64,000 bases of DNA from a virus. The position numbers and the translations under genes are program-made. A model generated the notes under the pieces. The model saw only the letters and a program-made list of their open reading frames with translations. It did not search any database and was not told the DNA's origin. Location: positions 31,356 through 95,355 of IMG/VR virus record IMGVR_UViG_3300049893_000899, one strand, 5' to 3'. This document shows, piece by piece, positions 1 through 64,000 of this stretch. How positions within the stretch are numbered: position 1 is the first letter of the stretch; each line of letters opens with the position of its first letter.

Positions 1-301
1 AGGAGATCTTAGAGTTGTTTTACAGCAATTATGCTTCTCTTGTGGTTTATCTCCAGAAGTTTTAAATATGATTGACCTTGAGGTTAGTAGATCTAATCAG
101 TCAAAGTTGTTTAAGGATTCAGATGAAGTTCTTGAAGGAAAATTAACTTACGAGAAAGAAGGGGTAGGTTGCTTTGTTGAACAGACTTCTGACAATTCTT
201 TTGTGTTAAAGAGAAATTCAGACAACAAAGTTTTAAAGAATAAAGCTAGTTTCTTTAAGCCTAGCTTTGATTTTTTAAGAACAATTATTAATTTTAAGTA
301 A
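1..301 (+). CDS. MazG/HisE-like NTP pyrophosphohydrolase, C-terminal fragment (5' end outside window)
   Basis: The reading frame is open from base 2, so the ATG at 68 is internal and the gene begins upstream of the window. The visible part reads E-V-S-R-S-N-Q-S-K, then a lysine-rich stretch with K-V-L-K-N-K-A-S-F-F-K-P. This resembles the end of phage all-alpha NTP pyrophosphohydrolases (phosphoribosyl-ATP pyrophosphohydrolase/MazG type), whose conserved tail has a SNxSK element followed by a K-V-x-K...F-x-x-P element. Such enzymes hydrolyse (d)NTPs to monophosphates and clean or remodel the nucleotide pool. The metal-binding EExxE helices would lie upstream and cannot be checked here. The family call rests on the short tail motif only. 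Confidence 0.5.
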   Translation, partial: GDLRVVLQQLCFSCGLSPEVLNMIDLEVSRSNQSKLFKDSDEVLEGKLTYEKEGVGCFVEQTSDNSFVLKRNSDNKVLKNKASFFKPSFDFLRTIINFK

Positions 302-320
302 TTATTTAAACAAGATAGAT

Positions 321-491
321 ATGACATCACAAGAATTATTTGCAGAAATCAATGTTCTTTTTGAACAGCTTCAAAATGAAACAACTAAAAAGAGTAAAGC
401 ATCAAAACTTAGAGCAAGAACTAAGTCAGTACAACTAAGCAAGATGCTTAAAGAATTTAGAGCTTTATCTCGCAAAGAAAGTAAACAATAA
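321..491 (+). CDS. Histone H1-like (Hc1-type) DNA-binding protein, 56 aa
   Basis: A short ORF that starts 20 bases after the preceding stop. It begins MTSQELFAEINVLFEQLQ and continues with a basic helix, K-K-S-K-A-S-K-L-R-A-R-T-K-S, then L-K-E-F-R-A-L-S-R-K-E-S-K. This layout (acidic/hydrophobic first helix, K/R-rich 'KASKxRARK' core, 'LLKEFRKxS' second helix) is that of the small Hc1-like histone H1 homologues common in Bacteroidota. Those proteins bind DNA non-specifically and compact it. In a phage it could coat phage DNA, compact the host nucleoid or silence host genes. An intrinsic terminator follows directly. The family is recognised by pattern only. Confidence 0.7.
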   Translation: MTSQELFAEINVLFEQLQNETTKKSKASKLRARTKSVQLSKMLKEFRALSRKESKQ

Positions 492-497
492 AAAAAC

Positions 498-528
498 AAA
501 AAGGTTATCGAGAGGTAGCCTTTTTTTT
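498..528 (+). terminator. Intrinsic terminator after the Hc1-like gene
   Basis: A 10-bp stem (AAAGGTTATC paired with GGTAGCCTTT, two G-U wobbles) with a GAGA tetraloop is followed by an 8-T run. It ends only 11 bases before the next start codon at 540. Confidence 0.85.
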
Positions 529-539
529 ACTTATCAACT

Positions 540-1202
540 ATGAAACCAACAGAAAAATTATTAGGCTATTATTGGGCTGAAGAGCTCAACGATGTTTTAT
601 TGTCTGAAGAAATGAAGACAACATCAAGATATATCTCTGGAAGAAGAAACTTTGCAAGTGTACTTCCGGAACAACAAGAAGTATTCTCTTTATTCAAAAG
701 ACTTCAGCTAAAGAACATTAGAATTGTATTTATATCTGAAGCTCCAACAAGCACAAAGTCAGCAGCTTCAGGCATAGGATATGCTTCTTTAGATCCGTTT
801 GAAACATATCCTGAAAACAAAGCTTTAATCAATCATATTGAAAAGAACTTCAAAGATGGCATGTGGTTAACTCCAGATAGAGATTTAAAGGATTTAGTTG
901 CTAATGGAATATTCTTCTTAAACCAAGACTTAACTTGCGAAGAAGATAACAGAACGGCTCATAAAGGACTATGGGAATCCTTTACTTCATCTGTTTTGAA
1001 GCTTATTGCTAAAGAAGAAAGACCTATATGCTTTATCCTTTGGGGCCAATCAAATATAGAGTTCTTTGACAAAAATACTAAAGGGTTAGATTTGTCTATT
1101 CACAAAGTGTTTAAGAAAGAAGATATCAAAGAAGAGTCCACTTGCTTAAAAGAAGCTTGCGATTTTGTTGAGAGTTATTACAAACAAAAATTAATAGTAT
1201 AA
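540..1202 (+). CDS. Uracil-DNA glycosylase family 1-like protein with altered active site
   Basis: A 220-residue protein of UNG length and architecture. The UNG water-activating GQDPY motif aligns with S-E-A-P-T (residues 66-70), preceded by a beta strand (IRIVFI) and followed by a glycine-rich SAASGIGYAS segment. The uracil-binding strand LLLNxxLT is retained as F-F-L-N-Q-D-L-T (125-132), followed by H-K-G-L-W-E-S-F-T (141-149) and the conserved I-L-W-G strand (166-169). The HPSPLS DNA-intercalation loop is replaced by I-H-K-V-F-K-K-E-D (187-195). The fold call is strong. The catalytic Asp is Ala68 and the leucine loop is lost, so ordinary UDG catalysis is doubtful; it could be a DNA-binding pseudoenzyme or act on a different base. 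It abuts the next gene with no gap. Confidence 0.72.
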   Translation: MKPTEKLLGYYWAEELNDVLLSEEMKTTSRYISGRRNFASVLPEQQEVFSLFKRLQLKNIRIVFISEAPTSTKSAASGIGYASLDPFETYPENKALINHIEKNFKDGMWLTPDRDLKDLVANGIFFLNQDLTCEEDNRTAHKGLWESFTSSVLKLIAKEERPICFILWGQSNIEFFDKNTKGLDLSIHKVFKKEDIKEESTCLKEACDFVESYYKQKLIV

Positions 1203-1778
1203 ATGAGTAAGGAAAAGACTAAATTAGCAATGATACATCCATTTGATAGTAGTAAATCAATGACTGTACTTCATCTACTCCAATCTGAAATATGGTTGAA
1301 GCACATGATAGATCAGATTGAATATCAAACAAAAAAGTTTGGATGGAAGCAGAACAAAGAGTTCATGAACAAGACCAAGAACGCTTTGCAATCTATTAGG
1401 TTTTATAATCATTCAATCAGAGTTGACTACAATGATGATGAAATGTATGAGGTTACAGCAAAAGTGTCAGATCAAATCTGCAAAGTAGTAAACCTTTCAT
1501 CAGAAGACAGAGCTAAAGTTTATGAACTCATTGAAGAGCTTACAGGAACGCAAAGTAAGTTCACTACAGACCACACAGAACTAATCAAAGAGTATCTTGG
1601 AAAACTAGACGAAGCAAGAGTTAAGTATTCAAAGATAATAAAACAAGAATGCGTTGGAGCTGTTGTACTTGGAGGTGAGTTCCCTACTGTTGAAGATGCT
1701 ATCAATGCACATAACATATTAGCTAGGCTAAATGTTACATATCAGTATCCAGTTAATTTGATTAGTGAAATTAAATAA
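1203..1778 (+). CDS. Hypothetical protein, 191 aa, translationally coupled to the UDG-like gene
   Basis: The ATG follows the stop of the UDG-like gene with no intervening base, so the two are almost certainly co-translated. The protein is mixed charged and largely helical by composition (W-K-Q-N-K-E-F-M-N-K-T-K-N, then L-I-E-E-L-T-G-T-Q), with a small hydrophobic C-terminal patch (GAVVLGGEF). There is no signal peptide or membrane segment. I do not recognise the family. Coupling suggests a shared process with the UDG-like protein, possibly DNA maintenance, but that is inference. Confidence 0.75.
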   Translation: MSKEKTKLAMIHPFDSSKSMTVLHLLQSEIWLKHMIDQIEYQTKKFGWKQNKEFMNKTKNALQSIRFYNHSIRVDYNDDEMYEVTAKVSDQICKVVNLSSEDRAKVYELIEELTGTQSKFTTDHTELIKEYLGKLDEARVKYSKIIKQECVGAVVLGGEFPTVEDAINAHNILARLNVTYQYPVNLISEIK

Positions 1779-1788
1779 GGCGGAAATT

Positions 1789-1995
1789 ATGAATTACCAA
1801 CAGCAATTAAATTCAATACACAGTTATCTTATGTATAAGAAATTCCCTTATCATAGTTTATCTGTGATACACAGACACCAAGATTTAGGTTTTCACGTTT
1901 TCTTTTCGGATGATGTAAAGGAAATGGTAACTGATGAAATTAAAGAGCATTTAGCTGCTTATGCGTTTCATTGGTCTTTCGTTAAAAGCAATTAA
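1789..1995 (+). CDS. Small hypothetical protein, 68 aa
   Basis: The start at 1789 (MNYQQQLNS) is preferred over the in-frame ATG at 1765, which lies inside the previous gene; the chosen start sits 10 bases after that stop, behind an AATAAGGCGGAAATT leader related to the spacer repeat found further downstream. The protein is rich in His and aromatic residues (HSLSVIHRHQDLGFHVFFSDD). No family recognised. Confidence 0.6.
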   Translation: MNYQQQLNSIHSYLMYKKFPYHSLSVIHRHQDLGFHVFFSDDVKEMVTDEIKEHLAAYAFHWSFVKSN

Positions 1996-2015
1996 TATTT
2001 AAAACTATGGCAAGA

Positions 2016-2029
2016 CTAACGGTTTGCAG
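2016..2029 (+). repeat. CTAACGGTTTGCAG core repeat, copy 1
   Basis: This 14-base core recurs at 2296-2309 (one mismatch) and in weaker form at 5644-5657. It lies in the 85-base gap between two small genes; the rest of that gap shows a GGCGTTGTTGCC inverted motif and AT-rich leader sequence. Confidence 0.5.
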
Positions 2030-2080
2030 ATTGGCGTTGTTGCCACACAAATGTTTAATTGAAACACTAAATTTAATAAT

Positions 2081-2299
2081 ATGGAAAATGATAATTTGAA
2101 AACGGAAAGCAATAACGCCAATGTGCTGTTAGCTGCTGTGCCTGATTGTAAAGATATGGATTACGATAAGGTAAGGGCTATCGGCAAGGAAAAGTATTGT
2201 ATAAAAGGAATAAGCTGTAATTTCTGCGACTTCATGGATAGAGATAGAGGTAAAATAAATAGTTGCGTTCAGGAGTATGTCAAAAGGCATTGCATCTAA
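2081..2299 (+). CDS. Cys-rich small hypothetical protein, 72 aa
   Basis: A soluble small protein whose C-terminal half carries five cysteines (Y-C-I-K-G-I-S-C-N-F-C-D-F, then S-C...H-C-I), which may bind a metal. The stop codon (2297-2299) lies inside the first recombination-site-like box of the attC-like inverted repeat that follows. No known family was recognised. Confidence 0.6.
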   Translation: MENDNLKTESNNANVLLAAVPDCKDMDYDKVRAIGKEKYCIKGISCNFCDFMDRDRGKINSCVQEYVKRHCI

Positions 2300-2424
2300 C
2301 GTTTTGCAGCTAACCGAAGTTGGCGATTACGAAGCACAAAAATTCAAATTAAATAAATGTTAAACCGAAGCACAACAGCTCATTTCAGCACTACACCGCC
2401 AATCTTGGTTAGGTGCTGTTATAT
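2294..2424 (+). repeat. attC-like imperfect inverted repeat, 131 bp
   Basis: The left end ATCTAAC (2294-2300) fits the integron R'' consensus RYYYAAC. The right end GTTATAT (2418-2424) fits R' (GTTRRRY) with one mismatch. Between them, CAGC-TAACC-AAG-TTGGCG on the left is complementary, with small bulges, to CGCCAATCTTGGTTAGGTG on the right, and the GCATCTAAC/GTTATATGC outer arms also pair. Length and layout are within the attC range, and the preceding stop codon overlaps the left box as in gene cassettes. No integrase is visible in this window, so function is unproven; a non-mobile stem-loop repeat is the main alternative. Confidence 0.45.
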
Positions 2425-2450
2425 GCTGTGCTTCTCAAATCTTAATTAAA

Positions 2451-2651
2451 ATGACAAAAGGAACTTTTCAAAAAACAGTAGAAAGTGCAGAATACGATTT
2501 TGTTCGTGATAAAGCACAAAGAGAAACGATTGAATTACTTGCTAAGACTTTGATTGAAGTTAGAAAGCACATGACCGCACACATTCCTGAAAAGGTATTT
2601 GATATGGTTGATGATGCACTTTCTAAGTCGGGTTTTCAGCATAGCATATAA
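2451..2651 (+). CDS. Small hypothetical protein, 66 aa
   Basis: Begins MTKGTFQKTVESAEYDFVRD, a charged, probably all-helical soluble protein. It lies between the attC-like element and a 22-bp repeat whose first three bases are its stop codon (2649-2651). This is the tightest cassette-like unit in the region. No family recognised. Confidence 0.6.
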   Translation: MTKGTFQKTVESAEYDFVRDKAQRETIELLAKTLIEVRKHMTAHIPEKVFDMVDDALSKSGFQHSI

Positions 2652-2670
2652 CTACAATATATACGCAGTT
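2649..2670 (+). repeat. 22-bp stop-codon-overlapping repeat, copy A
   Basis: Starts TAACTACAATATATACGC and ends AGTT; the following A completes TAACT...AGTTA ends of an imperfect palindrome. The copy at 5999-6020 matches at 21 of 22 positions. Both copies begin with the stop codon of the gene before them. Confidence 0.7.
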
Positions 2671-2692
2671 AAACAAATAAACAATTAAGAAA

Positions 2693-3139
2693 ATGAAAGA
2701 AAAAATAAAAGGCTTTTCCGACCCTAGGCTGGTCGGTAGAGAGGTGTATGTTAGGGATGTGAAGATGGTTATTAGTAAAATAAATGATAGCCACACAATG
2801 TGTATAAAAAAAGAGTACGGTATTAATCGTTCATTTCTTCATGATGGAAGGCATACTTCGATTGATTTACTACCTATTTTATCCTTCACACCATACACCG
2901 TAGAAATAAATGAAAACGGTCAAGTAACAATCAAAGGCTACTCGGATGAAATTGAATTAGAATCAGAGGACAAGCCGAAAGAGGGTGATTGTGGTTGGTT
3001 TTGGGATTCTGAATATTGTCGTTATTTTAGGTATGGTACGATTGCAAGAATAAGCTCTGCTTACTATATTGGTACTGCTCCTTACAAAAACTTCTCAAAA
3101 ACATGCCCTGAGTGGATTAAAGAAATTGTAAATAAGTAA
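2693..3139 (+). CDS. Hypothetical protein, 148 aa
   Basis: Starts 42 bases after the previous stop. The N-terminal part is beta-rich and basic (GREVYVRDVKMVISKI); the C-terminal part is aromatic and acidic, with a W-F-W-D-S-E-Y-C-R-Y-F-R-Y-G segment around residues 102-115. No signal peptide or membrane helix. I do not recognise the family. It heads a closely spaced trio with the next two genes. Confidence 0.65.
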   Translation: MKEKIKGFSDPRLVGREVYVRDVKMVISKINDSHTMCIKKEYGINRSFLHDGRHTSIDLLPILSFTPYTVEINENGQVTIKGYSDEIELESEDKPKEGDCGWFWDSEYCRYFRYGTIARISSAYYIGTAPYKNFSKTCPEWIKEIVNK

Positions 3140-3142
3140 AAT

Positions 3143-3415
3143 ATGGAAAAAATAAGCGTAAAAGATAATAAAGTTATTTTAACCGTAACGCCACAAGAAA
3201 CTAATAAGTTCTTAGAAAAGGGTACTATTATTTCATGGAATGAAAGTATTAATTTCCTCGAAAACTATAAATCTGATGAAATAGTAGATGTTGTTGATAG
3301 TAATAGTAAAATTGACTTAGAAGCATCTAAAATGCTAAAAAGAATATCTGAGCTAAATATAGAAAAAGAATTGTTAATTAATAAACTATTAGAAACATGC
3401 AAGGAAGAAAAATAA
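3143..3415 (+). CDS. Small coiled-coil hypothetical protein, 90 aa
   Basis: Follows the preceding stop by 3 bases. After a short beta segment (KISVKDNKVILTVT) the second half is a predicted coiled coil (EASKMLKRISELNIEKELLI). Its 3' end overlaps the next gene by 19 bases, which suggests translational coupling. Function unknown. Confidence 0.65.
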   Translation: MEKISVKDNKVILTVTPQETNKFLEKGTIISWNESINFLENYKSDEIVDVVDSNSKIDLEASKMLKRISELNIEKELLINKLLETCKEEK

Positions 3416-3861
3416 AACACAAAGAAACTGGAGAGGTTTTTATATTCTTACAGTTTGAGGCTTCATCTAAGACTTTAGACGACAACAAACAAGTAGTATC
3501 ATTAGCTGTTATAGTAGAAGATAAAAACGGAAATATTTGTATTTTCTCAGCTAATGATGTGCAATTCGTAAAAGAAGAGCCTATCAAAACAGAAACAACA
3601 GGAATAGACATGATGAAGCATAAAGCGGAATCAATGCCGACCTTACAAAATAGCATTGAAGTGTGGGCGTGTATGGATAGAAGTGGATTTGTTAATATTG
3701 CAGCAAAAAAGAATTTCTATAAAAATAATGAAATTTGGAGCTCTCACGATGAGTTGTTTATGTCAACTAACATAGAAGACTTCATACAAGCATTCCAAGG
3801 CTTATCTTGGAACGATGAAGGACCTAAGAAGTTTAGAATTAGTGTAGAGCCTTTGGGGTAA
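3397..3861 (+). CDS. Hypothetical protein, 154 aa
   Basis: Starts inside the end of the coiled-coil gene. The first 60 residues look like a small beta-barrel (ETGEVFIFLQFEAS...VVSLAVIVEDKNGN). The C-terminal half has an EVWACMDRSGFVNIAAKK motif, then F-I-Q-A-F-Q-G-L-S-W. I do not recognise the family. It is the last member of the trio beginning at 2693 and is followed by a spacer repeat. Confidence 0.65.
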   Translation: MQGRKIKHKETGEVFIFLQFEASSKTLDDNKQVVSLAVIVEDKNGNICIFSANDVQFVKEEPIKTETTGIDMMKHKAESMPTLQNSIEVWACMDRSGFVNIAAKKNFYKNNEIWSSHDELFMSTNIEDFIQAFQGLSWNDEGPKKFRISVEPLG

Positions 3862-3863
3862 CG

Positions 3864-3881
3864 AATAAAAGCCGTTTTATT
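3864..3881 (+). repeat. GCCGTTTTA spacer element, copy 1 (short form)
   Basis: AATAAAAGCCGTTTTATT, 2 bases after a stop codon. It belongs to the same spacer family as the copies at 4096, 4361, 4720, 6028 and 6452. Confidence 0.65.
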
Positions 3882-3898
3882 ATGGAAAAAACATCATT

Positions 3899-4093
3899 AT
3901 GTTGTTAAAATTATTAAAGAGATTATTCAAATCTAAAACAAAATCAAAAAAAGATTCTAAAACAAAATCAAAAGAAGATGTTTTTATTCTTAGAAAATAT
4001 TGTAGTGGTTGTGATTCTATTCAAGTGCATCACGATAGCCCTTTTGAAGAGCCATTTTGTTATAGATGTTATAATAGACAACATGGGTATTAA
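3899..4093 (+). CDS. Small zinc-ribbon-like protein with basic N-terminus, 64 aa
   Basis: The N-terminal 30 residues are strongly basic (KRLFKSKTKSKKDSKTKSKE). The C-terminal part holds Y-C-S-G-C and F-C-Y-R-C pairs separated by about 17 residues, with a nearby H-H. Two CxxC knuckles of this kind suggest a zinc ribbon. The basic arm plus zinc ribbon would suit nucleic-acid binding, but this is inference. An upstream ATG at 3882 stops after eight codons, so 3899 is used. Confidence 0.6.
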   Translation: MLLKLLKRLFKSKTKSKKDSKTKSKEDVFILRKYCSGCDSIQVHHDSPFEEPFCYRCYNRQHGY

Positions 4094-4095
4094 AA

Positions 4096-4113
4096 AATAA
4101 AAGCCGTTTTACT
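4096..4113 (+). repeat. GCCGTTTTACT spacer element, copy 2 (short form)
   Basis: AATAAAAGCCGTTTTACT, identical over 18 bases to the copy at 4361-4378. It lies in the gap between two small genes. Confidence 0.75.
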
Positions 4114-4150
4114 TAGTAGGACGGTAATGTTAAATTTAAAAGATAAGATT

Positions 4151-4351
4151 ATGGACAACCTAAAATTGACGACACCATTTGTTCCACAGGAACAAAACAC
4201 TATCTTTATTATGCAAGATAATGGCACAAGAGAAATTCTAAAGCTTTGTGGAAACGGAGATATTTTCGTAAAAGGCAGATTAGCAGAAAATGACAAAGAA
4301 GTAGTTGATGCTTTAAGAGAGTTTCTCAAAGGGCAAGGCTTATTAAAATAG
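4151..4351 (+). CDS. Small conserved phage protein, 66 aa
   Basis: The start at 4151 (MDNLKLTTPFVPQEQ) is preferred over the ATG at 4127 because it follows the spacer repeat at the usual distance. The protein has the pattern L-K-L-C-G-N-G-D-I-F-V-K-G-R...E-N-D-K-E-V-V-D-A-L-R-E-F-L, which I recognise as a recurrent small protein in phages and mobile DNA of Bacteroidota; no function is known to me. It is probably a beta hairpin plus an amphipathic helix. Confidence 0.65.
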   Translation: MDNLKLTTPFVPQEQNTIFIMQDNGTREILKLCGNGDIFVKGRLAENDKEVVDALREFLKGQGLLK

Positions 4352-4360
4352 CCGATAACA

Positions 4361-4378
4361 AATAAAAGCCGTTTTACT
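4361..4378 (+). repeat. GCCGTTTTACT spacer element, copy 3 (short form)
   Basis: AATAAAAGCCGTTTTACT, 9 bases after the preceding stop codon and 30 bases before the next start. Confidence 0.75.
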
Positions 4379-4408
4379 CGGTTTGTAGTAACTTTAAAAT
4401 GAAATAAA

Positions 4409-4684
4409 ATGAGCAACACAACATTAAATTTAAACAGCGTGGGTACAACTACAAGCGTCAGTCTTTGGTCAACACCTGAAAGAGTAGATGTAATTGAAAA
4501 CTCTGATAGTATCGAGTTCGTGTATAAAGAAACTTCAATGATTTCCTACACATCAATTCCAGCACCACCACCACAAGTAAGAGTTTTCAAAATCGTCTTT
4601 TCTTGTGTAGATGGCAAGTGGAATAAATCGGAAAGAATTTATGGTCAAATTGTTCCTGCTGAAAATGAACGATACGTTTTTTAG
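4409..4684 (+). CDS. Small hypothetical protein, 91 aa
   Basis: Thr/Ser-rich N-terminus (MSNTTLNLNSVGTTTSVSLW), a proline run (SIPAPPPQV) near residue 53 and beta-strand-like C-terminus. Soluble, no recognised domain. It sits between two spacer repeats. Confidence 0.6.
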   Translation: MSNTTLNLNSVGTTTSVSLWSTPERVDVIENSDSIEFVYKETSMISYTSIPAPPPQVRVFKIVFSCVDGKWNKSERIYGQIVPAENERYVF

Positions 4685-4693
4685 CATTGCCTA

Positions 4694-4737
4694 TAACTAT
4701 CAGATATGTGCAACAAACAAATAAAAGCCGTCTTACT
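4694..4737 (+). repeat. Degenerate 22-bp repeat plus GCCGTCTTACT spacer element, copy 4
   Basis: TAACTATCAGATATGTGCA at 4694 matches the 22-bp repeats at 2649 and 5999 at roughly two thirds of positions. It is followed by AATAAAAGCCGTCTTACT at 4720-4737. The same order (22-bp repeat, then spacer element) is found at 5999-6056. Confidence 0.6.
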
Positions 4738-4751
4738 AAACGATTAAGAAA

Positions 4752-5243
4752 ATGGAAAAAGTATTAGAAAAATTCACTATTGATGATGTGGAGGTTGGTG
4801 ATGTTTTTCTTCATAAACACAATAAATCAAGATTTACTGTTTCAGAAAAACATAAAGATAAAGGTTATATTCTTTTAAAAAGTTATGGAGCACTTTGGGC
4901 TTTAAGTTTTTACTATTTCGATCTAATTAAAAAAAGTAATAAAACTGAAACACAAACAGAGGAACAATTAATAGAACAACAGCCAACCTCAATAAAATCC
5001 GTCTTATCAGGTATTGACAAGCTTCTAGAATACAAAGAAAGTAAGTATGGCAATGCACTAAACAACGATCGTTTAAAAGTGTTTTCTGGTAAATGCAAAT
5101 TTGGAGATATACTTGACGCAAAACTAAACAGAGTAGCCAACGGAGAAGAGCTACTAAAGAACGATGTTGTAGATATAGCAGGCTATCTAATCCTAACACT
5201 AAGAGAAAAAGGATGGGATGATTTTAGTGAGTTTATGGACTGA
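4752..5243 (+). CDS. Nmad1/DUF1599-like protein with N-terminal small beta domain, 163 aa
   Basis: Residues 1-60 form a beta-rich domain (DDVEVGDVFLHKHNKSRFTV). Residues 80-163 look like the nucleotide modification-associated domain 1 (DUF1599): a Y-K-E-S-K-Y-G-N-A-L segment, L-K-V-F-S-G, then I-L-D-A-K-L-N-R-V-A-N (120-130) and N-D-V-V-D-I-A-G-Y-L-I-L (137-148), with conserved D122, K124, R127, D138 and D141. That all-alpha MazG-related family occurs in phages alongside base-modification or nucleotide-pool enzymes. Substrate unknown. The gene ends M-D-stop inside a 20-bp sequence repeated 387 bases downstream. Confidence 0.6.
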   Translation: MEKVLEKFTIDDVEVGDVFLHKHNKSRFTVSEKHKDKGYILLKSYGALWALSFYYFDLIKKSNKTETQTEEQLIEQQPTSIKSVLSGIDKLLEYKESKYGNALNNDRLKVFSGKCKFGDILDAKLNRVANGEELLKNDVVDIAGYLILTLREKGWDDFSEFMD

Positions 5244-5252
5244 AAATAAGGC
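5233..5252 (+). repeat. 20-bp direct repeat, left copy
   Basis: TTATGGACTGAAAATAAGGC, identical to 5620-5639. The left copy contains the last codons and stop (TGA, 5241-5243) of the Nmad1-like gene. The two copies bracket the gene at 5268-5618. Confidence 0.85.
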
Positions 5253-5267
5253 TTAAATTTATGAGAT

Positions 5268-5618
5268 ATGACTGAAAAAGAATTGTTAATTGAGTTGTGT
5301 AATAATCTTGAAAAAGAACTCAATCAAAGAGATGGAAAGAAAACGCATAAAGTACAATTACAAAGCGGATTAAAGCCTGAAAACTATTTCGTTCCAATGA
5401 TGAGCATAGGAATAACAAGAAAATCGTATAATGGTGTTAGTATGGCTTGGTTTGTTGAAGTGTGGGTTGATGGAAAATGTATATTCAGAGAATCACATGT
5501 GCCACACAAAACAGAAAAGCTTGAAATAGTTGAAGGATTTTTGATTAAAAGGGTTTTCAGACACATCTTCACATTTGGAGTTATGTCAAGTAAAAAAACC
5601 ATTGATGAACTTGTGTGA
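5268..5618 (+). CDS. Hypothetical protein, 116 aa, flanked by 20-bp direct repeats
   Basis: Starts with a helical segment (MTEKELLIELCNNLEKELNQ) and continues beta-rich (SMAWFVEVWVDGKCIFRE). No recognised family. The exact 20-bp direct repeats on both sides (5233 and 5620) suggest that this gene entered as a unit or that the neighbourhood was duplicated; the right copy is out of any reading frame. Confidence 0.6.
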   Translation: MTEKELLIELCNNLEKELNQRDGKKTHKVQLQSGLKPENYFVPMMSIGITRKSYNGVSMAWFVEVWVDGKCIFRESHVPHKTEKLEIVEGFLIKRVFRHIFTFGVMSSKKTIDELV

Positions 5619-5619
5619 A

Positions 5620-5657
5620 TTATGGACTGAAAATAAGGCGGCAATAACGGTTTGAAG
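5620..5657 (+). repeat. 20-bp direct repeat, right copy, fused to GGCGGCAATAAC element and TAACGGTTTG core
   Basis: 5620-5639 duplicates 5233-5252. It runs into GGCGGCAATAAC, the first half of the long spacer element, which after TAAC switches to GGTTTGAAG, as in the 2016 core repeat. The remaining gap to 5717 is AT-rich leader with no other feature seen. Confidence 0.7.
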
Positions 5658-5716
5658 CTATGCTTAGTTGCGGACTTAAATAACAAAATTTTTAATTAAC
5701 AACAAAATATAATAAA

Positions 5717-6001
5717 ATGGAAAAAGTATCAGATTACAACGGAACTCCGCAATTAGGCATAGCTGCAGTTAGCAGCCGTTTTAATTTCGGACAAGAGGTG
5801 TGGTTCTTAAATGGACGACACATTATGAATGGTAAGATAGAAGCTGTTAGAGGGCAGAAACATTGCCTATACGAACACACCGACATTGAATTGGAAGTTT
5901 ACCATACAAGCGGTGAAATAGGGTGTAAGTTTTGGGTAAAAGATGAAGATTGTTTTGAAAGCAGACAAGCGTTGATAGATGCGGTCTTAAATGGCTGCTA
6001 A
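5717..6001 (+). CDS. Small SH3-like hypothetical protein, 94 aa
   Basis: Core motif F-G-Q-E-V-W-F-L-N...I-M-N-G-K-I-E-A-V-R (residues 24-43) followed by V-Y-H-T-S-G...F-W-V-K-D-E-D-C-F. This 'GQxVWFL...GKI..V' pattern is frequent in small Bacteroidota phage proteins and suggests an SH3-like barrel. Function unknown. Its stop codon is the first triplet of the second 22-bp repeat. Confidence 0.6.
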   Translation: MEKVSDYNGTPQLGIAAVSSRFNFGQEVWFLNGRHIMNGKIEAVRGQKHCLYEHTDIELEVYHTSGEIGCKFWVKDEDCFESRQALIDAVLNGC

Positions 6002-6056
6002 CTATAATATATACGCAGTTCAAACTAAATAAGGCGGCAATAACTGCCGTCTTACT
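5999..6056 (+). repeat. 22-bp repeat copy B plus full-length spacer element
   Basis: 5999-6020 matches 2649-2670 at 21 of 22 positions and begins on a stop codon. It is followed by AATAAGGCGGCAATAACTGC and CGTCTTACT. GGCGGCA/TGCCGTC forms a 7-bp stem with an ATAAC loop. Confidence 0.75.
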
Positions 6057-6070
6057 AAAAATAAATTATC

Positions 6071-6457
6071 ATGAGCGAATTTAGAATAGATTACTTTGAA
6101 CTTATGTTCTTAGCAGAATCAGTATCACCAAAAGGACCTATTGCACGGTCAATGTGCTTTGATAGCTTCTCTGATAAGCACTACCACCACATGAATGAGG
6201 GACAACGATTGCAGTTCTTTAATTACGTGCAAAAGCAACCTTACTTTACACTAGAAGACGAGCAATGCAGGCACTTTTACGCAAGATTTAATCCACAGAA
6301 TCAATACAAAGTTTCTTGCTTCTACGATGGAAAGGCACAAACAGTAGATTGCTATAGATTTGAAGACGAGTATAGGGTATCTAGGAATAGATTTATAAAT
6401 AGTGACTACATTAAAAGTATCGTTAGGGTTTACGATGGAGTGGTTATCAAGCAATAA
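6071..6457 (+). CDS. Hypothetical protein, 128 aa
   Basis: Rich in aromatic residues and His (DSFSDKHYHHMNEGQRLQFF), with a C-terminal part (Y-R-F-E-D-E-Y-R...R-F-I-N-S-D-Y-I-K-S-I-V-R-V) that resembles small uncharacterised proteins in Bacteroidota phages. No catalytic motif identified. It lies between two long-form spacer elements. Confidence 0.65.
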   Translation: MSEFRIDYFELMFLAESVSPKGPIARSMCFDSFSDKHYHHMNEGQRLQFFNYVQKQPYFTLEDEQCRHFYARFNPQNQYKVSCFYDGKAQTVDCYRFEDEYRVSRNRFINSDYIKSIVRVYDGVVIKQ

Positions 6458-6482
6458 GGCGGCAATAATTGATGTCTTACTT
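6452..6482 (+). repeat. Long-form spacer element, copy 6 (variant right half)
   Basis: CAATAAGGCGGCAATAATTG then ATGTCTTACTT. The left half matches the 6028 copy; the hairpin's right arm is changed, so the stem is weaker. Confidence 0.65.
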
Positions 6483-6497
6483 AAATAATATTAATCT

Positions 6498-6986
6498 ATG
6501 GCAAATATTTGTGATGTATACGTTGAGTTCTACAACGTGAAAGATGAACAAAAACATCTTATTACTGAAGAAAACTTCAAGAATGAAGAAATCAAAACAA
6601 ACAACGACGGTTGGGTTGATATAGAGTTTGTTAATGAAGGACTAAACACGTTATCTATGTCCTCAGCGTGGTCAGCTCCTATTTCTTGGTTTGAAGGTTT
6701 TTGCGCTGAACATGGCTTAGATGGAAGAATGTATTTCTATGAGCCTGGATGTTGTTATCATGGATATGCTGACGTTACAGATGGCCACATTCAAACAACA
6801 TACTATGATAATAATTTTGAATATCTTTACCTACATAATAACGAAGGCTTCTGGGATGAAGTAAATTATTTCTTAGAAGAAGATATGCTAGAAGAAGAAG
6901 AATGGAATGAAAGAGTTCTTAAGTATATTTCTCTTGAAGATAAGAAAACATTAATTGAAATGATTGAAAAACAAAAAAAGGGATAA
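6498..6986 (+). CDS. Api92/YubB-like (DUF1281) protein, 162 aa
   Basis: Begins MANICDVYVEFYN and has S-S-A-W-S-A-P-I-S-W-F-E-G-F followed by R-M-Y-F-Y-E-P-G-C-C-Y-H-G-Y-A. This is the layout of Api92/YubB ferredoxin-fold proteins (MANWCxNxVxF start, WxPPxxW, Y-x-E-P/x-G-x-x-F-x-G), which occur on phages and plasmids with no firm function. The C-terminus is very acidic (LEEDMLEEEEW) then basic. It is the last plus-strand gene of the arm; its stop (TAA, 6984-6986) lies within the terminator stem. Confidence 0.6.
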   Translation: MANICDVYVEFYNVKDEQKHLITEENFKNEEIKTNNDGWVDIEFVNEGLNTLSMSSAWSAPISWFEGFCAEHGLDGRMYFYEPGCCYHGYADVTDGHIQTTYYDNNFEYLYLHNNEGFWDEVNYFLEEDMLEEEEWNERVLKYISLEDKKTLIEMIEKQKKG

Positions 6987-7008
6987 CTTCGGTTATCCCT
7001 TTTTTTTT
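6973..7008. terminator. Bidirectional terminator between converging arms
   Basis: A perfect stem AAAAAAAGGGATAAC/GTTATCCCTTTTTTT with a TTCG tetraloop. The T run (plus strand) and the A run (T run on the minus strand) make it work for transcripts from both sides. It separates the plus-strand accessory arm from the minus-strand late arm, whose last stop is at 7025. Confidence 0.95.
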
Positions 7009-7024
7009 ACAAGACCAACGCTTA

Positions 7025-8158
7025 TTATAAAGCTTTAATCCAAAGTGTAGCTGATAATGATTTAGGTGATATACCAACAGGTTGTTGAGTATAGTTCCCT
7101 TGAAATCCAGTTTCACCATTTATAGTATGGTCATGATTACCTGCATTCTTAGTCATTGTTGCTGAAGTAGCAGTTGAAGGACCCCCTAATGACCAAGATT
7201 CAATACTAGCACCTGTTTGATTGGTATCAGCATTTCCATATCGAAACCCTTGATGGTTATGATCCCCACTTATACCAATCTCTATATTAGCTCCATTTGC
7301 ATCAACAGAGTGTTTATGTAAAGGTAATTGATTACCAGCTAACATAACAGTATCAGACCCATCTAAAGTGCCTATTGATCCAGTATTGTATCTTAAGAAT
7401 CTATCTGAGGCATTTGGCAAGTTAAACGTAGTAGTTCCATCTCCAGCCCCATAAGTAGCTCCAATAACAGCAAACAAAGCTGAATAAGTGGTTCTTGAAA
7501 CAGCAGCACCATCAGCTTTAAGAAATTTACTATTTGGAGCAATTGAACCAGAGTAACTTAAATATGTTCCAACAGGAAGGAATTCAGTTATATCAATCGT
7601 TCCGCCAGACACAGTTCCTAAAGCCTCTTCAACAGCAGTAACTCTAGTGTTTAAATCTTGTATCTGATTTAATATGTCTACAATAATGTTTTGAATATTA
7701 TTCAAAGAGTTTCTTAACCAAGTTGTAAAGCTTGTAGTTAATTTAACATTAAATATGTTTCTTTTGTCGCTATTCTCAGAAACAGTATCTATTGAAACAT
7801 CAACATTAAACCCAGAATAGTCTACAACATAATCTTGAGAATCAAATACCAAGTCATCTCCCTCTACATTTGTTACTTGAGGTAATTGATGTGGCTGAAC
7901 GAAAATAATTCTTTCATATACTTTATCAAGATAACTCTTAGCATTAGTATTGGTTGCAGCAATGCCTAATCCAGATAGTTCTTCTAACTTCTTAGTAGAA
8001 TCATACTCTTTAGCTAAGTCGTTTACTTCTGTCTTGAAAGTAACAGAATCAACTAACTCTCTAAACGTTGTCTCGTCAGGTCTATCACCATTCAAGAATC
8101 TATTGCCTCTTTTTGTGGCCTTCTTTGTAACTTCAAAGAAATAACTTTTTAACTTCAT
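7025..8158 (-). CDS. Tail fibre protein with phage tail-collar domain, 377 aa
   Basis: The N-terminal 120 residues probably attach to the virion (RGNRFLNGDRPDETTFRELV). A coiled coil at about 150-182 (LNNIQNIIVDILNQIQDLNT) likely trimerises the fibre. Residues 193-250 match the tail-collar domain: LPVGTYLSYSGSIAP, then a G-A-A-V-S-R-T-T-Y-S-A-L-F-A-V-I-G segment and G-A-G-D-G-T-T-T-F-N-L-P. The C-terminus is His/Gly-rich (N-H-D-H-T, D-H-N-H) and ends in a L-W-I-K-A-L strand, typical of collar fibres with metal-threaded tips. It is the last gene of the minus-strand arm and a candidate receptor-binding protein. Confidence 0.85.
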   Translation of the reverse strand: MKLKSYFFEVTKKATKRGNRFLNGDRPDETTFRELVDSVTFKTEVNDLAKEYDSTKKLEELSGLGIAATNTNAKSYLDKVYERIIFVQPHQLPQVTNVEGDDLVFDSQDYVVDYSGFNVDVSIDTVSENSDKRNIFNVKLTTSFTTWLRNSLNNIQNIIVDILNQIQDLNTRVTAVEEALGTVSGGTIDITEFLPVGTYLSYSGSIAPNSKFLKADGAAVSRTTYSALFAVIGATYGAGDGTTTFNLPNASDRFLRYNTGSIGTLDGSDTVMLAGNQLPLHKHSVDANGANIEIGISGDHNHQGFRYGNADTNQTGASIESWSLGGPSTATSATMTKNAGNHDHTINGETGFQGNYTQQPVGISPKSLSATLWIKAL

Positions 8159-8159
8159 A

Positions 8160-8759
8160 TTAGTAATTAACTATTTTTTGTCTTATTGTACTATACTTAC
8201 CTTTTTCGTGTATTACAGGCTTCTCATAAACAACGAAACTTCTCTTTCTATGTTTATGGATATGCTTAGTTATTTCGTCAATCGGGACGTTATGCTTCAA
8301 CAAAAGATCAAGATATACTTGATACACATCTTTATTTATAACGTATGACTGGCAACACAATACACCGTCTAATGTCCTTCCAAATCCACAAACAGATTCA
8401 AGACTGAACCTGTTTCCGTTTGACCAATTAAGATGAATGAAATCCCAGCCTAATCCTTTGTTAATAAACTTGTTGAAGTTTGTTATGTACTTCAAGTAGT
8501 TCTTTTCATCAATAATACTATCATCTTCAAAGATATGAATGTAAGGATATCCTTTTTCCATAGCCTCTTCAATAATGCTTATTGTGGTTAATTTAAGGCT
8601 TAAAGCTTGTTTGTTCCATCCTTCTGATGGATTCTCAACTTCTTCTTCTACTTCAACAGGTCTAACTATTTTATAAGAGAATATATTCATCCCTCTTAAT
8701 TTTTCAATTAAAGGATTCAATCTATCTGTACTTTCTTCTAAACTGATAATGTATATCAT
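8160..8759 (-). CDS. GT25-like glycosyltransferase, 199 aa
   Basis: Starts MIYIISLEESTDRL, the family-25 signature (hydrophobic strand, then LxxSxxR). It has P-S-E-G-W-N-K-Q-A-L-S-L-K-L-T-T-I (44-60) and the metal/nucleotide-sugar site Y-I-H-I-F-E-D-D (73-80). GT25 enzymes transfer sugars during LPS synthesis or onto proteins. The ATG overlaps the preceding gene's stop as ATGA, and it lies one base from the tail-collar fibre gene. Modification of the fibres, or of host surface glycans for exclusion, are both possible. Confidence 0.75.
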   Translation of the reverse strand: MIYIISLEESTDRLNPLIEKLRGMNIFSYKIVRPVEVEEEVENPSEGWNKQALSLKLTTISIIEEAMEKGYPYIHIFEDDSIIDEKNYLKYITNFNKFINKGLGWDFIHLNWSNGNRFSLESVCGFGRTLDGVLCCQSYVINKDVYQVYLDLLLKHNVPIDEITKHIHKHRKRSFVVYEKPVIHEKGKYSTIRQKIVNY

Positions 8760-9433
8760 AATATGATTCCATTAATTAATATCACAATATCTCCAACACA
8801 ACCACCTCCAGTATAAGTCATTTCTAAATTAGAAGCAGAAATATTTTTCATTGTATAAGTTGTATTATACGCGGCAGTAGTTGACTTATCAAAAGGAACT
8901 CCAGATATATTGTCAATATCTACAGTGTCAGTGTCAGGTATTCCCGGACCATTTGTTCCGTCCGTATCATAAGAGCCTTCAACTAAGGCGTAAGATCCTG
9001 GTAAATTTAAAGATGGATTTAAAACTGTTTCAGTAGAACCATCATTTTCTCCAAGCAGATCATTAAAATTAAACACTCCTGTTGAAGCTAGGTTTGAATT
9101 GCTTTTTAATAAGAAAACAATCTTATCAGGCTTTATATATGTTTTACCATCAAAATTAATTGGCATAACTTCAAAAGCAGGCATAACAAAGTCTGTAAAA
9201 TTCTTTGTTGTCAACTCTATTTTAGTTGTAAATGAATTGCCATTAACAGATGTATTACAGCTTATCTTGCAGTTAATATCTTCATAATTATTAATAAAAC
9301 TTGTTCTCCAAAGACTGTCAGCTAAAGTTTCAATAGACTCTCTAACGTCAATAGCTTTAACTTGTTTTGTTGAGTTAGGAAATATTTTACCGTATAGGTA
9401 AGTTTTAAATTCTTCAAATGTATTTTTTTTCAT
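8756..9433 (-). CDS. Tail-fibre-associated structural protein, 225 aa
   Basis: The N-terminal segment F-K-T-Y-L-Y-G-K-I-F-P-N-S-T-K-Q-V-K-A-I-D-V-R-E looks like a virion-attachment region. The rest is Asn/Thr/Gly-rich beta sequence (GSYDTDGTNGPGIPDTDTVD) ending in a strand-rich GDIVILINGIIL. There is no enzymatic motif. The position between fibre genes and the composition support a tail appendage or fibre chaperone-like component. Confidence 0.6.
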   Translation of the reverse strand: MKKNTFEEFKTYLYGKIFPNSTKQVKAIDVRESIETLADSLWRTSFINNYEDINCKISCNTSVNGNSFTTKIELTTKNFTDFVMPAFEVMPINFDGKTYIKPDKIVFLLKSNSNLASTGVFNFNDLLGENDGSTETVLNPSLNLPGSYALVEGSYDTDGTNGPGIPDTDTVDIDNISGVPFDKSTTAAYNTTYTMKNISASNLEMTYTGGGCVGDIVILINGIIL

Positions 9434-9436
9434 ATC

Positions 9437-9976
9437 TTAATTATTAAATTCTTCACTAAAGTCGTCGTTGAAATCCCCAAGTATATTTATAGCAACATCT
9501 TCACAAGAACCAACTATGAAAGCTATTTCGTCATCATCTTCATTGATAGACATGTTGCCAATGCCTTGACATCCTTCAATACATAAATCAGTCGTAAGCT
9601 CTACTTGGTATATATCTAGTAACGCGTCAAATATGCGTTCATAAGGAACGCCATACTTTACAGATAAACAAACTATATTCTTTCTTACGCAAGCTATATC
9701 GAATCCATCTGTCAAAACTTCTGTATTACAGCCATAAAGGAAAGCAGATCTCTCAATCTTAAACTTAATCATTCTAACATAGTAATGAATGAGAGTAAGA
9801 TATCCTATAGCTTCGTATTTAACGACAGACTTGTTTATTTTCCCTAGCTTATCTAAACCGTAAGCTTCAGACAAGATTAAATCAGAATACTCTTGAAGCA
9901 ACGTTGTAGCTGCATCAAAGTATTCTTCATCACTTGTTACAGGAAGATACTTTTGGCTATGTACTTTTAAGCTCAT
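9437..9976 (-). CDS. Hypothetical protein of the tail appendage cluster, 179 aa
   Basis: The ATG at 9976 overlaps the stop of the preceding gene (ATGA, 9973-9976), a cleaner start than the in-frame TTG two codons upstream. The first 120 residues are helical (DAATTLLQEYSDLILSEAYG; Y-L-T-L-I-H-Y-Y-V-R-M-I-K-F). The C-terminus is strongly acidic (INEDDDEIAFIVGSCED; DDFSEEF). Tight coupling to the Cys-rich appendage gene suggests a partner or assembly factor. Family not recognised. Confidence 0.65.
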   Translation of the reverse strand: MSLKVHSQKYLPVTSDEEYFDAATTLLQEYSDLILSEAYGLDKLGKINKSVVKYEAIGYLTLIHYYVRMIKFKIERSAFLYGCNTEVLTDGFDIACVRKNIVCLSVKYGVPYERIFDALLDIYQVELTTDLCIEGCQGIGNMSINEDDDEIAFIVGSCEDVAINILGDFNDDFSEEFNN

Positions 9977-11517
9977 TTGCAACCACAGTTTTTAGTTTTA
10001 GACTTAGTGTTTACTGTATTCTTACCGTTGCAGTCCATTCTCTTACATACCTCAGACAATTTAGCCAAAATATCTTTAGCTTCAGTAATCTTACTAATTA
10101 AAGAGTCTTCAATAGCAGTATAGAAATTGTTCAAGTAATAAAATGAATGTATCTTTTCAAAGAACAAGTTACTCAATGTAATCAATCTCATTGAAGCTAA
10201 TTGTTTCTCTAAAGTAGAATTACATCCGCAATTAGTTCCACATATAGCTTCTTCTATTGAAGTTGTAATACAATCTTCAATAGCGCAGAAATTAGTAACT
10301 ATAAAGATCTGTACTGCATCTTGATTGTTTTCAGTATACTTACACTCAACTTTATAGATTCCTGTTGTTATAGAGAAGTTTATTTTTGTTTTTGAAGCTA
10401 AATCAAATTCACTAACAACAACACCTTCAAAATCACTTATAGAAACTTCAACAGATTTATTTGTAGAGTAGTTTATGATATTGAATGAATCACAGATAGT
10501 CGATTGTTCAATCTTCAAGAAGTTCAATCCTTCAATAAGATATTCAGAAGAATAACTACATCCACATTCTAAATCGTTTATTGTAGCCTTAATAGTGTAG
10601 TCCCCGATCTTCTTAATATCAAAGTAAAGACTTACATCTAATCCATCAACACCTAAAGGAAATTCATCCTGAAGCAAGTCTACATTGTTTCCGTTGTTCT
10701 TAACTTCCCAAGTTAAAGTATATCTATCTAAAGGAATAGCTTCAACAAAAGTAATTGTAGGAACAATATGAACTTCTTCTCCAAGTGCGAATCCACAAGA
10801 ATTAGAAGCGTTTAAAGGACAGTCAGAGGTTAAAACTATTGAAGGCCTGTATTCTTCTATTAATAAGTTTGAAGCTACATCTAATCCCAAATAAACAGAT
10901 TGTTCGTCTACTTCTCCAGAAACAGTATTACCTTCTATTGTTGTAGCAAAATACTGATCCCATAGTTTAGCGTAAGTAGTAACAACAGAATCCCCATTCT
11001 CTCCTTCGCATCCACAGCCAACACCAGCGTTTCCTGGTAATACTTCAGTAGTTAGATCGTAAGCAACAGCTTCAACCTTAATCTGTAATTCAGTAGGATT
11101 GCAAGGCTCTAAAGTGAAAGACTTTCCTTTAGCTTTGCTCTTGTTGTCTATAAACCAAAATACATCAGCATCAATGTTTGAATTGTAATAGAAGTCAACA
11201 TCAAAAGAACAAGGATTTTTAAACGAGAAAAACCCAGGATAAGGCTTCTTGTATTCAGGATCAGAAACAAGTAATTGAGGGGCAAAATCAATAACAATCT
11301 CATTATCTACATCATAAACATTTGCAACAGTAACATCGTAAGGTGTATATCCTGTTTTGTTTATGGATATTGTCAATGAAGAATTATCTTCTAAAGTAAA
11401 GCTCAAAGGGCCAACAAATGGTACAGCACCACCAACAACTATTCCGTTTATGGCTATGTCTTCAAGGTTTATTGAAGCAGGCAAGCCTAGTGTCGTTATA
11501 TTTAAACTTAAATTCAT
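9973..11517 (-). CDS. Tail appendage protein with Ig-like domains and Cys-Gly-Cys motifs, 514 aa
   Basis: The N-terminal region (residues 1-80) is a beta-sandwich-like segment resembling surface-protein repeats (SLTISINKTGYTPYDVTVAN). A PKD/Ig-like domain lies in the middle (RYTLTWEVKNNG...IGDYTIKATI). CGC triplets appear at 168-170, again near the LECGCSY segment, near CGTNCGCNS, and as the C-terminal CGCK (511-514). The last 100 residues are helical. The cysteines may form disulfides or bind metal, adding stability outside the cell. Position in the fibre cluster suggests an adhesin-type tail appendage. Confidence 0.6.
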   Translation of the reverse strand: MNLSLNITTLGLPASINLEDIAINGIVVGGAVPFVGPLSFTLEDNSSLTISINKTGYTPYDVTVANVYDVDNEIVIDFAPQLLVSDPEYKKPYPGFFSFKNPCSFDVDFYYNSNIDADVFWFIDNKSKAKGKSFTLEPCNPTELQIKVEAVAYDLTTEVLPGNAGVGCGCEGENGDSVVTTYAKLWDQYFATTIEGNTVSGEVDEQSVYLGLDVASNLLIEEYRPSIVLTSDCPLNASNSCGFALGEEVHIVPTITFVEAIPLDRYTLTWEVKNNGNNVDLLQDEFPLGVDGLDVSLYFDIKKIGDYTIKATINDLECGCSYSSEYLIEGLNFLKIEQSTICDSFNIINYSTNKSVEVSISDFEGVVVSEFDLASKTKINFSITTGIYKVECKYTENNQDAVQIFIVTNFCAIEDCITTSIEEAICGTNCGCNSTLEKQLASMRLITLSNLFFEKIHSFYYLNNFYTAIEDSLISKITEAKDILAKLSEVCKRMDCNGKNTVNTKSKTKNCGCK

Positions 11518-11873
11518 ATATTCGTTAATATTAATAGTATCGCCAATAAAGAAGAAACTACAGTTAATTTAACCGTAGTTTTCTTTCTTTTAATTTCTTC
11601 GTTCTTAATCTGAACGTTTTTAATTTTGATTAAGTCAGAATAGTAACAGTTAACACTATCTGTTTTTCTGTTCAACAACTCATTGTTCATCTTAAGATAG
11701 ATCAAAGTGTCCCTTATTATAGATAAATTCTTCTCGCATTTATAATAATAAGTAAACTTATCAATGTCCATTGTAACCTTATCACACCCTACAGTATCAT
11801 ATTTAATGAAACTACATTGAGAATAAGAACTTATCGAAATAAGTAATGCTAATATTGTTGTTGTTTTAACCAT
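11514..11873 (-). CDS. Spanin-like protein: N-terminal signal with Cys20, C-terminal membrane helix, 119 aa
   Basis: The N-terminus is a signal peptide (MVKTTTILALLISISSYSQC) ending at Cys20; the box is not a textbook lipobox, but the Cys position suits lipidation or cleavage after SYSQ. The last 20 residues (VKLTVVSSLLAILLILTNI) form a membrane helix after a basic stretch (EEIKRKKTT). A protein anchored at both ends like this has the topology of a unimolecular spanin. Its start overlaps the neighbouring coiled-coil membrane protein gene by 25 bases, as spanin pairs often do. Function is inferred from topology and context. Confidence 0.55.
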   Translation of the reverse strand: MVKTTTILALLISISSYSQCSFIKYDTVGCDKVTMDIDKFTYYYKCEKNLSIIRDTLIYLKMNNELLNRKTDSVNCYYSDLIKIKNVQIKNEEIKRKKTTVKLTVVSSLLAILLILTNI

Positions 11874-12154
11874 TCTATCGCTTCTTTTTTGTCTTCTACT
11901 GTAATTTTAACTCTTGTAAGTTCAATTGCTTTATCTATTATTGAGTCGTTCTTTGAACTCAATTTAGATATATCAATCTTTAATCTGTCAATTTTAGCTT
12001 GTTGTTTAATAGTAATCATATACAAGCTGTCCGCCTGACTAGCATTATCATCTGATATTTCTTTAAGCTTCTTTGTTTCGTAAAAGAATAAGCTAGCAAA
12101 TACTAACATTAAAACGAAAAGAATCAGATCAATATATGAGAATTTAAACGTCAT
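11849..12154 (-). CDS. Inner-membrane spanin-like (Rz-like) protein, 101 aa
   Basis: One N-terminal membrane helix at about residues 7-25 (YIDLILFVLMLVFASLFF) is followed by a long periplasmic coiled coil (KKLKEISDDNASQAD; QQAKIDRLKIDISKLSSKND) to the end. This is the usual i-spanin layout. The gene overlaps the double-anchored protein gene and follows the holin-like gene by 6 bases. No sequence-level match is claimed. Confidence 0.6.
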   Translation of the reverse strand: MTFKFSYIDLILFVLMLVFASLFFYETKKLKEISDDNASQADSLYMITIKQQAKIDRLKIDISKLSSKNDSIIDKAIELTRVKITVEDKKEAIEWLKQQQY

Positions 12155-12160
12155 AACAAG

Positions 12161-12379
12161 TTACTTTTCAGATCCACCAATAATTTTGTGTAGTATCTTA
12201 TTAACTATAGAATCTTTAGACACAACTAAAGATAGACCTATAAGGAATAATACTAACTGAACAGAAACAAGTTGCATGTCTTTTCTATCTGTCCAAATCA
12301 TAGCTCCAGAAAAACAAAGTAGAGATATTCCTACTATTGTTGTTATTGGGCCGTTTTTAATGTTTTCAATTAATTTCAT
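12161..12379 (-). CDS. Holin-like protein with two membrane helices, 72 aa
   Basis: Two hydrophobic helices (PITTIVGISLLCFSGAMIW and MQLVSVQLVLFLIGLSLVV) are joined by a short charged loop (TDRKD), with a basic C-terminus. Size, topology and position next to spanin-like and endolysin-like genes support a holin that opens the inner membrane at lysis. Confidence 0.65.
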   Translation of the reverse strand: MKLIENIKNGPITTIVGISLLCFSGAMIWTDRKDMQLVSVQLVLFLIGLSLVVSKDSIVNKILHKIIGGSEK

Positions 12380-12390
12380 AGTTGTTTTTT

Positions 12391-13020
12391 TTAAAGACCT
12401 ATTGATTCTTTCATTATATATTCTATTGCCTGAACAGATCTGCTCATTAGCTGTAATTCTTTAACTGTAAATTTATGTTTATCATTATATGATACAATAC
12501 AAAATCCATTTATATTTCCATTAATATACAACGGAAGATAAACAATGCCTTTCTTTTTAACTTTATCTCCAACCCATCTCAATAAAGGATCTTCATCTTT
12601 AGATAAGTCCTCTCTAAAAAACCAACCGTATTCTTTCATTTCAAGAACATATTCAGCATAAGGCTCTAATTGTTCTCCTACAAATTCTTGATGCCCAACA
12701 AATGTTTTATCATCGTAAGTAACAAGAGTAAATCTTTTTAAATGGATGTTGTCACCAGTAACCAATCCGTTATGTATATGGAAAACAGAAACATTATCAG
12801 CCTTGAAGTCTTCTCTGATGTTTTTACAAACCTTCTTAATCTTAACTGAATTTTTAAGATAAGCATCTATATTGCTTTTCTTTTTCATTGAAGAAAGACC
12901 ATAATAAGAAAAGGCTCCAATAAAAAATATCAGAACCATTAATGCCCATCTTTTAATTTTACCTCCCTCTGGCTTGAGGGAGATAATAAAACTTATTAAT
13001 CCAGAAAACAAAGTTTCCAT
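12391..13020 (-). CDS. Membrane-anchored GAF-like protein of the lysis cluster, 209 aa
   Basis: A membrane helix at about 25-43 (WALMVLIFFIGAFSYYGL) follows a short amphipathic start. The soluble part (about 60-205) looks like a GAF domain: DNVSVFHIHNG, then a K-R-F-T-L-V-T-Y-D stretch, G-I-V-Y-L-P-L-Y-I-N-G-N-I-N-G-F-C-I-V-S-Y, and a final helix VKELQLMSRSVQAIEYIM. GAF domains sense small ligands. In a lysis operon it could regulate holin timing. The fold call is by pattern; the role is inference. Confidence 0.55.
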   Translation of the reverse strand: METLFSGLISFIISLKPEGGKIKRWALMVLIFFIGAFSYYGLSSMKKKSNIDAYLKNSVKIKKVCKNIREDFKADNVSVFHIHNGLVTGDNIHLKRFTLVTYDDKTFVGHQEFVGEQLEPYAEYVLEMKEYGWFFREDLSKDEDPLLRWVGDKVKKKGIVYLPLYINGNINGFCIVSYNDKHKFTVKELQLMSRSVQAIEYIMKESIGL

Positions 13021-13025
13021 TTTTA

Positions 13026-13610
13026 TTAGAACTCTTTTAATATAGTAATAGTAACAAACTTTTGTCCTTTCGTCAATCCTATTATTCTTTCATAGTCCCA
13101 TTCTACATTACAAACCATACATCCGTATGACCATGCTCCAATAAGTTTCTGAACTATAGATTTAACCTTATCGAATAATCCATTATACGAGTTATAATGA
13201 AAATTGGTGTTTCTAATTATTAATTCTGGAGTTCCTAACTCTTCTGCAATACTATTATTGTTGTTGTCAGAGTAAGTTAAGATAGGTTTAACCTGTCTTA
13301 ATGCTGGCATCTTTCCATTGTGTAAGCCATAAGAAAAAGCCTTATACATAATCTGATTAGACTTAATTACAGCAGCACCTTTCTTGTTAACCTTCTTCCA
13401 ACCGCCTAATAACGCTGGAGTCCCTGGTCTAGTAGTACATGTTGTAGCAAGAACAAATTCTTTATTTTTAAACAAATAACACTTATCTTCAAACACATTC
13501 GGAGTCTGTGTTTCTTTTCTAACAAGTATTAAATGGTAATCATCTGGAAACCCTACAAATTCAGGTAGGGATTCCATTTTACCAAGAAGTTCATTATCGT
13601 TGTATGTCAT
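13026..13610 (-). CDS. Candidate endolysin: YkuD-like (L,D-transpeptidase-fold) protein, 194 aa
   Basis: The C-terminal half has R-N-T-N-F-H-Y-N-S-Y (133-142) and W-S-Y-G-C-M-V (160-166), giving His138 and Cys164 in an H-x(22)-SxGC pattern like the catalytic HX..SxGC of YkuD-type enzymes. Related proteins in Bacteroidota phages have N-I-H-R...W-S-A-G-C-Q-V. There is no signal peptide, so it would need the holin to reach peptidoglycan. The start overlaps the next upstream ORF by 17 bases. It could cleave or exchange L,D cross-links. The activity is inferred from the motif. Confidence 0.55.
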   Translation of the reverse strand: MTYNDNELLGKMESLPEFVGFPDDYHLILVRKETQTPNVFEDKCYLFKNKEFVLATTCTTRPGTPALLGGWKKVNKKGAAVIKSNQIMYKAFSYGLHNGKMPALRQVKPILTYSDNNNNSIAEELGTPELIIRNTNFHYNSYNGLFDKVKSIVQKLIGAWSYGCMVCNVEWDYERIIGLTKGQKFVTITILKEF

Positions 13611-13827
13611 CTTCTTTGTTAATTAACTTTTCTTCAATCTTTCCTGATAAATTCAACAAAGCCAACTTAGTTCCTTTGTTTTGCATTCCAATTGTAGATA
13701 CTTGTTTATCTGCAATATTTAAGCATTCTAAAATAATGCCTAATTCTTGTTTAGTAAAATCAAATGAAATGAAATCTTCTGGATTCATTTTTGACTCAAC
13801 AACTTGTTCTTTTACTTGATCTTCCAT
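13594..13827 (-). CDS. Small hypothetical protein, 77 aa
   Basis: An acidic, helical soluble protein (MEDQVKEQVVESKMNPEDFI; KQELGIILECLNIADKQVS) that overlaps the patatin-like gene by 32 bases upstream and the candidate endolysin gene by 17 bases downstream. Double overlap implies tight coupling. It resembles small helical structural or accessory proteins in phage lysis operons, but I recognise no family. Confidence 0.6.
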   Translation of the reverse strand: MEDQVKEQVVESKMNPEDFISFDFTKQELGIILECLNIADKQVSTIGMQNKGTKLALLNLSGKIEEKLINKEDDIQR

Positions 13828-14764
13828 AATCGTATGTTTCTTTTAATGTTTTAGCGTACAATTTACCAATTTTATACAGATTTTCTGTCTTTTTAGGAGA
13901 AAAATTAAAGGCATTTGAATAATACTCTCTTTTCATCCAATATATATTGACTTTAACTCCTTTGATTTTAGCTAAAGAAAGCCCTAAAACTAAAGAGCTA
14001 ACATCTGAATCATCATATACTCCTCTTAACACATTTAGTATTTTAGAGAATATGTTTTTAGCCTTTGTATTGTATTTAGAATCTTCTGGAGCTATGTATT
14101 TAGCTTCATCTCCACTAAGCAACTCCATTCTCTTGATCATATCATATATCCTTTTTGACTTAGGAGAATGCATAAACACATCAATTTCAGTACATCCTTG
14201 TAATACAGCTTCAGCAATACCAACGCCTTCAGATATACCTCCATCAGAAGTGTCTCTACCATATAGAGTTGTAGCTGTCATTATTATCGGAACAGCAGTA
14301 GAAGAAAATACGGCTTGTTTATACTCTTCAAATCCAGAATTAATACCAATCCATTCTATTGAAGCAGAATCATCAAAATGAACACCAACATCTGCTTTGA
14401 TATTCTTGCTTATAGCTTCATTAAACAGGTCTTTAGTTATTTTGGCGTCTATTATATTTTTCAAGTTATTATGTTGACCAACACTGTTTCTGCCTTTAAT
14501 TATAGAGAATACAGAGTGAAACAATATCTTTTTGAAAGAGAACTTTCCTTTTTTATTCAATAGATTAATGTTGTATATCCCATTATTATCTACAAGATAA
14601 GACGAATATAGTTCATCAAACTTCTCCATTTGATACATTAACACTATCAACGCTCCAGTAGATACACCGTTTGCGTAATCGTACTTAGGTCTCCCGAGAG
14701 CATCTAATACCCCGAGAGTATGGGGGCCATCTGCCCCACCTCCTGAAATAACTAATCCTTTCAT
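13796..14764 (-). CDS. Patatin-like phospholipase, 322 aa
   Basis: The start at 14764 (MKGLVISGGGADG) is chosen because the patatin core begins here and it lies 1 base after the upstream fibre gene's stop; the longer reading frame to 14917 only adds fibre-gene shadow. Oxyanion-hole G8-G9-G10-A-D-G, nucleophile elbow G33-V-S35-T-G37 and the D174-G-G motif complete a Ser/Asp dyad. S-S-T-A-V-P (154-159) is the typical downstream patatin element. These enzymes hydrolyse membrane lipids. Located between fibres and lysis genes, it may weaken the host envelope at lysis or, if packaged, at entry. Confidence 0.85.
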   Translation of the reverse strand: MKGLVISGGGADGPHTLGVLDALGRPKYDYANGVSTGALIVLMYQMEKFDELYSSYLVDNNGIYNINLLNKKGKFSFKKILFHSVFSIIKGRNSVGQHNNLKNIIDAKITKDLFNEAISKNIKADVGVHFDDSASIEWIGINSGFEEYKQAVFSSTAVPIIMTATTLYGRDTSDGGISEGVGIAEAVLQGCTEIDVFMHSPKSKRIYDMIKRMELLSGDEAKYIAPEDSKYNTKAKNIFSKILNVLRGVYDDSDVSSLVLGLSLAKIKGVKVNIYWMKREYYSNAFNFSPKKTENLYKIGKLYAKTLKETYDYGRSSKRTSC

Positions 14765-14765
14765 A

Positions 14766-17312
14766 TTAAGACTTTGCTGCGCAATAAATATTATATGATG
14801 AACCTGTAAATCCCGATAAGTTAGCAGGCATCCCTGACGGTGATCCTGAAACGAATTTACTTTTTGATATAGCGGCATCACTTGCTGCTGTTGTTTGAGC
14901 AAAAGTACAAGCACCAACTCCTTCTAATACTGCAAACCAATAAGACACACCAGCGGTAAGAGTAACAGAGCTACATGCTCCTGATGCAAATCCAACAGCA
15001 TTTGTTGAAGCTGATGCAGATGCTAGTAATGTATTTCCGTCAGCACTATAAATACCTAAATAAACAGTTGAAGCTGACAAAGATTTTACAAATGTATTAA
15101 TAGATGTAATAGTTACCGTCTTATCTGCTACAACCAAAGAAGCATAACAAGTGCCACTAAGAGCAACCCCTGTGCTACTCATTGTAATAGGATAGTTAGA
15201 TATTGAACCAGCGGAAGAGCCTCCTGACACAGTCTTTAATCCTACTTTACCTGTTGTGTTGTCATAATAATAAACTTTACCATCATCACTCAATGTAGGA
15301 TTCAATGCAGTAGTATCAAGCTCTTTCTGACCAATACCGAAAGAATAGTGCCATGCAGTTCCGTTGTAGAATTGATGTTTGTTTGTGTTGTATCGTATTG
15401 CCCCTGCTGTTGTGGTTGTACTATCGCCCACAACCATAGCTTTATTAGTGTTTAATCCTATTTGACCAGTAGATGTTAATTGTAGTAAACCAGTTGTTGT
15501 GCTGAAATTTAAAACGTTACTACTTAGGTCGTCACTCCACACTCTAAAACCTTGTTGAGCTACTACTGTAACAGGCTGACCGTTAAATAAGGCTACTATG
15601 TTGCCATAAGTACCACCATGCCCCTGCCCCCATAAACGTAGAGTTCTAGTGCCTAACACATTAAGGTTGGTCTCTGTATTATTAGATGTTATATTAAATA
15701 ATTCGCTTGTACCTACTCCGTTCCAAAAACGCAATCTTGAATCGGCACCATTTGCGCCTATTGAAACCTCGGCATTTGAACCTAACAACTTAGACTCAAA
15801 CGCTACCCTCGCCCCTGTACCTGCTAAATCTTCGACGTATAAATGTCTGTTTGTAGTAACAGTTTGGGATTTAGATATTCTAACATCACCAGTAAACGGC
15901 ATATTTGAGCCGTCTAATTTCGCATAACCATTAAGCAAACTTTTAACTGATCTAAATGAAGGTATGTAATTATCATCTAGTGTTATAGTGTTTTCTTTAG
16001 CTATCGCATTAGTGTCGTACCTTAAAAGACCGCTTTTAGTGTAGATATAATCAGCATCAACAGAATCATCAAACTGAAAGCCGAATCCATTCGATACAAT
16101 ACCTAAATAAGACCTAACATAATTACCAGTATCACCACCATCTAGCTCTACGAAGCTTTGCATCTCGGTTGAATAAGTTGTGGCTAAAGCATCAACCTTC
16201 TGGGAAGCAAAACCAAACTCACCAAATTGAACATCAAGACCGTTTGACGAGTGAGTCCTAGTTACCTGAAATTCTGAATCATTAAATGAAAAAGTAGATG
16301 TATATCCATTTTTAAATAAAATTCCATTTATCCCATTTGTAGTATCTATTCCTAAATTTCCACTAACGCCAGTATCAGTAATAGAAAAAGAAGCGTTTGT
16401 TTTTGCTCTTGCTATAAAAGTGCCTAATCTAGTCCCAGTAGTATTTCCTCCTAAAGAAAGAGTAAACGTTCCGTTGCTATTTAGAGTGGTGTTTTTAGTT
16501 AATGCGTTTGTGCCTCCAAATTCAACAACTCCAGAAACATTTGTCAATCCATTTGTGAATGTAGGCATTGAAACACTTGCCAAGTCATACTTGCCAGCGG
16601 TGTTGTCCCATACTAAGAATTTGCCGTTTTCTGTTAAAGTAGGTGATAAGGCGGCATTTGTTAATTCCTTAGTCCCTAAGTATCCTTGTAACTGAATAAT
16701 CCCATCTGCGTCTTGAAACGTTTGTGTTCTTGCAGGGCCAGCAAGTGTCATGTCGAAAAACATTCTCTGTCCAACCCCTTTATTATAGAACATTAATCCG
16801 TTTCTTAATCCTATCTGTCCATTTCCAGAACCTCCTTGTAATTTCGTAACATTGTATGTTCCATCGTGTTGCTCAACATACAAACCGCCTCCATTATTAT
16901 ACGTAAATGCCCCACCTAACAAAGGCGTTGAATTATCTGGCAGTCGTAATTGACCATCGGTAAAATCTATAGTAAACCCAAAATTACCAGCAGATATGAT
17001 TGTATCCTTAGTTAATGGGCCTTCAAGTCTAACAATACCACCAGATTCGGTTAATGCATTTTCAAACGTGAAAGAAGTTCCTGCGCTAAATTCAACTAAA
17101 TTTCCATTAGCAACACCATCTTTATACCAATACTTCTTATCACCTGATCCATCGTTAATAACAACAGTAAGACCTCTATATCTAAATGACAAAGGTATTG
17201 TATTATTAGCTTCTGTTACTGAGGCGTATGGAGTATAATCAGAACGAAGCGACTTAGCTTCCGAAGGCTTCCCTGAATTTATATATATATTATCACTTAA
17301 TGCTATTGCCAT
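14766..17312 (-). CDS. Long tail fibre protein with repeated beta modules, 848 aa
   Basis: Starts MAIALSDNIYINSGKPSEAK. It contains repeated modules: T-S-F-T-F-E-N-A-L-T-E-S-G-G-I-V-R-L and T-F-T-N-G-L-T-N-V-S-G-V-V-E-F, each followed by LTKxT; and LTNAALSPTLTENGKFLVWD versus LDTTALNPTLSDDGKVYYYD. Such repeats form trimeric fibre shafts in phages of Bacteroidota. The last ~130 residues (ASLVVADKTVTITSINTFVK on) look like a separate beta-sandwich head that may bind the receptor. One base separates it from the patatin gene. Confidence 0.75.
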   Translation of the reverse strand: MAIALSDNIYINSGKPSEAKSLRSDYTPYASVTEANNTIPLSFRYRGLTVVINDGSGDKKYWYKDGVANGNLVEFSAGTSFTFENALTESGGIVRLEGPLTKDTIISAGNFGFTIDFTDGQLRLPDNSTPLLGGAFTYNNGGGLYVEQHDGTYNVTKLQGGSGNGQIGLRNGLMFYNKGVGQRMFFDMTLAGPARTQTFQDADGIIQLQGYLGTKELTNAALSPTLTENGKFLVWDNTAGKYDLASVSMPTFTNGLTNVSGVVEFGGTNALTKNTTLNSNGTFTLSLGGNTTGTRLGTFIARAKTNASFSITDTGVSGNLGIDTTNGINGILFKNGYTSTFSFNDSEFQVTRTHSSNGLDVQFGEFGFASQKVDALATTYSTEMQSFVELDGGDTGNYVRSYLGIVSNGFGFQFDDSVDADYIYTKSGLLRYDTNAIAKENTITLDDNYIPSFRSVKSLLNGYAKLDGSNMPFTGDVRISKSQTVTTNRHLYVEDLAGTGARVAFESKLLGSNAEVSIGANGADSRLRFWNGVGTSELFNITSNNTETNLNVLGTRTLRLWGQGHGGTYGNIVALFNGQPVTVVAQQGFRVWSDDLSSNVLNFSTTTGLLQLTSTGQIGLNTNKAMVVGDSTTTTAGAIRYNTNKHQFYNGTAWHYSFGIGQKELDTTALNPTLSDDGKVYYYDNTTGKVGLKTVSGGSSAGSISNYPITMSSTGVALSGTCYASLVVADKTVTITSINTFVKSLSASTVYLGIYSADGNTLLASASASTNAVGFASGACSSVTLTAGVSYWFAVLEGVGACTFAQTTAASDAAISKSKFVSGSPSGMPANLSGFTGSSYNIYCAAKS

Positions 17313-17314
17313 GA

Positions 17315-18286
17315 TTAACTATTTTTTAATTGCATTGATAATGTTTGTTCTGACTGTAAATTACTGATATAAACTTTGTAACTTATTCCATTCCACATAG
17401 AGGTAGGGCTATCTATTGATAAGACTGTTGCAGACGGAAACAGAGTAGTTGCGTTAAGTATATCGCCTTTATCAAGCTCTGTAACATACCACTTAGTCTT
17501 GCTTGTTGAAGTAGAAGGTATTGCAAACCAAATGTAATCATCTGACGTACTATTGAAATCTATTGTTATTGTTCCAGTAGATGAAGCTACAACCTTAGTT
17601 CCTGAATTAATCAATGCTTGATTAGCAGAAGGCCTATTTACACTAGCAGCAGCCCCACCAGAAGATACTTTGCCATAGAAGTAAGGATAAATACTATTTA
17701 CAGTAAAAGTCCTTGTGAACTCAACAGATTGCGTGTTTGTTGCTCTAATTTCCCAATCCTGAGAAATAGGAGATGTATTTGTTATTGTTCCTATTCCAAG
17801 CGCCTCACTACCGTCATTATCAAGCCCAAAAATAAGGAATGTGTTTGAATCTAAGTCTTTAATACTTATAGATGCAGGAGCTATGTTTCCATTGTTTGTA
17901 GTTGTCCAAGTGAATGTTTTGCTTCCTGATAAAACAGTTCCAACTTCTATTGTTGTAGCTTGTCCAGTAATACTGAAAGCTGAAAACGTAGGGTTCTGAT
18001 AAACAACGAGCATCTTCTCGAAAATCTCATTTGCCGTCTTACCTGTAAGAACATATCCAGCAGGTACTCCACCAACAGCAATAGTAGAAGGAGAGGCAAG
18101 GTCATAAACGCTACCACTACCATATACGAATTTGTTTTGTGTTTTATCCCAAACAATTGTTTTACCATCCTCAGCGGCAGTAGGAGAGTCAATGTCCTTG
18201 CCTCTTAGCTGAGTTTCTAAAGCAAGGCGTATCCCTGAAATTAACTCAGGGATAACACCAAATTTCCATTTGCCAAATATTTTCAT
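17315..18286 (-). CDS. Tail fibre/adhesin protein with Ig-like domain, 323 aa
   Basis: The N-terminal MKIFGKWKFGVIPELISGIRL parallels the MRVFGKYIFEKKPSVYSLGDL start of the fibre at 18870-20567, suggesting a shared virion-docking segment. A linker (SPTAAEDGKTIVWDKTQNKF) resembles the shaft modules of the 848-residue fibre. Residues ~110-210 form an Ig-like beta sandwich (GSKTFTWTTTNNGNIAP; T-R-T-F-T-V-N). The C-terminal part is a second beta domain. Likely a variable tail appendage. Confidence 0.65.
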   Translation of the reverse strand: MKIFGKWKFGVIPELISGIRLALETQLRGKDIDSPTAAEDGKTIVWDKTQNKFVYGSGSVYDLASPSTIAVGGVPAGYVLTGKTANEIFEKMLVVYQNPTFSAFSITGQATTIEVGTVLSGSKTFTWTTTNNGNIAPASISIKDLDSNTFLIFGLDNDGSEALGIGTITNTSPISQDWEIRATNTQSVEFTRTFTVNSIYPYFYGKVSSGGAAASVNRPSANQALINSGTKVVASSTGTITIDFNSTSDDYIWFAIPSTSTSKTKWYVTELDKGDILNATTLFPSATVLSIDSPTSMWNGISYKVYISNLQSEQTLSMQLKNS

Positions 18287-18287
18287 A

Positions 18288-18851
18288 TTATGATAATGTT
18301 ATTTCTTGTGTTCTAAAAATACTGAATTTAAACATATCCTTCAATGAAGGCATAACATTCAATGCGTAGAAGTCAACCTCGTTGATATAAAGAGGATTTC
18401 CTTGTTCATCAACTTTTACAGTTCCAACAAGTTCTTGATTAATAACTTCTGTGTTGTCTTCATTATATTCAGGCTGAACTAAAGCAATATTTGCTCCAAC
18501 AACAACAGGTACTCCAGTAGTAGCAAAAGCATCTAAATCAACATACTTTTCAGTTGTTGCAACTGCTGGTCTATAAGTACGAGGATCATCGTTTGAGTTT
18601 ACTTGTAGTTGCCAAACTCCACCACCCCATACGCCATCTGTTTTAACTCCTCCAACATAAAGCTCTGTCTTCTGAATGTTTTCAATTTTCTTAGTATCTG
18701 CGTTTGAACTAAATGCGGTCATGTGCGTTCTCATTAACACTATACCATTTAATTCATACTCTACAGTTACTATTTGAGTAGCATTTGATTTCTCTACAAA
18801 CTGACCATTAACGATTTCACTATAATAGTCTCTTACATAAATTTTAGCCAT
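18288..18851 (-). CDS. Tail fibre-associated structural protein, 187 aa
   Basis: A beta-rich protein with no catalytic motif (MAKIYVRDYYSEIVNGQFVE; QTELYVGGVKTDGVWGGGVW) and a C-terminal LKDMFKFSIFRTQEITLS. It starts after an A/T-rich leader (AAAAAATATATGGC). It sits in a run of fibre genes, one base from the next, so probably is a baseplate or fibre connector. Family not recognised. Confidence 0.55.
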   Translation of the reverse strand: MAKIYVRDYYSEIVNGQFVEKSNATQIVTVEYELNGIVLMRTHMTAFSSNADTKKIENIQKTELYVGGVKTDGVWGGGVWQLQVNSNDDPRTYRPAVATTEKYVDLDAFATTGVPVVVGANIALVQPEYNEDNTEVINQELVGTVKVDEQGNPLYINEVDFYALNVMPSLKDMFKFSIFRTQEITLS

Positions 18852-18869
18852 ATATTTTTTAATTAATTT

Positions 18870-20567
18870 TTAAATGTAATAATTTCTATATTTTAAATAT
18901 TTAACACCTGTATTCCTTGCGGTTGTTCCTACTGTCTTGTCTATTTTGCATAAAATAGATGTGTTTCTACCTGTTGAAATAGGTATATTTGTAGTGTTGT
19001 TTTCAACGTTAACTCCATTTATGAAGTAATCAACCCTTGAAGCAATATTGTTTACCTCAATTCTCAATTTATACCAAGTGTTCGCCGCTACTGTTACGCT
19101 TGTTGGCTTTGTTGTTCGTGTGCTATTTGAAGCCGTTACAACGTTAAAAACAGTGTTAACCCTATCATCGTATTGGAAATATGCTCCATCTGTCGGGAAG
19201 TTACCTGTTACAACGTTATCCCCAAATCCATACACACTACTAAATCTTTGAGTAGCTGGATCTGATAAGATAGGTATGAATATTTCAGCTTCAAAAACAT
19301 GAACGCCTGAACCTGAATAAAACTGCAAAGATGAACTATTTTTAATTACGTTACCAGTTCCCGTTGCGGTTGTTGCAGTTGTTAAATTTAAATAACCTGT
19401 CGGAAACCCTACACCACCAGCCACTAAAGTTCCATTTGTTACCGATACTTGCGTTTGACCCACAGTACCAGTTCCTAAAAAGAATTCATCAAATCTTTTA
19501 ACAAAATCAGGATATTTGACTGTAAACATCCAAGTTCCATTTGCCGTACTTCTATCAATTAAAACCGCTTTTAATTCGCAGTAAGGCTCTAGTCTGTAAG
19601 CAGTAGTAAAGTCTGAATATGTTATTTCTACAACTTCATTTGCGTTGTTTATAAATATAAATTCTTTAGTACCAGCGTAAGAAGTAGCATCTCCTAAACT
19701 CGTTAATTTACCCCAAGTTGTACCTGTGTAAATTTGAGTTTTTGCGGAATTGTAATTTAATGTGTTTAATGCTGATAAAGTAGAAACAATATTATAAGTA
19801 TCTCCTATCTTTTGAAGAGAGACCTGTGAGCCATCGAAAACATACGCACTACCTGCGTCTAATATAGTTGGAGATTTTGCTCCAACACTTAAAGGAGTGT
19901 TACCGATAACGTCGGCACTAACCCAACCTAAAGATTTTCTATTGTATGCAACTCCATCGTTTGGAGCATCAGAAATGCCACCAGTTGCAATAGTGAAAGT
20001 TCTATCCGTACTTAAATCTTGCGTTACACCGTTTATTGTTAATGTTGTTGATTTTAATGCTTTTGTAGATAATTCGGCATTGATTGCCGTTATCTGTCCG
20101 TTAATATTTATTAAACTAGCTTCAATAGCAAGAATATCCTGTATATTCTCATTGAATTGCATAGCAATAGCTTCTTTGTCTGAAGTCCATGTAGTCCCTG
20201 TATAGTAATAAAATCCATAAGGATAGTATGTTCCTCCCATAGAGCCAGGTAGCCAAGCCGTTCCTTGACTATTATAAACATAAGCCAGATCTCCAGTAAC
20301 CATTCCTGTAACTAACAACAAATCATTATAGTTAGCAGCAGAGAACTTAAACAAGCTACTTGTATTTAAAACAAGGTCTCCAGAGCCTACAACAGATTGC
20401 CCATTTATAGTTTTAATATTAACTCCAGAAACAAGAATATCTTGCTTTCCAGAGTTAATAGCGTCAATAGAAGCCTCTAGTAAATCTACATCGGATTGTA
20501 AAGCTAAATCTCCAAGGCTATAAACAGAAGGCTTCTTCTCAAATATATATTTACCAAATACTCTCAT
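18870..20567 (-). CDS. Tail fibre with LamG/concanavalin-like C-terminal domain, 565 aa
   Basis: N-terminal docking segment MRVFGKYIFEKKPSVYSLGD, then G-V-N-I-K-T-I-N-G-Q-S-V-V-G-S-G-D-L, a motif frequent at fibre shafts. A coiled coil at about 140-170 (NIQDILAIEASLININGQI) is followed by further shaft sequence. Residues ~400-565 resemble a LamG/ConA-like lectin fold (V-H-V-F-E-A-E-I-F-I-P, N-T-W-Y-K-L-R-I-E-V-N, V-D-Y-F-I-N-G-V), a plausible glycan-binding tip. Its start codon overlaps the upstream gene's stop (TAATG). Confidence 0.75.
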   Translation of the reverse strand: MRVFGKYIFEKKPSVYSLGDLALQSDVDLLEASIDAINSGKQDILVSGVNIKTINGQSVVGSGDLVLNTSSLFKFSAANYNDLLLVTGMVTGDLAYVYNSQGTAWLPGSMGGTYYPYGFYYYTGTTWTSDKEAIAMQFNENIQDILAIEASLININGQITAINAELSTKALKSTTLTINGVTQDLSTDRTFTIATGGISDAPNDGVAYNRKSLGWVSADVIGNTPLSVGAKSPTILDAGSAYVFDGSQVSLQKIGDTYNIVSTLSALNTLNYNSAKTQIYTGTTWGKLTSLGDATSYAGTKEFIFINNANEVVEITYSDFTTAYRLEPYCELKAVLIDRSTANGTWMFTVKYPDFVKRFDEFFLGTGTVGQTQVSVTNGTLVAGGVGFPTGYLNLTTATTATGTGNVIKNSSSLQFYSGSGVHVFEAEIFIPILSDPATQRFSSVYGFGDNVVTGNFPTDGAYFQYDDRVNTVFNVVTASNSTRTTKPTSVTVAANTWYKLRIEVNNIASRVDYFINGVNVENNTTNIPISTGRNTSILCKIDKTVGTTARNTGVKYLKYRNYYI

Positions 20568-20959
20568 TATAATATCGTTACAGTTATATCTTCTTCAGAA
20601 CTAATAACTACAAGACATGAGTTATCATTAAGCTCAATAAAATCTTGAACACCTATCAACTCTCTTGTTGCAGTTAATTTAAAAGAAACTACAATATCAT
20701 TAGAGTTTAAATTATGATTTATTGTTTTGGTAAAATATCCAGTATAGTCTCCAGAGCCTACATCCCAAGATGTAATGTCCTCAGAGTATTTGTTTACTGT
20801 TGGAGGTGGTGTTATTTGAACAATTAGTTCAGATAACAACTTTTCTAAATCACTCAACAATTTCTCTTTTGAGTGACCTTTGTTCTCCTTGTTAGATACG
20901 TTGTCACGTATTCTAACAAGGGTAACCATTAATTCTTGTATTGTTTTAGTAGTTTCCAT
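20567..20959 (-). CDS. Small tail structural protein, 130 aa
   Basis: The ATG at 20959 is preferred over the TTG at 20965. The N-terminal 50 residues are coiled coil (TIQELMVTLVRIRDNVSNKE; EKLLSDLEKLLSELI); the C-terminal half is a beta domain (TKTINHNLNSNDIVVSFKL) like a small fibre head. It overlaps the end of the giant RNA polymerase gene by 14 bases and the start of the LamG fibre by 1 base. Probably a short fibre or fibre-base protein. Confidence 0.6.
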   Translation of the reverse strand: METTKTIQELMVTLVRIRDNVSNKENKGHSKEKLLSDLEKLLSELIVQITPPPTVNKYSEDITSWDVGSGDYTGYFTKTINHNLNSNDIVVSFKLTATRELIGVQDFIELNDNSCLVVISSEEDITVTIL

Positions 20960-23900
20960 TTTCAAGTCCGTTTATTTTGTTCTTAAGGTGTCCATCCATA
21001 AATAAACGGACATAATTGTCATGACTAACAATTCTTCCTAGATCTTTCGGGAGCTTATCAATATCTCCAGTGAATAAATCACCTGCTAATTTAGCTAAAT
21101 CTGATATAAAACCAAAACTTTGAGATACATTATTAAAACTTCTAAGTAATTCTCCTGGGTTAGCGAAGTATGTTAACTCATTGAATACTCTAAGTGCTAT
21201 ATACGGACTAAGGAATCGTATGTTTTCAATAAAGCCTCCTTCTTCATCATCTCCACCTGGAGCAACCAATGAAGAAAGAAGATACAACCCATAGAATGAA
21301 CCAGCAAAAATACCTGTCCATCTTAGCCTACTTGCGTTATAAGCTATAATTTCAGATACTTTATCATCATTTTTTCCAACAGCGGCTTTAACTCCTCCCA
21401 ACACTTTCTCTGCGGTACTACCTTCAGTTTTTCTATATCCTTCCATTATCTGAATTATCTCAGCAGTAACCATCCCCATTATGGCTTCATCTCCAAAAGC
21501 GTTTCCATTAATAAGGTCTTCATCATATTCTCCTGTTTCCGGATTGTAGAGAGTATCAAAATCTTTAAGAGCATATTGCCATCCAGCAAAAGTCATCATC
21601 ATCTTTCTAGGTAAGAATTTTCTTAATGACATTAAAGCTGGACCAGCTACTTTCTTATCCATCTCAGACAAGCCTCTATTTCCATAATAACCCTGAGTGT
21701 TAGATATTAAGTCAGAAATATTAAGTCCTATTTCAGAAACCATGTTATTATAAGATCTTTCATCTATCTCTCCTTTATCGTTTCTCATTATTCTACTTGT
21801 AAAGTTAGAAGTTGTAGCAAACACCTTTGGGCTTATAGATATCCTTCTTGACTTTTCGTCAAATATAATAGAATCATAAAGACTAACAGCTTCAGAGATT
21901 TCAGGAGTAGTTGTTCCATCTGCTTTAAGATATTCTCCATTCTCAGCAATACATCTTATTCCTTTAAGTTTAGCAATCGTTAACACAGTAGAAATCATGT
22001 GTTCACCAACAGCAAAAGGCATATGGCCAGCAGCGCCAAAGAAAGCTCTAACAGTTTTGTCATTCATTATATCTTGAACAAAAGCCTCATTGAAGTTTAA
22101 TCTTGAATTAAAGAATACCGTTATTGCTGTAAGCTTATCTGTTCTCATAGCATCATCAGCAGAGTAATTCTTCATTGAATCAACTATGTTCTTAAAGTAT
22201 TCAGTAGAAGCTTCTCCTATAAGATTAGAATCTAAAAGGTTATTAGCCTTGAATGCAATCATTGAAGACACCGTTCCAGCAGTAGCATTCACTAAACCAC
22301 CTTCAATATTTCCATTAAGTTTTGCTTTTGCAGAAATAGAAGTAATTGTTCCAAGGATCTTACTTATTGAATATCCTTTGCCAAACTGCATATCTTCTCT
22401 TCTCTTACCAAGAACATATTCATCAAATACAGATTCAGCAGCTTTAAGTCTTTGGCTGTTTCCTTTAGTGTTAAAAGCCTTATTGAAGTATTTTGTAATA
22501 ACTTTCTTTCCTCCTTCTTTTATGTTTATGTTCTGTTCTCTTAATAAAGCTTTAAGAGTTTCTCCCATAAACGCAGCTTTACTCATTTCTTCAAAGTTAA
22601 TGGCGCTATGATAGTTCATCATTAATATTGATAATATATCTTTAGATCTATCTTCAATCTTAATTCCTTTGTCTCTAAACTTAACAGGAGGTCTTTGAAT
22701 AGGTTCTCCATTAAATGTAGATCTTCTAACAATAGCCTCTTCATTAGACGCTCTCTCTTCTGCATCATTAACATAATCTAAGTCTTTAGATTGTTGATTC
22801 TTGATGGACTCATTAATTCCTTCTTTGAAGCCTTCTTTTAGTTTCCCTTCAGCATATAATTCATGAGATGTCTTTCCAACAAAAGGAAGCTCGTTATTAA
22901 TAAGCATATCTCCTTTTTCAAGATAACCATTAGACTTGTGTAGTAATATTTCAAACCCATCAGCTATCTTTTTCTCTTCAGTAGTAAGAGCAGCCCATTT
23001 AGCGGACTTATATTTAGGTAAAGGAATAAGTCTCCCTTTTCCATCAGTCTTTTTGGCGTCTTTCTCATAGTTTTCTTTTTTAAATATATCTATTTGCTTA
23101 CCAACATAATAAGTGCTTTTAATAGTCTTCTTTTGTTGTTCATTCAAATCCATATATTCTCTATATTGAGCCTTATCATATTCCCCAGACTCAAATCTAT
23201 CGTTTATTTGTTTAGCTTTAAGGTCGTACTCTTCTAAAGCCTTTTTGTAGTTCTCCATACCGATAGCTATATATCGTTGTCTTTCAGCTTCAAGACGCAT
23301 CCAGTCATACTCAGATACTAAGCATAGTCTATCTTCATCATTAACTCTCTGAACATAGAAGAACTTCTCATTAACCTCTTCATAGTTAACCCCTAATGTT
23401 TTATTCCATCCATTCTTATTTACATAATCTCTATACATAGAAGCAAGGTTGTCTTTTCCCCTAAACTCTTCTTGGTATTTAATTCTAACGTTATCTTTAG
23501 CTTTCTCTAAGTACGCCACAAAAGGAGTAATTATAGAGTCGTTTATCATCTTCTTATCGCAAAATGCCAACACTAAAGAAGAAATATCTCTTTCGTCTTC
23601 AGATAATCTTTTATAGATCGTATTATATCTTTCGTATAACCATTTCTCTTTATTCTTCTGGAAAGCTTGAACACCAATGTTAATTAGATTATCTCTTACA
23701 GCCTTGTCTTTAAAAGAACCTATTCCTCCTTTTATCTTTCTGAACAAGTCTCTAGCCTGCATCATTCTAACATTGATATGACCTCTATCTTCAAAAGCCA
23801 AAGTAAAAGCAAGAACTTTCTTAGAACTCTTCTCTAAAGATGAATTAGCTTCAGATATCTTTCTTTCAATAGAACGAAGAGCCTCGCTTAAGTCATTAAG

Positions 23901-26900
23901 AGTCTGTTTATGATATCTTTTTGCAAGTAAACGGTTGATTATATTTTCAAGAGAAGTCATATTTTCTTCGCTTGTTTCAACGTTAGTTTTTGTTCCTTCA
24001 AAGTCAATAACACCAGCATCAAGACCTATAGTTTTATTTATTAAATCACTAAGCTCAGCATAGCTAGGATTATCTGGCAAGGTAAGAGTGTCTTCTATAT
24101 TTTTAGTTGTGCTATTGTCCCCTGAAAGTCTTTTTACAATACCAACAATCTTTCTGTACTCCTCTTTTATTGTAGCCAATTCAGAATCAATCTTAGACTG
24201 TAATGCTGTATCTGGAATTCCACCATCTAATGAAGCTTGGATGTTTTTAAATCTCTTCAAAGAAGCAAAAATATCCCCAACATGAACACTTAAGTTAGCT
24301 ATTTCAACATCCTCAGTACTGCCTTTCGAAGCAAACTCAAGCTTAGGAGATATTTGTTTAGATATCAAATTAAACACACCAAGAATACTTATAGCCTTCT
24401 TAATCTGAGTAAGCTCGTCCCATCTTTCTTGTTGGTTTGCATGTTGAGCATAAAACTGCTCTAATGTCATTTTCCCTGGATTTGTTCCATCAATATCAAC
24501 ATCGTCAAGTATTTGTCTTAATGGGTCTCTAGTGATACTTGATATTAAGTCTGTTATTACTATGCTGTCATTATAAACGTCCATAGCCATTTCAACAAGT
24601 TGTCTCAAAACATAGAAGTCAGAAGCTTTACCAATCTCTGATCTTATCTGATCAATTGTTTCAACCATCTTGTTGATGTTTTGACTTCCGGAACTTGTGT
24701 CTATTCCAGACTTACTGGCAGCACTAACAGCTTCAGAAAGCATCTTGTTCAATCCATCCATAAATCCTTCAAGATCAACGTTTTCATCGTCTCTTATTGA
24801 GGCTATTAATGTATTAGTTGCTATATCTAAAGCTTCTTTCTTGTAGTTGTATTCAAAGTTACCAGCGTTATCAGACCCTTCATATCTTTCTTTAGCCTCT
24901 CTCATTGGTCCATCAGACTTAAAGTTAAATCTGTTTTCCATCACTTCATCTATATTGATGGTAGGCATATTATTGTATATGCTGCTATTAAGAACCTCGT
25001 TAGCCATTAAAGCAATAGCGTCATAGTCTAAACCAAGTTTCTTCTTGATGATATTGTAAACCTTGTTAACCCAGTTTCTTATTTTGCCAAATATAGATTC
25101 TTCAGCATTTTCAAATATCTCGGTACCTTTAAGACCTAAAGCAACTGCAAGAACTTCTTTTCTATGTAACTCAGAACCTTCTTTTAATTCAGGGTATCTA
25201 TCTGAAACTCTATCAGCTATATCTGTCTGCATAGCTTGGTCATACGCAGCCATTGCCTCAGAAGTATAAGCTCCACCAGATATATCAATGAATACGTGTG
25301 ATAACTCGTGTATAACTGTGTCTCTACTTAAATATTCCCTAGATCTAAGTTTTACAACAGGAAGTCCATCAACATAAGTAACTGATCCCCATGCTTTCAT
25401 ATTAGGGTCTATAATCACTTGATTAGCTCCCAACTTAGCCTCAAGAAGACCTATCTTTCTTGCTGTTCTTTTCTCGTCGTCTATCTTATCAAACTCAGAC
25501 ATCTTATTGTAATAGTCTTGATATTCATCTTGAACACTACCTGATTGATTCTTAAGAATAATATTGTCAATAAATTGATCAGCAAAGAAAATAGGACTTT
25601 CTTCTATCATTTTACCGGCAAGATCTAAAGCTGTACTATAACCAATTCTATTTAGAAACTTAATTGTTACAGGAATTACATTTGAAGAACCAGAAACTGG
25701 AGTTCTTCCAGTCATGAAATAATTCAATAGAACACCAATCTTAATTGGCATTGGAGCATCGTCAAATGATTCTGATATTTCATTAGATAAATCACTATGA
25801 ATTTCTCCTCTATTAAACTTTAGAGCTAATTTAAACTTGTCAGCAGGAGTCAGGTCTTCTAAATTATTTGAAGCCAATATAGCCGCTCTAGCTTCTTTAG
25901 ACGCTTCTCCTCCAGTTTTTGATATAGCTATAAGCCTATAAACATTCTGAACTTGTCTTCTTGTTCTTTCTTTTTCTCTATTCTTTTCGTAGTTCTTTTT
26001 TATTACTTGAATAACCTTGTTATCAGTATTAACATTTCCTTCAATAACAGCAACAAAGTCCTCTATCATTCTGTTGTTCTTATTTGAATCAGAAAACACT
26101 TTAGAAGCAAAGAACTTATTGTAGACATAAGAAGCCATCTCCTTCTCTACGTTTATTAATCCTCCAATACTTTTTATTGCACTGTAAAACTTTTTACGAT
26201 TAGCTATATTTTCTTTAGATGTGTCGTTTAAAATTGTAGAGATATATGTAGTTACTGTTTCGTTTGATACAATAGAAATTGAATTAAGAAGTACTGAAAG
26301 TTTTGCAAAAGAGTTTCTTAATGAACCTAAGTAAGTGTTGTTACTTAAATAGTTTTTGCTCATGTTTGCATTATTCTTGTATAGTCTATTTCTCAATTCA
26401 AAAGAACTTCTTTGAGAAAGTTTGTCGAACTTTAATTCAGTAGCTTGAGTTGATAGTTCTGAAGATAGAGAATTTAACTCATGATACATTTTTAACATAC
26501 TTATAATATAAGACATATTAATAGTTGTCATTGAGCCGGAATTAAAATCTTTTATGTCTTTAGCTAAAGAGTCAGCAGAAACATCAACTTTAACATATTT
26601 AAATTTCTTCATTTTAAAGTTATATTCTGCTGCTTTACTAAAAGCAGCCAAATCATTACCAGAAAAATCAATACCTTTTGAAGTTAAATATTGAATCATT
26701 CCATTTTCTCCATACTTACTATAAGCAAATATTACAGGATGATTTAAGTATAACATTGCTCTCATTGGATGAACTCCTGCTCTTATCATCGCAAATAACA
26801 TTCCAGAAGTAGTCTTATTTATATTAACATAAGAAAGGAATGGATCCTTTGCCATATCAACGAATCCATTAAGGAAAGAAGAGATAGCGTCAACAATAGA

Positions 26901-29900
26901 AACAGCAGTATTTTTAACTCTTTCTCTAGCGTAAGAAAGAACTTCAGTTTTTGCGTTTCCTTGATCTTGGCTAACATTGAACTTTGAAGCTATCATTGAA
27001 AGTATTGGATTCTGATATCCATAACCAATCTCAACCGCAGCCATATTCTGCTGGTTAGCAGTTGCTCCAATACCATCTTGTCCACCCATATTGTCACTTT
27101 TACTTCTAAGCTGAGTGATTGGGTTCATTATATCCAAGAACGACTTATTATTAATAGCATCTAAATCTCTTCCTTGAAGTTCTAATATGTCTTTAGTGTA
27201 ATCATCTTTTAACTCTGAAGCATCAACAGGCGCCATCTTATCTAAGTAAGCTTCAGTATTAGAGGAGTTAAGCATATTATACCAATGATTGAAAAGTTCA
27301 TCGTGCATCTGAGATATAACTCCAGCAGAACTTCCATCAGATTGGTTTGAGTTTCTTATTACGAATTTACCTTGTTTGTTCTTATAAACCTTTATAGATT
27401 TAAATATTAAGAACATCTTATCAATATCATAGTCAGAACCAGTCTTACCCGTTATTGATGGATATAATATTATACTATCTCCAAGATGCGGAGGAAGTAT
27501 ACCTACAATATCAAGGCTATCTATTGAAGATAGTTTTTGTGTAGGAATACGGTAACCTATAGCCTTATTGAAAACATCTTTATTGTTCTTCATTAAATCA
27601 GTTATCTCTTCATAAGACATCTTCTCTAATCCAGGGATGTTCTTGAAGAAACTCAAAGGAACTAAACACTCTCCAGCTTTTCCAGGAAGAGGGTGCATTA
27701 GCTTCGCGGAAGTTCTTCCATCTAAGAACATAATAGAAGACTTTTCTTCTTCACTCATAGAGTTAAGTCCAACAGGAGAAACCTGAACAGCAGAACCTCC
27801 AGGCATAGAAGGGTTAACAACCCCTTTCTGGAAAGAAGATATTACAGATGAAATTATTTGATAACTAGAAGGCCCAACTTCATCTAAGTTGAAAGGAGTT
27901 ATTTCGCTACTAGTTTTTTCTTTAATAAAATCAACAAGCTCTTTGTTGTTCTTTATTGCGTCTACCTTTAATAGTTTTCTTTTAATCCCTTCATTGAACT
28001 TCTTAACGTCTTTTATATTCCCACTATCAAAGTCCAACCCTAAGTTGTTCATAAACTCATAAGTAAGTCTTTCTGTTATTGCAGCTTCAATAGCATCAGT
28101 CTCTTCAAGGTATTTCTCTCCAGTATATTCAACTCCATTCTTGGTGTAGTAAACAAGTCCAGACTTAACGTTCTTCATAAGCTTTTTGAACTGAATCCCA
28201 ATAGAACGTAAAGATTTCCCCTCAGTAATCTTGTTTGGAGTAACTTGTTGCATACCGTGGTATCTATTCTCAAGTTCAATAGCAAACAAATCTTTACCAT
28301 TAATAGCCTCACTAAAGTCAATAGCTCCTTGTGATCCCATCTTAACAGCAGAATCAAATAAAACTTCATCAATACCATTCTTTTCCATATTCTCCAATAA
28401 AGAAGCTAATTCAGTTCCTTTATGGATAGCTGGGATTATTGGAATCATTGAATACTTAAGCATTGTAGGAACGGCAAGTAAGTGATTTAAAGATGCTGTT
28501 CCATCTTCATTAATGTTTGTTGTTCTTGAAGATATAGAATAATGGAAAGGCTTTTGAGGCCCAAACAAGTTTAATGCTTGTTGTTTTTCGTAGAAAGTAG
28601 GGACATGATTCTTGTCTTTAAGTTTCTCAACTAAAGTATTGTTAGATTCATCCCAATCTCCTTGACTTCTTCTGAAGTCAACATATCTATCTAATGTAAC
28701 AAATCCTTGCGCATCTGCTTCATTGTTTTTTAAATAAGGATTATATAACGCCTTGGCTTCAGCTTCAGACATTAACTTAGACTCAACGGCTGTTTTAACC
28801 AAGAAGCTATACAGCCCACCAGAATCTCTTTCTATGTCATTCAACACTGCAATTTTAAATGTAGGCTTGTTGAATATATAAGATTCTTTTGAAGGAGAAA
28901 CTAAAGCTTTATATCTTTTAACAATCTCTACAGCAGACTTAAAGAATCCTGGATGTATAGCGTTAGCATTAAACTGTCTCATATTTAAAGCTGTGTCGAT
29001 AAGAGTTACAGCTTCAAAGGCCACCATCCCACTCATATTTCTACTAGCTAAAGATCCGAAGTCAAACATCTCTTCTCGCATCTCTTTAACAGCAGAATCA
29101 ATTATGTCATTCACAACCTTATCTAATATAGCAGAATTACTCTTGTTGAATACATGCTTACCGTCTTTTGAGTCAAAGATAGCATTAACCTCTTCTTGAG
29201 AACTAAAGTCTAAATCAAGTATTGAAGAATTTTTATATTTTTTGTCGTAATGTTTAATTCCAATAAACTTAGTAAAAGGCATGTTTTTAGCAGCCTCATA
29301 AGCTTTGTATGCCTCTATTTCTGCCTCAAGGAACTTAATGATCTCCGTCTTAATAAATTCAGAGGCAAAAGCTCTTATGTTGCTTCCTGGATTCTTTCTT
29401 CTATAATCAACATACTCTGTTAAAGACACAGAATAGAATCTTTCAATGCCAGCATCAGCAGGTTGTAACATCCTCAAAGGATATATAATACTTCCTGTTG
29501 GATTTCCATTAACGTCAAACTTACCGTTAAACACAGGGCTTCTTAAAGCATTAATTTGTTCTTTGTAGTAAATTGAAACATCTTCAGTTATCGTGTTTTC
29601 TGAAGTATGCTTATTTTTTTCTTCACCTCTAGTCTTGATTATCTGAGAAAAGGAAAGTACTTTTTGAAAGAAACTCATTCCTCCTTTATAAGCAGAAGAA
29701 AATGCGTCTTCACTTATTCTTCCATATAGATTCAATATGTTTCCACCAGGCTTTCTTTTGTTTGCCCCATTCTTAACATCAGAAATAAATCTGTTTGATG
29801 AAGCTTCTTTGTTTATTGAGTAAACATTTTTACCTTCAGCTCCAATAGTATTTTCTTCATGTAAGCTACCAGAGATAATATCTTGTATTTGAGATATCTT

Positions 29901-32132
29901 CAACATAGCATCAATAGGAGATATTACATAGAAAGTATTCTTTAATACAGTCTCAGTTCTTGTAGCTACAGCGTTATAAAGTAAATCTTTTCCGTGATGT
30001 TGTGAACCGGCTTTATTGTAACAATTGTTTACATAAGCTGTAATTAAAGTAAACAATCTAACTGTTTCATCTGGAGTTTTCCCATATTCTTCAAAGAAGA
30101 AAGCTATTGCCTCTTTAGATAAGGAATCTTTCTTTCCTTGAGACAATAATTCATATATAGTATTTACAAGAGAGTTTTGAGCAAGCTTTAACCCAGCTCC
30201 ATCAACAAGAGATCTAGCATACACACTGTTTAAATAAGCTAACTCAGAAGGAACTACAAACGTGTCCTTCTCTTCTATAGAGTCGGTATGAGTCCCTTCT
30301 CCGTATCTCAACAACCTCTCTAATATACCTTTAGCTTTAGGGTCAAGATTTATTGTCCTAATTAAACTCTGTCTAAACTTTTCCTTAGTAGCATCAGGTC
30401 TTGGATTCATTAATCCAGAATAAACTATATCTCTAAACAGCTTTTTTCTTAATCCAGTAAAAGCCATTGCAAGCTCATTGATTTTCTCTTCAATAGAAGA
30501 TAAAGACGTTTCAGAGAATATTCTACTTTGTACTATTGTTTGAGATTGACCACTTCCAACCTTAACATCTTCAGTAGAAGCATCATACATATTAGACTTC
30601 ACGTTAGCAAAAGCATTAAAGAAAGAAGCCTTAAACATTTCAAGATACTCTTTCTCAGCTTTAGTTGAACCTTCTTTTTCAAGAAGGCCAACTATCTGGT
30701 TTAGTTCCGGCTTGATCTTCGCGTATCTCTTCAATGTAGCAACCATATCAGCGTATCTAGTAACTATTGTATACTCGACCTCGCCATCAACCTCTCTTGA
30801 AGACACCTTATTAGATGTTGATTCAAGAATACTATTTAATGTCTTCCACATCACTTTAAATGAATGTGTTTTAGGAAGACCTGTTCTTTTATCTATAACT
30901 ATATTACCTTCAATGTCTCTTTCAAAGATACTTGATAAGAAAGACTTAACGCTTGCATCAACACTATTAATCTGGCTAACAGTATTTGAAGCTTCAAGGT
31001 TATGAACCTTATTATCATAGCTTTCTTCATCATCTCCCTCTTCTTCTGTGCTAACCTCGTCCTCTTTAGGGTCGTTGTTTTTGTCTTCAAATACTTCAAC
31101 CCCAACAGAAGAAGTGTTAGATGTGATATCTGGCTCTTTCTCCTCTTCTCTAAAGACAACACCTTTTTCTTTAAGGTTGGCTTTAAGTAATGTTTTAAAC
31201 TTATCTTCTTGCTGAAGTAGAGCTATTAAATTATCTTTATATTGGTCAGTATAGTTTTCTTTCACATAAGAAACCATCTTGTCAAAAAGAGAATTTCCTT
31301 CTTCATGCCCAGAGAATAAATCAAGGAAGTCTTCCTCTAATCCTTTCTTGTTACTTTTAGCTACTTCACTATTCAACCCAAATTCATCAATTAATATTGT
31401 TGAAGCAGAATCAACATAAGCACTCATTAAAGAGTCGGAAATAGGTCTTCTTATATAAGAAACGCCATTCTCGTTTGCTATTGTAAAGCTGTTTTTAATT
31501 GTTTCTTCAAACTTAATTAAATCCTTCTTATCCTTAAAGTTATCTTTAAACGATTTGAAAGCATTATAAAAAGTATCATTACCAAGTCCAGACTCTCCTG
31601 TCTTTGTCCACTGAATAAAGTCATTGTATATTCCTATTGCAGCATTTAACTCAGAATAGAATAGATTTCCTTTTGACAGCTTATCAAAGCTATCAATAAA
31701 ACCATTTCTATCGTAGCCTAAAAACACCTCAGCAAAGTATAAGATGTTGTTGTGATCAGAAACAATATCAAATTCAGTATTCTTTGATATAGCGTCAATT
31801 AGATTGTTGAAGTTTCCTTCATTAGTAATGTATAGATTTATTATCGGATCTACAACAGACAAATCTAAATTAGGAAACTCTTCTTTTATTTTTGAAGAAA
31901 CAATAGAGTTACCGCTTTTTTTAAGCTCTTCAATACTTTTGAATACGTTTACATCTTTCTCGTTTACTGTATTGAAAAAGAAATTGTTTACTATATCTTC
32001 AGCAAATGGAGCTAATGAATGTTTTTCTCCTTTAGCTTCAGCATCATGGAAAGATGTTGTAGCTATTGTTTCTCCTTTAGCTCTTGCTATAACGCTAAAA
32101 GTTCTCGACGTATTTATTGGGCAACTAGACAT
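20946..32132 (-). CDS. Giant virion protein: single-chain RNA polymerase plus zincin-like metalloprotease, 3728 aa
   Basis: The metal-binding loop of a beta'-type RNA polymerase is seen as G-S-D1567-Y-D1569-I-D1571-K-M, preceded 39 residues upstream by R-I-P-T-Q-K-L-S-S, the counterpart of the beta' NRxPTLH segment. crAss-like phages such as phi14:2 encode a virion RNA polymerase with this kind of DxDxD loop. A second enzyme motif, V-I-H2275-E-L-S-H2279-V-F, is a zinc metalloprotease HExxH. The rest includes long helical regions and, near the C-terminus, a hydrophobic segment (GIFAGSFYGLYLLSSLVAPG). The protein is probably packaged and injected to transcribe early genes; the zincin may process virion or host proteins. 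The polymerase call is strong; the exact domain limits are not resolved. Confidence 0.85.
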   Translation of the reverse strand: MSSCPINTSRTFSVIARAKGETIATTSFHDAEAKGEKHSLAPFAEDIVNNFFFNTVNEKDVNVFKSIEELKKSGNSIVSSKIKEEFPNLDLSVVDPIINLYITNEGNFNNLIDAISKNTEFDIVSDHNNILYFAEVFLGYDRNGFIDSFDKLSKGNLFYSELNAAIGIYNDFIQWTKTGESGLGNDTFYNAFKSFKDNFKDKKDLIKFEETIKNSFTIANENGVSYIRRPISDSLMSAYVDSASTILIDEFGLNSEVAKSNKKGLEEDFLDLFSGHEEGNSLFDKMVSYVKENYTDQYKDNLIALLQQEDKFKTLLKANLKEKGVVFREEEKEPDITSNTSSVGVEVFEDKNNDPKEDEVSTEEEGDDEESYDNKVHNLEASNTVSQINSVDASVKSFLSSIFERDIEGNIVIDKRTGLPKTHSFKVMWKTLNSILESTSNKVSSREVDGEVEYTIVTRYADMVATLKRYAKIKPELNQIVGLLEKEGSTKAEKEYLEMFKASFFNAFANVKSNMYDASTEDVKVGSGQSQTIVQSRIFSETSLSSIEEKINELAMAFTGLRKKLFRDIVYSGLMNPRPDATKEKFRQSLIRTINLDPKAKGILERLLRYGEGTHTDSIEEKDTFVVPSELAYLNSVYARSLVDGAGLKLAQNSLVNTIYELLSQGKKDSLSKEAIAFFFEEYGKTPDETVRLFTLITAYVNNCYNKAGSQHHGKDLLYNAVATRTETVLKNTFYVISPIDAMLKISQIQDIISGSLHEENTIGAEGKNVYSINKEASSNRFISDVKNGANKRKPGGNILNLYGRISEDAFSSAYKGGMSFFQKVLSFSQIIKTRGEEKNKHTSENTITEDVSIYYKEQINALRSPVFNGKFDVNGNPTGSIIYPLRMLQPADAGIERFYSVSLTEYVDYRRKNPGSNIRAFASEFIKTEIIKFLEAEIEAYKAYEAAKNMPFTKFIGIKHYDKKYKNSSILDLDFSSQEEVNAIFDSKDGKHVFNKSNSAILDKVVNDIIDSAVKEMREEMFDFGSLASRNMSGMVAFEAVTLIDTALNMRQFNANAIHPGFFKSAVEIVKRYKALVSPSKESYIFNKPTFKIAVLNDIERDSGGLYSFLVKTAVESKLMSEAEAKALYNPYLKNNEADAQGFVTLDRYVDFRRSQGDWDESNNTLVEKLKDKNHVPTFYEKQQALNLFGPQKPFHYSISSRTTNINEDGTASLNHLLAVPTMLKYSMIPIIPAIHKGTELASLLENMEKNGIDEVLFDSAVKMGSQGAIDFSEAINGKDLFAIELENRYHGMQQVTPNKITEGKSLRSIGIQFKKLMKNVKSGLVYYTKNGVEYTGEKYLEETDAIEAAITERLTYEFMNNLGLDFDSGNIKDVKKFNEGIKRKLLKVDAIKNNKELVDFIKEKTSSEITPFNLDEVGPSSYQIISSVISSFQKGVVNPSMPGGSAVQVSPVGLNSMSEEEKSSIMFLDGRTSAKLMHPLPGKAGECLVPLSFFKNIPGLEKMSYEEITDLMKNNKDVFNKAIGYRIPTQKLSSIDSLDIVGILPPHLGDSIILYPSITGKTGSDYDIDKMFLIFKSIKVYKNKQGKFVIRNSNQSDGSSAGVISQMHDELFNHWYNMLNSSNTEAYLDKMAPVDASELKDDYTKDILELQGRDLDAINNKSFLDIMNPITQLRSKSDNMGGQDGIGATANQQNMAAVEIGYGYQNPILSMIASKFNVSQDQGNAKTEVLSYARERVKNTAVSIVDAISSFLNGFVDMAKDPFLSYVNINKTTSGMLFAMIRAGVHPMRAMLYLNHPVIFAYSKYGENGMIQYLTSKGIDFSGNDLAAFSKAAEYNFKMKKFKYVKVDVSADSLAKDIKDFNSGSMTTINMSYIISMLKMYHELNSLSSELSTQATELKFDKLSQRSSFELRNRLYKNNANMSKNYLSNNTYLGSLRNSFAKLSVLLNSISIVSNETVTTYISTILNDTSKENIANRKKFYSAIKSIGGLINVEKEMASYVYNKFFASKVFSDSNKNNRMIEDFVAVIEGNVNTDNKVIQVIKKNYEKNREKERTRRQVQNVYRLIAISKTGGEASKEARAAILASNNLEDLTPADKFKLALKFNRGEIHSDLSNEISESFDDAPMPIKIGVLLNYFMTGRTPVSGSSNVIPVTIKFLNRIGYSTALDLAGKMIEESPIFFADQFIDNIILKNQSGSVQDEYQDYYNKMSEFDKIDDEKRTARKIGLLEAKLGANQVIIDPNMKAWGSVTYVDGLPVVKLRSREYLSRDTVIHELSHVFIDISGGAYTSEAMAAYDQAMQTDIADRVSDRYPELKEGSELHRKEVLAVALGLKGTEIFENAEESIFGKIRNWVNKVYNIIKKKLGLDYDAIALMANEVLNSSIYNNMPTINIDEVMENRFNFKSDGPMREAKERYEGSDNAGNFEYNYKKEALDIATNTLIASIRDDENVDLEGFMDGLNKMLSEAVSAASKSGIDTSSGSQNINKMVETIDQIRSEIGKASDFYVLRQLVEMAMDVYNDSIVITDLISSITRDPLRQILDDVDIDGTNPGKMTLEQFYAQHANQQERWDELTQIKKAISILGVFNLISKQISPKLEFASKGSTEDVEIANLSVHVGDIFASLKRFKNIQASLDGGIPDTALQSKIDSELATIKEEYRKIVGIVKRLSGDNSTTKNIEDTLTLPDNPSYAELSDLINKTIGLDAGVIDFEGTKTNVETSEENMTSLENIINRLLAKRYHKQTLNDLSEALRSIERKISEANSSLEKSSKKVLAFTLAFEDRGHINVRMMQARDLFRKIKGGIGSFKDKAVRDNLINIGVQAFQKNKEKWLYERYNTIYKRLSEDERDISSLVLAFCDKKMINDSIITPFVAYLEKAKDNVRIKYQEEFRGKDNLASMYRDYVNKNGWNKTLGVNYEEVNEKFFYVQRVNDEDRLCLVSEYDWMRLEAERQRYIAIGMENYKKALEEYDLKAKQINDRFESGEYDKAQYREYMDLNEQQKKTIKSTYYVGKQIDIFKKENYEKDAKKTDGKGRLIPLPKYKSAKWAALTTEEKKIADGFEILLHKSNGYLEKGDMLINNELPFVGKTSHELYAEGKLKEGFKEGINESIKNQQSKDLDYVNDAEERASNEEAIVRRSTFNGEPIQRPPVKFRDKGIKIEDRSKDILSILMMNYHSAINFEEMSKAAFMGETLKALLREQNINIKEGGKKVITKYFNKAFNTKGNSQRLKAAESVFDEYVLGKRREDMQFGKGYSISKILGTITSISAKAKLNGNIEGGLVNATAGTVSSMIAFKANNLLDSNLIGEASTEYFKNIVDSMKNYSADDAMRTDKLTAITVFFNSRLNFNEAFVQDIMNDKTVRAFFGAAGHMPFAVGEHMISTVLTIAKLKGIRCIAENGEYLKADGTTTPEISEAVSLYDSIIFDEKSRRISISPKVFATTSNFTSRIMRNDKGEIDERSYNNMVSEIGLNISDLISNTQGYYGNRGLSEMDKKVAGPALMSLRKFLPRKMMMTFAGWQYALKDFDTLYNPETGEYDEDLINGNAFGDEAIMGMVTAEIIQIMEGYRKTEGSTAEKVLGGVKAAVGKNDDKVSEIIAYNASRLRWTGIFAGSFYGLYLLSSLVAPGGDDEEGGFIENIRFLSPYIALRVFNELTYFANPGELLRSFNNVSQSFGFISDLAKLAGDLFTGDIDKLPKDLGRIVSHDNYVRLFMDGHLKNKINGLENGNY

Positions 32133-32134
32133 TA

Positions 32135-35100
32135 TTAACAGTTCTTGTTTTTATGTTCATCTATTTTCTTTACAAATATATCAATATTTTCATTTGTAAA
32201 AACATCTACTTCATTATATTCTTCAATTAGTTTATTGTCGATATCGTCAACAGGCTTGATGTTATTAATATAATTGTTAATTTCATGAGCGTTCATAGCT
32301 AAATCTAAATCAACTCCATATATTTCAGAAACCTCCCCAGCAATGCTATAAATAGAGTTATTACTCTTTATGTTTTCAACTTTAACCAAGTTAGATCTAT
32401 TATAAGAAGAAGAAACAGAGAATACTGATTTATTGTTATCTCTTCTCTTGTGAGCTATCACGTGTGTAAATCCAGTTATATTTATAGGCTTAAAAGATTG
32501 ATTTCCAAGATTCAAAGTAAGAGCTTGTACCATTAATTGCTTTCTGTATTTATCAACCTCTCCAGCTATTTTTGTTGAAGTCTTGTAATCAACAATAGTT
32601 CCTTCTCCAGTATTCATGTCAATAGCAATTAAGTCTATTGTTCCTGCTGTCGTTTTTGAAGGATCGTTTGTAGCATTAAATGCGTAAGGAATCTCAGTTA
32701 AGAAATAATGGTTGCCAAATTCTCTTCTTAATATTTTTGCAAGCTTATACGCTTCATCTACAACTTGTCTCGATGAAACTTCCCACTTAACTTTAAGTAT
32801 AGAGTTATCGTTATTGTATTCAGAAGCTCTTTTTTGAAACTTCTTATCATCATATACTGAAACTTTTTTAGCTTCAAGAGATCCAGGGACATCTTCTTTC
32901 ATAAAGTATTCCATAGCATAGTGAAACAATGTACCGAAAGAACCATGTGCAGGATTAATGTTTTTCTCTTTATCATCCAATCTCTCTGTTATTGAAGCTT
33001 CAAACGTTCCAATTTCCTTCTTACTTACTTCATCTTCTAAGATACGATAGTATCTTTTAATTTCATCTGTTCCCTCAAATAGGTCTACAATAATCTTTTT
33101 GTTTTTAAGCTTGTTGAAAGTGTTTATAAACCCAGTAACAAAAACCTTATTTTTACTTTTATGTATATCAATCTTACTTGCGCTAGGAATATAAGTTTTC
33201 TTATTCTTCTTTAAAGAACCAATAAAATCAGTTATAAGCTTCTCAGATTTCTTTATTGATTCATCTGTTGAATCTATCTTCTTTAAGTCTTTATTGTAAT
33301 TAGAAAGCTCTGAATCGCTAAAAAACATTATCTTTTCTTTAATATCGTTAGGTTCAGTTACTCCTGACTTCTTTAACATTTGCAAAGTATCTGAATTCGA
33401 TCTCCCTGCATAGTAAACAGTATTAGGGATATTTCCAACGTCTTTACCTCTTATACCTATAACTATACCCTTGTCGTCTAACATACTTAAAAGATATTCG
33501 TTATCAAGCTCACTATATATGTTAGAGCTATTAAGGTTTGAAGGAGATACGTATTCACTTTTATTTCTTACAGGAAGTCTTTTAATGTCTGAACCTGGCT
33601 CTTGTGCTTTCTTACTATAAACAGAAACATTTCCATCAGCAAAAGGAGTTTCAATATATCCTTTACTTAAAACATAATTAACTACAGCCTGCTCAGAATA
33701 AGGGCCTTGAACGTAAGAACTTGAAGACTTGTTTACATACTGCGTACTATCTAATAGTATCGAAGCTCCAGCTTCAATAATCTTATCAATCTCACTTATT
33801 GTAGCGTCATACTTTTCTTTACTTTGACCTAAAGCATGATTGCCTCCTGAGTTAGAAACAAATACAACATCTTGTTTACTGTATGTTCCGGCATTGACAG
33901 GTATTCCTTGCTGAAGCGCTTTATGAGCATAGTAATAAGTAGATGATTTCCCTTTAGTGTTTCCATCTTCTTGGTAAAGCTCTCCGTATACTTCTTTGTT
34001 TTTTTCTTTTCCAAGATTACCAAAAGCAAACTTAGTAGCTCTTCCTGCTTTATAGTGGTCTTTACCACCTTTGTCCATTTTTATTGCAAATCCTACTTTA
34101 CCTTGAGGCGCATTCTGTTGTGGTTCCGCCCCAACGCCAGAGCCATCTTGTTTTTTGAACCTAGCTTTAAATGCTGCTTCATCACCCTTTATATCTCCAT
34201 CCTTACTATTAACTCTAAAGGTCCATTCTTTAGGAACATTAACCTCAGATTTAATTCCAAGTTTACTTGAAGCCTTAACCCCTGCTTCATCAAAACCAGT
34301 CTGACCTCCACTTACAACTTTCTCTATTTTGTTGTTTAATCTTGGAGATGTAAGTACGGCTTCAAGAAGATCGTAAGTAAACTTATCTATATCCTCTTGT
34401 TTATAATCAGTTAGGTCATATATACCATTCCCAGCTATATTCAGAGTCTTAGCATTAACTTCATTCAGTTTATCAACAATTTCATTAACAAGTTCTGGAG
34501 TTACATTCAAACCTTTTGTTGGTTTTATTCTTAAACTTCCTGTTTTACTATGAGAAACCTCTTGTTCTACATCTCCTATGTTTATAGGGATATATTGTTT
34601 ATCTTGACTAACAACTTCTTTGAATGTTAGTTTTTCTCCAGGAATAGAAAAATCTTTCCCTAAATGTATTGTAGCGTCATGCGATGCATTGTAAGCAGTC
34701 CTTTCAGGATAAGAATTGAAGTTGTTGTTAAATTGAATATCTCCATCAACGCTTCCTATTCCGCTTTGAGCGCCACTATTGATCCAATTATACTTATTAA
34801 TTAAATAGTCTAGCGCATTAGCGTGTGAAGCCTCTTTTAAGTTAGCATAATATTGAATCTTTCTACCTTTAAGCTCTCCTGATTTTAATTTACTTAAAAT
34901 CCATTCTCTTCTTTCTGGTTTAACATCTTTAAATTTGTCAGTAATCAACCAATCTATATAATTCCTTACAGATTCTTCTGTTGAATTTGTTTTAATCGTT
35001 CCAGATCTATCAAAAGAAGCCCAAGGATTTGAATAAGTTTCAACATCACTTCCATTTTCCATAGAATAAATTCTATCATTATCTACAGCTTCTTTAATGT

Positions 35101-35980
35101 TAGCCCCCCTATCATATTTTCCTTCTGAAGTCTTTATATTCGACAAAACAATATTGTTGGAATTAATATCTATTTCTTTATATACATCAACACTTACTGG
35201 AGCCGCTTGTGTTGTAGTTGTTTGTTGTTGACTTACAAACTCTTTAAAGCCTTGTAGATCTTGTTTAGTACCTAATATGTGTATTTGTTCTGGTTCAAAA
35301 ACTACAAATGTGGGAAATTCATAAGTTCCATATTCATCACCAATATCTTCTTTAGAAATAGCTCCATCATTATTTATATCATATTCTTTAATATCTCTAA
35401 TGTCTTCTGCTAATTCAGGATTTTTTGTATTTATTAAAGAAGGTATAACTGTTCTTGTTGCAAAACCCATTATAGAAATACCTTCTTTATTACTAAAGTA
35501 AAATCCTTCACGCTTTCTTGGTACAAAAGATTGTTCACCTAAATAATCTTTTATAAAAACTTCTCCTATAAACTTATTAGTCCCATGATAAACAATATCC
35601 TTTACTTTACTATCAGGAAATATAGTATCAAGGTATTGAGAGTATTGCTCAGGTGTACCTATAGTGGCTAATATAGGGTACATTTCAAACAAATCTAAAA
35701 CATCTTGTCTTACTTCAGGTTGTTGTTGTTCTTCTACTTTCTCACTATATTCTTCAACAATAGAATCAATAACATTTTGAACCTCTCCAACAAACACATC
35801 TCCGTATTCATCTTTAAGATAGTTTATGTATAGATTAGTAACATCAATTAAAGGCGTTCCCTCAGGAATGCCTCCAGTTCTATCTGAGAACTCTTTAAAT
35901 ATAGACCAAAGTACAATGTCTTTCTCTTCTAGCTTTGCATCGAAAGCTTTCTCTGTGTTATTATATAAAGGACAGTTCAT
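32135..35980 (-). CDS. Polyvalent virion protein: ART-like, SLOG (YpsA-like) and PD-(D/E)XK nuclease parts, 1281 aa
   Basis: Domain order: an ADP-ribosyltransferase-like region with I-V-Y-H-G-T (129-134), R-E-G-F-Y-F-S (157-163) and V-F-E-P-E-Q-I-H (228-235); an EF-hand-like loop D-I-N-N-D-G-A-I-S-K-E-D (201-212) between ART strands; a SLOG domain with V-S-G-G-Q-T-G-F-D-E-A-G (556-567), followed by a possible second one around V-F-V-S-N-S-G-G-N; and a RecB-like nuclease with G-T-I-D1116-L...I-V-D1131-Y-K1133-T. Multi-domain 'polyvalent' proteins of this kind are known from phages and conjugative elements and are thought to be co-injected to act on host targets. It lies 2 bases before the RNA polymerase gene. 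The assignments are by motif. Confidence 0.75.
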   Translation of the reverse strand: MNCPLYNNTEKAFDAKLEEKDIVLWSIFKEFSDRTGGIPEGTPLIDVTNLYINYLKDEYGDVFVGEVQNVIDSIVEEYSEKVEEQQQPEVRQDVLDLFEMYPILATIGTPEQYSQYLDTIFPDSKVKDIVYHGTNKFIGEVFIKDYLGEQSFVPRKREGFYFSNKEGISIMGFATRTVIPSLINTKNPELAEDIRDIKEYDINNDGAISKEDIGDEYGTYEFPTFVVFEPEQIHILGTKQDLQGFKEFVSQQQTTTTQAAPVSVDVYKEIDINSNNIVLSNIKTSEGKYDRGANIKEAVDNDRIYSMENGSDVETYSNPWASFDRSGTIKTNSTEESVRNYIDWLITDKFKDVKPERREWILSKLKSGELKGRKIQYYANLKEASHANALDYLINKYNWINSGAQSGIGSVDGDIQFNNNFNSYPERTAYNASHDATIHLGKDFSIPGEKLTFKEVVSQDKQYIPINIGDVEQEVSHSKTGSLRIKPTKGLNVTPELVNEIVDKLNEVNAKTLNIAGNGIYDLTDYKQEDIDKFTYDLLEAVLTSPRLNNKIEKVVSGGQTGFDEAGVKASSKLGIKSEVNVPKEWTFRVNSKDGDIKGDEAAFKARFKKQDGSGVGAEPQQNAPQGKVGFAIKMDKGGKDHYKAGRATKFAFGNLGKEKNKEVYGELYQEDGNTKGKSSTYYYAHKALQQGIPVNAGTYSKQDVVFVSNSGGNHALGQSKEKYDATISEIDKIIEAGASILLDSTQYVNKSSSSYVQGPYSEQAVVNYVLSKGYIETPFADGNVSVYSKKAQEPGSDIKRLPVRNKSEYVSPSNLNSSNIYSELDNEYLLSMLDDKGIVIGIRGKDVGNIPNTVYYAGRSNSDTLQMLKKSGVTEPNDIKEKIMFFSDSELSNYNKDLKKIDSTDESIKKSEKLITDFIGSLKKNKKTYIPSASKIDIHKSKNKVFVTGFINTFNKLKNKKIIVDLFEGTDEIKRYYRILEDEVSKKEIGTFEASITERLDDKEKNINPAHGSFGTLFHYAMEYFMKEDVPGSLEAKKVSVYDDKKFQKRASEYNNDNSILKVKWEVSSRQVVDEAYKLAKILRREFGNHYFLTEIPYAFNATNDPSKTTAGTIDLIAIDMNTGEGTIVDYKTSTKIAGEVDKYRKQLMVQALTLNLGNQSFKPINITGFTHVIAHKRRDNNKSVFSVSSSYNRSNLVKVENIKSNNSIYSIAGEVSEIYGVDLDLAMNAHEINNYINNIKPVDDIDNKLIEEYNEVDVFTNENIDIFVKKIDEHKNKNC

Positions 35981-35996
35981 TTTTACACTATAATTA

Positions 35997-38900
35997 TTAT
36001 ATGCAATTTAATCTTTCTAAAATGTTTTCAAGCGTTCTTTCTTTTATTTCTTTTGAAAGATTACCATTATTCTTGATTTTACTTGATTGATCAACAAACT
36101 CTGGTCTATTTTTATCTATTGCCATTGCTTCTATTTTATTAAACAAATCAATAACTTTATCAACTTTATTAGTTACAGTATCTCCTTCTTGAGAGAATGT
36201 TTCTGAACTCACATTGTTGTCTAACTTACCTTCCTTTCTAGCTTTAAAACTGTTTAACTTTTGACTAAGAATAATATTAGTCAACGTTCCAACACCTTTA
36301 AGAATTAGATTAGCAGCCTCATTAGTTAATGTTTCATCGTTCTGTGCCTTTATCTCTTTAAAGATAGCGGCTGTAGTACCATTGCTACTTAGTATCTCTT
36401 TAAGTTTATCTTCGTCAAAAGGTTTAGCGCCTTCTTGTTTCTTAGCTTCGTTTTGTTTATTGACTTGTTTCTCGTATTCTTCATTCAATCTCTTCTCGTA
36501 AGCCTCTTTGGATTGATCTATCAATGATACAGTTTTATACTCATTTGTTAAAGGATCATATTGATAATAAATATCATCGTTTAATAGTTTGGCTGTGAAC
36601 TTAGTTCCACTTTCATTACTAGTGAATAAAGTATTGTCTCCTTTGTTCACTAAAGCTATATTATAAGTTGTTACTTTATTTGTCAACACAGGAACACCTT
36701 CCTTCCCAGAATCTTTACCTAAGTCAACAGCGGGATATCCTTCGTTATGTTCAAGTTTTTGAACTACAAGAGTAACCTCGTTCTCAGTCAATTTATCCAT
36801 TTGGTCCTTTATTTTTTCTGACAACACGCTTCCTTCACCTTCCTTTCCAAGTAATTTAATGTTCATAGAGCTACCGAAATAATCAACCCCATTAACAGTA
36901 ACAACGAACTGAAATACTTTATTGCCTTTAGCAGACTCTCTTATGCCAAATATCTTAGCTACTCCATAAACAGGCCCCTCTCCTCTAGCCTCAGCTCTAT
37001 AAATGTAGTTAGCTAAATCTTGGTAAGGTTGTCTTACTTTTTCTTTATCTTGATATGGATTAAGTAAGTCATATTCTTCTTTTACTTTAAAATACTTAGC
37101 TTCGTTTTCTGCTATAAGTCTTTGAGTTTCTTCAATCTCATATTCTATTGCAGACAATTGAGAGTCATCAAAAGATTCGTCTTCAGACTGTTGAGCATTA
37201 TACTCTTCCTTTTCCTTCAACTCTTGAAGTCTTTTAAGTCTATCATGCAAACCTTCTCTTTCTGATTCTAGCTCATTAAATATGGCAGTTACCTTTTCAT
37301 TATTCTCTTCACTATAATCTACTTCTTTCTTTTTAGATAAGTTTGACTCATCTCCATCAACAGGGGCGCTAACTTTACTTCCTTTCTTCTTTCTAACTCT
37401 CGCAACTTTAACTCTGTTAATAGATATAGAATTAACATTGCCATCAACATCAGCTATAAGAGTAGCTGTTATATTGTTTCCGTAAGATTTAAGTAAAGCA
37501 TCAACATCAGATTCAGATAATCCATTAGCATCAAGAGGGATATCTACTGTTATAGATTTATCTCCTTGGTATATAAGCATCTCATATCCACCATCATCAT
37601 TCTTATAGATATCTACTTTTACGTCAGCCTTTCTTAAACTTGAGTTCTTTTGTTTTCTGCTTTTAATCTTACTGAAGAACTCGTTAATAACATTGTCTAA
37701 CTTAATCTTAAGCTTGAAACTATTAACTCCAATAAGAACAGAACCTTCCATTGTTTCAACAGAAGCAACATTCTCCGGTTGCTGTGGTTCAACAATAGTA
37801 AACCCAAGAGGGTCTTCATCTATTGTGTCTTCATACTCCTCGTCTGTTGTGGTGGATGGTTCTTCAGAAACAGGGACGTCATTTGAAACTTCAGAAGGAG
37901 TAGACGTTCCTTCATTATTTCTTAATTCATTTTGTATTCTTGTTTTATCTTTATCTTCTTGAGTCTGAAGAGATTCAAGGTTTTTATAAACCTCACTTAT
38001 CTTCTTCAAATCATCTTCAAGTAGTTTTTTCTTTTTTAATAATTTATTCTTTTCTTTTTCAGATTCAGCTTTATCAATCTCGCTTTCAATATCAGCAAGA
38101 AGTGTTAATATTTTAAATGTATCATTACGTAAAAGCTCCATATATTCTCCTCTATATCTAGCTTCTAGTTCACTGTTTTTCTTTAAGAACTTTCTTCTTT
38201 TATCAATTAAATTCTCAGTGTCTAATATTGAATCTATAAGATCCCCAAGAGCTTTTTGTTGACTATTGCTTAACTTAGATTTTATTATTGATCCATTAAA
38301 AGCGCTTATTCTTTCATGAAGAGTCTCAATGTCTTGTGGATCATAACTAGCGTCCTTACTTTTCTTTCCTTTAGAATCTTTTGTTCCTAATATAAAAGCG
38401 GCATCATCAAGTAGTTTGTTGAAAGAACCAGATACAGTTTTTAAATCTGTCATTAAAGCCTTTACAGAAGCAGATCTAAACTTTGAAGTTTGATGTCTTG
38501 ATTTTAACTTAGAAATATCTTCGTAATGTTCTTTTAATTGCTCTTTTAATTTCTTGAAGTTATCTCCATTGTATATATCATCTAACATTGGAGTGTACTT
38601 TGAATCCCCATCATGATTTATTTCAGCTATAAGTTCAGCTTTTAGTAAATCAGATTGAACAGGATCAAGTCCCATTGCGTCAACAACAGCGTCAACAGCA
38701 TTCGTTGTCTCTGCTTTTTTCTTGTTTAAAGTTTCAAAATCTTTATTAGCAAGCCACTCGCGAAGATGATCTTCAGCAATAGCCGCGTTCATTGAAACTT
38801 GATCTATATGAGAGTTTTCAGGTTTTGAGTTTTCTTTCTTACTCTCTTCTATCTTCTTCTGAATCTCAACAGCTTCTTCTTTCATCTGTTTAACGCTATC

Positions 38901-40418
38901 ATATTGACCAGTCAAAGAACTATAATCATTCTTCTTACTAATCTTTGTAGCATCGTCTCTAAGTTTTTGTCCAGCTTCAGAATCTTCAGCCATTGAAAGA
39001 TATGCGTCCAACTCTTTATTAAACCCATCAAAATTACCATCTCTTTCGTATCTATCAATCATAGATTGAAACAGCCTTGCTCTTGATATTGCTTCTTGTT
39101 TATTTTGATGATCAATATCACTTCCGGCTTGAGCTTCATTTCTTTTTTTATCGTTAGCTAATACATTTTTTAAATAGTTAACTGTAGCTATTTTTTCTCT
39201 AGCATCTTTAACTTGGTCCATGGTCATTCCTGTTGACTTTGCTTTATAAAAGTCAGAAACATTCCTAACCAAAGGAGAAGAAGACTCCATCATAATACCG
39301 CCTACAGCCCCTTGTAAAGCAGCAGTAAGAGTTCTGTCGTCAGACATTGCATCTTTGGTCTTGTCCCAAAAACCTCTAATATCTAATCCATCAAAACTAC
39401 CTTGTATAGTTTGATCTCCAATATAAACACCAGTCGCTTCTTGCCACCCTTCTTCAATGGCCTCTCCAACAGCATTATCTAAATACCCACCAACTTTTGT
39501 ATTTCTTAATTTGCCAACTGCTTTTGGAACATAGGATATACCTTTCATCAAAGAACTCTTAGTAGCTTGTTCAGCAGCCTCTTTACCGGCTCCAGCCAAA
39601 GCTTTTGCGCCAGTTTTCCCTGCAACATTAAACGCTTTAGAGAACTGAAAGAAGTCTATAGCTATTAATGGAGCTGTTGCTATGAAATGATTCTGAGCAG
39701 CCTTTAATGCCTCTTGTTTAGCAACACTTTCGTCTGCTCCAAGAGCAATCATTCTATCATAAGTTTCTTTCTTTGTTTGTGCTGAATTACCTAAACCTTC
39801 AGACATTCTACTTGCCATAGCAGCGGTAACACCACCAACGAAACCAGCAGCAGCTTCTCCAGCTCCAAGAAGACCTGCGGTAGCAAAACCAAGCCCACCA
39901 GTAAGATATCCTAATCCCATTAAAGCAACGGTATCAGACATACTCCTAGTTCCTTCCATCCACCAGCCAAAGTCAGAAGGATTAAAGCTACCTGGTTTTT
40001 CTGTATATATCTTTCCTGCCAAATCATCAGCACCCTCAACCATTGCGTCGCCAAGTTCTGTAGCCCAGTTTCCAATAGACTTTATATCATCATCATATAG
40101 CGCATCAAGTTCAAACAAGCTACCAACGCTTCTTATTGCTGAACCGGGAAGTCTCAACAATAAACCGCCAACGCCTTTTGTAAATTGTTCAACAGCGCCC
40201 TGACTGTCTGATAGACGTTGATTAAAGTCCATTCCAGACATAGGATTATAACCTGTCTCTTCTCTAAACTCGTCAAACGTTATTCCTTCTGGCATATAAA
40301 AAACTCCAGAAGTAGACGTATTCACAAAATGATCATACATCATTTTAGTTTCATCGCTTATGTTCTTGTTTTCAGCAAATTGCTTGTCGTACTTATTGTT
40401 ATATTGAGGATCTGGCAT
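35997..40418 (-). CDS. Large virion (ejection/cargo) protein, 1473 aa
   Basis: Residues 164-201 are a Gly/Ala-rich hydrophobic segment (VALMGLGYLTGGLGFATAGL onward) that could insert in a membrane. The middle (about 450-880) is long charged helix and coiled coil (ESEIDKAESEKEKNKLLKKK). An acidic low-complexity linker (SEEPSTTTDEEYEDTIDEDP) leads to beta-rich and again coiled-coil parts. No catalytic motif found. The position among giant proteins after the tail genes matches the capsid cargo genes of crAss-like phages; a role in DNA ejection is inferred. Confidence 0.65.
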   Translation of the reverse strand: MPDPQYNNKYDKQFAENKNISDETKMMYDHFVNTSTSGVFYMPEGITFDEFREETGYNPMSGMDFNQRLSDSQGAVEQFTKGVGGLLLRLPGSAIRSVGSLFELDALYDDDIKSIGNWATELGDAMVEGADDLAGKIYTEKPGSFNPSDFGWWMEGTRSMSDTVALMGLGYLTGGLGFATAGLLGAGEAAAGFVGGVTAAMASRMSEGLGNSAQTKKETYDRMIALGADESVAKQEALKAAQNHFIATAPLIAIDFFQFSKAFNVAGKTGAKALAGAGKEAAEQATKSSLMKGISYVPKAVGKLRNTKVGGYLDNAVGEAIEEGWQEATGVYIGDQTIQGSFDGLDIRGFWDKTKDAMSDDRTLTAALQGAVGGIMMESSSPLVRNVSDFYKAKSTGMTMDQVKDAREKIATVNYLKNVLANDKKRNEAQAGSDIDHQNKQEAISRARLFQSMIDRYERDGNFDGFNKELDAYLSMAEDSEAGQKLRDDATKISKKNDYSSLTGQYDSVKQMKEEAVEIQKKIEESKKENSKPENSHIDQVSMNAAIAEDHLREWLANKDFETLNKKKAETTNAVDAVVDAMGLDPVQSDLLKAELIAEINHDGDSKYTPMLDDIYNGDNFKKLKEQLKEHYEDISKLKSRHQTSKFRSASVKALMTDLKTVSGSFNKLLDDAAFILGTKDSKGKKSKDASYDPQDIETLHERISAFNGSIIKSKLSNSQQKALGDLIDSILDTENLIDKRRKFLKKNSELEARYRGEYMELLRNDTFKILTLLADIESEIDKAESEKEKNKLLKKKKLLEDDLKKISEVYKNLESLQTQEDKDKTRIQNELRNNEGTSTPSEVSNDVPVSEEPSTTTDEEYEDTIDEDPLGFTIVEPQQPENVASVETMEGSVLIGVNSFKLKIKLDNVINEFFSKIKSRKQKNSSLRKADVKVDIYKNDDGGYEMLIYQGDKSITVDIPLDANGLSESDVDALLKSYGNNITATLIADVDGNVNSISINRVKVARVRKKKGSKVSAPVDGDESNLSKKKEVDYSEENNEKVTAIFNELESEREGLHDRLKRLQELKEKEEYNAQQSEDESFDDSQLSAIEYEIEETQRLIAENEAKYFKVKEEYDLLNPYQDKEKVRQPYQDLANYIYRAEARGEGPVYGVAKIFGIRESAKGNKVFQFVVTVNGVDYFGSSMNIKLLGKEGEGSVLSEKIKDQMDKLTENEVTLVVQKLEHNEGYPAVDLGKDSGKEGVPVLTNKVTTYNIALVNKGDNTLFTSNESGTKFTAKLLNDDIYYQYDPLTNEYKTVSLIDQSKEAYEKRLNEEYEKQVNKQNEAKKQEGAKPFDEDKLKEILSSNGTTAAIFKEIKAQNDETLTNEAANLILKGVGTLTNIILSQKLNSFKARKEGKLDNNVSSETFSQEGDTVTNKVDKVIDLFNKIEAMAIDKNRPEFVDQSSKIKNNGNLSKEIKERTLENILERLNCI

Positions 40419-40423
40419 GGCTA

Positions 40424-43063
40424 TTAAAATGTTTTATTTAAACTATAACTCTTACTTGCGTTTACATATTGATTAATAAAGTGAATAGCCTTATCACTCT
40501 CTCCTTTATTAGTTAAAGCTTTAAATACATTCATAACTTCATCTGGAACATCGTTGTTATCAATTAAATCTTTCGCGTCTTCAATTGTTTTTGCTGCAAC
40601 AGAAAAACCATTAGCTTTTTTGTATGCTGAAAACCCAACACTACTATCTGCGTGTGAAATAGAATTAAATATAAATGGATCGTATGTCTTATTAATTAAA
40701 GTACCATATCCATTAAACAGAGTATTCTCCGCATCTCTCATAAACTCTTGAGATATTTTACCTCCAGAATGAGCTTTCATTAAATTGAACTTAGTATAAG
40801 ATTGGAAAGCTTCATTCATTGTATGCAAAGTTCCATCTATATTAACAAAGTTATAATCATCAGGTTTATATAAAGATATATTCTTTTCTGCTTCAAACTG
40901 AGCTGAAGACATGTTTGATATTTGACTATCAGCTTTAGCTAGTTTTCCATAGAAAGTAATCTTATCAGAAGGAACTTTTACTACAATAGAAGTTTCCTCC
41001 TTTCCAAATTTAACTTTGTATTTTTGAAAGTAATTATTATTGTTAGTGCCTCTGAACGCATCGCCATCAATCTCATAAGTTCCGCCTTTTTGAGCTATAA
41101 AATCTAAAGGCTTTCCAGCCCATTCGCCTTCTAATCCAGGAGCATCTCCTTCTCCACTTATGATAGTTCCACTTTTAACAGCGGCAGAAGCAACAAGTTG
41201 ATTCATGTCGTTTTGAAGTTCTTTCTTTTGACCAGTAGTTAGTTTTAAACCAGCATTTGCAGCATAGTAATTAGCGGCAGGAGAAGCTTTCAATGTCACG
41301 GCTCCAGCGGTTGCTTTCTCAAATTCTTTACTGTTGCCAAAAACACTTGAAGCATTGTTTTTTAATATTGACATAGGAGAAATCCCTTCGTTATTTAAAA
41401 GATATGGCTTCTTGTTTGTGCCTCTTTTATAATAAGCAAAATTACCGTTTTCATCTTTTTTAACATAAAGGCCATTGTTTAAAGTAACCAATCCTCCTTC
41501 TGTTATTTTCTTAAATTGATCTTTTGTTATTTCAACTTCAGTTCTTTCATTTGTATTTCCATCTATAATTGGATTAAGTTCAATTTTATTGCCAATATTA
41601 TTGAGTATTTTATCAATTATATGATCTCTTCCAGCAATATAACTCATATACCCTTCTAGCTTCTCAATCATTTGTCTTTTAGTTTCAGGAGTATGTTTAG
41701 ATTTCTCTATCCTAGATTTTGCGTCTTCAAATGTTGATTGGTTAAGTTTATCATAAGGTATATGAACTCCTGCCGCAGCAAAAAGAGTAGCGTCATTATT
41801 GTATGCTGCTCTATTTTGTTCGTTTTTATCTGCAAAATCCCCAAGATTTTTTCCGTATGTTTCAGTAGTAACGCTTTGAGAATCGAATTCCGTTATACCT
41901 CCACCAGTAGTTAAAGAAGAAAGCCCTCCTCCTTCTCCACCACCTTCTCCATAAGACCATTTAATATATTGAGTATTGGGATCTATATTGTGTTTAATCT
42001 CAGAATAAGAACCACCAAGTGCTGATTTATACATGAATGAATTTATAGCGTTGTTAACCTGACCACTTGAAATCTTATCCATCATTTCAGGTGTAATCTC
42101 TTCTCCTTTTCGTATAACAACAGTAGCGCCTTCATCTTCTTTAAGAGTTATCTGACCATTTGAATTGCTTGGATCGTCTTTGTCAACTAACGGAACGATT
42201 TTGGTTCCAATAACTTTCATGTCTCTGTCGGCAATAAGCTTGCCATCAGGAGAATTCAATATACCTGCATAGAATCCGTTTTGGATTTTAGGTTTAGTTT
42301 CAAATTCAAATTGCTCTCTTGCTTTTGGGTTAGCTTGAAAAAATCCCTCCATTAACATTAGCAATTTATCTTGGCGCAAAACTTTCTTAGAATCAGTTAC
42401 CGTTCCTGCATCATAAACCTCCAACATTCCAAGTTCATTATTCATCCTTGCCATAGGGGTTCCAATGTTTCCATATTGTTTTTCGAACTCAACAGAATCA
42501 GCTTGTTTGAGCTTGTTTACATAATCTGTCATTAAATCAGCTACATCAATCCATTCTGGAACTTGCGCTCCATTATATGAGTGCCAAGACCCATCTTCTC
42601 CCTTTCTTGTGCCACCGTTTAATTTATGCGCTAAATATTGGTTTTGAAGATAAGCGTCTTGAGAAGACTTACTATGCTTAGATGCAGCTAAATCAGTTCT
42701 AAGTTTCTTGAATTGATCGTACGTTCCTTGGTAAGCAGCAAGTTCCCCTATTGTTCTCGACTTGTAAGCTTCTTTTAATAAATGCTCTATATCTCCTCCA
42801 ATAACAGAATAATCACCTCCAGCTCCATATATCATCATTGATGATTGATCTATGAAGTTGTTTGCAGCTTTATCTCTAGCTGCCTTATCATCATCAATAG
42901 CATCAGCACTAACAAGTGTTGACAACTGATTAACCATTGCTTTGCCAGCATCGTGCTTCTTTTGTTTAGCGTCTAGCGCTCTATACATAAGATCCCAAGG
43001 CTTGTCAACGTGTAGTGACATGCTTTGGGCTATCTTTGGAGTTTCGTATTTATTTACAGGCAT
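40424..43063 (-). CDS. Virion cargo/ejection protein, 879 aa
   Basis: Starts MPVNKYETPKIAQSMSLHVD. The first 250 residues are helical and charged (ALDAKQKKHDAGKAMVNQLS). A Gly-rich stretch (YGEGGGEGGGLSSLTTGGG) lies near residue 380, and the remainder mixes helical and beta sequence without enzymatic signature. Placement between the glycine-zipper protein and the 1473-residue protein supports a packaged internal protein. Family recognised only by synteny. Confidence 0.6.
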   Translation of the reverse strand: MPVNKYETPKIAQSMSLHVDKPWDLMYRALDAKQKKHDAGKAMVNQLSTLVSADAIDDDKAARDKAANNFIDQSSMMIYGAGGDYSVIGGDIEHLLKEAYKSRTIGELAAYQGTYDQFKKLRTDLAASKHSKSSQDAYLQNQYLAHKLNGGTRKGEDGSWHSYNGAQVPEWIDVADLMTDYVNKLKQADSVEFEKQYGNIGTPMARMNNELGMLEVYDAGTVTDSKKVLRQDKLLMLMEGFFQANPKAREQFEFETKPKIQNGFYAGILNSPDGKLIADRDMKVIGTKIVPLVDKDDPSNSNGQITLKEDEGATVVIRKGEEITPEMMDKISSGQVNNAINSFMYKSALGGSYSEIKHNIDPNTQYIKWSYGEGGGEGGGLSSLTTGGGITEFDSQSVTTETYGKNLGDFADKNEQNRAAYNNDATLFAAAGVHIPYDKLNQSTFEDAKSRIEKSKHTPETKRQMIEKLEGYMSYIAGRDHIIDKILNNIGNKIELNPIIDGNTNERTEVEITKDQFKKITEGGLVTLNNGLYVKKDENGNFAYYKRGTNKKPYLLNNEGISPMSILKNNASSVFGNSKEFEKATAGAVTLKASPAANYYAANAGLKLTTGQKKELQNDMNQLVASAAVKSGTIISGEGDAPGLEGEWAGKPLDFIAQKGGTYEIDGDAFRGTNNNNYFQKYKVKFGKEETSIVVKVPSDKITFYGKLAKADSQISNMSSAQFEAEKNISLYKPDDYNFVNIDGTLHTMNEAFQSYTKFNLMKAHSGGKISQEFMRDAENTLFNGYGTLINKTYDPFIFNSISHADSSVGFSAYKKANGFSVAAKTIEDAKDLIDNNDVPDEVMNVFKALTNKGESDKAIHFINQYVNASKSYSLNKTF

Positions 43064-43091
43064 ATAAAATATCTTTTAGATTTCAATATTA

Positions 43092-44987
43092 TTAATGGAT
43101 GAACAACTGAAGAGCTTCATAGTCTTCTGTTCTCCCTTTTTCTTTTAGATACTCCGCAAAAGCTTGTCTTCCATTAACTTCTTTTAAGTTGAATTTAAGA
43201 TCGCCAGCTTCTTTAGTCATGTTTTTAACTCTTATAGCGACATTTGGATCCACTGTTTTACCATCGTATTCAACTTTTCCTGTTTTTTCATTAACCTTAA
43301 AGTCAAATATATCATTCATCAATCCCATGCCCAATCTATCATTAGCATCTTTTTTATAGTCAACTATTGCTTGTTGTTTCTGTTGAGTTAATTCTTGGCT
43401 AGCAGCTCCAGTAAACTCTCTTTGAGCTTTCTGCGCCATTTGATTACCTTCATTAACCCTGACTGTATCTTGAACATTATACTGAGCTTCAGTATTAGCT
43501 AAATCAGTATTAGCTTTCTGTATTGCAGCACTTCTCTCGTACTTAGATCTATTAAGTTCAGCAAGGCTTCTAGTTGTTTGAGCAGAAACCATAGCTTTTG
43601 AAGAACCAGATTCGCCTTTTGAAGTATAGGCTGTGTCTGCATTTCTATTCATTATCTTTTGCTGCATCAATATATCTTGTCGTTGTTGTTCAACGTCAGT
43701 CTTATCTTTATATCTATCAAGTCTAAGAGGAACAGCAGCAGTCTTATCTGGCCCAGACAATCCTCTTAATGTATTGTATAAAGCATTAGTATATCTATAA
43801 GGACTATCAGAAGAACTAAATAATCCTTTGTCTTCTTTTTTATTTTCTTCTTCTTTATCTTCTTTTTTGAATTTAGAAGCGAATGTATTAAGTCTATCTT
43901 TTAAAGATCTTTTAGGATCTTCAGGTTCTTGCGGAACTATTTCTGTTAAATCAGGATTAAGTCCTTTGTCTTGAAAACTAGCAGCAACATTCTCTCTTGA
44001 CATAGGCTTTGCAAATGGCGTATTATCTATTACAGGCGCCTCAGTTGGTGCATTGCCTATTGTTGACGGAGTTGTCTCTGATTTATTAACATAATGTTCT
44101 TTCCACTTAGCTGCGGTTTGTGGGCCAACGGCTTTGTATCTTAAATCTCTTTTAACAGGAACTCCACCAATTATACCGCCTTGCGCAACCCAATCGTCAT
44201 AATTCTGCCCTTGATTAATTGCTTCTTGTCTAAAGGCTTTTTTATATTCATCATTCTTTCCAAGTTCATCAAGATACGTATTAGCATCAACATTAAGTCT
44301 TTTAGCTTCAGCGTCAATAACATTAAACCAAGCTCCATCAGTATATTTACCATTAGGCTTAACTTCTCCTTGAGGAAGTTTTTTAGCTTCTTCTTGGAGC
44401 ATTGCTTTAGCAGCCAACGATCCACTTTTAGCAGCGCTAGCCAATGCAATTATCTTATGTCTTTTTTGTGGATCGTTTTGCGAGTTAACAATGAAGTCAC
44501 CAGGCTTAACGTCAATATCATCACCACCTTCTTCATGTGGTCTAGTTCCTATTTCTACATCAAAGTTATCTCCATCTACATGCACCTCTCCTTTTTCCAT
44601 CTCAACAGTTTCGTATCTATTAGACTTCAAACCTTTTCTAGCTTGTAGAGGTTGGTCTTTGTCGTCAAGAGCTTTATCTCCATACATCTCGTAAGCCTTT
44701 CTCTGTTGGTCTAAAGTTCTATTAGAACTAATAGTCTTCTGTCTTTTAACAAGTTCAGATCCTAAAGAGTAAACACCCATAGCAGCACCACCAACAGCAG
44801 CACCAACAGGGCCACCGATAGCACCACCAATGCTAGCTCCAGTAGCAGCAGAGTTAGCAACAGTAGCTCCAATATCTAAAGCATTAGCAGGAGGTGTGTT
44901 TGATTCAAACATTACCCCAGTTGGAAACTTTCTTGTTCTGTCTACTGCCTTACTATATCTATCTCTTTGTATGTTATACTTACCCAT
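43092..44987 (-). CDS. Internal virion protein with glycine-zipper segment, 631 aa
   Basis: Residues 38-80 form an alanine/glycine-zipper (DIGATVANSAATGASIGGAI, then GGPVGAAVGGAAMGVYSLG), a pattern of membrane-inserting or channel-forming proteins. A conserved-looking beta region follows (EMEKGEVHVDGDNFDVEIGT; GGDDIDVKPGDFIVNSQND). The C-terminal third is coiled coil (ELNRSKYERSAAIQKANTDL). No enzyme motif. It directly follows the muzzle protein gene by 1 base, which suggests it is a tail-lumen or ejection protein. Confidence 0.6.
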   Translation of the reverse strand: MGKYNIQRDRYSKAVDRTRKFPTGVMFESNTPPANALDIGATVANSAATGASIGGAIGGPVGAAVGGAAMGVYSLGSELVKRQKTISSNRTLDQQRKAYEMYGDKALDDKDQPLQARKGLKSNRYETVEMEKGEVHVDGDNFDVEIGTRPHEEGGDDIDVKPGDFIVNSQNDPQKRHKIIALASAAKSGSLAAKAMLQEEAKKLPQGEVKPNGKYTDGAWFNVIDAEAKRLNVDANTYLDELGKNDEYKKAFRQEAINQGQNYDDWVAQGGIIGGVPVKRDLRYKAVGPQTAAKWKEHYVNKSETTPSTIGNAPTEAPVIDNTPFAKPMSRENVAASFQDKGLNPDLTEIVPQEPEDPKRSLKDRLNTFASKFKKEDKEEENKKEDKGLFSSSDSPYRYTNALYNTLRGLSGPDKTAAVPLRLDRYKDKTDVEQQRQDILMQQKIMNRNADTAYTSKGESGSSKAMVSAQTTRSLAELNRSKYERSAAIQKANTDLANTEAQYNVQDTVRVNEGNQMAQKAQREFTGAASQELTQQKQQAIVDYKKDANDRLGMGLMNDIFDFKVNEKTGKVEYDGKTVDPNVAIRVKNMTKEAGDLKFNLKEVNGRQAFAEYLKEKGRTEDYEALQLFIH

Positions 44988-44988
44988 G

Positions 44989-47900
44989 TTAACCGTGGTT
45001 TATTCTATATGAAATACCTATTAAATCCAAAACAAATTTATAGTTATCATTATTGTCATACGTAAAGGTAGTAAATAATGATGAACCTTTCAACCTTGTT
45101 TTGAACATCTTGTTGAAATCTATGTTTGAGTTATTAAATATGTCGTTACCGTAATCCATTACAGCATCCAAAGGTATTGACATGTGATATTTATCTTTTG
45201 TAAATGTAATCTTTCTTTGGTCGTTAGGAAGCGTCATAGGGAACTTATTTCCAACAACCAATCCAATCTCTCCAGATCTTCTGTTCTTCGTGTAGAAGTC
45301 ACAAGAATTGAAAGTATCAAGCTCAATCCTTTTGTCGTTGTTAAAGCTTTTAGACTTAACTACAACATTATCGAACACCTTCTCATAGAAAGGCTCTTCA
45401 ACAAATTCAACTGTTATTGAAGAAGGATATAGATTGCCATAGAAACTTCCGTAATCTCCTTTATTGTGGTGCCACATTGAAGTGTTATCAGGAATGAAAG
45501 AGTACATATTTAAGTCCCTATTGATATAGCAACTTCCAATGTAATCGTGTTCTGATATGAATTTACCTGAATAGAATGAATAAGAGTAAGTAAAGCTACT
45601 TTCCCCAGATACTTTAGAGATTATCACTCTGTTCAACAAAGGATCGTAGCCAGCAGAATATCCAATTCCAGAGAAAGGATTATCGTTAACTACAGAGCCA
45701 GTAAACATATCTATATTCATATTCTTCTCAAAGAATGAACTCATTGTAGAAACGCCTATATCTTCTAGTTTCTCTCCAAGAAGAATAAACATCTTATTCT
45801 GAAGTAAGTCAGGGAAGAAGAATCCAAATGGAGTTTCTATACATCCGTACTTATTTACACATCCACCATATCCTCCAGTAGAATCGACAACCATCTTAGA
45901 TGGATTCGTGAACATACCGCCAGGCCCCATTACAATATCTCCAATAGAAGTAGCTTCTCTAACAACATCTCCAACGTAATGTCTCCATAAAGCCTTTGGA
46001 GTATGTGAGAACAATGTATTCGCATGAACGAATGTGTTTGTTATTGGACCGGTATGTTTAGGCAAGTCATGGAAGTTGTTTACAGGAAACACTTTGAACG
46101 AATCTCTACGTTCTGTTTCAAAGGCTTTATCGCTATATATTATCCTTGTTTCATAATTTCCAGCAGAAGACTCAGTATTTCCTCTAGTGAAATTTGTTAT
46201 TATATTGTCTTCATAAGAATACAAAGTATTATAACCACGAGAATCCCCTTCCTGAACCTGAACACTTAATACGTCGATAGCTGAATCTAATGGGAAATAA
46301 GTAGGTTCAGCAATAGGATTGTCTTCATCAGTCCTATCAATATATTTATGTCTATACTCAGTATTTACATTTGACTCTACAATAAAGTAAGAAAAACTTC
46401 TAAAGTCTGCTCCTTTTTGGTAGGCTCCAACCTGAGAAGTTGTATTATCATAATACCCTTTTTCAACAGTAACTCCAAGTAAACCTTGAGCAGATCTACT
46501 TAAACCTCTATGATAATATATGTCACAGTTTCTTACAGAATAAGCTCCAATAAAAGTATCTCCACCAAATACATCTACAATTTCATCTCCTGAGTTAATA
46601 GGGAGTGTTCTTGATGTAATACAGTGAACATATTCTGAATTACCAATATCTCCATATTGAGCAGTGTTGTTTAGCTCTATATTATACAGGTAATTCTCAT
46701 TATATGAACTATAATTCATTTGGTCTGGATTATTATTTAATCCGCCTGTCCCAATAGATAAATCTCCTCCAAACACGATTTCAACATTAGAAGAAACCCC
46801 AGATCCACTCGGCAACGCTACAGAAGTCTTTAAGAATAAATGCCTAGAAGTATCTTGATTGTCCAACTTGAAATCAAGGCCATCAGGTTGGCTTATCGAG
46901 TTTTGTTGTATGAAGTTTGACTTTATAATATCCTCTCCATCTAAACTAACAATATCAATATCATTGTAAATACAATACATCCAAAATGCCATGTATTTAT
47001 GATAATTAGCCTCTCCCCAAGCAACAAAAAATTCAGCTAAAGTCTTAGAGTATTCTTTCTTTACATACTCTTTGTTTCCAAATATCTTAGCCACAGGTTT
47101 AATCTTGGCCCCATTAGCTTCATTAGGATTAAACTCTATTAAGTCTGTATCAGGAGAATGGAATGCCATCTTATCATTTACGCCTGTTTCATATTTAAAT
47201 GCAACAGAAGGATCTCCAGTAACACTTTCATTAGCAATTGTTATTGAAGTGTTATTAAAGAATGGCATCTTCTTATATATCGTATTAAGATGATTTCCAT
47301 CAGCATTAATATCACTACTTGTCTTAACGTATTGATGAACTATACCTTGAGCCAATATAGACTTATTCTCTATAACATTTCTTCTTTCTCTTCTAATTGT
47401 AATAGACTGTATCTCTTTAGCAATATGTTCAGGAATTTCTTCATTGAACTTAAACTTCAACTTAATCAATCTAATCAACACACCACTACCATCATTTCTA
47501 TAATGTGGTTCTTGCTCCAATGTAGGCATCTTATGATGTCTAACAAAGCTAGTTATTAATCCAAATGATTCGTCATACTCAGGACCAACGCCAGGATAAT
47601 TCTGGTTTGGCGGATATTCCTTTGTAGAAACATAAGTCCCTAACTTACCCGTTATAGTATCTGCATCAGTAGTTAAGTTTGTTGACTTATCATTGCCTGG
47701 TATATGGAAGCATAAAGTCTTATTACCATTATTGAAGTTCACATCAAAAGAGAAACTATAAACCTCTCCTCTTCTATAAGTCTTTTTATAATGAGTCATC
47801 TGTTCATTCTTGTAGTCTAAGAATGAATCTTCTGTTAATATGTTACTTTCAGTAGTTATTATAGAACCATATACAGAGATATAACCACCACTATCATAAG

Positions 47901-49323
47901 TTTCGTTATTTGAAGTGTCTTCTATGTTTATTATTTCAATCTTACTTACACTTGTTGGTGTTGAAGCAAAAAGAAGCTCAACAGAATCAAGACCAACCAA
48001 GGTAGCTGAAGTAGGGTTTTCAAACACTACATTAGTGCCCAATACATCTAAACTATAATTAGTTAATACAGTAAGGGTAGATTGGTCAACGGACTTATTG
48101 AACTTCAATACAATAGTCTTTTCATCCCCATTTGTTTCTGAAGCATTCTTTATGTAAGGCTCAGAATATAATCCAAAAGGAATTGATGTCAATCCAAATC
48201 TAGCGTCTCCATAAGGAACTTCTTCTATCTCATAATATACTTCAATATTGTTAGCTATAAGCTGAAGCTCTTGGTCAAACTTCCTTCCGCCATCAACAAG
48301 ATTACTATAAAATAGTACACCATCTTTTTGAGCAACATTCTTTGCCGACTCATAAGTAATACCTTCAGCTCTAAGCTCCTCTAAAGAAACAGGAGTTCTA
48401 TCTGTCTCTGTCCCATTATAAGTAAAAGTTATCTCGCTTGTAGTAATATTTATTAAAGGTAATGCTTCAGCGACAAAAGTATTCAACGATCCTGTTCTTC
48501 TTATTACAACAATTTCAAGGTAAGGAAATGATGTATCTATATTTTCTATATTTAGTCTTATAGACTTATTTACATTACCAAAATCATAATACTCTCCATC
48601 ATATTTATCTCTACCCTCAGAAACTCTATTGTCAACAATAGGAATTATATTTGATGGTATTCCATATGAAGTTGCATTTAATGATTCAGTTTTATACCTA
48701 GCTATAAACTGATATATACCTACATTTAAAGATCCACTGTCTTCTCTTATAACATCAAGCCTAACTGAAGGAATTGATATATTTGGAACAGCTTTAATGT
48801 TATCCGATATATCTCCAGTAACAGGAGGACTATCTAAAGATACTGAACCAAAATTCTTTGGATAGTCAGTAAAATATACAACACGTTCTCCAGTGAAAAG
48901 TTTTCTAGCCTCAATATCAATAGGTCTGGATTTGCTGAAGCCAAGTTCAGCGTTGACATCCGTATCTGTAGGGACTTTTCTTGTATAAAAGTTGTCAGCA
49001 TCAATAATCCCAATCTGACTGTTTCCAGAATCATCCGCAAGAGCCACGATAATATCGGAACCAAGAACAAAGTAACCGATAACACTAAATCCAGTTGGTA
49101 ATACTGCATCAATCTCAAGTGTTCCTTTTTCATTAACCATTGAAAATAGGTCTCTTCCATCTCCTTTATTTACAAAATTTTTAGCATGTCTATATTCAGT
49201 TCCTTGCAAATACAACTCAGAACCATTCTTATTCATTCCTCCAGTGAAAGTCTTTATCTCTACTTTGTTTGAAGAAGAGTTACGTCCACTAAGTAATTCT
49301 TTTAAATCATTAATATCTGCCAT
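44989..49323 (-). CDS. Tail 'muzzle'/stabilisation protein (T7 gp12/P22 gp10-type), 1444 aa
   Basis: A very long beta-rich protein starting MADINDLKELLSGRNSSSNK, with the F-T-G-G-M-N-K-N...Y-R-H-A-K-N-F-V-N (25-53) start seen in nozzle proteins (strand, 'GGMNxD', then loss of helices). Many Asn/Asp/Tyr-rich beta segments follow (NINTSYPYLEIVVIRR-like blocks). crAss-like phages carry a muzzle protein of this size at this place, equivalent to T7 gp12/P22 gp10. It should form the tail tip that closes the DNA channel. Assignment is from start motif, size and synteny. Confidence 0.7.
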   Translation of the reverse strand: MADINDLKELLSGRNSSSNKVEIKTFTGGMNKNGSELYLQGTEYRHAKNFVNKGDGRDLFSMVNEKGTLEIDAVLPTGFSVIGYFVLGSDIIVALADDSGNSQIGIIDADNFYTRKVPTDTDVNAELGFSKSRPIDIEARKLFTGERVVYFTDYPKNFGSVSLDSPPVTGDISDNIKAVPNISIPSVRLDVIREDSGSLNVGIYQFIARYKTESLNATSYGIPSNIIPIVDNRVSEGRDKYDGEYYDFGNVNKSIRLNIENIDTSFPYLEIVVIRRTGSLNTFVAEALPLINITTSEITFTYNGTETDRTPVSLEELRAEGITYESAKNVAQKDGVLFYSNLVDGGRKFDQELQLIANNIEVYYEIEEVPYGDARFGLTSIPFGLYSEPYIKNASETNGDEKTIVLKFNKSVDQSTLTVLTNYSLDVLGTNVVFENPTSATLVGLDSVELLFASTPTSVSKIEIINIEDTSNNETYDSGGYISVYGSIITTESNILTEDSFLDYKNEQMTHYKKTYRRGEVYSFSFDVNFNNGNKTLCFHIPGNDKSTNLTTDADTITGKLGTYVSTKEYPPNQNYPGVGPEYDESFGLITSFVRHHKMPTLEQEPHYRNDGSGVLIRLIKLKFKFNEEIPEHIAKEIQSITIRRERRNVIENKSILAQGIVHQYVKTSSDINADGNHLNTIYKKMPFFNNTSITIANESVTGDPSVAFKYETGVNDKMAFHSPDTDLIEFNPNEANGAKIKPVAKIFGNKEYVKKEYSKTLAEFFVAWGEANYHKYMAFWMYCIYNDIDIVSLDGEDIIKSNFIQQNSISQPDGLDFKLDNQDTSRHLFLKTSVALPSGSGVSSNVEIVFGGDLSIGTGGLNNNPDQMNYSSYNENYLYNIELNNTAQYGDIGNSEYVHCITSRTLPINSGDEIVDVFGGDTFIGAYSVRNCDIYYHRGLSRSAQGLLGVTVEKGYYDNTTSQVGAYQKGADFRSFSYFIVESNVNTEYRHKYIDRTDEDNPIAEPTYFPLDSAIDVLSVQVQEGDSRGYNTLYSYEDNIITNFTRGNTESSAGNYETRIIYSDKAFETERRDSFKVFPVNNFHDLPKHTGPITNTFVHANTLFSHTPKALWRHYVGDVVREATSIGDIVMGPGGMFTNPSKMVVDSTGGYGGCVNKYGCIETPFGFFFPDLLQNKMFILLGEKLEDIGVSTMSSFFEKNMNIDMFTGSVVNDNPFSGIGYSAGYDPLLNRVIISKVSGESSFTYSYSFYSGKFISEHDYIGSCYINRDLNMYSFIPDNTSMWHHNKGDYGSFYGNLYPSSITVEFVEEPFYEKVFDNVVVKSKSFNNDKRIELDTFNSCDFYTKNRRSGEIGLVVGNKFPMTLPNDQRKITFTKDKYHMSIPLDAVMDYGNDIFNNSNIDFNKMFKTRLKGSSLFTTFTYDNNDNYKFVLDLIGISYRINHG

Positions 49324-49325
49324 AA

Positions 49326-50171
49326 TTAAATTCTTTTACCAAAGTCAAAGTTCTCAGGTCTGCCCACCTCGTTGAAGTCACTATAAAAAGAATAATTATC
49401 AATCTTTAATGTTAACCATATATTCTTAAGCTGCTCTAACATCTCTAGGTCTGGAGCATTTGCTTCAGCTCTAGCTTGTAAACAATACTTGTTCCACATA
49501 CTTCTAACAAGCATAAAATCATTCAAAGCTCTGCTTTTAAATTCAAATCCCCTTATATTTAATTGGTAAACCGTTCTCCAGAATAAGGCATCAAAAAACG
49601 ATACATGATCAGGAACCATTGGGAATCCATCACAGTCAACAGGAAAAGATAAATACTCTATTGTAACGAATCCAGTTTGAAACATAGTTCTTATTGTTCC
49701 ATTATGAATCTTGTAATCGTTATTATAGCCTATCGTGTCGTTTGTAGCTCCGTTAAGGATTCTTTCGTTTCCGTGCATATATTTCCCAGTATGGTCATAT
49801 CTATCAATCTTATCGTATTCTACATACATAAGATCGCGAATAACATCCATTGGAATATTTGTTTCAATATCTCCATTTGTAACACCGGCTTCAAATAGAA
49901 GTTTGTCAATGTTTACACTGTTTTTTGGAGATGCTTTAATTGTTCTAGTAACCCTAATAAGATTAAAGAAGTCACAAGGAAGCTTAGCCATGTAGTTATC
50001 AACCACAAGGTTTACTTTCTTTGGTTCCATTTGGTAGTAAGTACCAATATGCTTTAACGCTTCAGCAGACCATTCTACAATGTCATGCCAAGGTAATTCT
50101 CTTTCGCCAATTCCAAGATCCCTTCCAATCTTACTTATGACTTCTTTAATGCTTGTTAGTTTATAAATCAT
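49326..50171 (-). CDS. Tail ring/adaptor protein (tail tubular-like), 281 aa
   Basis: An N-terminal helical part (LTSIKEVISKIGRDLGIGER; LPWHDIVEWSAEALKHIGTY) leads into a beta part (VNLVVDNYMAKLPCDFFNLI) and a C-terminal helical bundle (RALNDFMLVRSMWNKYCLQA). This helix-beta-helix layout is typical of the gp11-like tail tubular/ring proteins between portal and nozzle. The stop lies 2 bases from the muzzle gene start and its start overlaps the IHF-like gene by 4 bases (ATGA). Confidence 0.65.
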   Translation of the reverse strand: MIYKLTSIKEVISKIGRDLGIGERELPWHDIVEWSAEALKHIGTYYQMEPKKVNLVVDNYMAKLPCDFFNLIRVTRTIKASPKNSVNIDKLLFEAGVTNGDIETNIPMDVIRDLMYVEYDKIDRYDHTGKYMHGNERILNGATNDTIGYNNDYKIHNGTIRTMFQTGFVTIEYLSFPVDCDGFPMVPDHVSFFDALFWRTVYQLNIRGFEFKSRALNDFMLVRSMWNKYCLQARAEANAPDLEMLEQLKNIWLTLKIDNYSFYSDFNEVGRPENFDFGKRI

Positions 50172-50710
50172 GGCCTATATACGGTAACGTCTCTATATCT
50201 TTTATAGAAGTTTTTTATTTTAAGTTTCTCTTTCAACTTCTCTCTACTAAATTTATTTAACTTGAAAGTAAAGAAGAACATTGAATTGTGATCTTTCCTC
50301 TTCTTGAACCACTTGCTCTTAAAAGAAAACCCATCGAACTCAGTGTTATCTATGTAAACCTTTCTTCCAAACTCTTTAGTTTTATTGAAGTCTAAAGGAG
50401 CAATCATATCTCCAGTAGCAGACATCTTAAATCCTTTTGTCTTCAATATGTATAACCAACCAAGTTTGTAAGGCAGGTTTATAACAGCACCATTTAACAT
50501 TTCTTCAAGGATCTCTTCATTCAATATCCTTCTAACGTTAGCTAGTTCTGTTTTAGTAAACCTGAACTTCTTTTGACCTTCTTTGTACTTCTTGTAGTAA
50601 ACACATCCATTTGCTGAAGTTACTCTTGTTCTTGTAGACCTACTCTTCATGTAGTGATCAGCAAACTTTGTGTGTGTTGTTTTCCTTGTTTTTTTCTCTT
50701 TCTGTTCCAT
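50168..50710 (-). CDS. IHF/HU-like protein of the crAss tail module, 180 aa
   Basis: A basic protein. Residues 52-90 (F-T-K-T-E-L-A-N-V-R-R-I-L-N-E-E-I-L-E-E... then GAVINLPYKLGWLYILK) follow the HU/IHF pattern of a two-helix dimer body and a first beta strand with G-x-x-I-x-L-P-x-x-L-G. crAss-like phages are known to encode IHF-subunit-like proteins between the capsid and tail-ring genes. Here the C-terminus is extended and basic (KWFKKRKDHNSMFFFTFKLN). It may be a tail structural protein that reuses the IHF fold rather than a free DNA-bender. Confidence 0.65.
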   Translation of the reverse strand: MEQKEKKTRKTTHTKFADHYMKSRSTRTRVTSANGCVYYKKYKEGQKKFRFTKTELANVRRILNEEILEEMLNGAVINLPYKLGWLYILKTKGFKMSATGDMIAPLDFNKTKEFGRKVYIDNTEFDGFSFKSKWFKKRKDHNSMFFFTFKLNKFSREKLKEKLKIKNFYKRYRDVTVYRP

Positions 50711-50717
50711 CTATAAA

Positions 50718-51404
50718 TTAATTAGTGTCTATACCATCGTTAACAGTATCTGGTGGCACTGTCAACTGCATTCTCATTTCCACGTTAGCAACCATAGACA
50801 TAAGCCTATCCATATTACTAGCTTCAAAAGGATATTCATAATTAAATCCTACATTACAAGGCTCATTGTTGTCTGGACAATCACAAGTTCTAAACTTATT
50901 AGCCTTTGTAGGATCCTCAAATATTCCTTGAATATTAATGTAAGATAATAAGCCTCTAGGATTAACTATGTAAATATAACCATCAGCATAAAACCATCTA
51001 GGCTCTTTGTTGGTATACTTTCTGAAGCTATCCCAGTATATGTTAGAATATGTTGTTTCTTGATATCTTGGAGCATCTAAACCAAGCTCTCCAACATACA
51101 TAAATCCTGTACTCTTTTCTTTTGGAGCTATTGTAGCCGGGAGTTCAAACTTAGTTCTAAGAACACATCCATATCCATCGCAACCACACCCTGAAGGATC
51201 AACTTCAATAAGCTCAACCTTCCCTAAGTTCTGTATTACATCAGTAGATATTTGGCTACTCTTAGAAGCGTCTTGTTTTAGTATTACAGCTCTGTAATAG
51301 TTAACTATAAAGGCCCATTGTCTGTCTGATATCTTTTCATCATCAGAAGTATGTCCGCCTGCCTTTAAGTTTTTTATGTTATATATTATCTCGCTAAGAA
51401 GCAT
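50718..51404 (-). CDS. Cys-rich tail ring/adaptor protein, 228 aa
   Basis: The start at 51404 (MLLSEIIYNIKNLKAGGHTS) is preferred over the longer frame to 51488, whose extra 28 residues are low-complexity Ile/Lys/Phe from the AT-rich intergenic region. Two cysteine clusters, P-S-G-C-G-C-D-G-Y-G-C and C-D-C-P-D-N-N-E-P-C, may bind metal. The rest is beta-rich (YADGYIYIVNPRGLLSYINI). Position beside the IHF-like and ring proteins suggests a head-tail adaptor. A divergent promoter region lies upstream. Confidence 0.6.
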   Translation of the reverse strand: MLLSEIIYNIKNLKAGGHTSDDEKISDRQWAFIVNYYRAVILKQDASKSSQISTDVIQNLGKVELIEVDPSGCGCDGYGCVLRTKFELPATIAPKEKSTGFMYVGELGLDAPRYQETTYSNIYWDSFRKYTNKEPRWFYADGYIYIVNPRGLLSYINIQGIFEDPTKANKFRTCDCPDNNEPCNVGFNYEYPFEASNMDRLMSMVANVEMRMQLTVPPDTVNDGIDTN

Positions 51405-51553
51405 ATCTTTAATGTTCAATAATTTAATTACGAAATTTAATGAAAAAAAACTAAAAATCTTAATGTTAATATTTTTAATTAAAATCAAAAGTAATGTTTT
51501 GTTTTTTTTAATAAACGCTTTTTATTATTCGGTAAATTTACCATATTTACTTC
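51405..51553. promoter_or_regulatory. Divergent, very AT-rich intergenic region
   Basis: A 149-base gap between the minus-strand ring protein gene and the plus-strand KilA-N gene. On the minus strand, TACTTTTG (complement at 51486-51493) fits the Bacteroidota -7 box TAnnTTTG, about 80 bases before the ring gene start; no clear -33 TTG was found. On the plus side there is a 12-bp palindrome at 51531-51542. Promoter assignment is tentative. Confidence 0.4.
51531..51542. promoter_or_regulatory. Perfect 12-bp palindrome, candidate operator
   Basis: GGTAAATTTACC reads identically on both strands and lies 11 bases before the start codon of the KilA-N gene; a further GTAAATA-type half-site (complement of TATTTAC) follows immediately. 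The position suits repression of the downstream gene, possibly by its own product. Confidence 0.45.
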
Positions 51554-52240
51554 ATGAAAAATTCAGTTATACTAAATAGTTCTGATCGCGAGTTATTCGG
51601 AACAATAATAAGACAAGATACGAAAACACAAATGTTAAGTGTTTCAGATTTACAAAAAGCTTATGAAAAAGGAAGATGGCAATATGGTTGGACTGGGCAA
51701 ACAATAAGTCAACTAATGCTTACTGATGAATTGGCTAAAAAGTGCTACGGAGTGCTTCTTGAGTGCGATCTGGTAAAATGCGACATGTCGAATTTTATGG
51801 AAATGGTAAAAAATAGCAGCCTTATAGTTGTTTTAAAAAAACTAGAAGCATATAAAGTAACAGGAAGAGGAGACAATAAACAAATATTTGCTCACCCATA
51901 TATTTTTGTTACAATAGCAATAGAGTTGAATTATATTTTATATGGAAAGGTTATAAAATGGATTTCAGACAGCCTTATTTTCAACAGAATAGAAGCAGGC
52001 GTACTATATCAACCAATGAATTCAGCTATAAAGTCAATCATAAATAATCCTGACTATTCAAAATATGCAATATTAATAAACAAAAAAATATTCGGGCAAC
52101 ATATAACAGGAATGAGAAATATGGCTTCAGCTAAAGAATTAAAGTCGATAGCTAAATTAGAAGAAACCGTAACGAAAGCTATTGAGATGGGATGGGTTAA
52201 AAATGAAGAAGATTTAATTAATGCAATAAACAACTTGTAA
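51554..52240 (+). CDS. KilA-N-domain-type protein (moron), 228 aa
   Basis: Plus-strand gene inside the minus-strand structural block. The pattern F-G-T-I-I-R-Q-D-T-K-T...L-S-V-S-D-L-Q-K-A-Y (residues 15-36), then A-H-P-Y-I-F-V-T-I-A-I-E-L-N (about 109-122) and V-I-K-W-I-S-D...N-R-I-E-A-G fits KilA-N-like proteins widespread in Bacteroidota phages and chromosomes. KilA-N domains bind DNA and often act as antirepressors or regulators. The C-terminal helical tail ends A-I-E-M-G-W-V-K-N-E-E-D-L-I. It has its own leader palindrome and terminator, so is probably expressed independently of late genes. Confidence 0.7.
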   Translation: MKNSVILNSSDRELFGTIIRQDTKTQMLSVSDLQKAYEKGRWQYGWTGQTISQLMLTDELAKKCYGVLLECDLVKCDMSNFMEMVKNSSLIVVLKKLEAYKVTGRGDNKQIFAHPYIFVTIAIELNYILYGKVIKWISDSLIFNRIEAGVLYQPMNSAIKSIINNPDYSKYAILINKKIFGQHITGMRNMASAKELKSIAKLEETVTKAIEMGWVKNEEDLINAINNL

Positions 52241-52244
52241 TATT

Positions 52245-52388
52245 ATGACAGATAAACAGAAAAGAGATAAAATAATCCTAGAGATCAGCACGATAAGAAA
52301 AAATCTAAGGATTGCTATAGACAAAAAGATGTGGAGTTACGTAGATTCACAGATACAAAGATTAGTTGCTCTTGAGAGTAAGATATAA
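52245..52388 (+). CDS. Small coiled-coil protein, 47 aa, downstream of KilA-N gene
   Basis: ATG 4 bases after the KilA-N stop, too short for most gene callers. MTDKQKRDKIILEISTIRKN begins an amphipathic helix that continues to the end (SQIQRLVALESKI). It is probably co-transcribed with the KilA-N gene and could be its partner or a small regulator. The stop runs into the terminator. Confidence 0.55.
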   Translation: MTDKQKRDKIILEISTIRKNLRIAIDKKMWSYVDSQIQRLVALESKI

Positions 52389-52422
52389 AAAAAGCCTATC
52401 AAATGATAGGCTTTTTATTTTT
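52389..52422. terminator. Bidirectional terminator closing the moron
   Basis: AAAAAGCCTATC / GATAGGCTTTTT stem with an AAAT loop, A run on the left and T-rich sequence on the right, between the converging 47-aa gene (plus) and the head protein gene ending at 52437 (minus). Confidence 0.9.
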
Positions 52423-52436
52423 AGTAAACCAAATGA

Positions 52437-53702
52437 TTACAAAGAAGCAATCTCAGTAAACCCTAAAACACCATTGAAATATCCATTTAAGATATCCAAG
52501 AAGTTGTCTCCTGAGTTAGTAAATTGAGCTGTTCCTGTAGGAGCAAACAAATGAATTGCAATTGGATTTTGCTTCAAGTGCATGAAGTCACCTCTATTGA
52601 TTGTGTCTGCCTCAATGTTAATTACAGAGTAAGTTGCATTGAAGTCAACAGCAGACTGAGGGTTGATTTTTGAATCATACCATTCAGTTCTTGAAGTAAC
52701 ACCACTATAACCTTGAGCAAAGAACTCATAGTCATAAACCTGTCTTGGAGTACCAACACCACCAAATGCAGGAGTAGCAACAGTTTTGATAACTGGAGTT
52801 TGAGTGTCTAATGGATTAGATTCAACAAACACTGCATCGAAATCAGTATACTCAAAAGTATCAATTCCGTTCCATTTAACAGTTTGAGAAACTAATTTGA
52901 AACCAAACTTAGTTGAACCAGTAACAGTTACTTTTCCAGTAGAACCAGATGATAAAGTAGTAGACGTTCCGTTGTAAGGAGAATCTAACTTAACAACAGT
53001 TGAACTGATAACGCTAGATACTAAATAAGTAGCATCAGTAGTAGCCGTACCAAAACGAACAACATCACCAACAGCTAAACCATGAGCGCCACCGTAAGTA
53101 ACATATTTACTTCCTTTAACTACAGTTGCAGTTTGAGCGATATCAACATCAGCACTGTCAGCAACAACACATAAGTCAACGAATCTTCCGTCATTTAAAG
53201 ACTTGTTAGTTCCGTTTTGAACTCTTGTGTAGAATAACTTTAAGATGTCGTAAGCTAATTCTGATCTTGTAGCAGAAACACCAGTTACAACATTGAATAA
53301 TTCACGAGTCTGTTTTTGATCGTAAATTCTCTTGTCGTCTAACATTAATACATTTAATGTGTACTCAGTTTCATCAGCAATGTTGATGTTACCAGTAGTA
53401 CCATTATATCCTAAGTAAACTGTCTTTAAAGTAGGAGCAGCATAAGCAGCAGACTCATATTTAGTAACAGCAGAACCTTGGATTGGAGCAGATAAACGGA
53501 AAGTACCGTCACCAGTTCCTTGTGCAACGAAAACTTTACCAGCAGCCGGAATTGAAGCAGCAGCAGAAGCAGTCGTAACAATAGACATATCCTCTTTTAA
53601 CAAGAATAAGTCACCCTTTTTGATTCCAGGTAGAGTGGTAACACCGTTAGTGTTTGCGCCATCTCCAATACCTACGAAATTAACTCTCGAGAAATTTGAC
53701 AT
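52437..53702 (-). CDS. Head auxiliary/decoration-type structural protein, 421 aa
   Basis: A Gly/Ala/Thr/Val-rich beta protein (GTGDGTFRLSAPIQGSAVTK; VVKGSKYVTYGGAHGLAVGD; SGSTGKVTVTGSTKFGFKLV), with an L-N-V-L-M-L-D-D-K-R-I-Y-D-Q-K-Q helix near residue 140. It starts after TTTAAATAT-ATG, the same leader as the capsid gene. Codon and residue bias are those of abundant virion proteins. Its position two genes after the capsid protein suggests a capsid auxiliary or portal-vertex protein. No family was firmly recognised. Confidence 0.6.
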   Translation of the reverse strand: MSNFSRVNFVGIGDGANTNGVTTLPGIKKGDLFLLKEDMSIVTTASAAASIPAAGKVFVAQGTGDGTFRLSAPIQGSAVTKYESAAYAAPTLKTVYLGYNGTTGNINIADETEYTLNVLMLDDKRIYDQKQTRELFNVVTGVSATRSELAYDILKLFYTRVQNGTNKSLNDGRFVDLCVVADSADVDIAQTATVVKGSKYVTYGGAHGLAVGDVVRFGTATTDATYLVSSVISSTVVKLDSPYNGTSTTLSSGSTGKVTVTGSTKFGFKLVSQTVKWNGIDTFEYTDFDAVFVESNPLDTQTPVIKTVATPAFGGVGTPRQVYDYEFFAQGYSGVTSRTEWYDSKINPQSAVDFNATYSVINIEADTINRGDFMHLKQNPIAIHLFAPTGTAQFTNSGDNFLDILNGYFNGVLGFTEIASL

Positions 53703-53721
53703 ATATTTAAATTTAGATTAC

Positions 53722-54402
53722 TTATTCAACCAATCCACCTTGGACTGATATTGTCTTTACTCTGTCCGACTGTATTATTTCTATTGCCATAGCAATAGCG
53801 GTCTGTATAATTTCTCTGTGTGTATGCTGAGCTAACGAAAACTCAACAACATCTCCACCATAAGTTCCTACATTTACATTTTGAGGATACTTGAAATAAG
53901 TTAATTTAACCTTAGGAATTTCAAACGTTCCATCAGATTCTAAAATAATATTATCCCCCTCAAAATACAATATAGGCTCCAAGTCATAAGGCTTATTAAA
54001 AGGATCATTTACAATTTCTGTATAATCATCCTGTTGTATTAAGTTTACCTTTGACAAATAAGGCAGGCAGTTTGCCTTTTTAACAACTGCCATAGCCTTA
54101 TCGTAGATCATATAATTATCTGGCAAGACAACAATATATGAGTGAGTGCCGTAATCATCCACAACTTTAGTAGAGGCAATTTCAGAAGTAACGATAATCT
54201 TTCTAAGGTCTTCAGTTCTCTTCTGGCCATATTCGTTACCCGTCTTATAGATGTTATTACCTCCATATCTAGTCTTAATAAAAGACTCTTGAGCATTGCT
54301 TAGATGTAGGTCAATAACCTCAGCAGGAAGCTCTGTTATCTGTCCAGAACTCTGCTTATCTATTCCAACAAGGAACTCTATATGTGCTTCTCCTATATTC
54401 AT
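53722..54402 (-). CDS. Head completion/adaptor protein, 226 aa
   Basis: Starts MNIGEAHIEFLVGIDKQSSG and continues with a helix-strand pattern (E-V-I-D-L-H-L-S-N-A-Q-E-S-F-I-K-T-R-Y), then beta segments (PEIVFYEGDNIILESDGTFE-like region) and a C-terminal helix (HREIIQTAIAMAIEIIQSDR). This resembles the gp6/gp4-like connector proteins that cap the portal. The start codon overlaps the next gene's stop by 1 base. Assignment rests on layout and synteny. Confidence 0.5.
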   Translation of the reverse strand: MNIGEAHIEFLVGIDKQSSGQITELPAEVIDLHLSNAQESFIKTRYGGNNIYKTGNEYGQKRTEDLRKIIVTSEIASTKVVDDYGTHSYIVVLPDNYMIYDKAMAVVKKANCLPYLSKVNLIQQDDYTEIVNDPFNKPYDLEPILYFEGDNIILESDGTFEIPKVKLTYFKYPQNVNVGTYGGDVVEFSLAQHTHREIIQTAIAMAIEIIQSDRVKTISVQGGLVE

Positions 54403-55379
54403 TATGGCATAAATTCTTGTGGCTCAACATCAGCAGGGCTACTATCATCAGTAGCTACTTCCTTTTTAAGAGAAGGCTTCTTGTTTGCCGTTCTTGATTT
54501 TAATACTTCATTCATTGTTGCTACCGTTTCTTTTGAAGCTTCAATGATTTCATCAGTAACAATCTTAGTTGCTTTCGTTGAAGCTTGCTCTAAGGCAGCT
54601 TTAATATACTGTAATGTTCCAGAGTTCTCAGGCTTCATTAAACTAGTAACAGTGTTCTCTAATCCAAACCCTAAAGCCTCTCCATTGAAGTATATTGTGC
54701 TATTATCAATATGTGCCTTATCTTTTCTAAGTACACCAAACTGAATAGCTTTAACAACTACAATTTTATATTTCAAAGTCTTATCTGACGCGATAGAGAT
54801 AAACTTCTTAGTATCTGAATCTATTAGTTTACCTATCATGCCGTCGATAGTATCTATTGCATCCTCTCTTAGGTTTTTAACATTATGTCCAGCTACAGCT
54901 AAGATATCAATCATATCATTTACAGATAATGAATTGTAGATCTCTACAGCTTTATTTCTATCTCTGAACGATAACGCTTCATTCTTATGAACTTCTTTCT
55001 CTTGATAGATTACAAACAATTTGTTAGGAGATGTGTTTGACTTGTCAATACCATCAGCAACAAGTTTGTGTGCCTTCAAGAATTTAATTGCTAATTCATC
55101 ATCAGGAATACTCTCGTCAAACTCTCTAGTTTCTCCAGCAAGTAAAACATAGAAATCATCCCAATAAACTGAATTAGGTGCTAAATGTAATTTAGGTAGA
55201 TTCATCTTCTCCTCTAATACCCTAGCGTCTTCTTCTGTTAACCCGGTAACAGGGTGTCCGTACTTTCCTAGAACTGGCCCGATCTTGTCTGATGCTAAAT
55301 CAAACTTCTCTTTACCTGCCCAAGTCTTTCTTGTAACTCTTTTTAATTTATACATATTCTTTCTTCTAACTTTTTTCAA
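54402..55379 (-). CDS. Conserved-position head module protein, 325 aa
   Basis: A basic start (MKKVRRKNMYKLKRVTRKTW) and a mostly helical, Lys-rich body (ELAIKFLKAHKLVADGIDKS; DMIDILAVAGHNVKNLREDA), with a low-complexity C-terminus (SLKKEVATDDSSPADVEPQE). The I-D-I-L-A-x-x-G-H-N-x-K-N-L-R segment could be a Rho-N/SAP-like helix pair that binds nucleic acid. It follows the capsid terminator. Role unknown; an internal head or morphogenesis protein is likely. Confidence 0.55.
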   Translation of the reverse strand: MKKVRRKNMYKLKRVTRKTWAGKEKFDLASDKIGPVLGKYGHPVTGLTEEDARVLEEKMNLPKLHLAPNSVYWDDFYVLLAGETREFDESIPDDELAIKFLKAHKLVADGIDKSNTSPNKLFVIYQEKEVHKNEALSFRDRNKAVEIYNSLSVNDMIDILAVAGHNVKNLREDAIDTIDGMIGKLIDSDTKKFISIASDKTLKYKIVVVKAIQFGVLRKDKAHIDNSTIYFNGEALGFGLENTVTSLMKPENSGTLQYIKAALEQASTKATKIVTDEIIEASKETVATMNEVLKSRTANKKPSLKKEVATDDSSPADVEPQEFMP

Positions 55380-55380
55380 A

Positions 55381-55415
55381 TATAAAACAAAGAAAGGACT
55401 TTCGCCCTTTCTTTG
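55381..55415 (-). terminator. Intrinsic terminator after the major capsid gene
   Basis: On the minus strand CAAAGAAAGGGCGAAAGTCC pairs with the following CTTTCTTTG, then TTTTATA. The stem is about 11 bp with one mismatch. It lies 12 bases after the capsid stop and would lower expression of the downstream head genes relative to capsid. Confidence 0.85.
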
Positions 55416-55427
55416 AGTATTTTTTTA

Positions 55428-56894
55428 TTATTCAGCCATCATGATCAACTCACCACAAGAAGTAGGGTCTTGAACTTGAACACCAAATTCCGCAAGGAAG
55501 TGAACATCGTAACCATCTTTACCTGTAGCTCTTGATTGATTAAGAGACTTAGCAACACCTGAATATGGATCAGTAGAACCTGCAACATGCCAGTAAGCCA
55601 TTTCAGAATCTTTAGAAACAATCTTACGAATGTTAGAAACACCGTCTTTTCTACCGAAGTTTAAGATGGTGAATCTGTAAGACTCTAAAGGTTTCTTAGT
55701 AACTGGATGTAATTGTCTGTTACGAATAACATCATCGTAAGGAGCGAATTCTTTAACAGTTAACTTGATACCATTCATGAACTCTACAGTTTTGAAATAA
55801 CCAGTTAAAACTAACTCAGAACCAGAACCATTGATGAAAGTACCAGAGTTAGTAACAGTAATGTTATTCCCTTTAGCGTATTCACGAATAGCTCTATCAA
55901 ACTCACGCATACCCATTTTACCAGTTAAGGCAACAAAGTGAGTATCACCACCCCATTGAGTAGCATTGTAAGATAAATCCAATAAGAAATCATCTAACAA
56001 GTTGTAAGTCATCTTAGTGTAGAAACGAATGTTAGAAGCTGCAATTTGTTGACGAATACCAGCACCGTGGAAAATTGGTCTTGCATTTTGTCCTTTTAAA
56101 GAAACTTCACCTTGAGCGTTTTTATTGTAAACAGAGTAGATCATAGATCTGTCTTGCTCACGATACCACTCACCCATTGCTGTCCACTCAGTTAACTTAG
56201 ACCACATTTTAGTCTTGTTACCTTGAGCATCTTGCAATTCGATAACCATAACTGCATTATGCGCGTTACGAGTTACGTTGTAAGTCTTACGTAAAGTAGA
56301 AATTTGGTTCTTTAATTTGAACGGTGTAGAGAACGCTACGCCTCCTCCTTTGTCAGAATACTCTTCAACAGTAGTGTAGTCTTTAGAGAATCTAGCACCT
56401 TTGCTAATCATAGCGATATCAACAAAGTAAGTAGGATCTGGATTATTGTGAACACAAGTATAAACCCATCCTAAACCATCTTGATATGGCTCTTCAACGA
56501 TATGGTATTGAACTTGGTCGTCAGCAACGATGTTATCGTTAATGTCAAACCATTTCTCTTCCATTACAATTCTGAAACGAGTATTACCGTAACCAGGAGT
56601 TCCACTAACAGCGTCAGGAGAATCTTCTAATACATTGATTACTCTCTCAGTTTGAGAATGTAAATCCCAAGTGTACTCACGACCATTGATAGTCTGAGTG
56701 TTTTTTAAACCACCAGTTAATAACGAAAGAACGTTATCACCAGCCTTGTAACCATGAGCATAAGATAAGATTGAACCAACCTTATCTGGAGCTGTTAAGT
56801 AAGCGTTCGCTAAATGATTAGACTCAACAAGACCTGTAAAATCTCTTGAAGAGTAAATCTGTAGCGGACTAATTTGCTGTTTACCTAAAGACAT
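55428..56894 (-). CDS. Major capsid protein (crAss-type, HK97 fold), 488 aa
   Basis: Starts MSLGKQQISPLQIYSSRDFT. The size (488), the segment N-T-Q-T-I-N-G-R-E-Y-T-W (64-75), the Q-N-A-R-P-I-F-H-G-A-G-I-R-Q-Q-I region near residue 270, and the C-terminal DVHFLAEFGVQVQDPTSCGE agree with crAss-like capsid proteins. It forms the icosahedral shell on the scaffold encoded just upstream. The leader is GTTAAATAT-ATG with no Shine-Dalgarno site, and a strong terminator follows, as expected for a highly expressed gene. Confidence 0.88.
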   Translation of the reverse strand: MSLGKQQISPLQIYSSRDFTGLVESNHLANAYLTAPDKVGSILSYAHGYKAGDNVLSLLTGGLKNTQTINGREYTWDLHSQTERVINVLEDSPDAVSGTPGYGNTRFRIVMEEKWFDINDNIVADDQVQYHIVEEPYQDGLGWVYTCVHNNPDPTYFVDIAMISKGARFSKDYTTVEEYSDKGGGVAFSTPFKLKNQISTLRKTYNVTRNAHNAVMVIELQDAQGNKTKMWSKLTEWTAMGEWYREQDRSMIYSVYNKNAQGEVSLKGQNARPIFHGAGIRQQIAASNIRFYTKMTYNLLDDFLLDLSYNATQWGGDTHFVALTGKMGMREFDRAIREYAKGNNITVTNSGTFINGSGSELVLTGYFKTVEFMNGIKLTVKEFAPYDDVIRNRQLHPVTKKPLESYRFTILNFGRKDGVSNIRKIVSKDSEMAYWHVAGSTDPYSGVAKSLNQSRATGKDGYDVHFLAEFGVQVQDPTSCGELIMMAE

Positions 56895-56915
56895 ATATTT
56901 AACTTAATTTAATTA

Positions 56916-57989
56916 CTATGACATCCAAGAATCTAGTGCTGACAAACTTCCTTCTGTATCATCTACTCTTGGAGACCTTGAAGAAGGTTTTCTTGAGTTA
57001 GAGTCAGTATAGTTGTCAACTTTCTTCTTAAACTTTACTACTTCTTTTGTTTGTGCAACTTTAACCAATTTATCTAAAGTTATCTTATTCTTCTTGATGT
57101 AAGCGTATAGAAGATCTGAATCTCCATCTTCATCAATCATTACTTGAGTCTTACCGTCCTTAACAGGCTTCAAGATATAATCTGCTAATGATTCTCTCTC
57201 TTCTTTAGAAAGCTCCATTCCAGCAATCTTGTTCTTTGTTAAGATTCTATTTCTATACTCAAGGTTTTCTTTCTCAAACTGTTCTCTTCTAGCTCTCTCT
57301 TGATTCTCTAAGTTAGATCTTCTCTCAGCTTCTTTTCTTTCTTGAAGTGAAATCATATTCTTTTGAGAAATCTCTGCTTGTATCTTCTTAATGCCAGCAG
57401 CTTCGTAAGCTTTAACAGTTTCAGCTATCTTTTCAGAAGATAAACCCTTAGACTTCAAGTCGTCTTCAATAACATAAGACTGATGCGCATCGTTATCAAT
57501 ATCAATAGTATTATAGTCTACTGTATTGAACACGTCAATCAATCCATCTATTGTAGCGTTATCTTTGTTAGATAGGATATATTTAAATGCTTTAACAATA
57601 TCTTGGTCAACATTATCATTGCCTTCAAATAGAGAATTAATTCTCTGATTAACTGTATCGTTAATCATTTCATTGAAGCCTTCTTCAGAGTCTTCATACT
57701 CTTTAGATTCATCATAATGTAAAACACCTTTCTCAACTAACGCAGACATTGTCTGTCCGAATGTAGATACCGATTCAGGCTCTTCCTCTTTCGGTGTTTC
57801 TTGTCCTTCTTCTGGAGTTTCATCCTCTTTAGGCTGAACTTCCTCTTCAGGCTCTTCTTGTTCTTCTTCTGCTATAACAGTATCTCCAGCGAAATCTCCA
57901 CTAAGATCTGTTACTCCAGAGTTATCTTCAGCTAGTTCCTCTCCCGAAACTAAATCAGATAAGAAATTAAAATCGTCTCCTCCTGTCAT
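56916..57989 (-). CDS. Scaffolding protein, 357 aa
   Basis: The first 75 residues are very acidic (VIAEEEQEEPEEEVQPKEDE). A long coiled coil spans about 195-260 (ISLQERKEAERRSNLENQER), and the C-terminus has basic and Ser-rich sequence (SNSRKPSSRSPRVDDTEGSL) ending in a short helix that may bind capsid. An acidic, coiled-coil protein directly before the capsid gene is the standard signature of a scaffold. No protease motif was seen. Confidence 0.75.
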   Translation of the reverse strand: MTGGDDFNFLSDLVSGEELAEDNSGVTDLSGDFAGDTVIAEEEQEEPEEEVQPKEDETPEEGQETPKEEEPESVSTFGQTMSALVEKGVLHYDESKEYEDSEEGFNEMINDTVNQRINSLFEGNDNVDQDIVKAFKYILSNKDNATIDGLIDVFNTVDYNTIDIDNDAHQSYVIEDDLKSKGLSSEKIAETVKAYEAAGIKKIQAEISQKNMISLQERKEAERRSNLENQERARREQFEKENLEYRNRILTKNKIAGMELSKEERESLADYILKPVKDGKTQVMIDEDGDSDLLYAYIKKNKITLDKLVKVAQTKEVVKFKKKVDNYTDSNSRKPSSRSPRVDDTEGSLSALDSWMS

Positions 57990-58025
57990 ATCAATTGTAA
58001 ATTACGTTTTAATGTTAATTCAATA

Positions 58026-58065
58026 CAAAAGTTGCTGTCATTTTTTTCATGACGGTCAACTTTTG
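58026..58065 (-). promoter_or_regulatory. Hairpin in the scaffold gene leader
   Basis: CAAAAGTTG with TGTCAT on one side pairs with ATGAC and CAACTTTTG on the other (small internal mismatch, 7-base loop). It lies in the only sizeable gap (89 bases) of the terminase-to-capsid block, about 36 bases before the scaffold start. The stem is flanked by T/A runs, so it could be an attenuator, a weak terminator or an RNA processing site. Confidence 0.5.
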
Positions 58066-58078
58066 ATGCTGTTTTGGG

Positions 58079-59020
58079 TTATCTTCTTTTTGTGCTATAA
58101 TTCAATTTTTTATAAAACCCACCGTCTCCAGGTTTAAGTTTTTTTCTTTCAGCAAACATCCCTGTTTCTTTAGTAACGTTATTTTCCATATCATTAGAGT
58201 CTGTTGCTTTTTTTTGATTATGATCTATTAATCCATTTTCAGAATACAACCTTGCCATTCTTTTGCTTTTAAATGGAATAAATTCTTTGTTGTCTATTGC
58301 ATATTTAACTGGATCTTGCCCTGATTCTGGTAGATTAGTTAATTTATCTTCCCCTGGTTTTTGAACTACAGTAGGAAAGGCTAAAGTACTTTTATTAACC
58401 CCAGCAGTACCCATTAAATGAGTTTGTTTCTGTCCTGGATTATTTGGATCTTCTATATATGGAGTTTCATTTCCTTTATTGTAATCATCTACTCTTTGAA
58501 TAAAGTTCATGTTTTTGTTCTCTTCATTTATCCTTTTAAAAAATTTACTATTAGGATTGTCGTTTCTTGAAAACATTTCATTAAACTTCCTCTGATAATT
58601 CCCATATTTATCTTTACCATCTCCATCAGTAAACTCATTAAAAGACTCTTTTGCTTTAGTTAGAAATCCTTTCTTCAATTCAGATCCAGGCTCTACAGTT
58701 GTATTATCAACTTCAGGTTTAGCTTCAACAGCATTAGGGTCAACGATAGGAGTTGGAGGCCCGGCTGTCTTCTTGCTCTCTGGAGTAGCTGTTTCAACTT
58801 CTTTCTTTGCTGTTGTTTTATCAGTCTTTGGAGCTTTAGCAATAGAATCATATATAGCAGCAGCACTAGAAGCTACTTGTGATACCTTAGCCAAATTATG
58901 AGCAACCTTGTCCTCAATTTTTGGACCCTGAACAATGGTAGCAGTTGAGCCTTGATGCCAATCAGGCTCAAAGCTCATACCGTACTCCATCTTTCTTTTA
59001 TTCTTATTAAACTTTATCAT
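58079..59020 (-). CDS. Head module structural protein between portal and scaffold, 313 aa
   Basis: Starts MIKFNKNKRKMEYGMSFEPD. An Ala/Lys/Pro-rich middle (KTAGPPTPIVDPNAVEAKPE) precedes a segment with T-H-L-M-G-T-A-G...A-F-P-T-V-V and D-P-V-K-Y-A-I-D-N-K-E-F-I-P-F-K-S-K-R-M-A. The latter resembles a small conserved block in phage internal or tail lysozyme-type proteins ('FPTI..., AYxxAxxxGExxxF...EA..F'), of unknown function. The C-terminus is basic. Probably an internal head or portal-associated protein. Confidence 0.5.
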   Translation of the reverse strand: MIKFNKNKRKMEYGMSFEPDWHQGSTATIVQGPKIEDKVAHNLAKVSQVASSAAAIYDSIAKAPKTDKTTAKKEVETATPESKKTAGPPTPIVDPNAVEAKPEVDNTTVEPGSELKKGFLTKAKESFNEFTDGDGKDKYGNYQRKFNEMFSRNDNPNSKFFKRINEENKNMNFIQRVDDYNKGNETPYIEDPNNPGQKQTHLMGTAGVNKSTLAFPTVVQKPGEDKLTNLPESGQDPVKYAIDNKEFIPFKSKRMARLYSENGLIDHNQKKATDSNDMENNVTKETGMFAERKKLKPGDGGFYKKLNYSTKRR

Positions 59021-59023
59021 AGT

Positions 59024-61474
59024 TTATTTTTTTCTAGCAGCTTCAGCATTAGTCTTGTTCTTAAGAGCAGTCTTAGCTTTAAGCTTCTCTATCTCCATCT
59101 TATTCTCCATCTCCTCTCGCTTAAGCTCTCTATCCTTCTCTTTCTCCTTCTCATTAGAAGTTCTATCCTTCTCTCTCTGTTGAGCTTCACTCGTCTGTCT
59201 TGACTTCTCGATAGCTTTATTACCCCATTCAATAACATCAGGGATATTATTCATATTTCTATCTTTCTCTTCATCAAAACCAGAAGCAACAATAGTAGCT
59301 TTAAGAATATCATTCTCTCTATCAAGTTGATTCTCCATAGCCTCAAACTCTCTAGCCTCTCTCTTATCTTGTAATTGAGCCTGAACAGCTTGATCTCTTG
59401 ATTCTCTTTCAGCTTGAGCTTGTTGAGCTTGACTCTGTTCAAGTCTAACCTCTCCATTCTCAATATATTCAATACCTTCAATAAGAGAAGCAGATCTGTA
59501 TAATTTAGCCAAGTCAGAAAGATTAACCTTACCCTGTTGTAAAGCAGCTTCTGCCAATGCTTCAATGCGCATTTTATTTCTCTTATCTTTAGAGTAGTTA
59601 GAGATAAACACTCCAATATCAGAATCCATTAACATCTCTCCGTCAACAAGTAAAGATTGTACTGTATTGTCTTTCGACATATAAGTGAATCTTTTCCCTC
59701 CAGCAGTAGTAAACTTAGACATCTCAATATAAGCTGTTAATACAGCTTGTTTAATCTCGTCATGTCTAAAGAAGTAATGCTCAGTAATATAGCCTGAATT
59801 AATTAAAGCTGTATTAAGACCAGTAGTAGTTTCATATTGAGAAGTGGAGCCAAGTTGTTGTGGGTTCATTCCGCACACTTGGTCCATCAGGAACTCAATC
59901 TTAGCCATAATACCAATATACTGTTGTACTACGTTAGCTAAAGACAAGTCTATACTCTGGAACTGATTAAACCTAGAAACAGAGTTAGGATCTCCATCTC
60001 TACCTTCTTCCATTGAGTTAATCCAAGCAATACCAAGGTTATCAAAGTAGTACATCCATTGCTTCATGTCTATACCGTTTGATTTAGGTATCTGAGCCAA
60101 GTCAAACACCATCTTCTTACCTTTTGCTTTAGCTATCTCATTTTCAAGTCTTAACCAGATAGTATTATACAACATCTGATACGGAGCAAGTAAATCAACT
60201 ATACTTGTCGCTTCAGAGTTTAAGTTATTATACAATCCACCAATATAAGGAGACCACACCTCTGTAGGGCTGTCAATCTTTCTCATTTGGTTTCTACAAG
60301 GATTAATGTCAACATAGATGTCAGCGCCAATCTTATGTCCCATCCAATATTCTGGCAACCATTGCCACTCTAAAGTAGCCCCAATAGCTTTAAGCTCTTC
60401 TGTTAGCTTGAATGAATCATCTACGTCTTCCGTCATTGGCATCCCAGATTCAGGATCAACATACGAAAGATATCCAATCTTCTTCATTGACTTCCACACA
60501 CAAGTAACAACTCTAATGTTTCCATTGTATCGTTGATTTACATTGTATGTATCTAAATCCTTCATTGTAGCCGCATCATACGCGAATCCAGGGTACATGA
60601 TATTGTTACTCATTGAGTTAACAATCTCCCCATCATCAAGCATCTTCAGTTGAGCTTCAGTAAGGTATAATCCAAATTCATCTATAACTTCCCCTCTTGA
60701 CATGAAGCGTTCCTCTCTCTGCCAATCAGATAAGTGAACCCATTCAGTCTCAGGCCCTTTTTCAAACTCAAAGTTTAATGGGTTTACAACCCTTAAAGAC
60801 GTCCTTCCATTTACCGCCCCAACATAATAAACCTCTTCTGAAGCTATTGCGGCATGGCTGAATCCTTTGTTAAACTTAGCCGGCAATCTATCTGAGTGCA
60901 TTGCATCTTCAACTATCACTGAAGCGTAATGTTCTCTGATGTCTCTAATTGTTCTGCCGGTGTTCATTTGTTTCTTAAGCTCCTTGAAAGAAAGGATTGA
61001 ATCCATCTTTTGCTCAATCTCTGGATCATTTGGATCAAGCTGAAAAATAGCCATTAACTTCTGCTGTGTAGTCATTAACAACTCTTGTGTCTGTTGTTCT
61101 ACCTTAGAGTTAACAACGTGGCCACCAACTCCAACAACATGGTAATCAAACGGTCGCTCTAACTCTTCCCCAACCAATCTATCAACCCTAATCCTTACTA
61201 AGTTATAGTCTCTAAGCTTAGAAGGAGAACCTCCAAACTGTCCGCCAAACTTAAAAGGGTCTGTCACATACTTATAATTCTCCTCATTTATTCTGGAGTT
61301 CATTAAGTCATAGTTAGCCTGTTTGCTTTGCTTAGATGAACGACCATTCCTCTTCAAAGAGAAAGCCATACCATCAACAGCATCAACACATTGCTCTCTC
61401 CATTTGTCAGTCTTCTTTGACAAAGGAAGCATCTGTTGAGGTAAATACCTCTGGATATTAATGTCTGTACTCAT
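59024..61474 (-). CDS. Portal protein, 816 aa
   Basis: Starts MSTDINIQRYLPQQMLPLSK. The order of segments is that of large crAss-like portals: clip/wing region (YNLVRIRVDRLVGEELERPF), a Q-L-D-P-N-D-P-E-I helix, a stem-like part (EATSIVDLLAPYQMLYNTIW), and a crown with a long charged coiled coil (residues ~640-816: QAQAERESRDQAVQAQLQDK; EKEKDRELKREEMENKMEIE). It forms the dodecameric vertex through which DNA enters and leaves. It abuts the terminase gene and precedes the internal protein by 3 bases. Confidence 0.85.
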   Translation of the reverse strand: MSTDINIQRYLPQQMLPLSKKTDKWREQCVDAVDGMAFSLKRNGRSSKQSKQANYDLMNSRINEENYKYVTDPFKFGGQFGGSPSKLRDYNLVRIRVDRLVGEELERPFDYHVVGVGGHVVNSKVEQQTQELLMTTQQKLMAIFQLDPNDPEIEQKMDSILSFKELKKQMNTGRTIRDIREHYASVIVEDAMHSDRLPAKFNKGFSHAAIASEEVYYVGAVNGRTSLRVVNPLNFEFEKGPETEWVHLSDWQREERFMSRGEVIDEFGLYLTEAQLKMLDDGEIVNSMSNNIMYPGFAYDAATMKDLDTYNVNQRYNGNIRVVTCVWKSMKKIGYLSYVDPESGMPMTEDVDDSFKLTEELKAIGATLEWQWLPEYWMGHKIGADIYVDINPCRNQMRKIDSPTEVWSPYIGGLYNNLNSEATSIVDLLAPYQMLYNTIWLRLENEIAKAKGKKMVFDLAQIPKSNGIDMKQWMYYFDNLGIAWINSMEEGRDGDPNSVSRFNQFQSIDLSLANVVQQYIGIMAKIEFLMDQVCGMNPQQLGSTSQYETTTGLNTALINSGYITEHYFFRHDEIKQAVLTAYIEMSKFTTAGGKRFTYMSKDNTVQSLLVDGEMLMDSDIGVFISNYSKDKRNKMRIEALAEAALQQGKVNLSDLAKLYRSASLIEGIEYIENGEVRLEQSQAQQAQAERESRDQAVQAQLQDKREAREFEAMENQLDRENDILKATIVASGFDEEKDRNMNNIPDVIEWGNKAIEKSRQTSEAQQREKDRTSNEKEKEKDRELKREEMENKMEIEKLKAKTALKNKTNAEAARKK

Positions 61475-63676
61475 TTATTCAAATAGTTTTTCTTCAAGAA
61501 AGAAATCCTTTCTAATCTTTTTACCCGAACCTTCCTCTATCTTTATGTAATGATGTTGGAGTCTATTGCATATAAGTAATAAGAACGCTATTACACGGTC
61601 AAAGTTACCTGTCTTATTATACGATATCAACTCCTTCAACAAACCAGCAGAGAATATCTTGTTTACTCCAAGAACACCAGCTTCATCTTCTTCATTAAGC
61701 CAGTCCCTCGCGTAAATCTCAAGCTCCTCCTTAATCTTGTTTGTCATATGTATGCCGTAATCCCTATCTACATTACTCTTTTCTGTAGCCTTAAGAAATG
61801 TAGGCATTTTTGCTAACAAATGTAACGATTTTTTTTGCTTAAAGTGAAACTTCATTGAATTTTTCTCATTCTCGTACAGATTGGTAGCGTTATAATAAGC
61901 ACACAATCTCCTAACATTCTCATGGTGTTCTTCTGCCCTATCAGGTCTTGCAGTGTATTCAGCAACAATAAACTCCCTCGCGCTGCCGTGTCTAAAGTCG
62001 CCAATCTTATAGATAAAAGTAGATCCTAACGAAACTGAGTTAGGAGCCTTGTCTTGGTCATAGGGGTCTGTCGCTGCAATATACATACCATAAGGAATCT
62101 CTCCAGGTGCCGGGTGTTCCCATATCTGTACTGAACCAGTGGTATCATCTGTAGATTTCATTGGAAACCCACAAGCTCTTTTCTTGTTATGTAAATCCGG
62201 AGACCACTTAACGCCATACGTAGCATTAGGATCCGAAACTAAATCACCTAGTTGTCCATTTACTTGAGGAATATCGCAGTTTTCTACAAACTTCAACTGA
62301 TCAATTAAGTCTGCAATAGGGAATATGTTACCTCCGGATATTAAGAAAGCTTCAGAAGGCACAATAGGGTTGTTTTGTAGTTCATTATTCAACGGTTCTT
62401 TACTTGAACCTGAAGCCAACTTGTCCCTCTTGCTGTCAATATATTTCATTGCCTGTTCCTTCTTAGTGAACAGGTTATTGTCTTTGAAGTCATTCAAGCC
62501 TTTATAGTAAGGCAAGAAGTAACCTATCTTCTTTGCTGAGCCTTCAAAAGCATCAGAAAATCCTAAACAGTCAAACTGCTCAGGGTTATAGAATATCTCT
62601 TTAAGCTGTTCTGTAGCTCCAGAGATCATTTCACCACCGGTACCAAAAACCCATATAACTCCAAATTTAGAAGAGGAGTTCATGGTATTCTCTTTCAAGG
62701 CACCCATGGCATCAATAAGGTTAGACATAAAACCTGCCTCTTCAATAAAGACTAAGTTGTTACGCAAACCGTTACCTGCTGTAGCCTTCTCTTGGAATGT
62801 TCTATGTGATATCATAGAACCACTACCCTTCACCTTACCAGTCTTCAAGTCTTTAACACTTGCCAACATATCCTTACCAGGCATCAATGACCCTGAAGTT
62901 TCATGCTGGAAAGGAGCCATATAGTACATATCCCCCTCTTCAAAAGAACCATATAGGTTATTATACCCATCAAGGAACTTATCAAGCAAACCCTTGCTAT
63001 ACTTAGCATCAAACGCTCCAACAAGAGAAGAACTTCGTAAAGGCTCCCCTGCTTTTTTAGCATCTACATACTGTTCATATCCTTCAGCTCCATCTGTAAT
63101 AAAGTTATGACATAACAAAGCCGCAGCAAAGAAAGACTTACCAGTACCCCTGGCCTCAAGGTCAACAACATTCTTAGCTTCGTTCTTATATAAAGGAATA
63201 CCACTTAGATTGTGGCTATCCCAAAGATAACTCAACGCGTCTACATACTCCTTAAAAGAACCATCTTCTTTAAACACTGTAACATCAAGGAAGTGAAACC
63301 TATAGTCTTCTTTTATAGCTTCAAAGTCTCCATTATACTCTTCGTTAAGTTCTTTTACAAGCCTAACACAGGTCTTTTCTTTATCATCACTGAAGCCAGA
63401 AAAGCCTTTAGCTACAAGATAGATATAGGCTTTCTCCCATTCATTATCTCGTAGCCAAGGCCTTCCTAATATCTCCTGTTTAGAAAACCTATCTTTCTTA
63501 ACCTTAATCTTGAAGTGGTTAACATAGAAGTAAAGAACCCCAGGGCAATAATACCCTCCAGCCCACATACCATCAAAGACTCTTCTCTTCTCGTCCTTCC
63601 AGTATATCTTGTACTCCATACTTTTAGGATGAAAGATTGGAGCCTCGTTGAAAGTATATAAACTAGGATTTCTCAT
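61475..63676 (-). CDS. terL: Terminase large subunit, 733 aa
   Basis: An ATPase-nuclease motor that packages DNA. Walker A-like E-A-R-G-T-G-K-S (174-181), Walker B N-L-V-F-I-E-E-A-G (307-315), coupling motif V-F-G-T-G-G-E (343-349), and a nuclease Asp in I-A-A-T-D537-P-Y-D-Q-D-K are visible. The long N-terminal part (F-D-G-M-W-A-G-G-Y-Y-C-P-G-V-L-Y-F-Y-V-N) is the 'pGxYFyLN' motif common to this terminase group. It overlaps the upstream gene by 14 bases and the portal follows directly. Confidence 0.93.
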   Translation of the reverse strand: MRNPSLYTFNEAPIFHPKSMEYKIYWKDEKRRVFDGMWAGGYYCPGVLYFYVNHFKIKVKKDRFSKQEILGRPWLRDNEWEKAYIYLVAKGFSGFSDDKEKTCVRLVKELNEEYNGDFEAIKEDYRFHFLDVTVFKEDGSFKEYVDALSYLWDSHNLSGIPLYKNEAKNVVDLEARGTGKSFFAAALLCHNFITDGAEGYEQYVDAKKAGEPLRSSSLVGAFDAKYSKGLLDKFLDGYNNLYGSFEEGDMYYMAPFQHETSGSLMPGKDMLASVKDLKTGKVKGSGSMISHRTFQEKATAGNGLRNNLVFIEEAGFMSNLIDAMGALKENTMNSSSKFGVIWVFGTGGEMISGATEQLKEIFYNPEQFDCLGFSDAFEGSAKKIGYFLPYYKGLNDFKDNNLFTKKEQAMKYIDSKRDKLASGSSKEPLNNELQNNPIVPSEAFLISGGNIFPIADLIDQLKFVENCDIPQVNGQLGDLVSDPNATYGVKWSPDLHNKKRACGFPMKSTDDTTGSVQIWEHPAPGEIPYGMYIAATDPYDQDKAPNSVSLGSTFIYKIGDFRHGSAREFIVAEYTARPDRAEEHHENVRRLCAYYNATNLYENEKNSMKFHFKQKKSLHLLAKMPTFLKATEKSNVDRDYGIHMTNKIKEELEIYARDWLNEEDEAGVLGVNKIFSAGLLKELISYNKTGNFDRVIAFLLLICNRLQHHYIKIEEGSGKKIRKDFFLEEKLFE

Positions 63677-64000
63677 TCGCTTCTCTCTCTCTTCTTTCTT
63701 CTAAACTACCATAACTAAGTCTACATAAAGCAGTGAAGTCCATTTTGTCCCTCTCTTCTTCTGATAACTTATAAAACTCAGGTCTAGCGTGCTTAACACG
63801 CCTTCTTAATGTCCACACTCCAAGGCCAGGTAATATTATACTCTTAACCTCTGGATCGTCCATCATCTTAGTTATCAAGTCAAACTGAGCCATAAACACT
63901 AAGTCTATATCCTCCGGCTTTAACTTAGTACCATCAGCACTAACTCCACCAAGTCTCTCAATAACTCTCTTATAAATTTTTAATCTTTGCTGTGTTAACA
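63663..64000 (-). CDS. HU/IHF-like protein upstream of terminase (5' end outside window)
   Basis: The frame stays open to the window edge, so the GTG at 63899 is not taken as the start. The segment E-D-I-D-L-V-F-M-A-Q-F-D-L-I-T-K-M-M then D-D-P-E-V-K-S-I-I-L-P-G-L-G-V-W-T-L-R-R follows the IHF/HU pattern (helix, then G-x-x-V-x-L-x-G-F-G-x-F-x-L-R), and ARPEF follows where HU has RPGRNP. The C-terminus is charged helix. Upstream of terL this position is often held by a small terminase; a HU-like fold acting in packaging is possible. Both readings are open. Confidence 0.5.
   Translation of the reverse strand, partial: LTQQRLKIYKRVIERLGGVSADGTKLKPEDIDLVFMAQFDLITKMMDDPEVKSIILPGLGVWTLRRRVKHARPEFYKLSEEERDKMDFTALCRLSYGSLEERREREANEKS

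Follow-up and report, generated by a model that had tools for sequence, protein, structure and literature searches.

A probably borrowed KilA-N-family gene set backwards among the virion genes of a crAss-like phage

In a crAss-like phage, a gene (here called kilA) for a 228-aa protein of the KilA-N family lies backwards among the virion genes of the late arm. As borrowed genes go, it is fairly ordinary, but its location is unusual. In our judgment the unit is probably a moron of DNA-binding type that was acquired horizontally, has its own host-type promoter, and modulates replication or early gene expression. The acquisition is apparent from sequence comparison, which brings together the absence of the unit in relatives, a terminator conserved at the junction, the family link, and relatives of the gene in foreign phages. 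A role in replication or early expression is suggested because relatives of kilA often lie beside replication genes.

The window, by which we mean the entire 64,000-nt stretch of DNA analyzed here, is part of a viral record of 95,355 bp. The ends of this record repeat one another, with 4,834 of 4,835 bases identical (window 59166-64000 versus L048:1-4835), and this repeat is either circular redundancy of the assembly, which would give a genome of ~90.5 kb, or a pair of true long terminal repeats. The predicted capsid protein matches PF23898 (Pfam, E 3.9e-137), and ring proteins 1, 2, and 3/4 are also recognized by Pfam in the window. From these matches the phage is classed as crAss-like.

On its left side, the record bears replication-type genes (DnaB_C, Toprim, 5'-3' exonuclease, and helicase) on the plus strand. 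Window positions 7025-63899 (~57 kb) form an unbroken late arm on the minus strand, in which just four intergenic gaps exceed 25 bp. The largest of these gaps, 51408-52436, contains the sole convincing plus-strand gene of the arm. An earlier note, made from the letters of this DNA, had described a plus-strand gene opposed to all of its neighbors, and the minus-strand genes that surround the unit bear this out. Among the blocks of crAss-like genomes, the late arm has been called the most conserved (PMC7886860). In such phages, transcription of the early and middle genes is attributed to the virion polymerase, and that of the late genes to host RNA polymerase (PMC10136315). The features of the gap and its borders are as follows.

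50718..51407, minus strand: ring protein 2 gene (PF25702, E 6.4e-31), whose position is kept in relatives; one border of the insertion
51408..51553, no strand: divergent intergenic region of 146 bp and 15% G+C, which must hold the promoters of kilA (plus) and of ring protein 2 (minus)
51432..51439, minus strand: TAAATTTC, weak candidate -7 element for ring protein 2, with one mismatch and common by chance
51531..51542, no strand: perfect palindrome GGTAAATTTACC
51533-51540: TAAATTTA, candidate host-type -7 element inside the palindrome, 13 nt before the kilA start, with one mismatch to TANNTTTG
51554..52240, plus strand: kilA, an open reading frame of 228 aa assigned to the KilA-N family
52245..52388, plus strand: 47-aa ORF, a possible but unproven second gene that starts 4 nt past kilA and ends at the terminator
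52389..52416, no strand: hairpin terminator with a perfect 12-bp stem, usable on both strands
52437..53702, minus strand: 421-aa late gene that forms the second border of the insertion; relatives keep it between ring proteins 3/4 and 2

The claim that this is a KilA-N-type gene holds through a profile link to relatives that match PF04383 rather than through a direct Pfam match. Pfam detected nothing in the 228-aa protein, its KilA-N model PF04383 included (no match up to E 1), an NCBIfam search of the protein returned nothing, and a PADLOC scan assigned it to no family. The protein does match PHROGs 6095 and 2657, and tblastn aligned it with Pseudoalteromonas phage Pq0 at E 2e-10. Its distant relatives (22-28% identity) occur in phage Pq0, Vibrio phages, and gut phage fragments. 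Six of the eight proteins in the alignment with these relatives match Pfam KilA-N, and four of the six entered the profile comparison. There, hhalign joined the window subfamily to the four phage proteins, all of which match PF04383 (best E 1.7e-16), at a probability of 99 and E 7e-18. From these alignments we assign the protein to the KilA-N family.

Phage KilA-N proteins (PF04383; PHROGs 6095, 2657) are thus resembled in the profile link, in the PHROG matches, and in the positions R..G.P..A..D..R..G, which the 228-aa protein has in common with the PF04383-matching relatives. In contrast to PF04383 proteins, this protein and its close relatives escape detection by Pfam and have ~30 extra residues in the N-terminal half, and the window protein differs from KilA-N/KilAC proteins in having no KilAC domain detectable with Pfam. 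PHROG 6095 bears the name “amidase,” which is probably misleading in view of the KilA-N matches and the profile link. An amidase was rejected as the identity of the protein, since the matching relatives found here bear KilA-N domains, not lytic enzymes.

Structure prediction offered a further lead. The model of the 228-aa protein (mean pLDDT 84, built from nine sequences) has viral structural neighbors that include KilA-N proteins, though the resemblance is weak, with TM-scores below 0.45 in all top matches listed. Its best solved neighbor is DdrC of Deinococcus radiodurans, a DNA-binding and DNA-condensing protein (PMC5436757) of similar length, which Foldseek returned at E 1.2e-3 and probability 1.00. 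However, the TM-score is only 0.33 with an rmsd of 9 A, and profile searches of PDB sequences with the protein gave no DdrC match. The resemblance of the model to DdrC is therefore treated as a lead, not as a family assignment. A scan of cellular genomes with the protein as a single query yielded nothing informative.

Comparison with other crAss-like phages argues for an insertion. A capsid search recovered 27 crAss-like contigs (54-68% identity), and wherever the region is present in these relatives its gene order matches that of the window. Scans of viral contigs with ring protein 2 or the 421-aa protein as single queries yielded nothing informative. The kilA unit is missing from all 18 resolved junctions between the 421-aa gene and ring protein 2. 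In 17 of the 18, the two genes lie approximately 65-106 bp apart, although these do not represent 17 independent phages because two of the contigs (L012 and L036) are near-identical. The comparison of relatives with and without the unit, which the earlier note had proposed, therefore found the opposite of a unit shared by all relatives. A search with the family profile and PF04383 revealed no kilA relative elsewhere in the 18 crAss-like records searched, several of which are fragments, and a PF04383 search of the whole record that holds the window gave no match.

Other cargo occurs at the same place. One relative (L023, 14345-19752) has a 5.4-kb insertion in this gap, comprising a 1485-aa fibre-like gene and small genes, and a truncated contig (L017, 7750-8704) also has an insertion at the junction. 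The junction is thus a possible cargo site. A hairpin followed by a T-run stands after the 421-aa gene in 19 of 19 crAss-like relatives, with or without an insert. Because every one of these relatives has an equivalent hairpin, the terminator at 52389-52416 belongs, on comparative grounds, to the ancestral junction, where it closes the upstream late unit, and is no special feature of the kilA insertion. The terminator had been described as bidirectional and as part of the unit. It is indeed usable on both strands, but its inclusion in the unit was rejected.

The simplest history is that the unit inserted where a terminator and a promoter already stood on either side, and loss of the unit from all of the relatives appears less likely. 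The closest crAss-like relatives have capsids only 68% identical, a distance compatible with an insertion of any age. A transposable element was considered and rejected, as there are no convincing terminal repeats and no convincing footprint at the site. The interpretation of the unit as a moron inside the structural operon is upheld by its absence from the resolved junctions, by its opposed orientation, and by the presence of kilA relatives in unrelated phages. Morons are accessory genes that sit between phage structural genes with a promoter and terminator of their own. Like other morons, the unit is absent in relatives, has its own orientation and a candidate promoter of its own, and is flanked by a terminator. 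Unlike them, it has a terminator that pre-exists at the junction, and its phage is probably not temperate.

The closest kilA relatives, with 49-71% identity, reside in other viral contigs. Among contigs L002 and L040-L046, a crAss-type capsid was found only in L046, and DNA-level similarity among kilA loci is essentially limited to the coding region. L046 (IMGVR_UViG_3300033566_000030) is divergent, and its crAss-type capsid match is partial (E 1.6e-26). Its kilA relative, 49% identical, lies outside a recognized structural block, with a GIY-YIG gene nearby. A literature search, with subscription journals mostly outside its reach, found no report of KilA-N genes in crAss-like phages.

GIY-YIG-type endonuclease genes are found near kilA relatives in L044, L046, and Vibrio phage D67. 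These neighbors raise the prospect that kilA is a selfish passenger or a decaying gene, of no benefit to the phage and moved about by neighboring homing endonucleases, and the fact that the unit is known at this junction from a single genome fits such a history. We nonetheless regard it as most improbable. The reading frame is intact and retains the residues that are invariant in the family (70% identity to two unrelated loci), and the insertion site in the window has neither an endonuclease gene nor a clear insertion footprint.

The commonest recognizable neighbors of kilA relatives are replication genes. These include a Toprim primase/helicase in L002, DnaB in L040, a weak replisome-organiser match in L041, Lin1244_N plus DnaB in both Pq0 and Vibrio phage 242E40-1, and an O-like initiator in Vibrio phage D67. 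The relatives in L044, L045, L046, L006, and L007 do not adjoin recognized replication genes, and the one in L044 is close to a terminase. This pattern invites comparison with BstA, a KilA-N-like DNA-binding protein that stops phage DNA replication (PMC8585504). Shared with BstA are a KilA-N-like domain, the status of an accessory phage gene, and a link to phage DNA replication (PMC8585504). Differences also exist: BstA has ~307 residues and a second domain.

By analogy, kilA might encode a superinfection-exclusion or abortive-infection factor that is made from its own promoter and blocks the DNA replication of competitors, perhaps with self-protection through a DNA element near its own start. 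Such a role would suit an accessory gene that stands apart from the late operon and whose family often adjoins replication genes. We consider it unlikely, however, because neither BstA nor any other convincing PADLOC model matches the 228-aa protein and no sequence link to BstA emerged. Moreover, no aba-type terminal direct repeat was identified near the kilA start, and the relatives in other phages do not stand alone but belong to early operons.

The earlier note had also suggested that the unit may govern a lysogeny-like or carrier state. Phage antirepressors can contain KilA-N and KilAC domains, and a protein bearing both (L006:3977-5044) is encoded near a kilA relative (6195-6950) in a gut phage fragment. 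Such antirepressors, the persistence of crAss-like phages together with their hosts, and the possibility of carrier states in these phages (PMC10136315) speak for a regulator of this kind. On the other side, a tyrosine integrase (PF00589) was found in none of 15 records, namely the window's own and 14 with a kilA relative, some of them fragments. The same search was positive in 14 of 14 control genomes, and its negative outcome is compatible with plasmid-like prophages. In addition, the 228-aa protein has no detectable KilAC domain, no repressor or partition gene was recognized among the plus-strand proteins scanned, and crAss-like phages have been described as strictly lytic to all appearance (PMC10136315). 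We judge a lysogeny or carrier regulator highly unlikely, and with replication genes as the commonest recognizable neighbors of the relatives, the proposed control of lysogeny found no support.

The preferred reading gives kilA a host-type promoter of its own. TANNTTTG is the consensus of the Bacteroidota -7 element. A perfect copy occurs at most 45 bp before the kilA start in six of eight relatives, compared to 5.7% of shuffled upstream regions; two of the six (L042 and L043) are near-identical contigs. Because of this enrichment, a host-type promoter just upstream looks like a property of the kilA family. The TAAATTTA candidate of the window, with its mismatch, is not significant alone. An element resembling TANNTTTG is often found near the ring protein 2 start in crAss-like relatives, and a sigma-70 scan found promoter-like sites no more commonly than in shuffles.

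The palindrome that had been reported upstream of the gene is exact. Its occurrence is unremarkable, as 37% of 146-bp stretches with such composition should contain a perfect palindrome of 12 bp or longer (P ~0.37), and a second one, TTTTAATTAAAA, lies beside it at 51473-51484. A role as a conserved operator was rejected because the palindrome is not significant and is not repeated whole upstream of kilA relatives. Only GGTAAATTT recurs there, in L042/L043.

A 47-aa partner gene had also been proposed. The ORF exists and may be a gene; a stop-free stretch of its length has a chance probability of about 0.01-0.04, and its codon scores are ambiguous. No relatives of it were found among phage records or fetched loci, and it is absent downstream of the other kilA genes inspected, so a conserved antitoxin or partner was rejected. 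The description of the whole as a self-contained unit was consequently half right, given an ancestral terminator and an unremarkable palindrome.

These parts can be assembled into a probable sequence of events. The kilA unit would have entered in reverse orientation, with the terminator that closes the head-gene transcript on one side and the ring protein 2 promoter region on the other. This gap may be permissive, in that cargo in either orientation would leave the late transcripts intact. Host RNA polymerase would then read kilA early, or independently of the late genes, from a Bacteroidota-type promoter that belongs to the unit, and the transcript would end at the pre-existing terminator. 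The KilA-N protein is expected to bind DNA and to modulate phage DNA replication or early expression, either of its own phage or of a co-infecting phage.

These observations point to at least one permissive place for cargo in the crAss-like late arm, where a terminator and a promoter already provide insulation. They also indicate that such a place can receive a KilA-N gene of a kind that is frequently associated with replication modules. A bolder combination is conceivable, if doubtful. The junction would serve crAss-like phages as a cargo site for fibre-like genes in some and a KilA-N gene here, and the KilA-N protein would be a mobile competition factor, shared among Bacteroidota phages, that blocks the replication of competing phages. 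The precedent of BstA makes the competition version testable (PMC8585504). Should the protein prove to inhibit competitors or to tune replication, it would provide a testable handle on the persistence of apparently lytic phages with their hosts.

The junction hairpin has a counterpart elsewhere in the late arm. A second strong two-sided hairpin is located at 55388-55415, in a 48-bp gap after the major capsid gene, where it probably trims or ends the capsid transcript.
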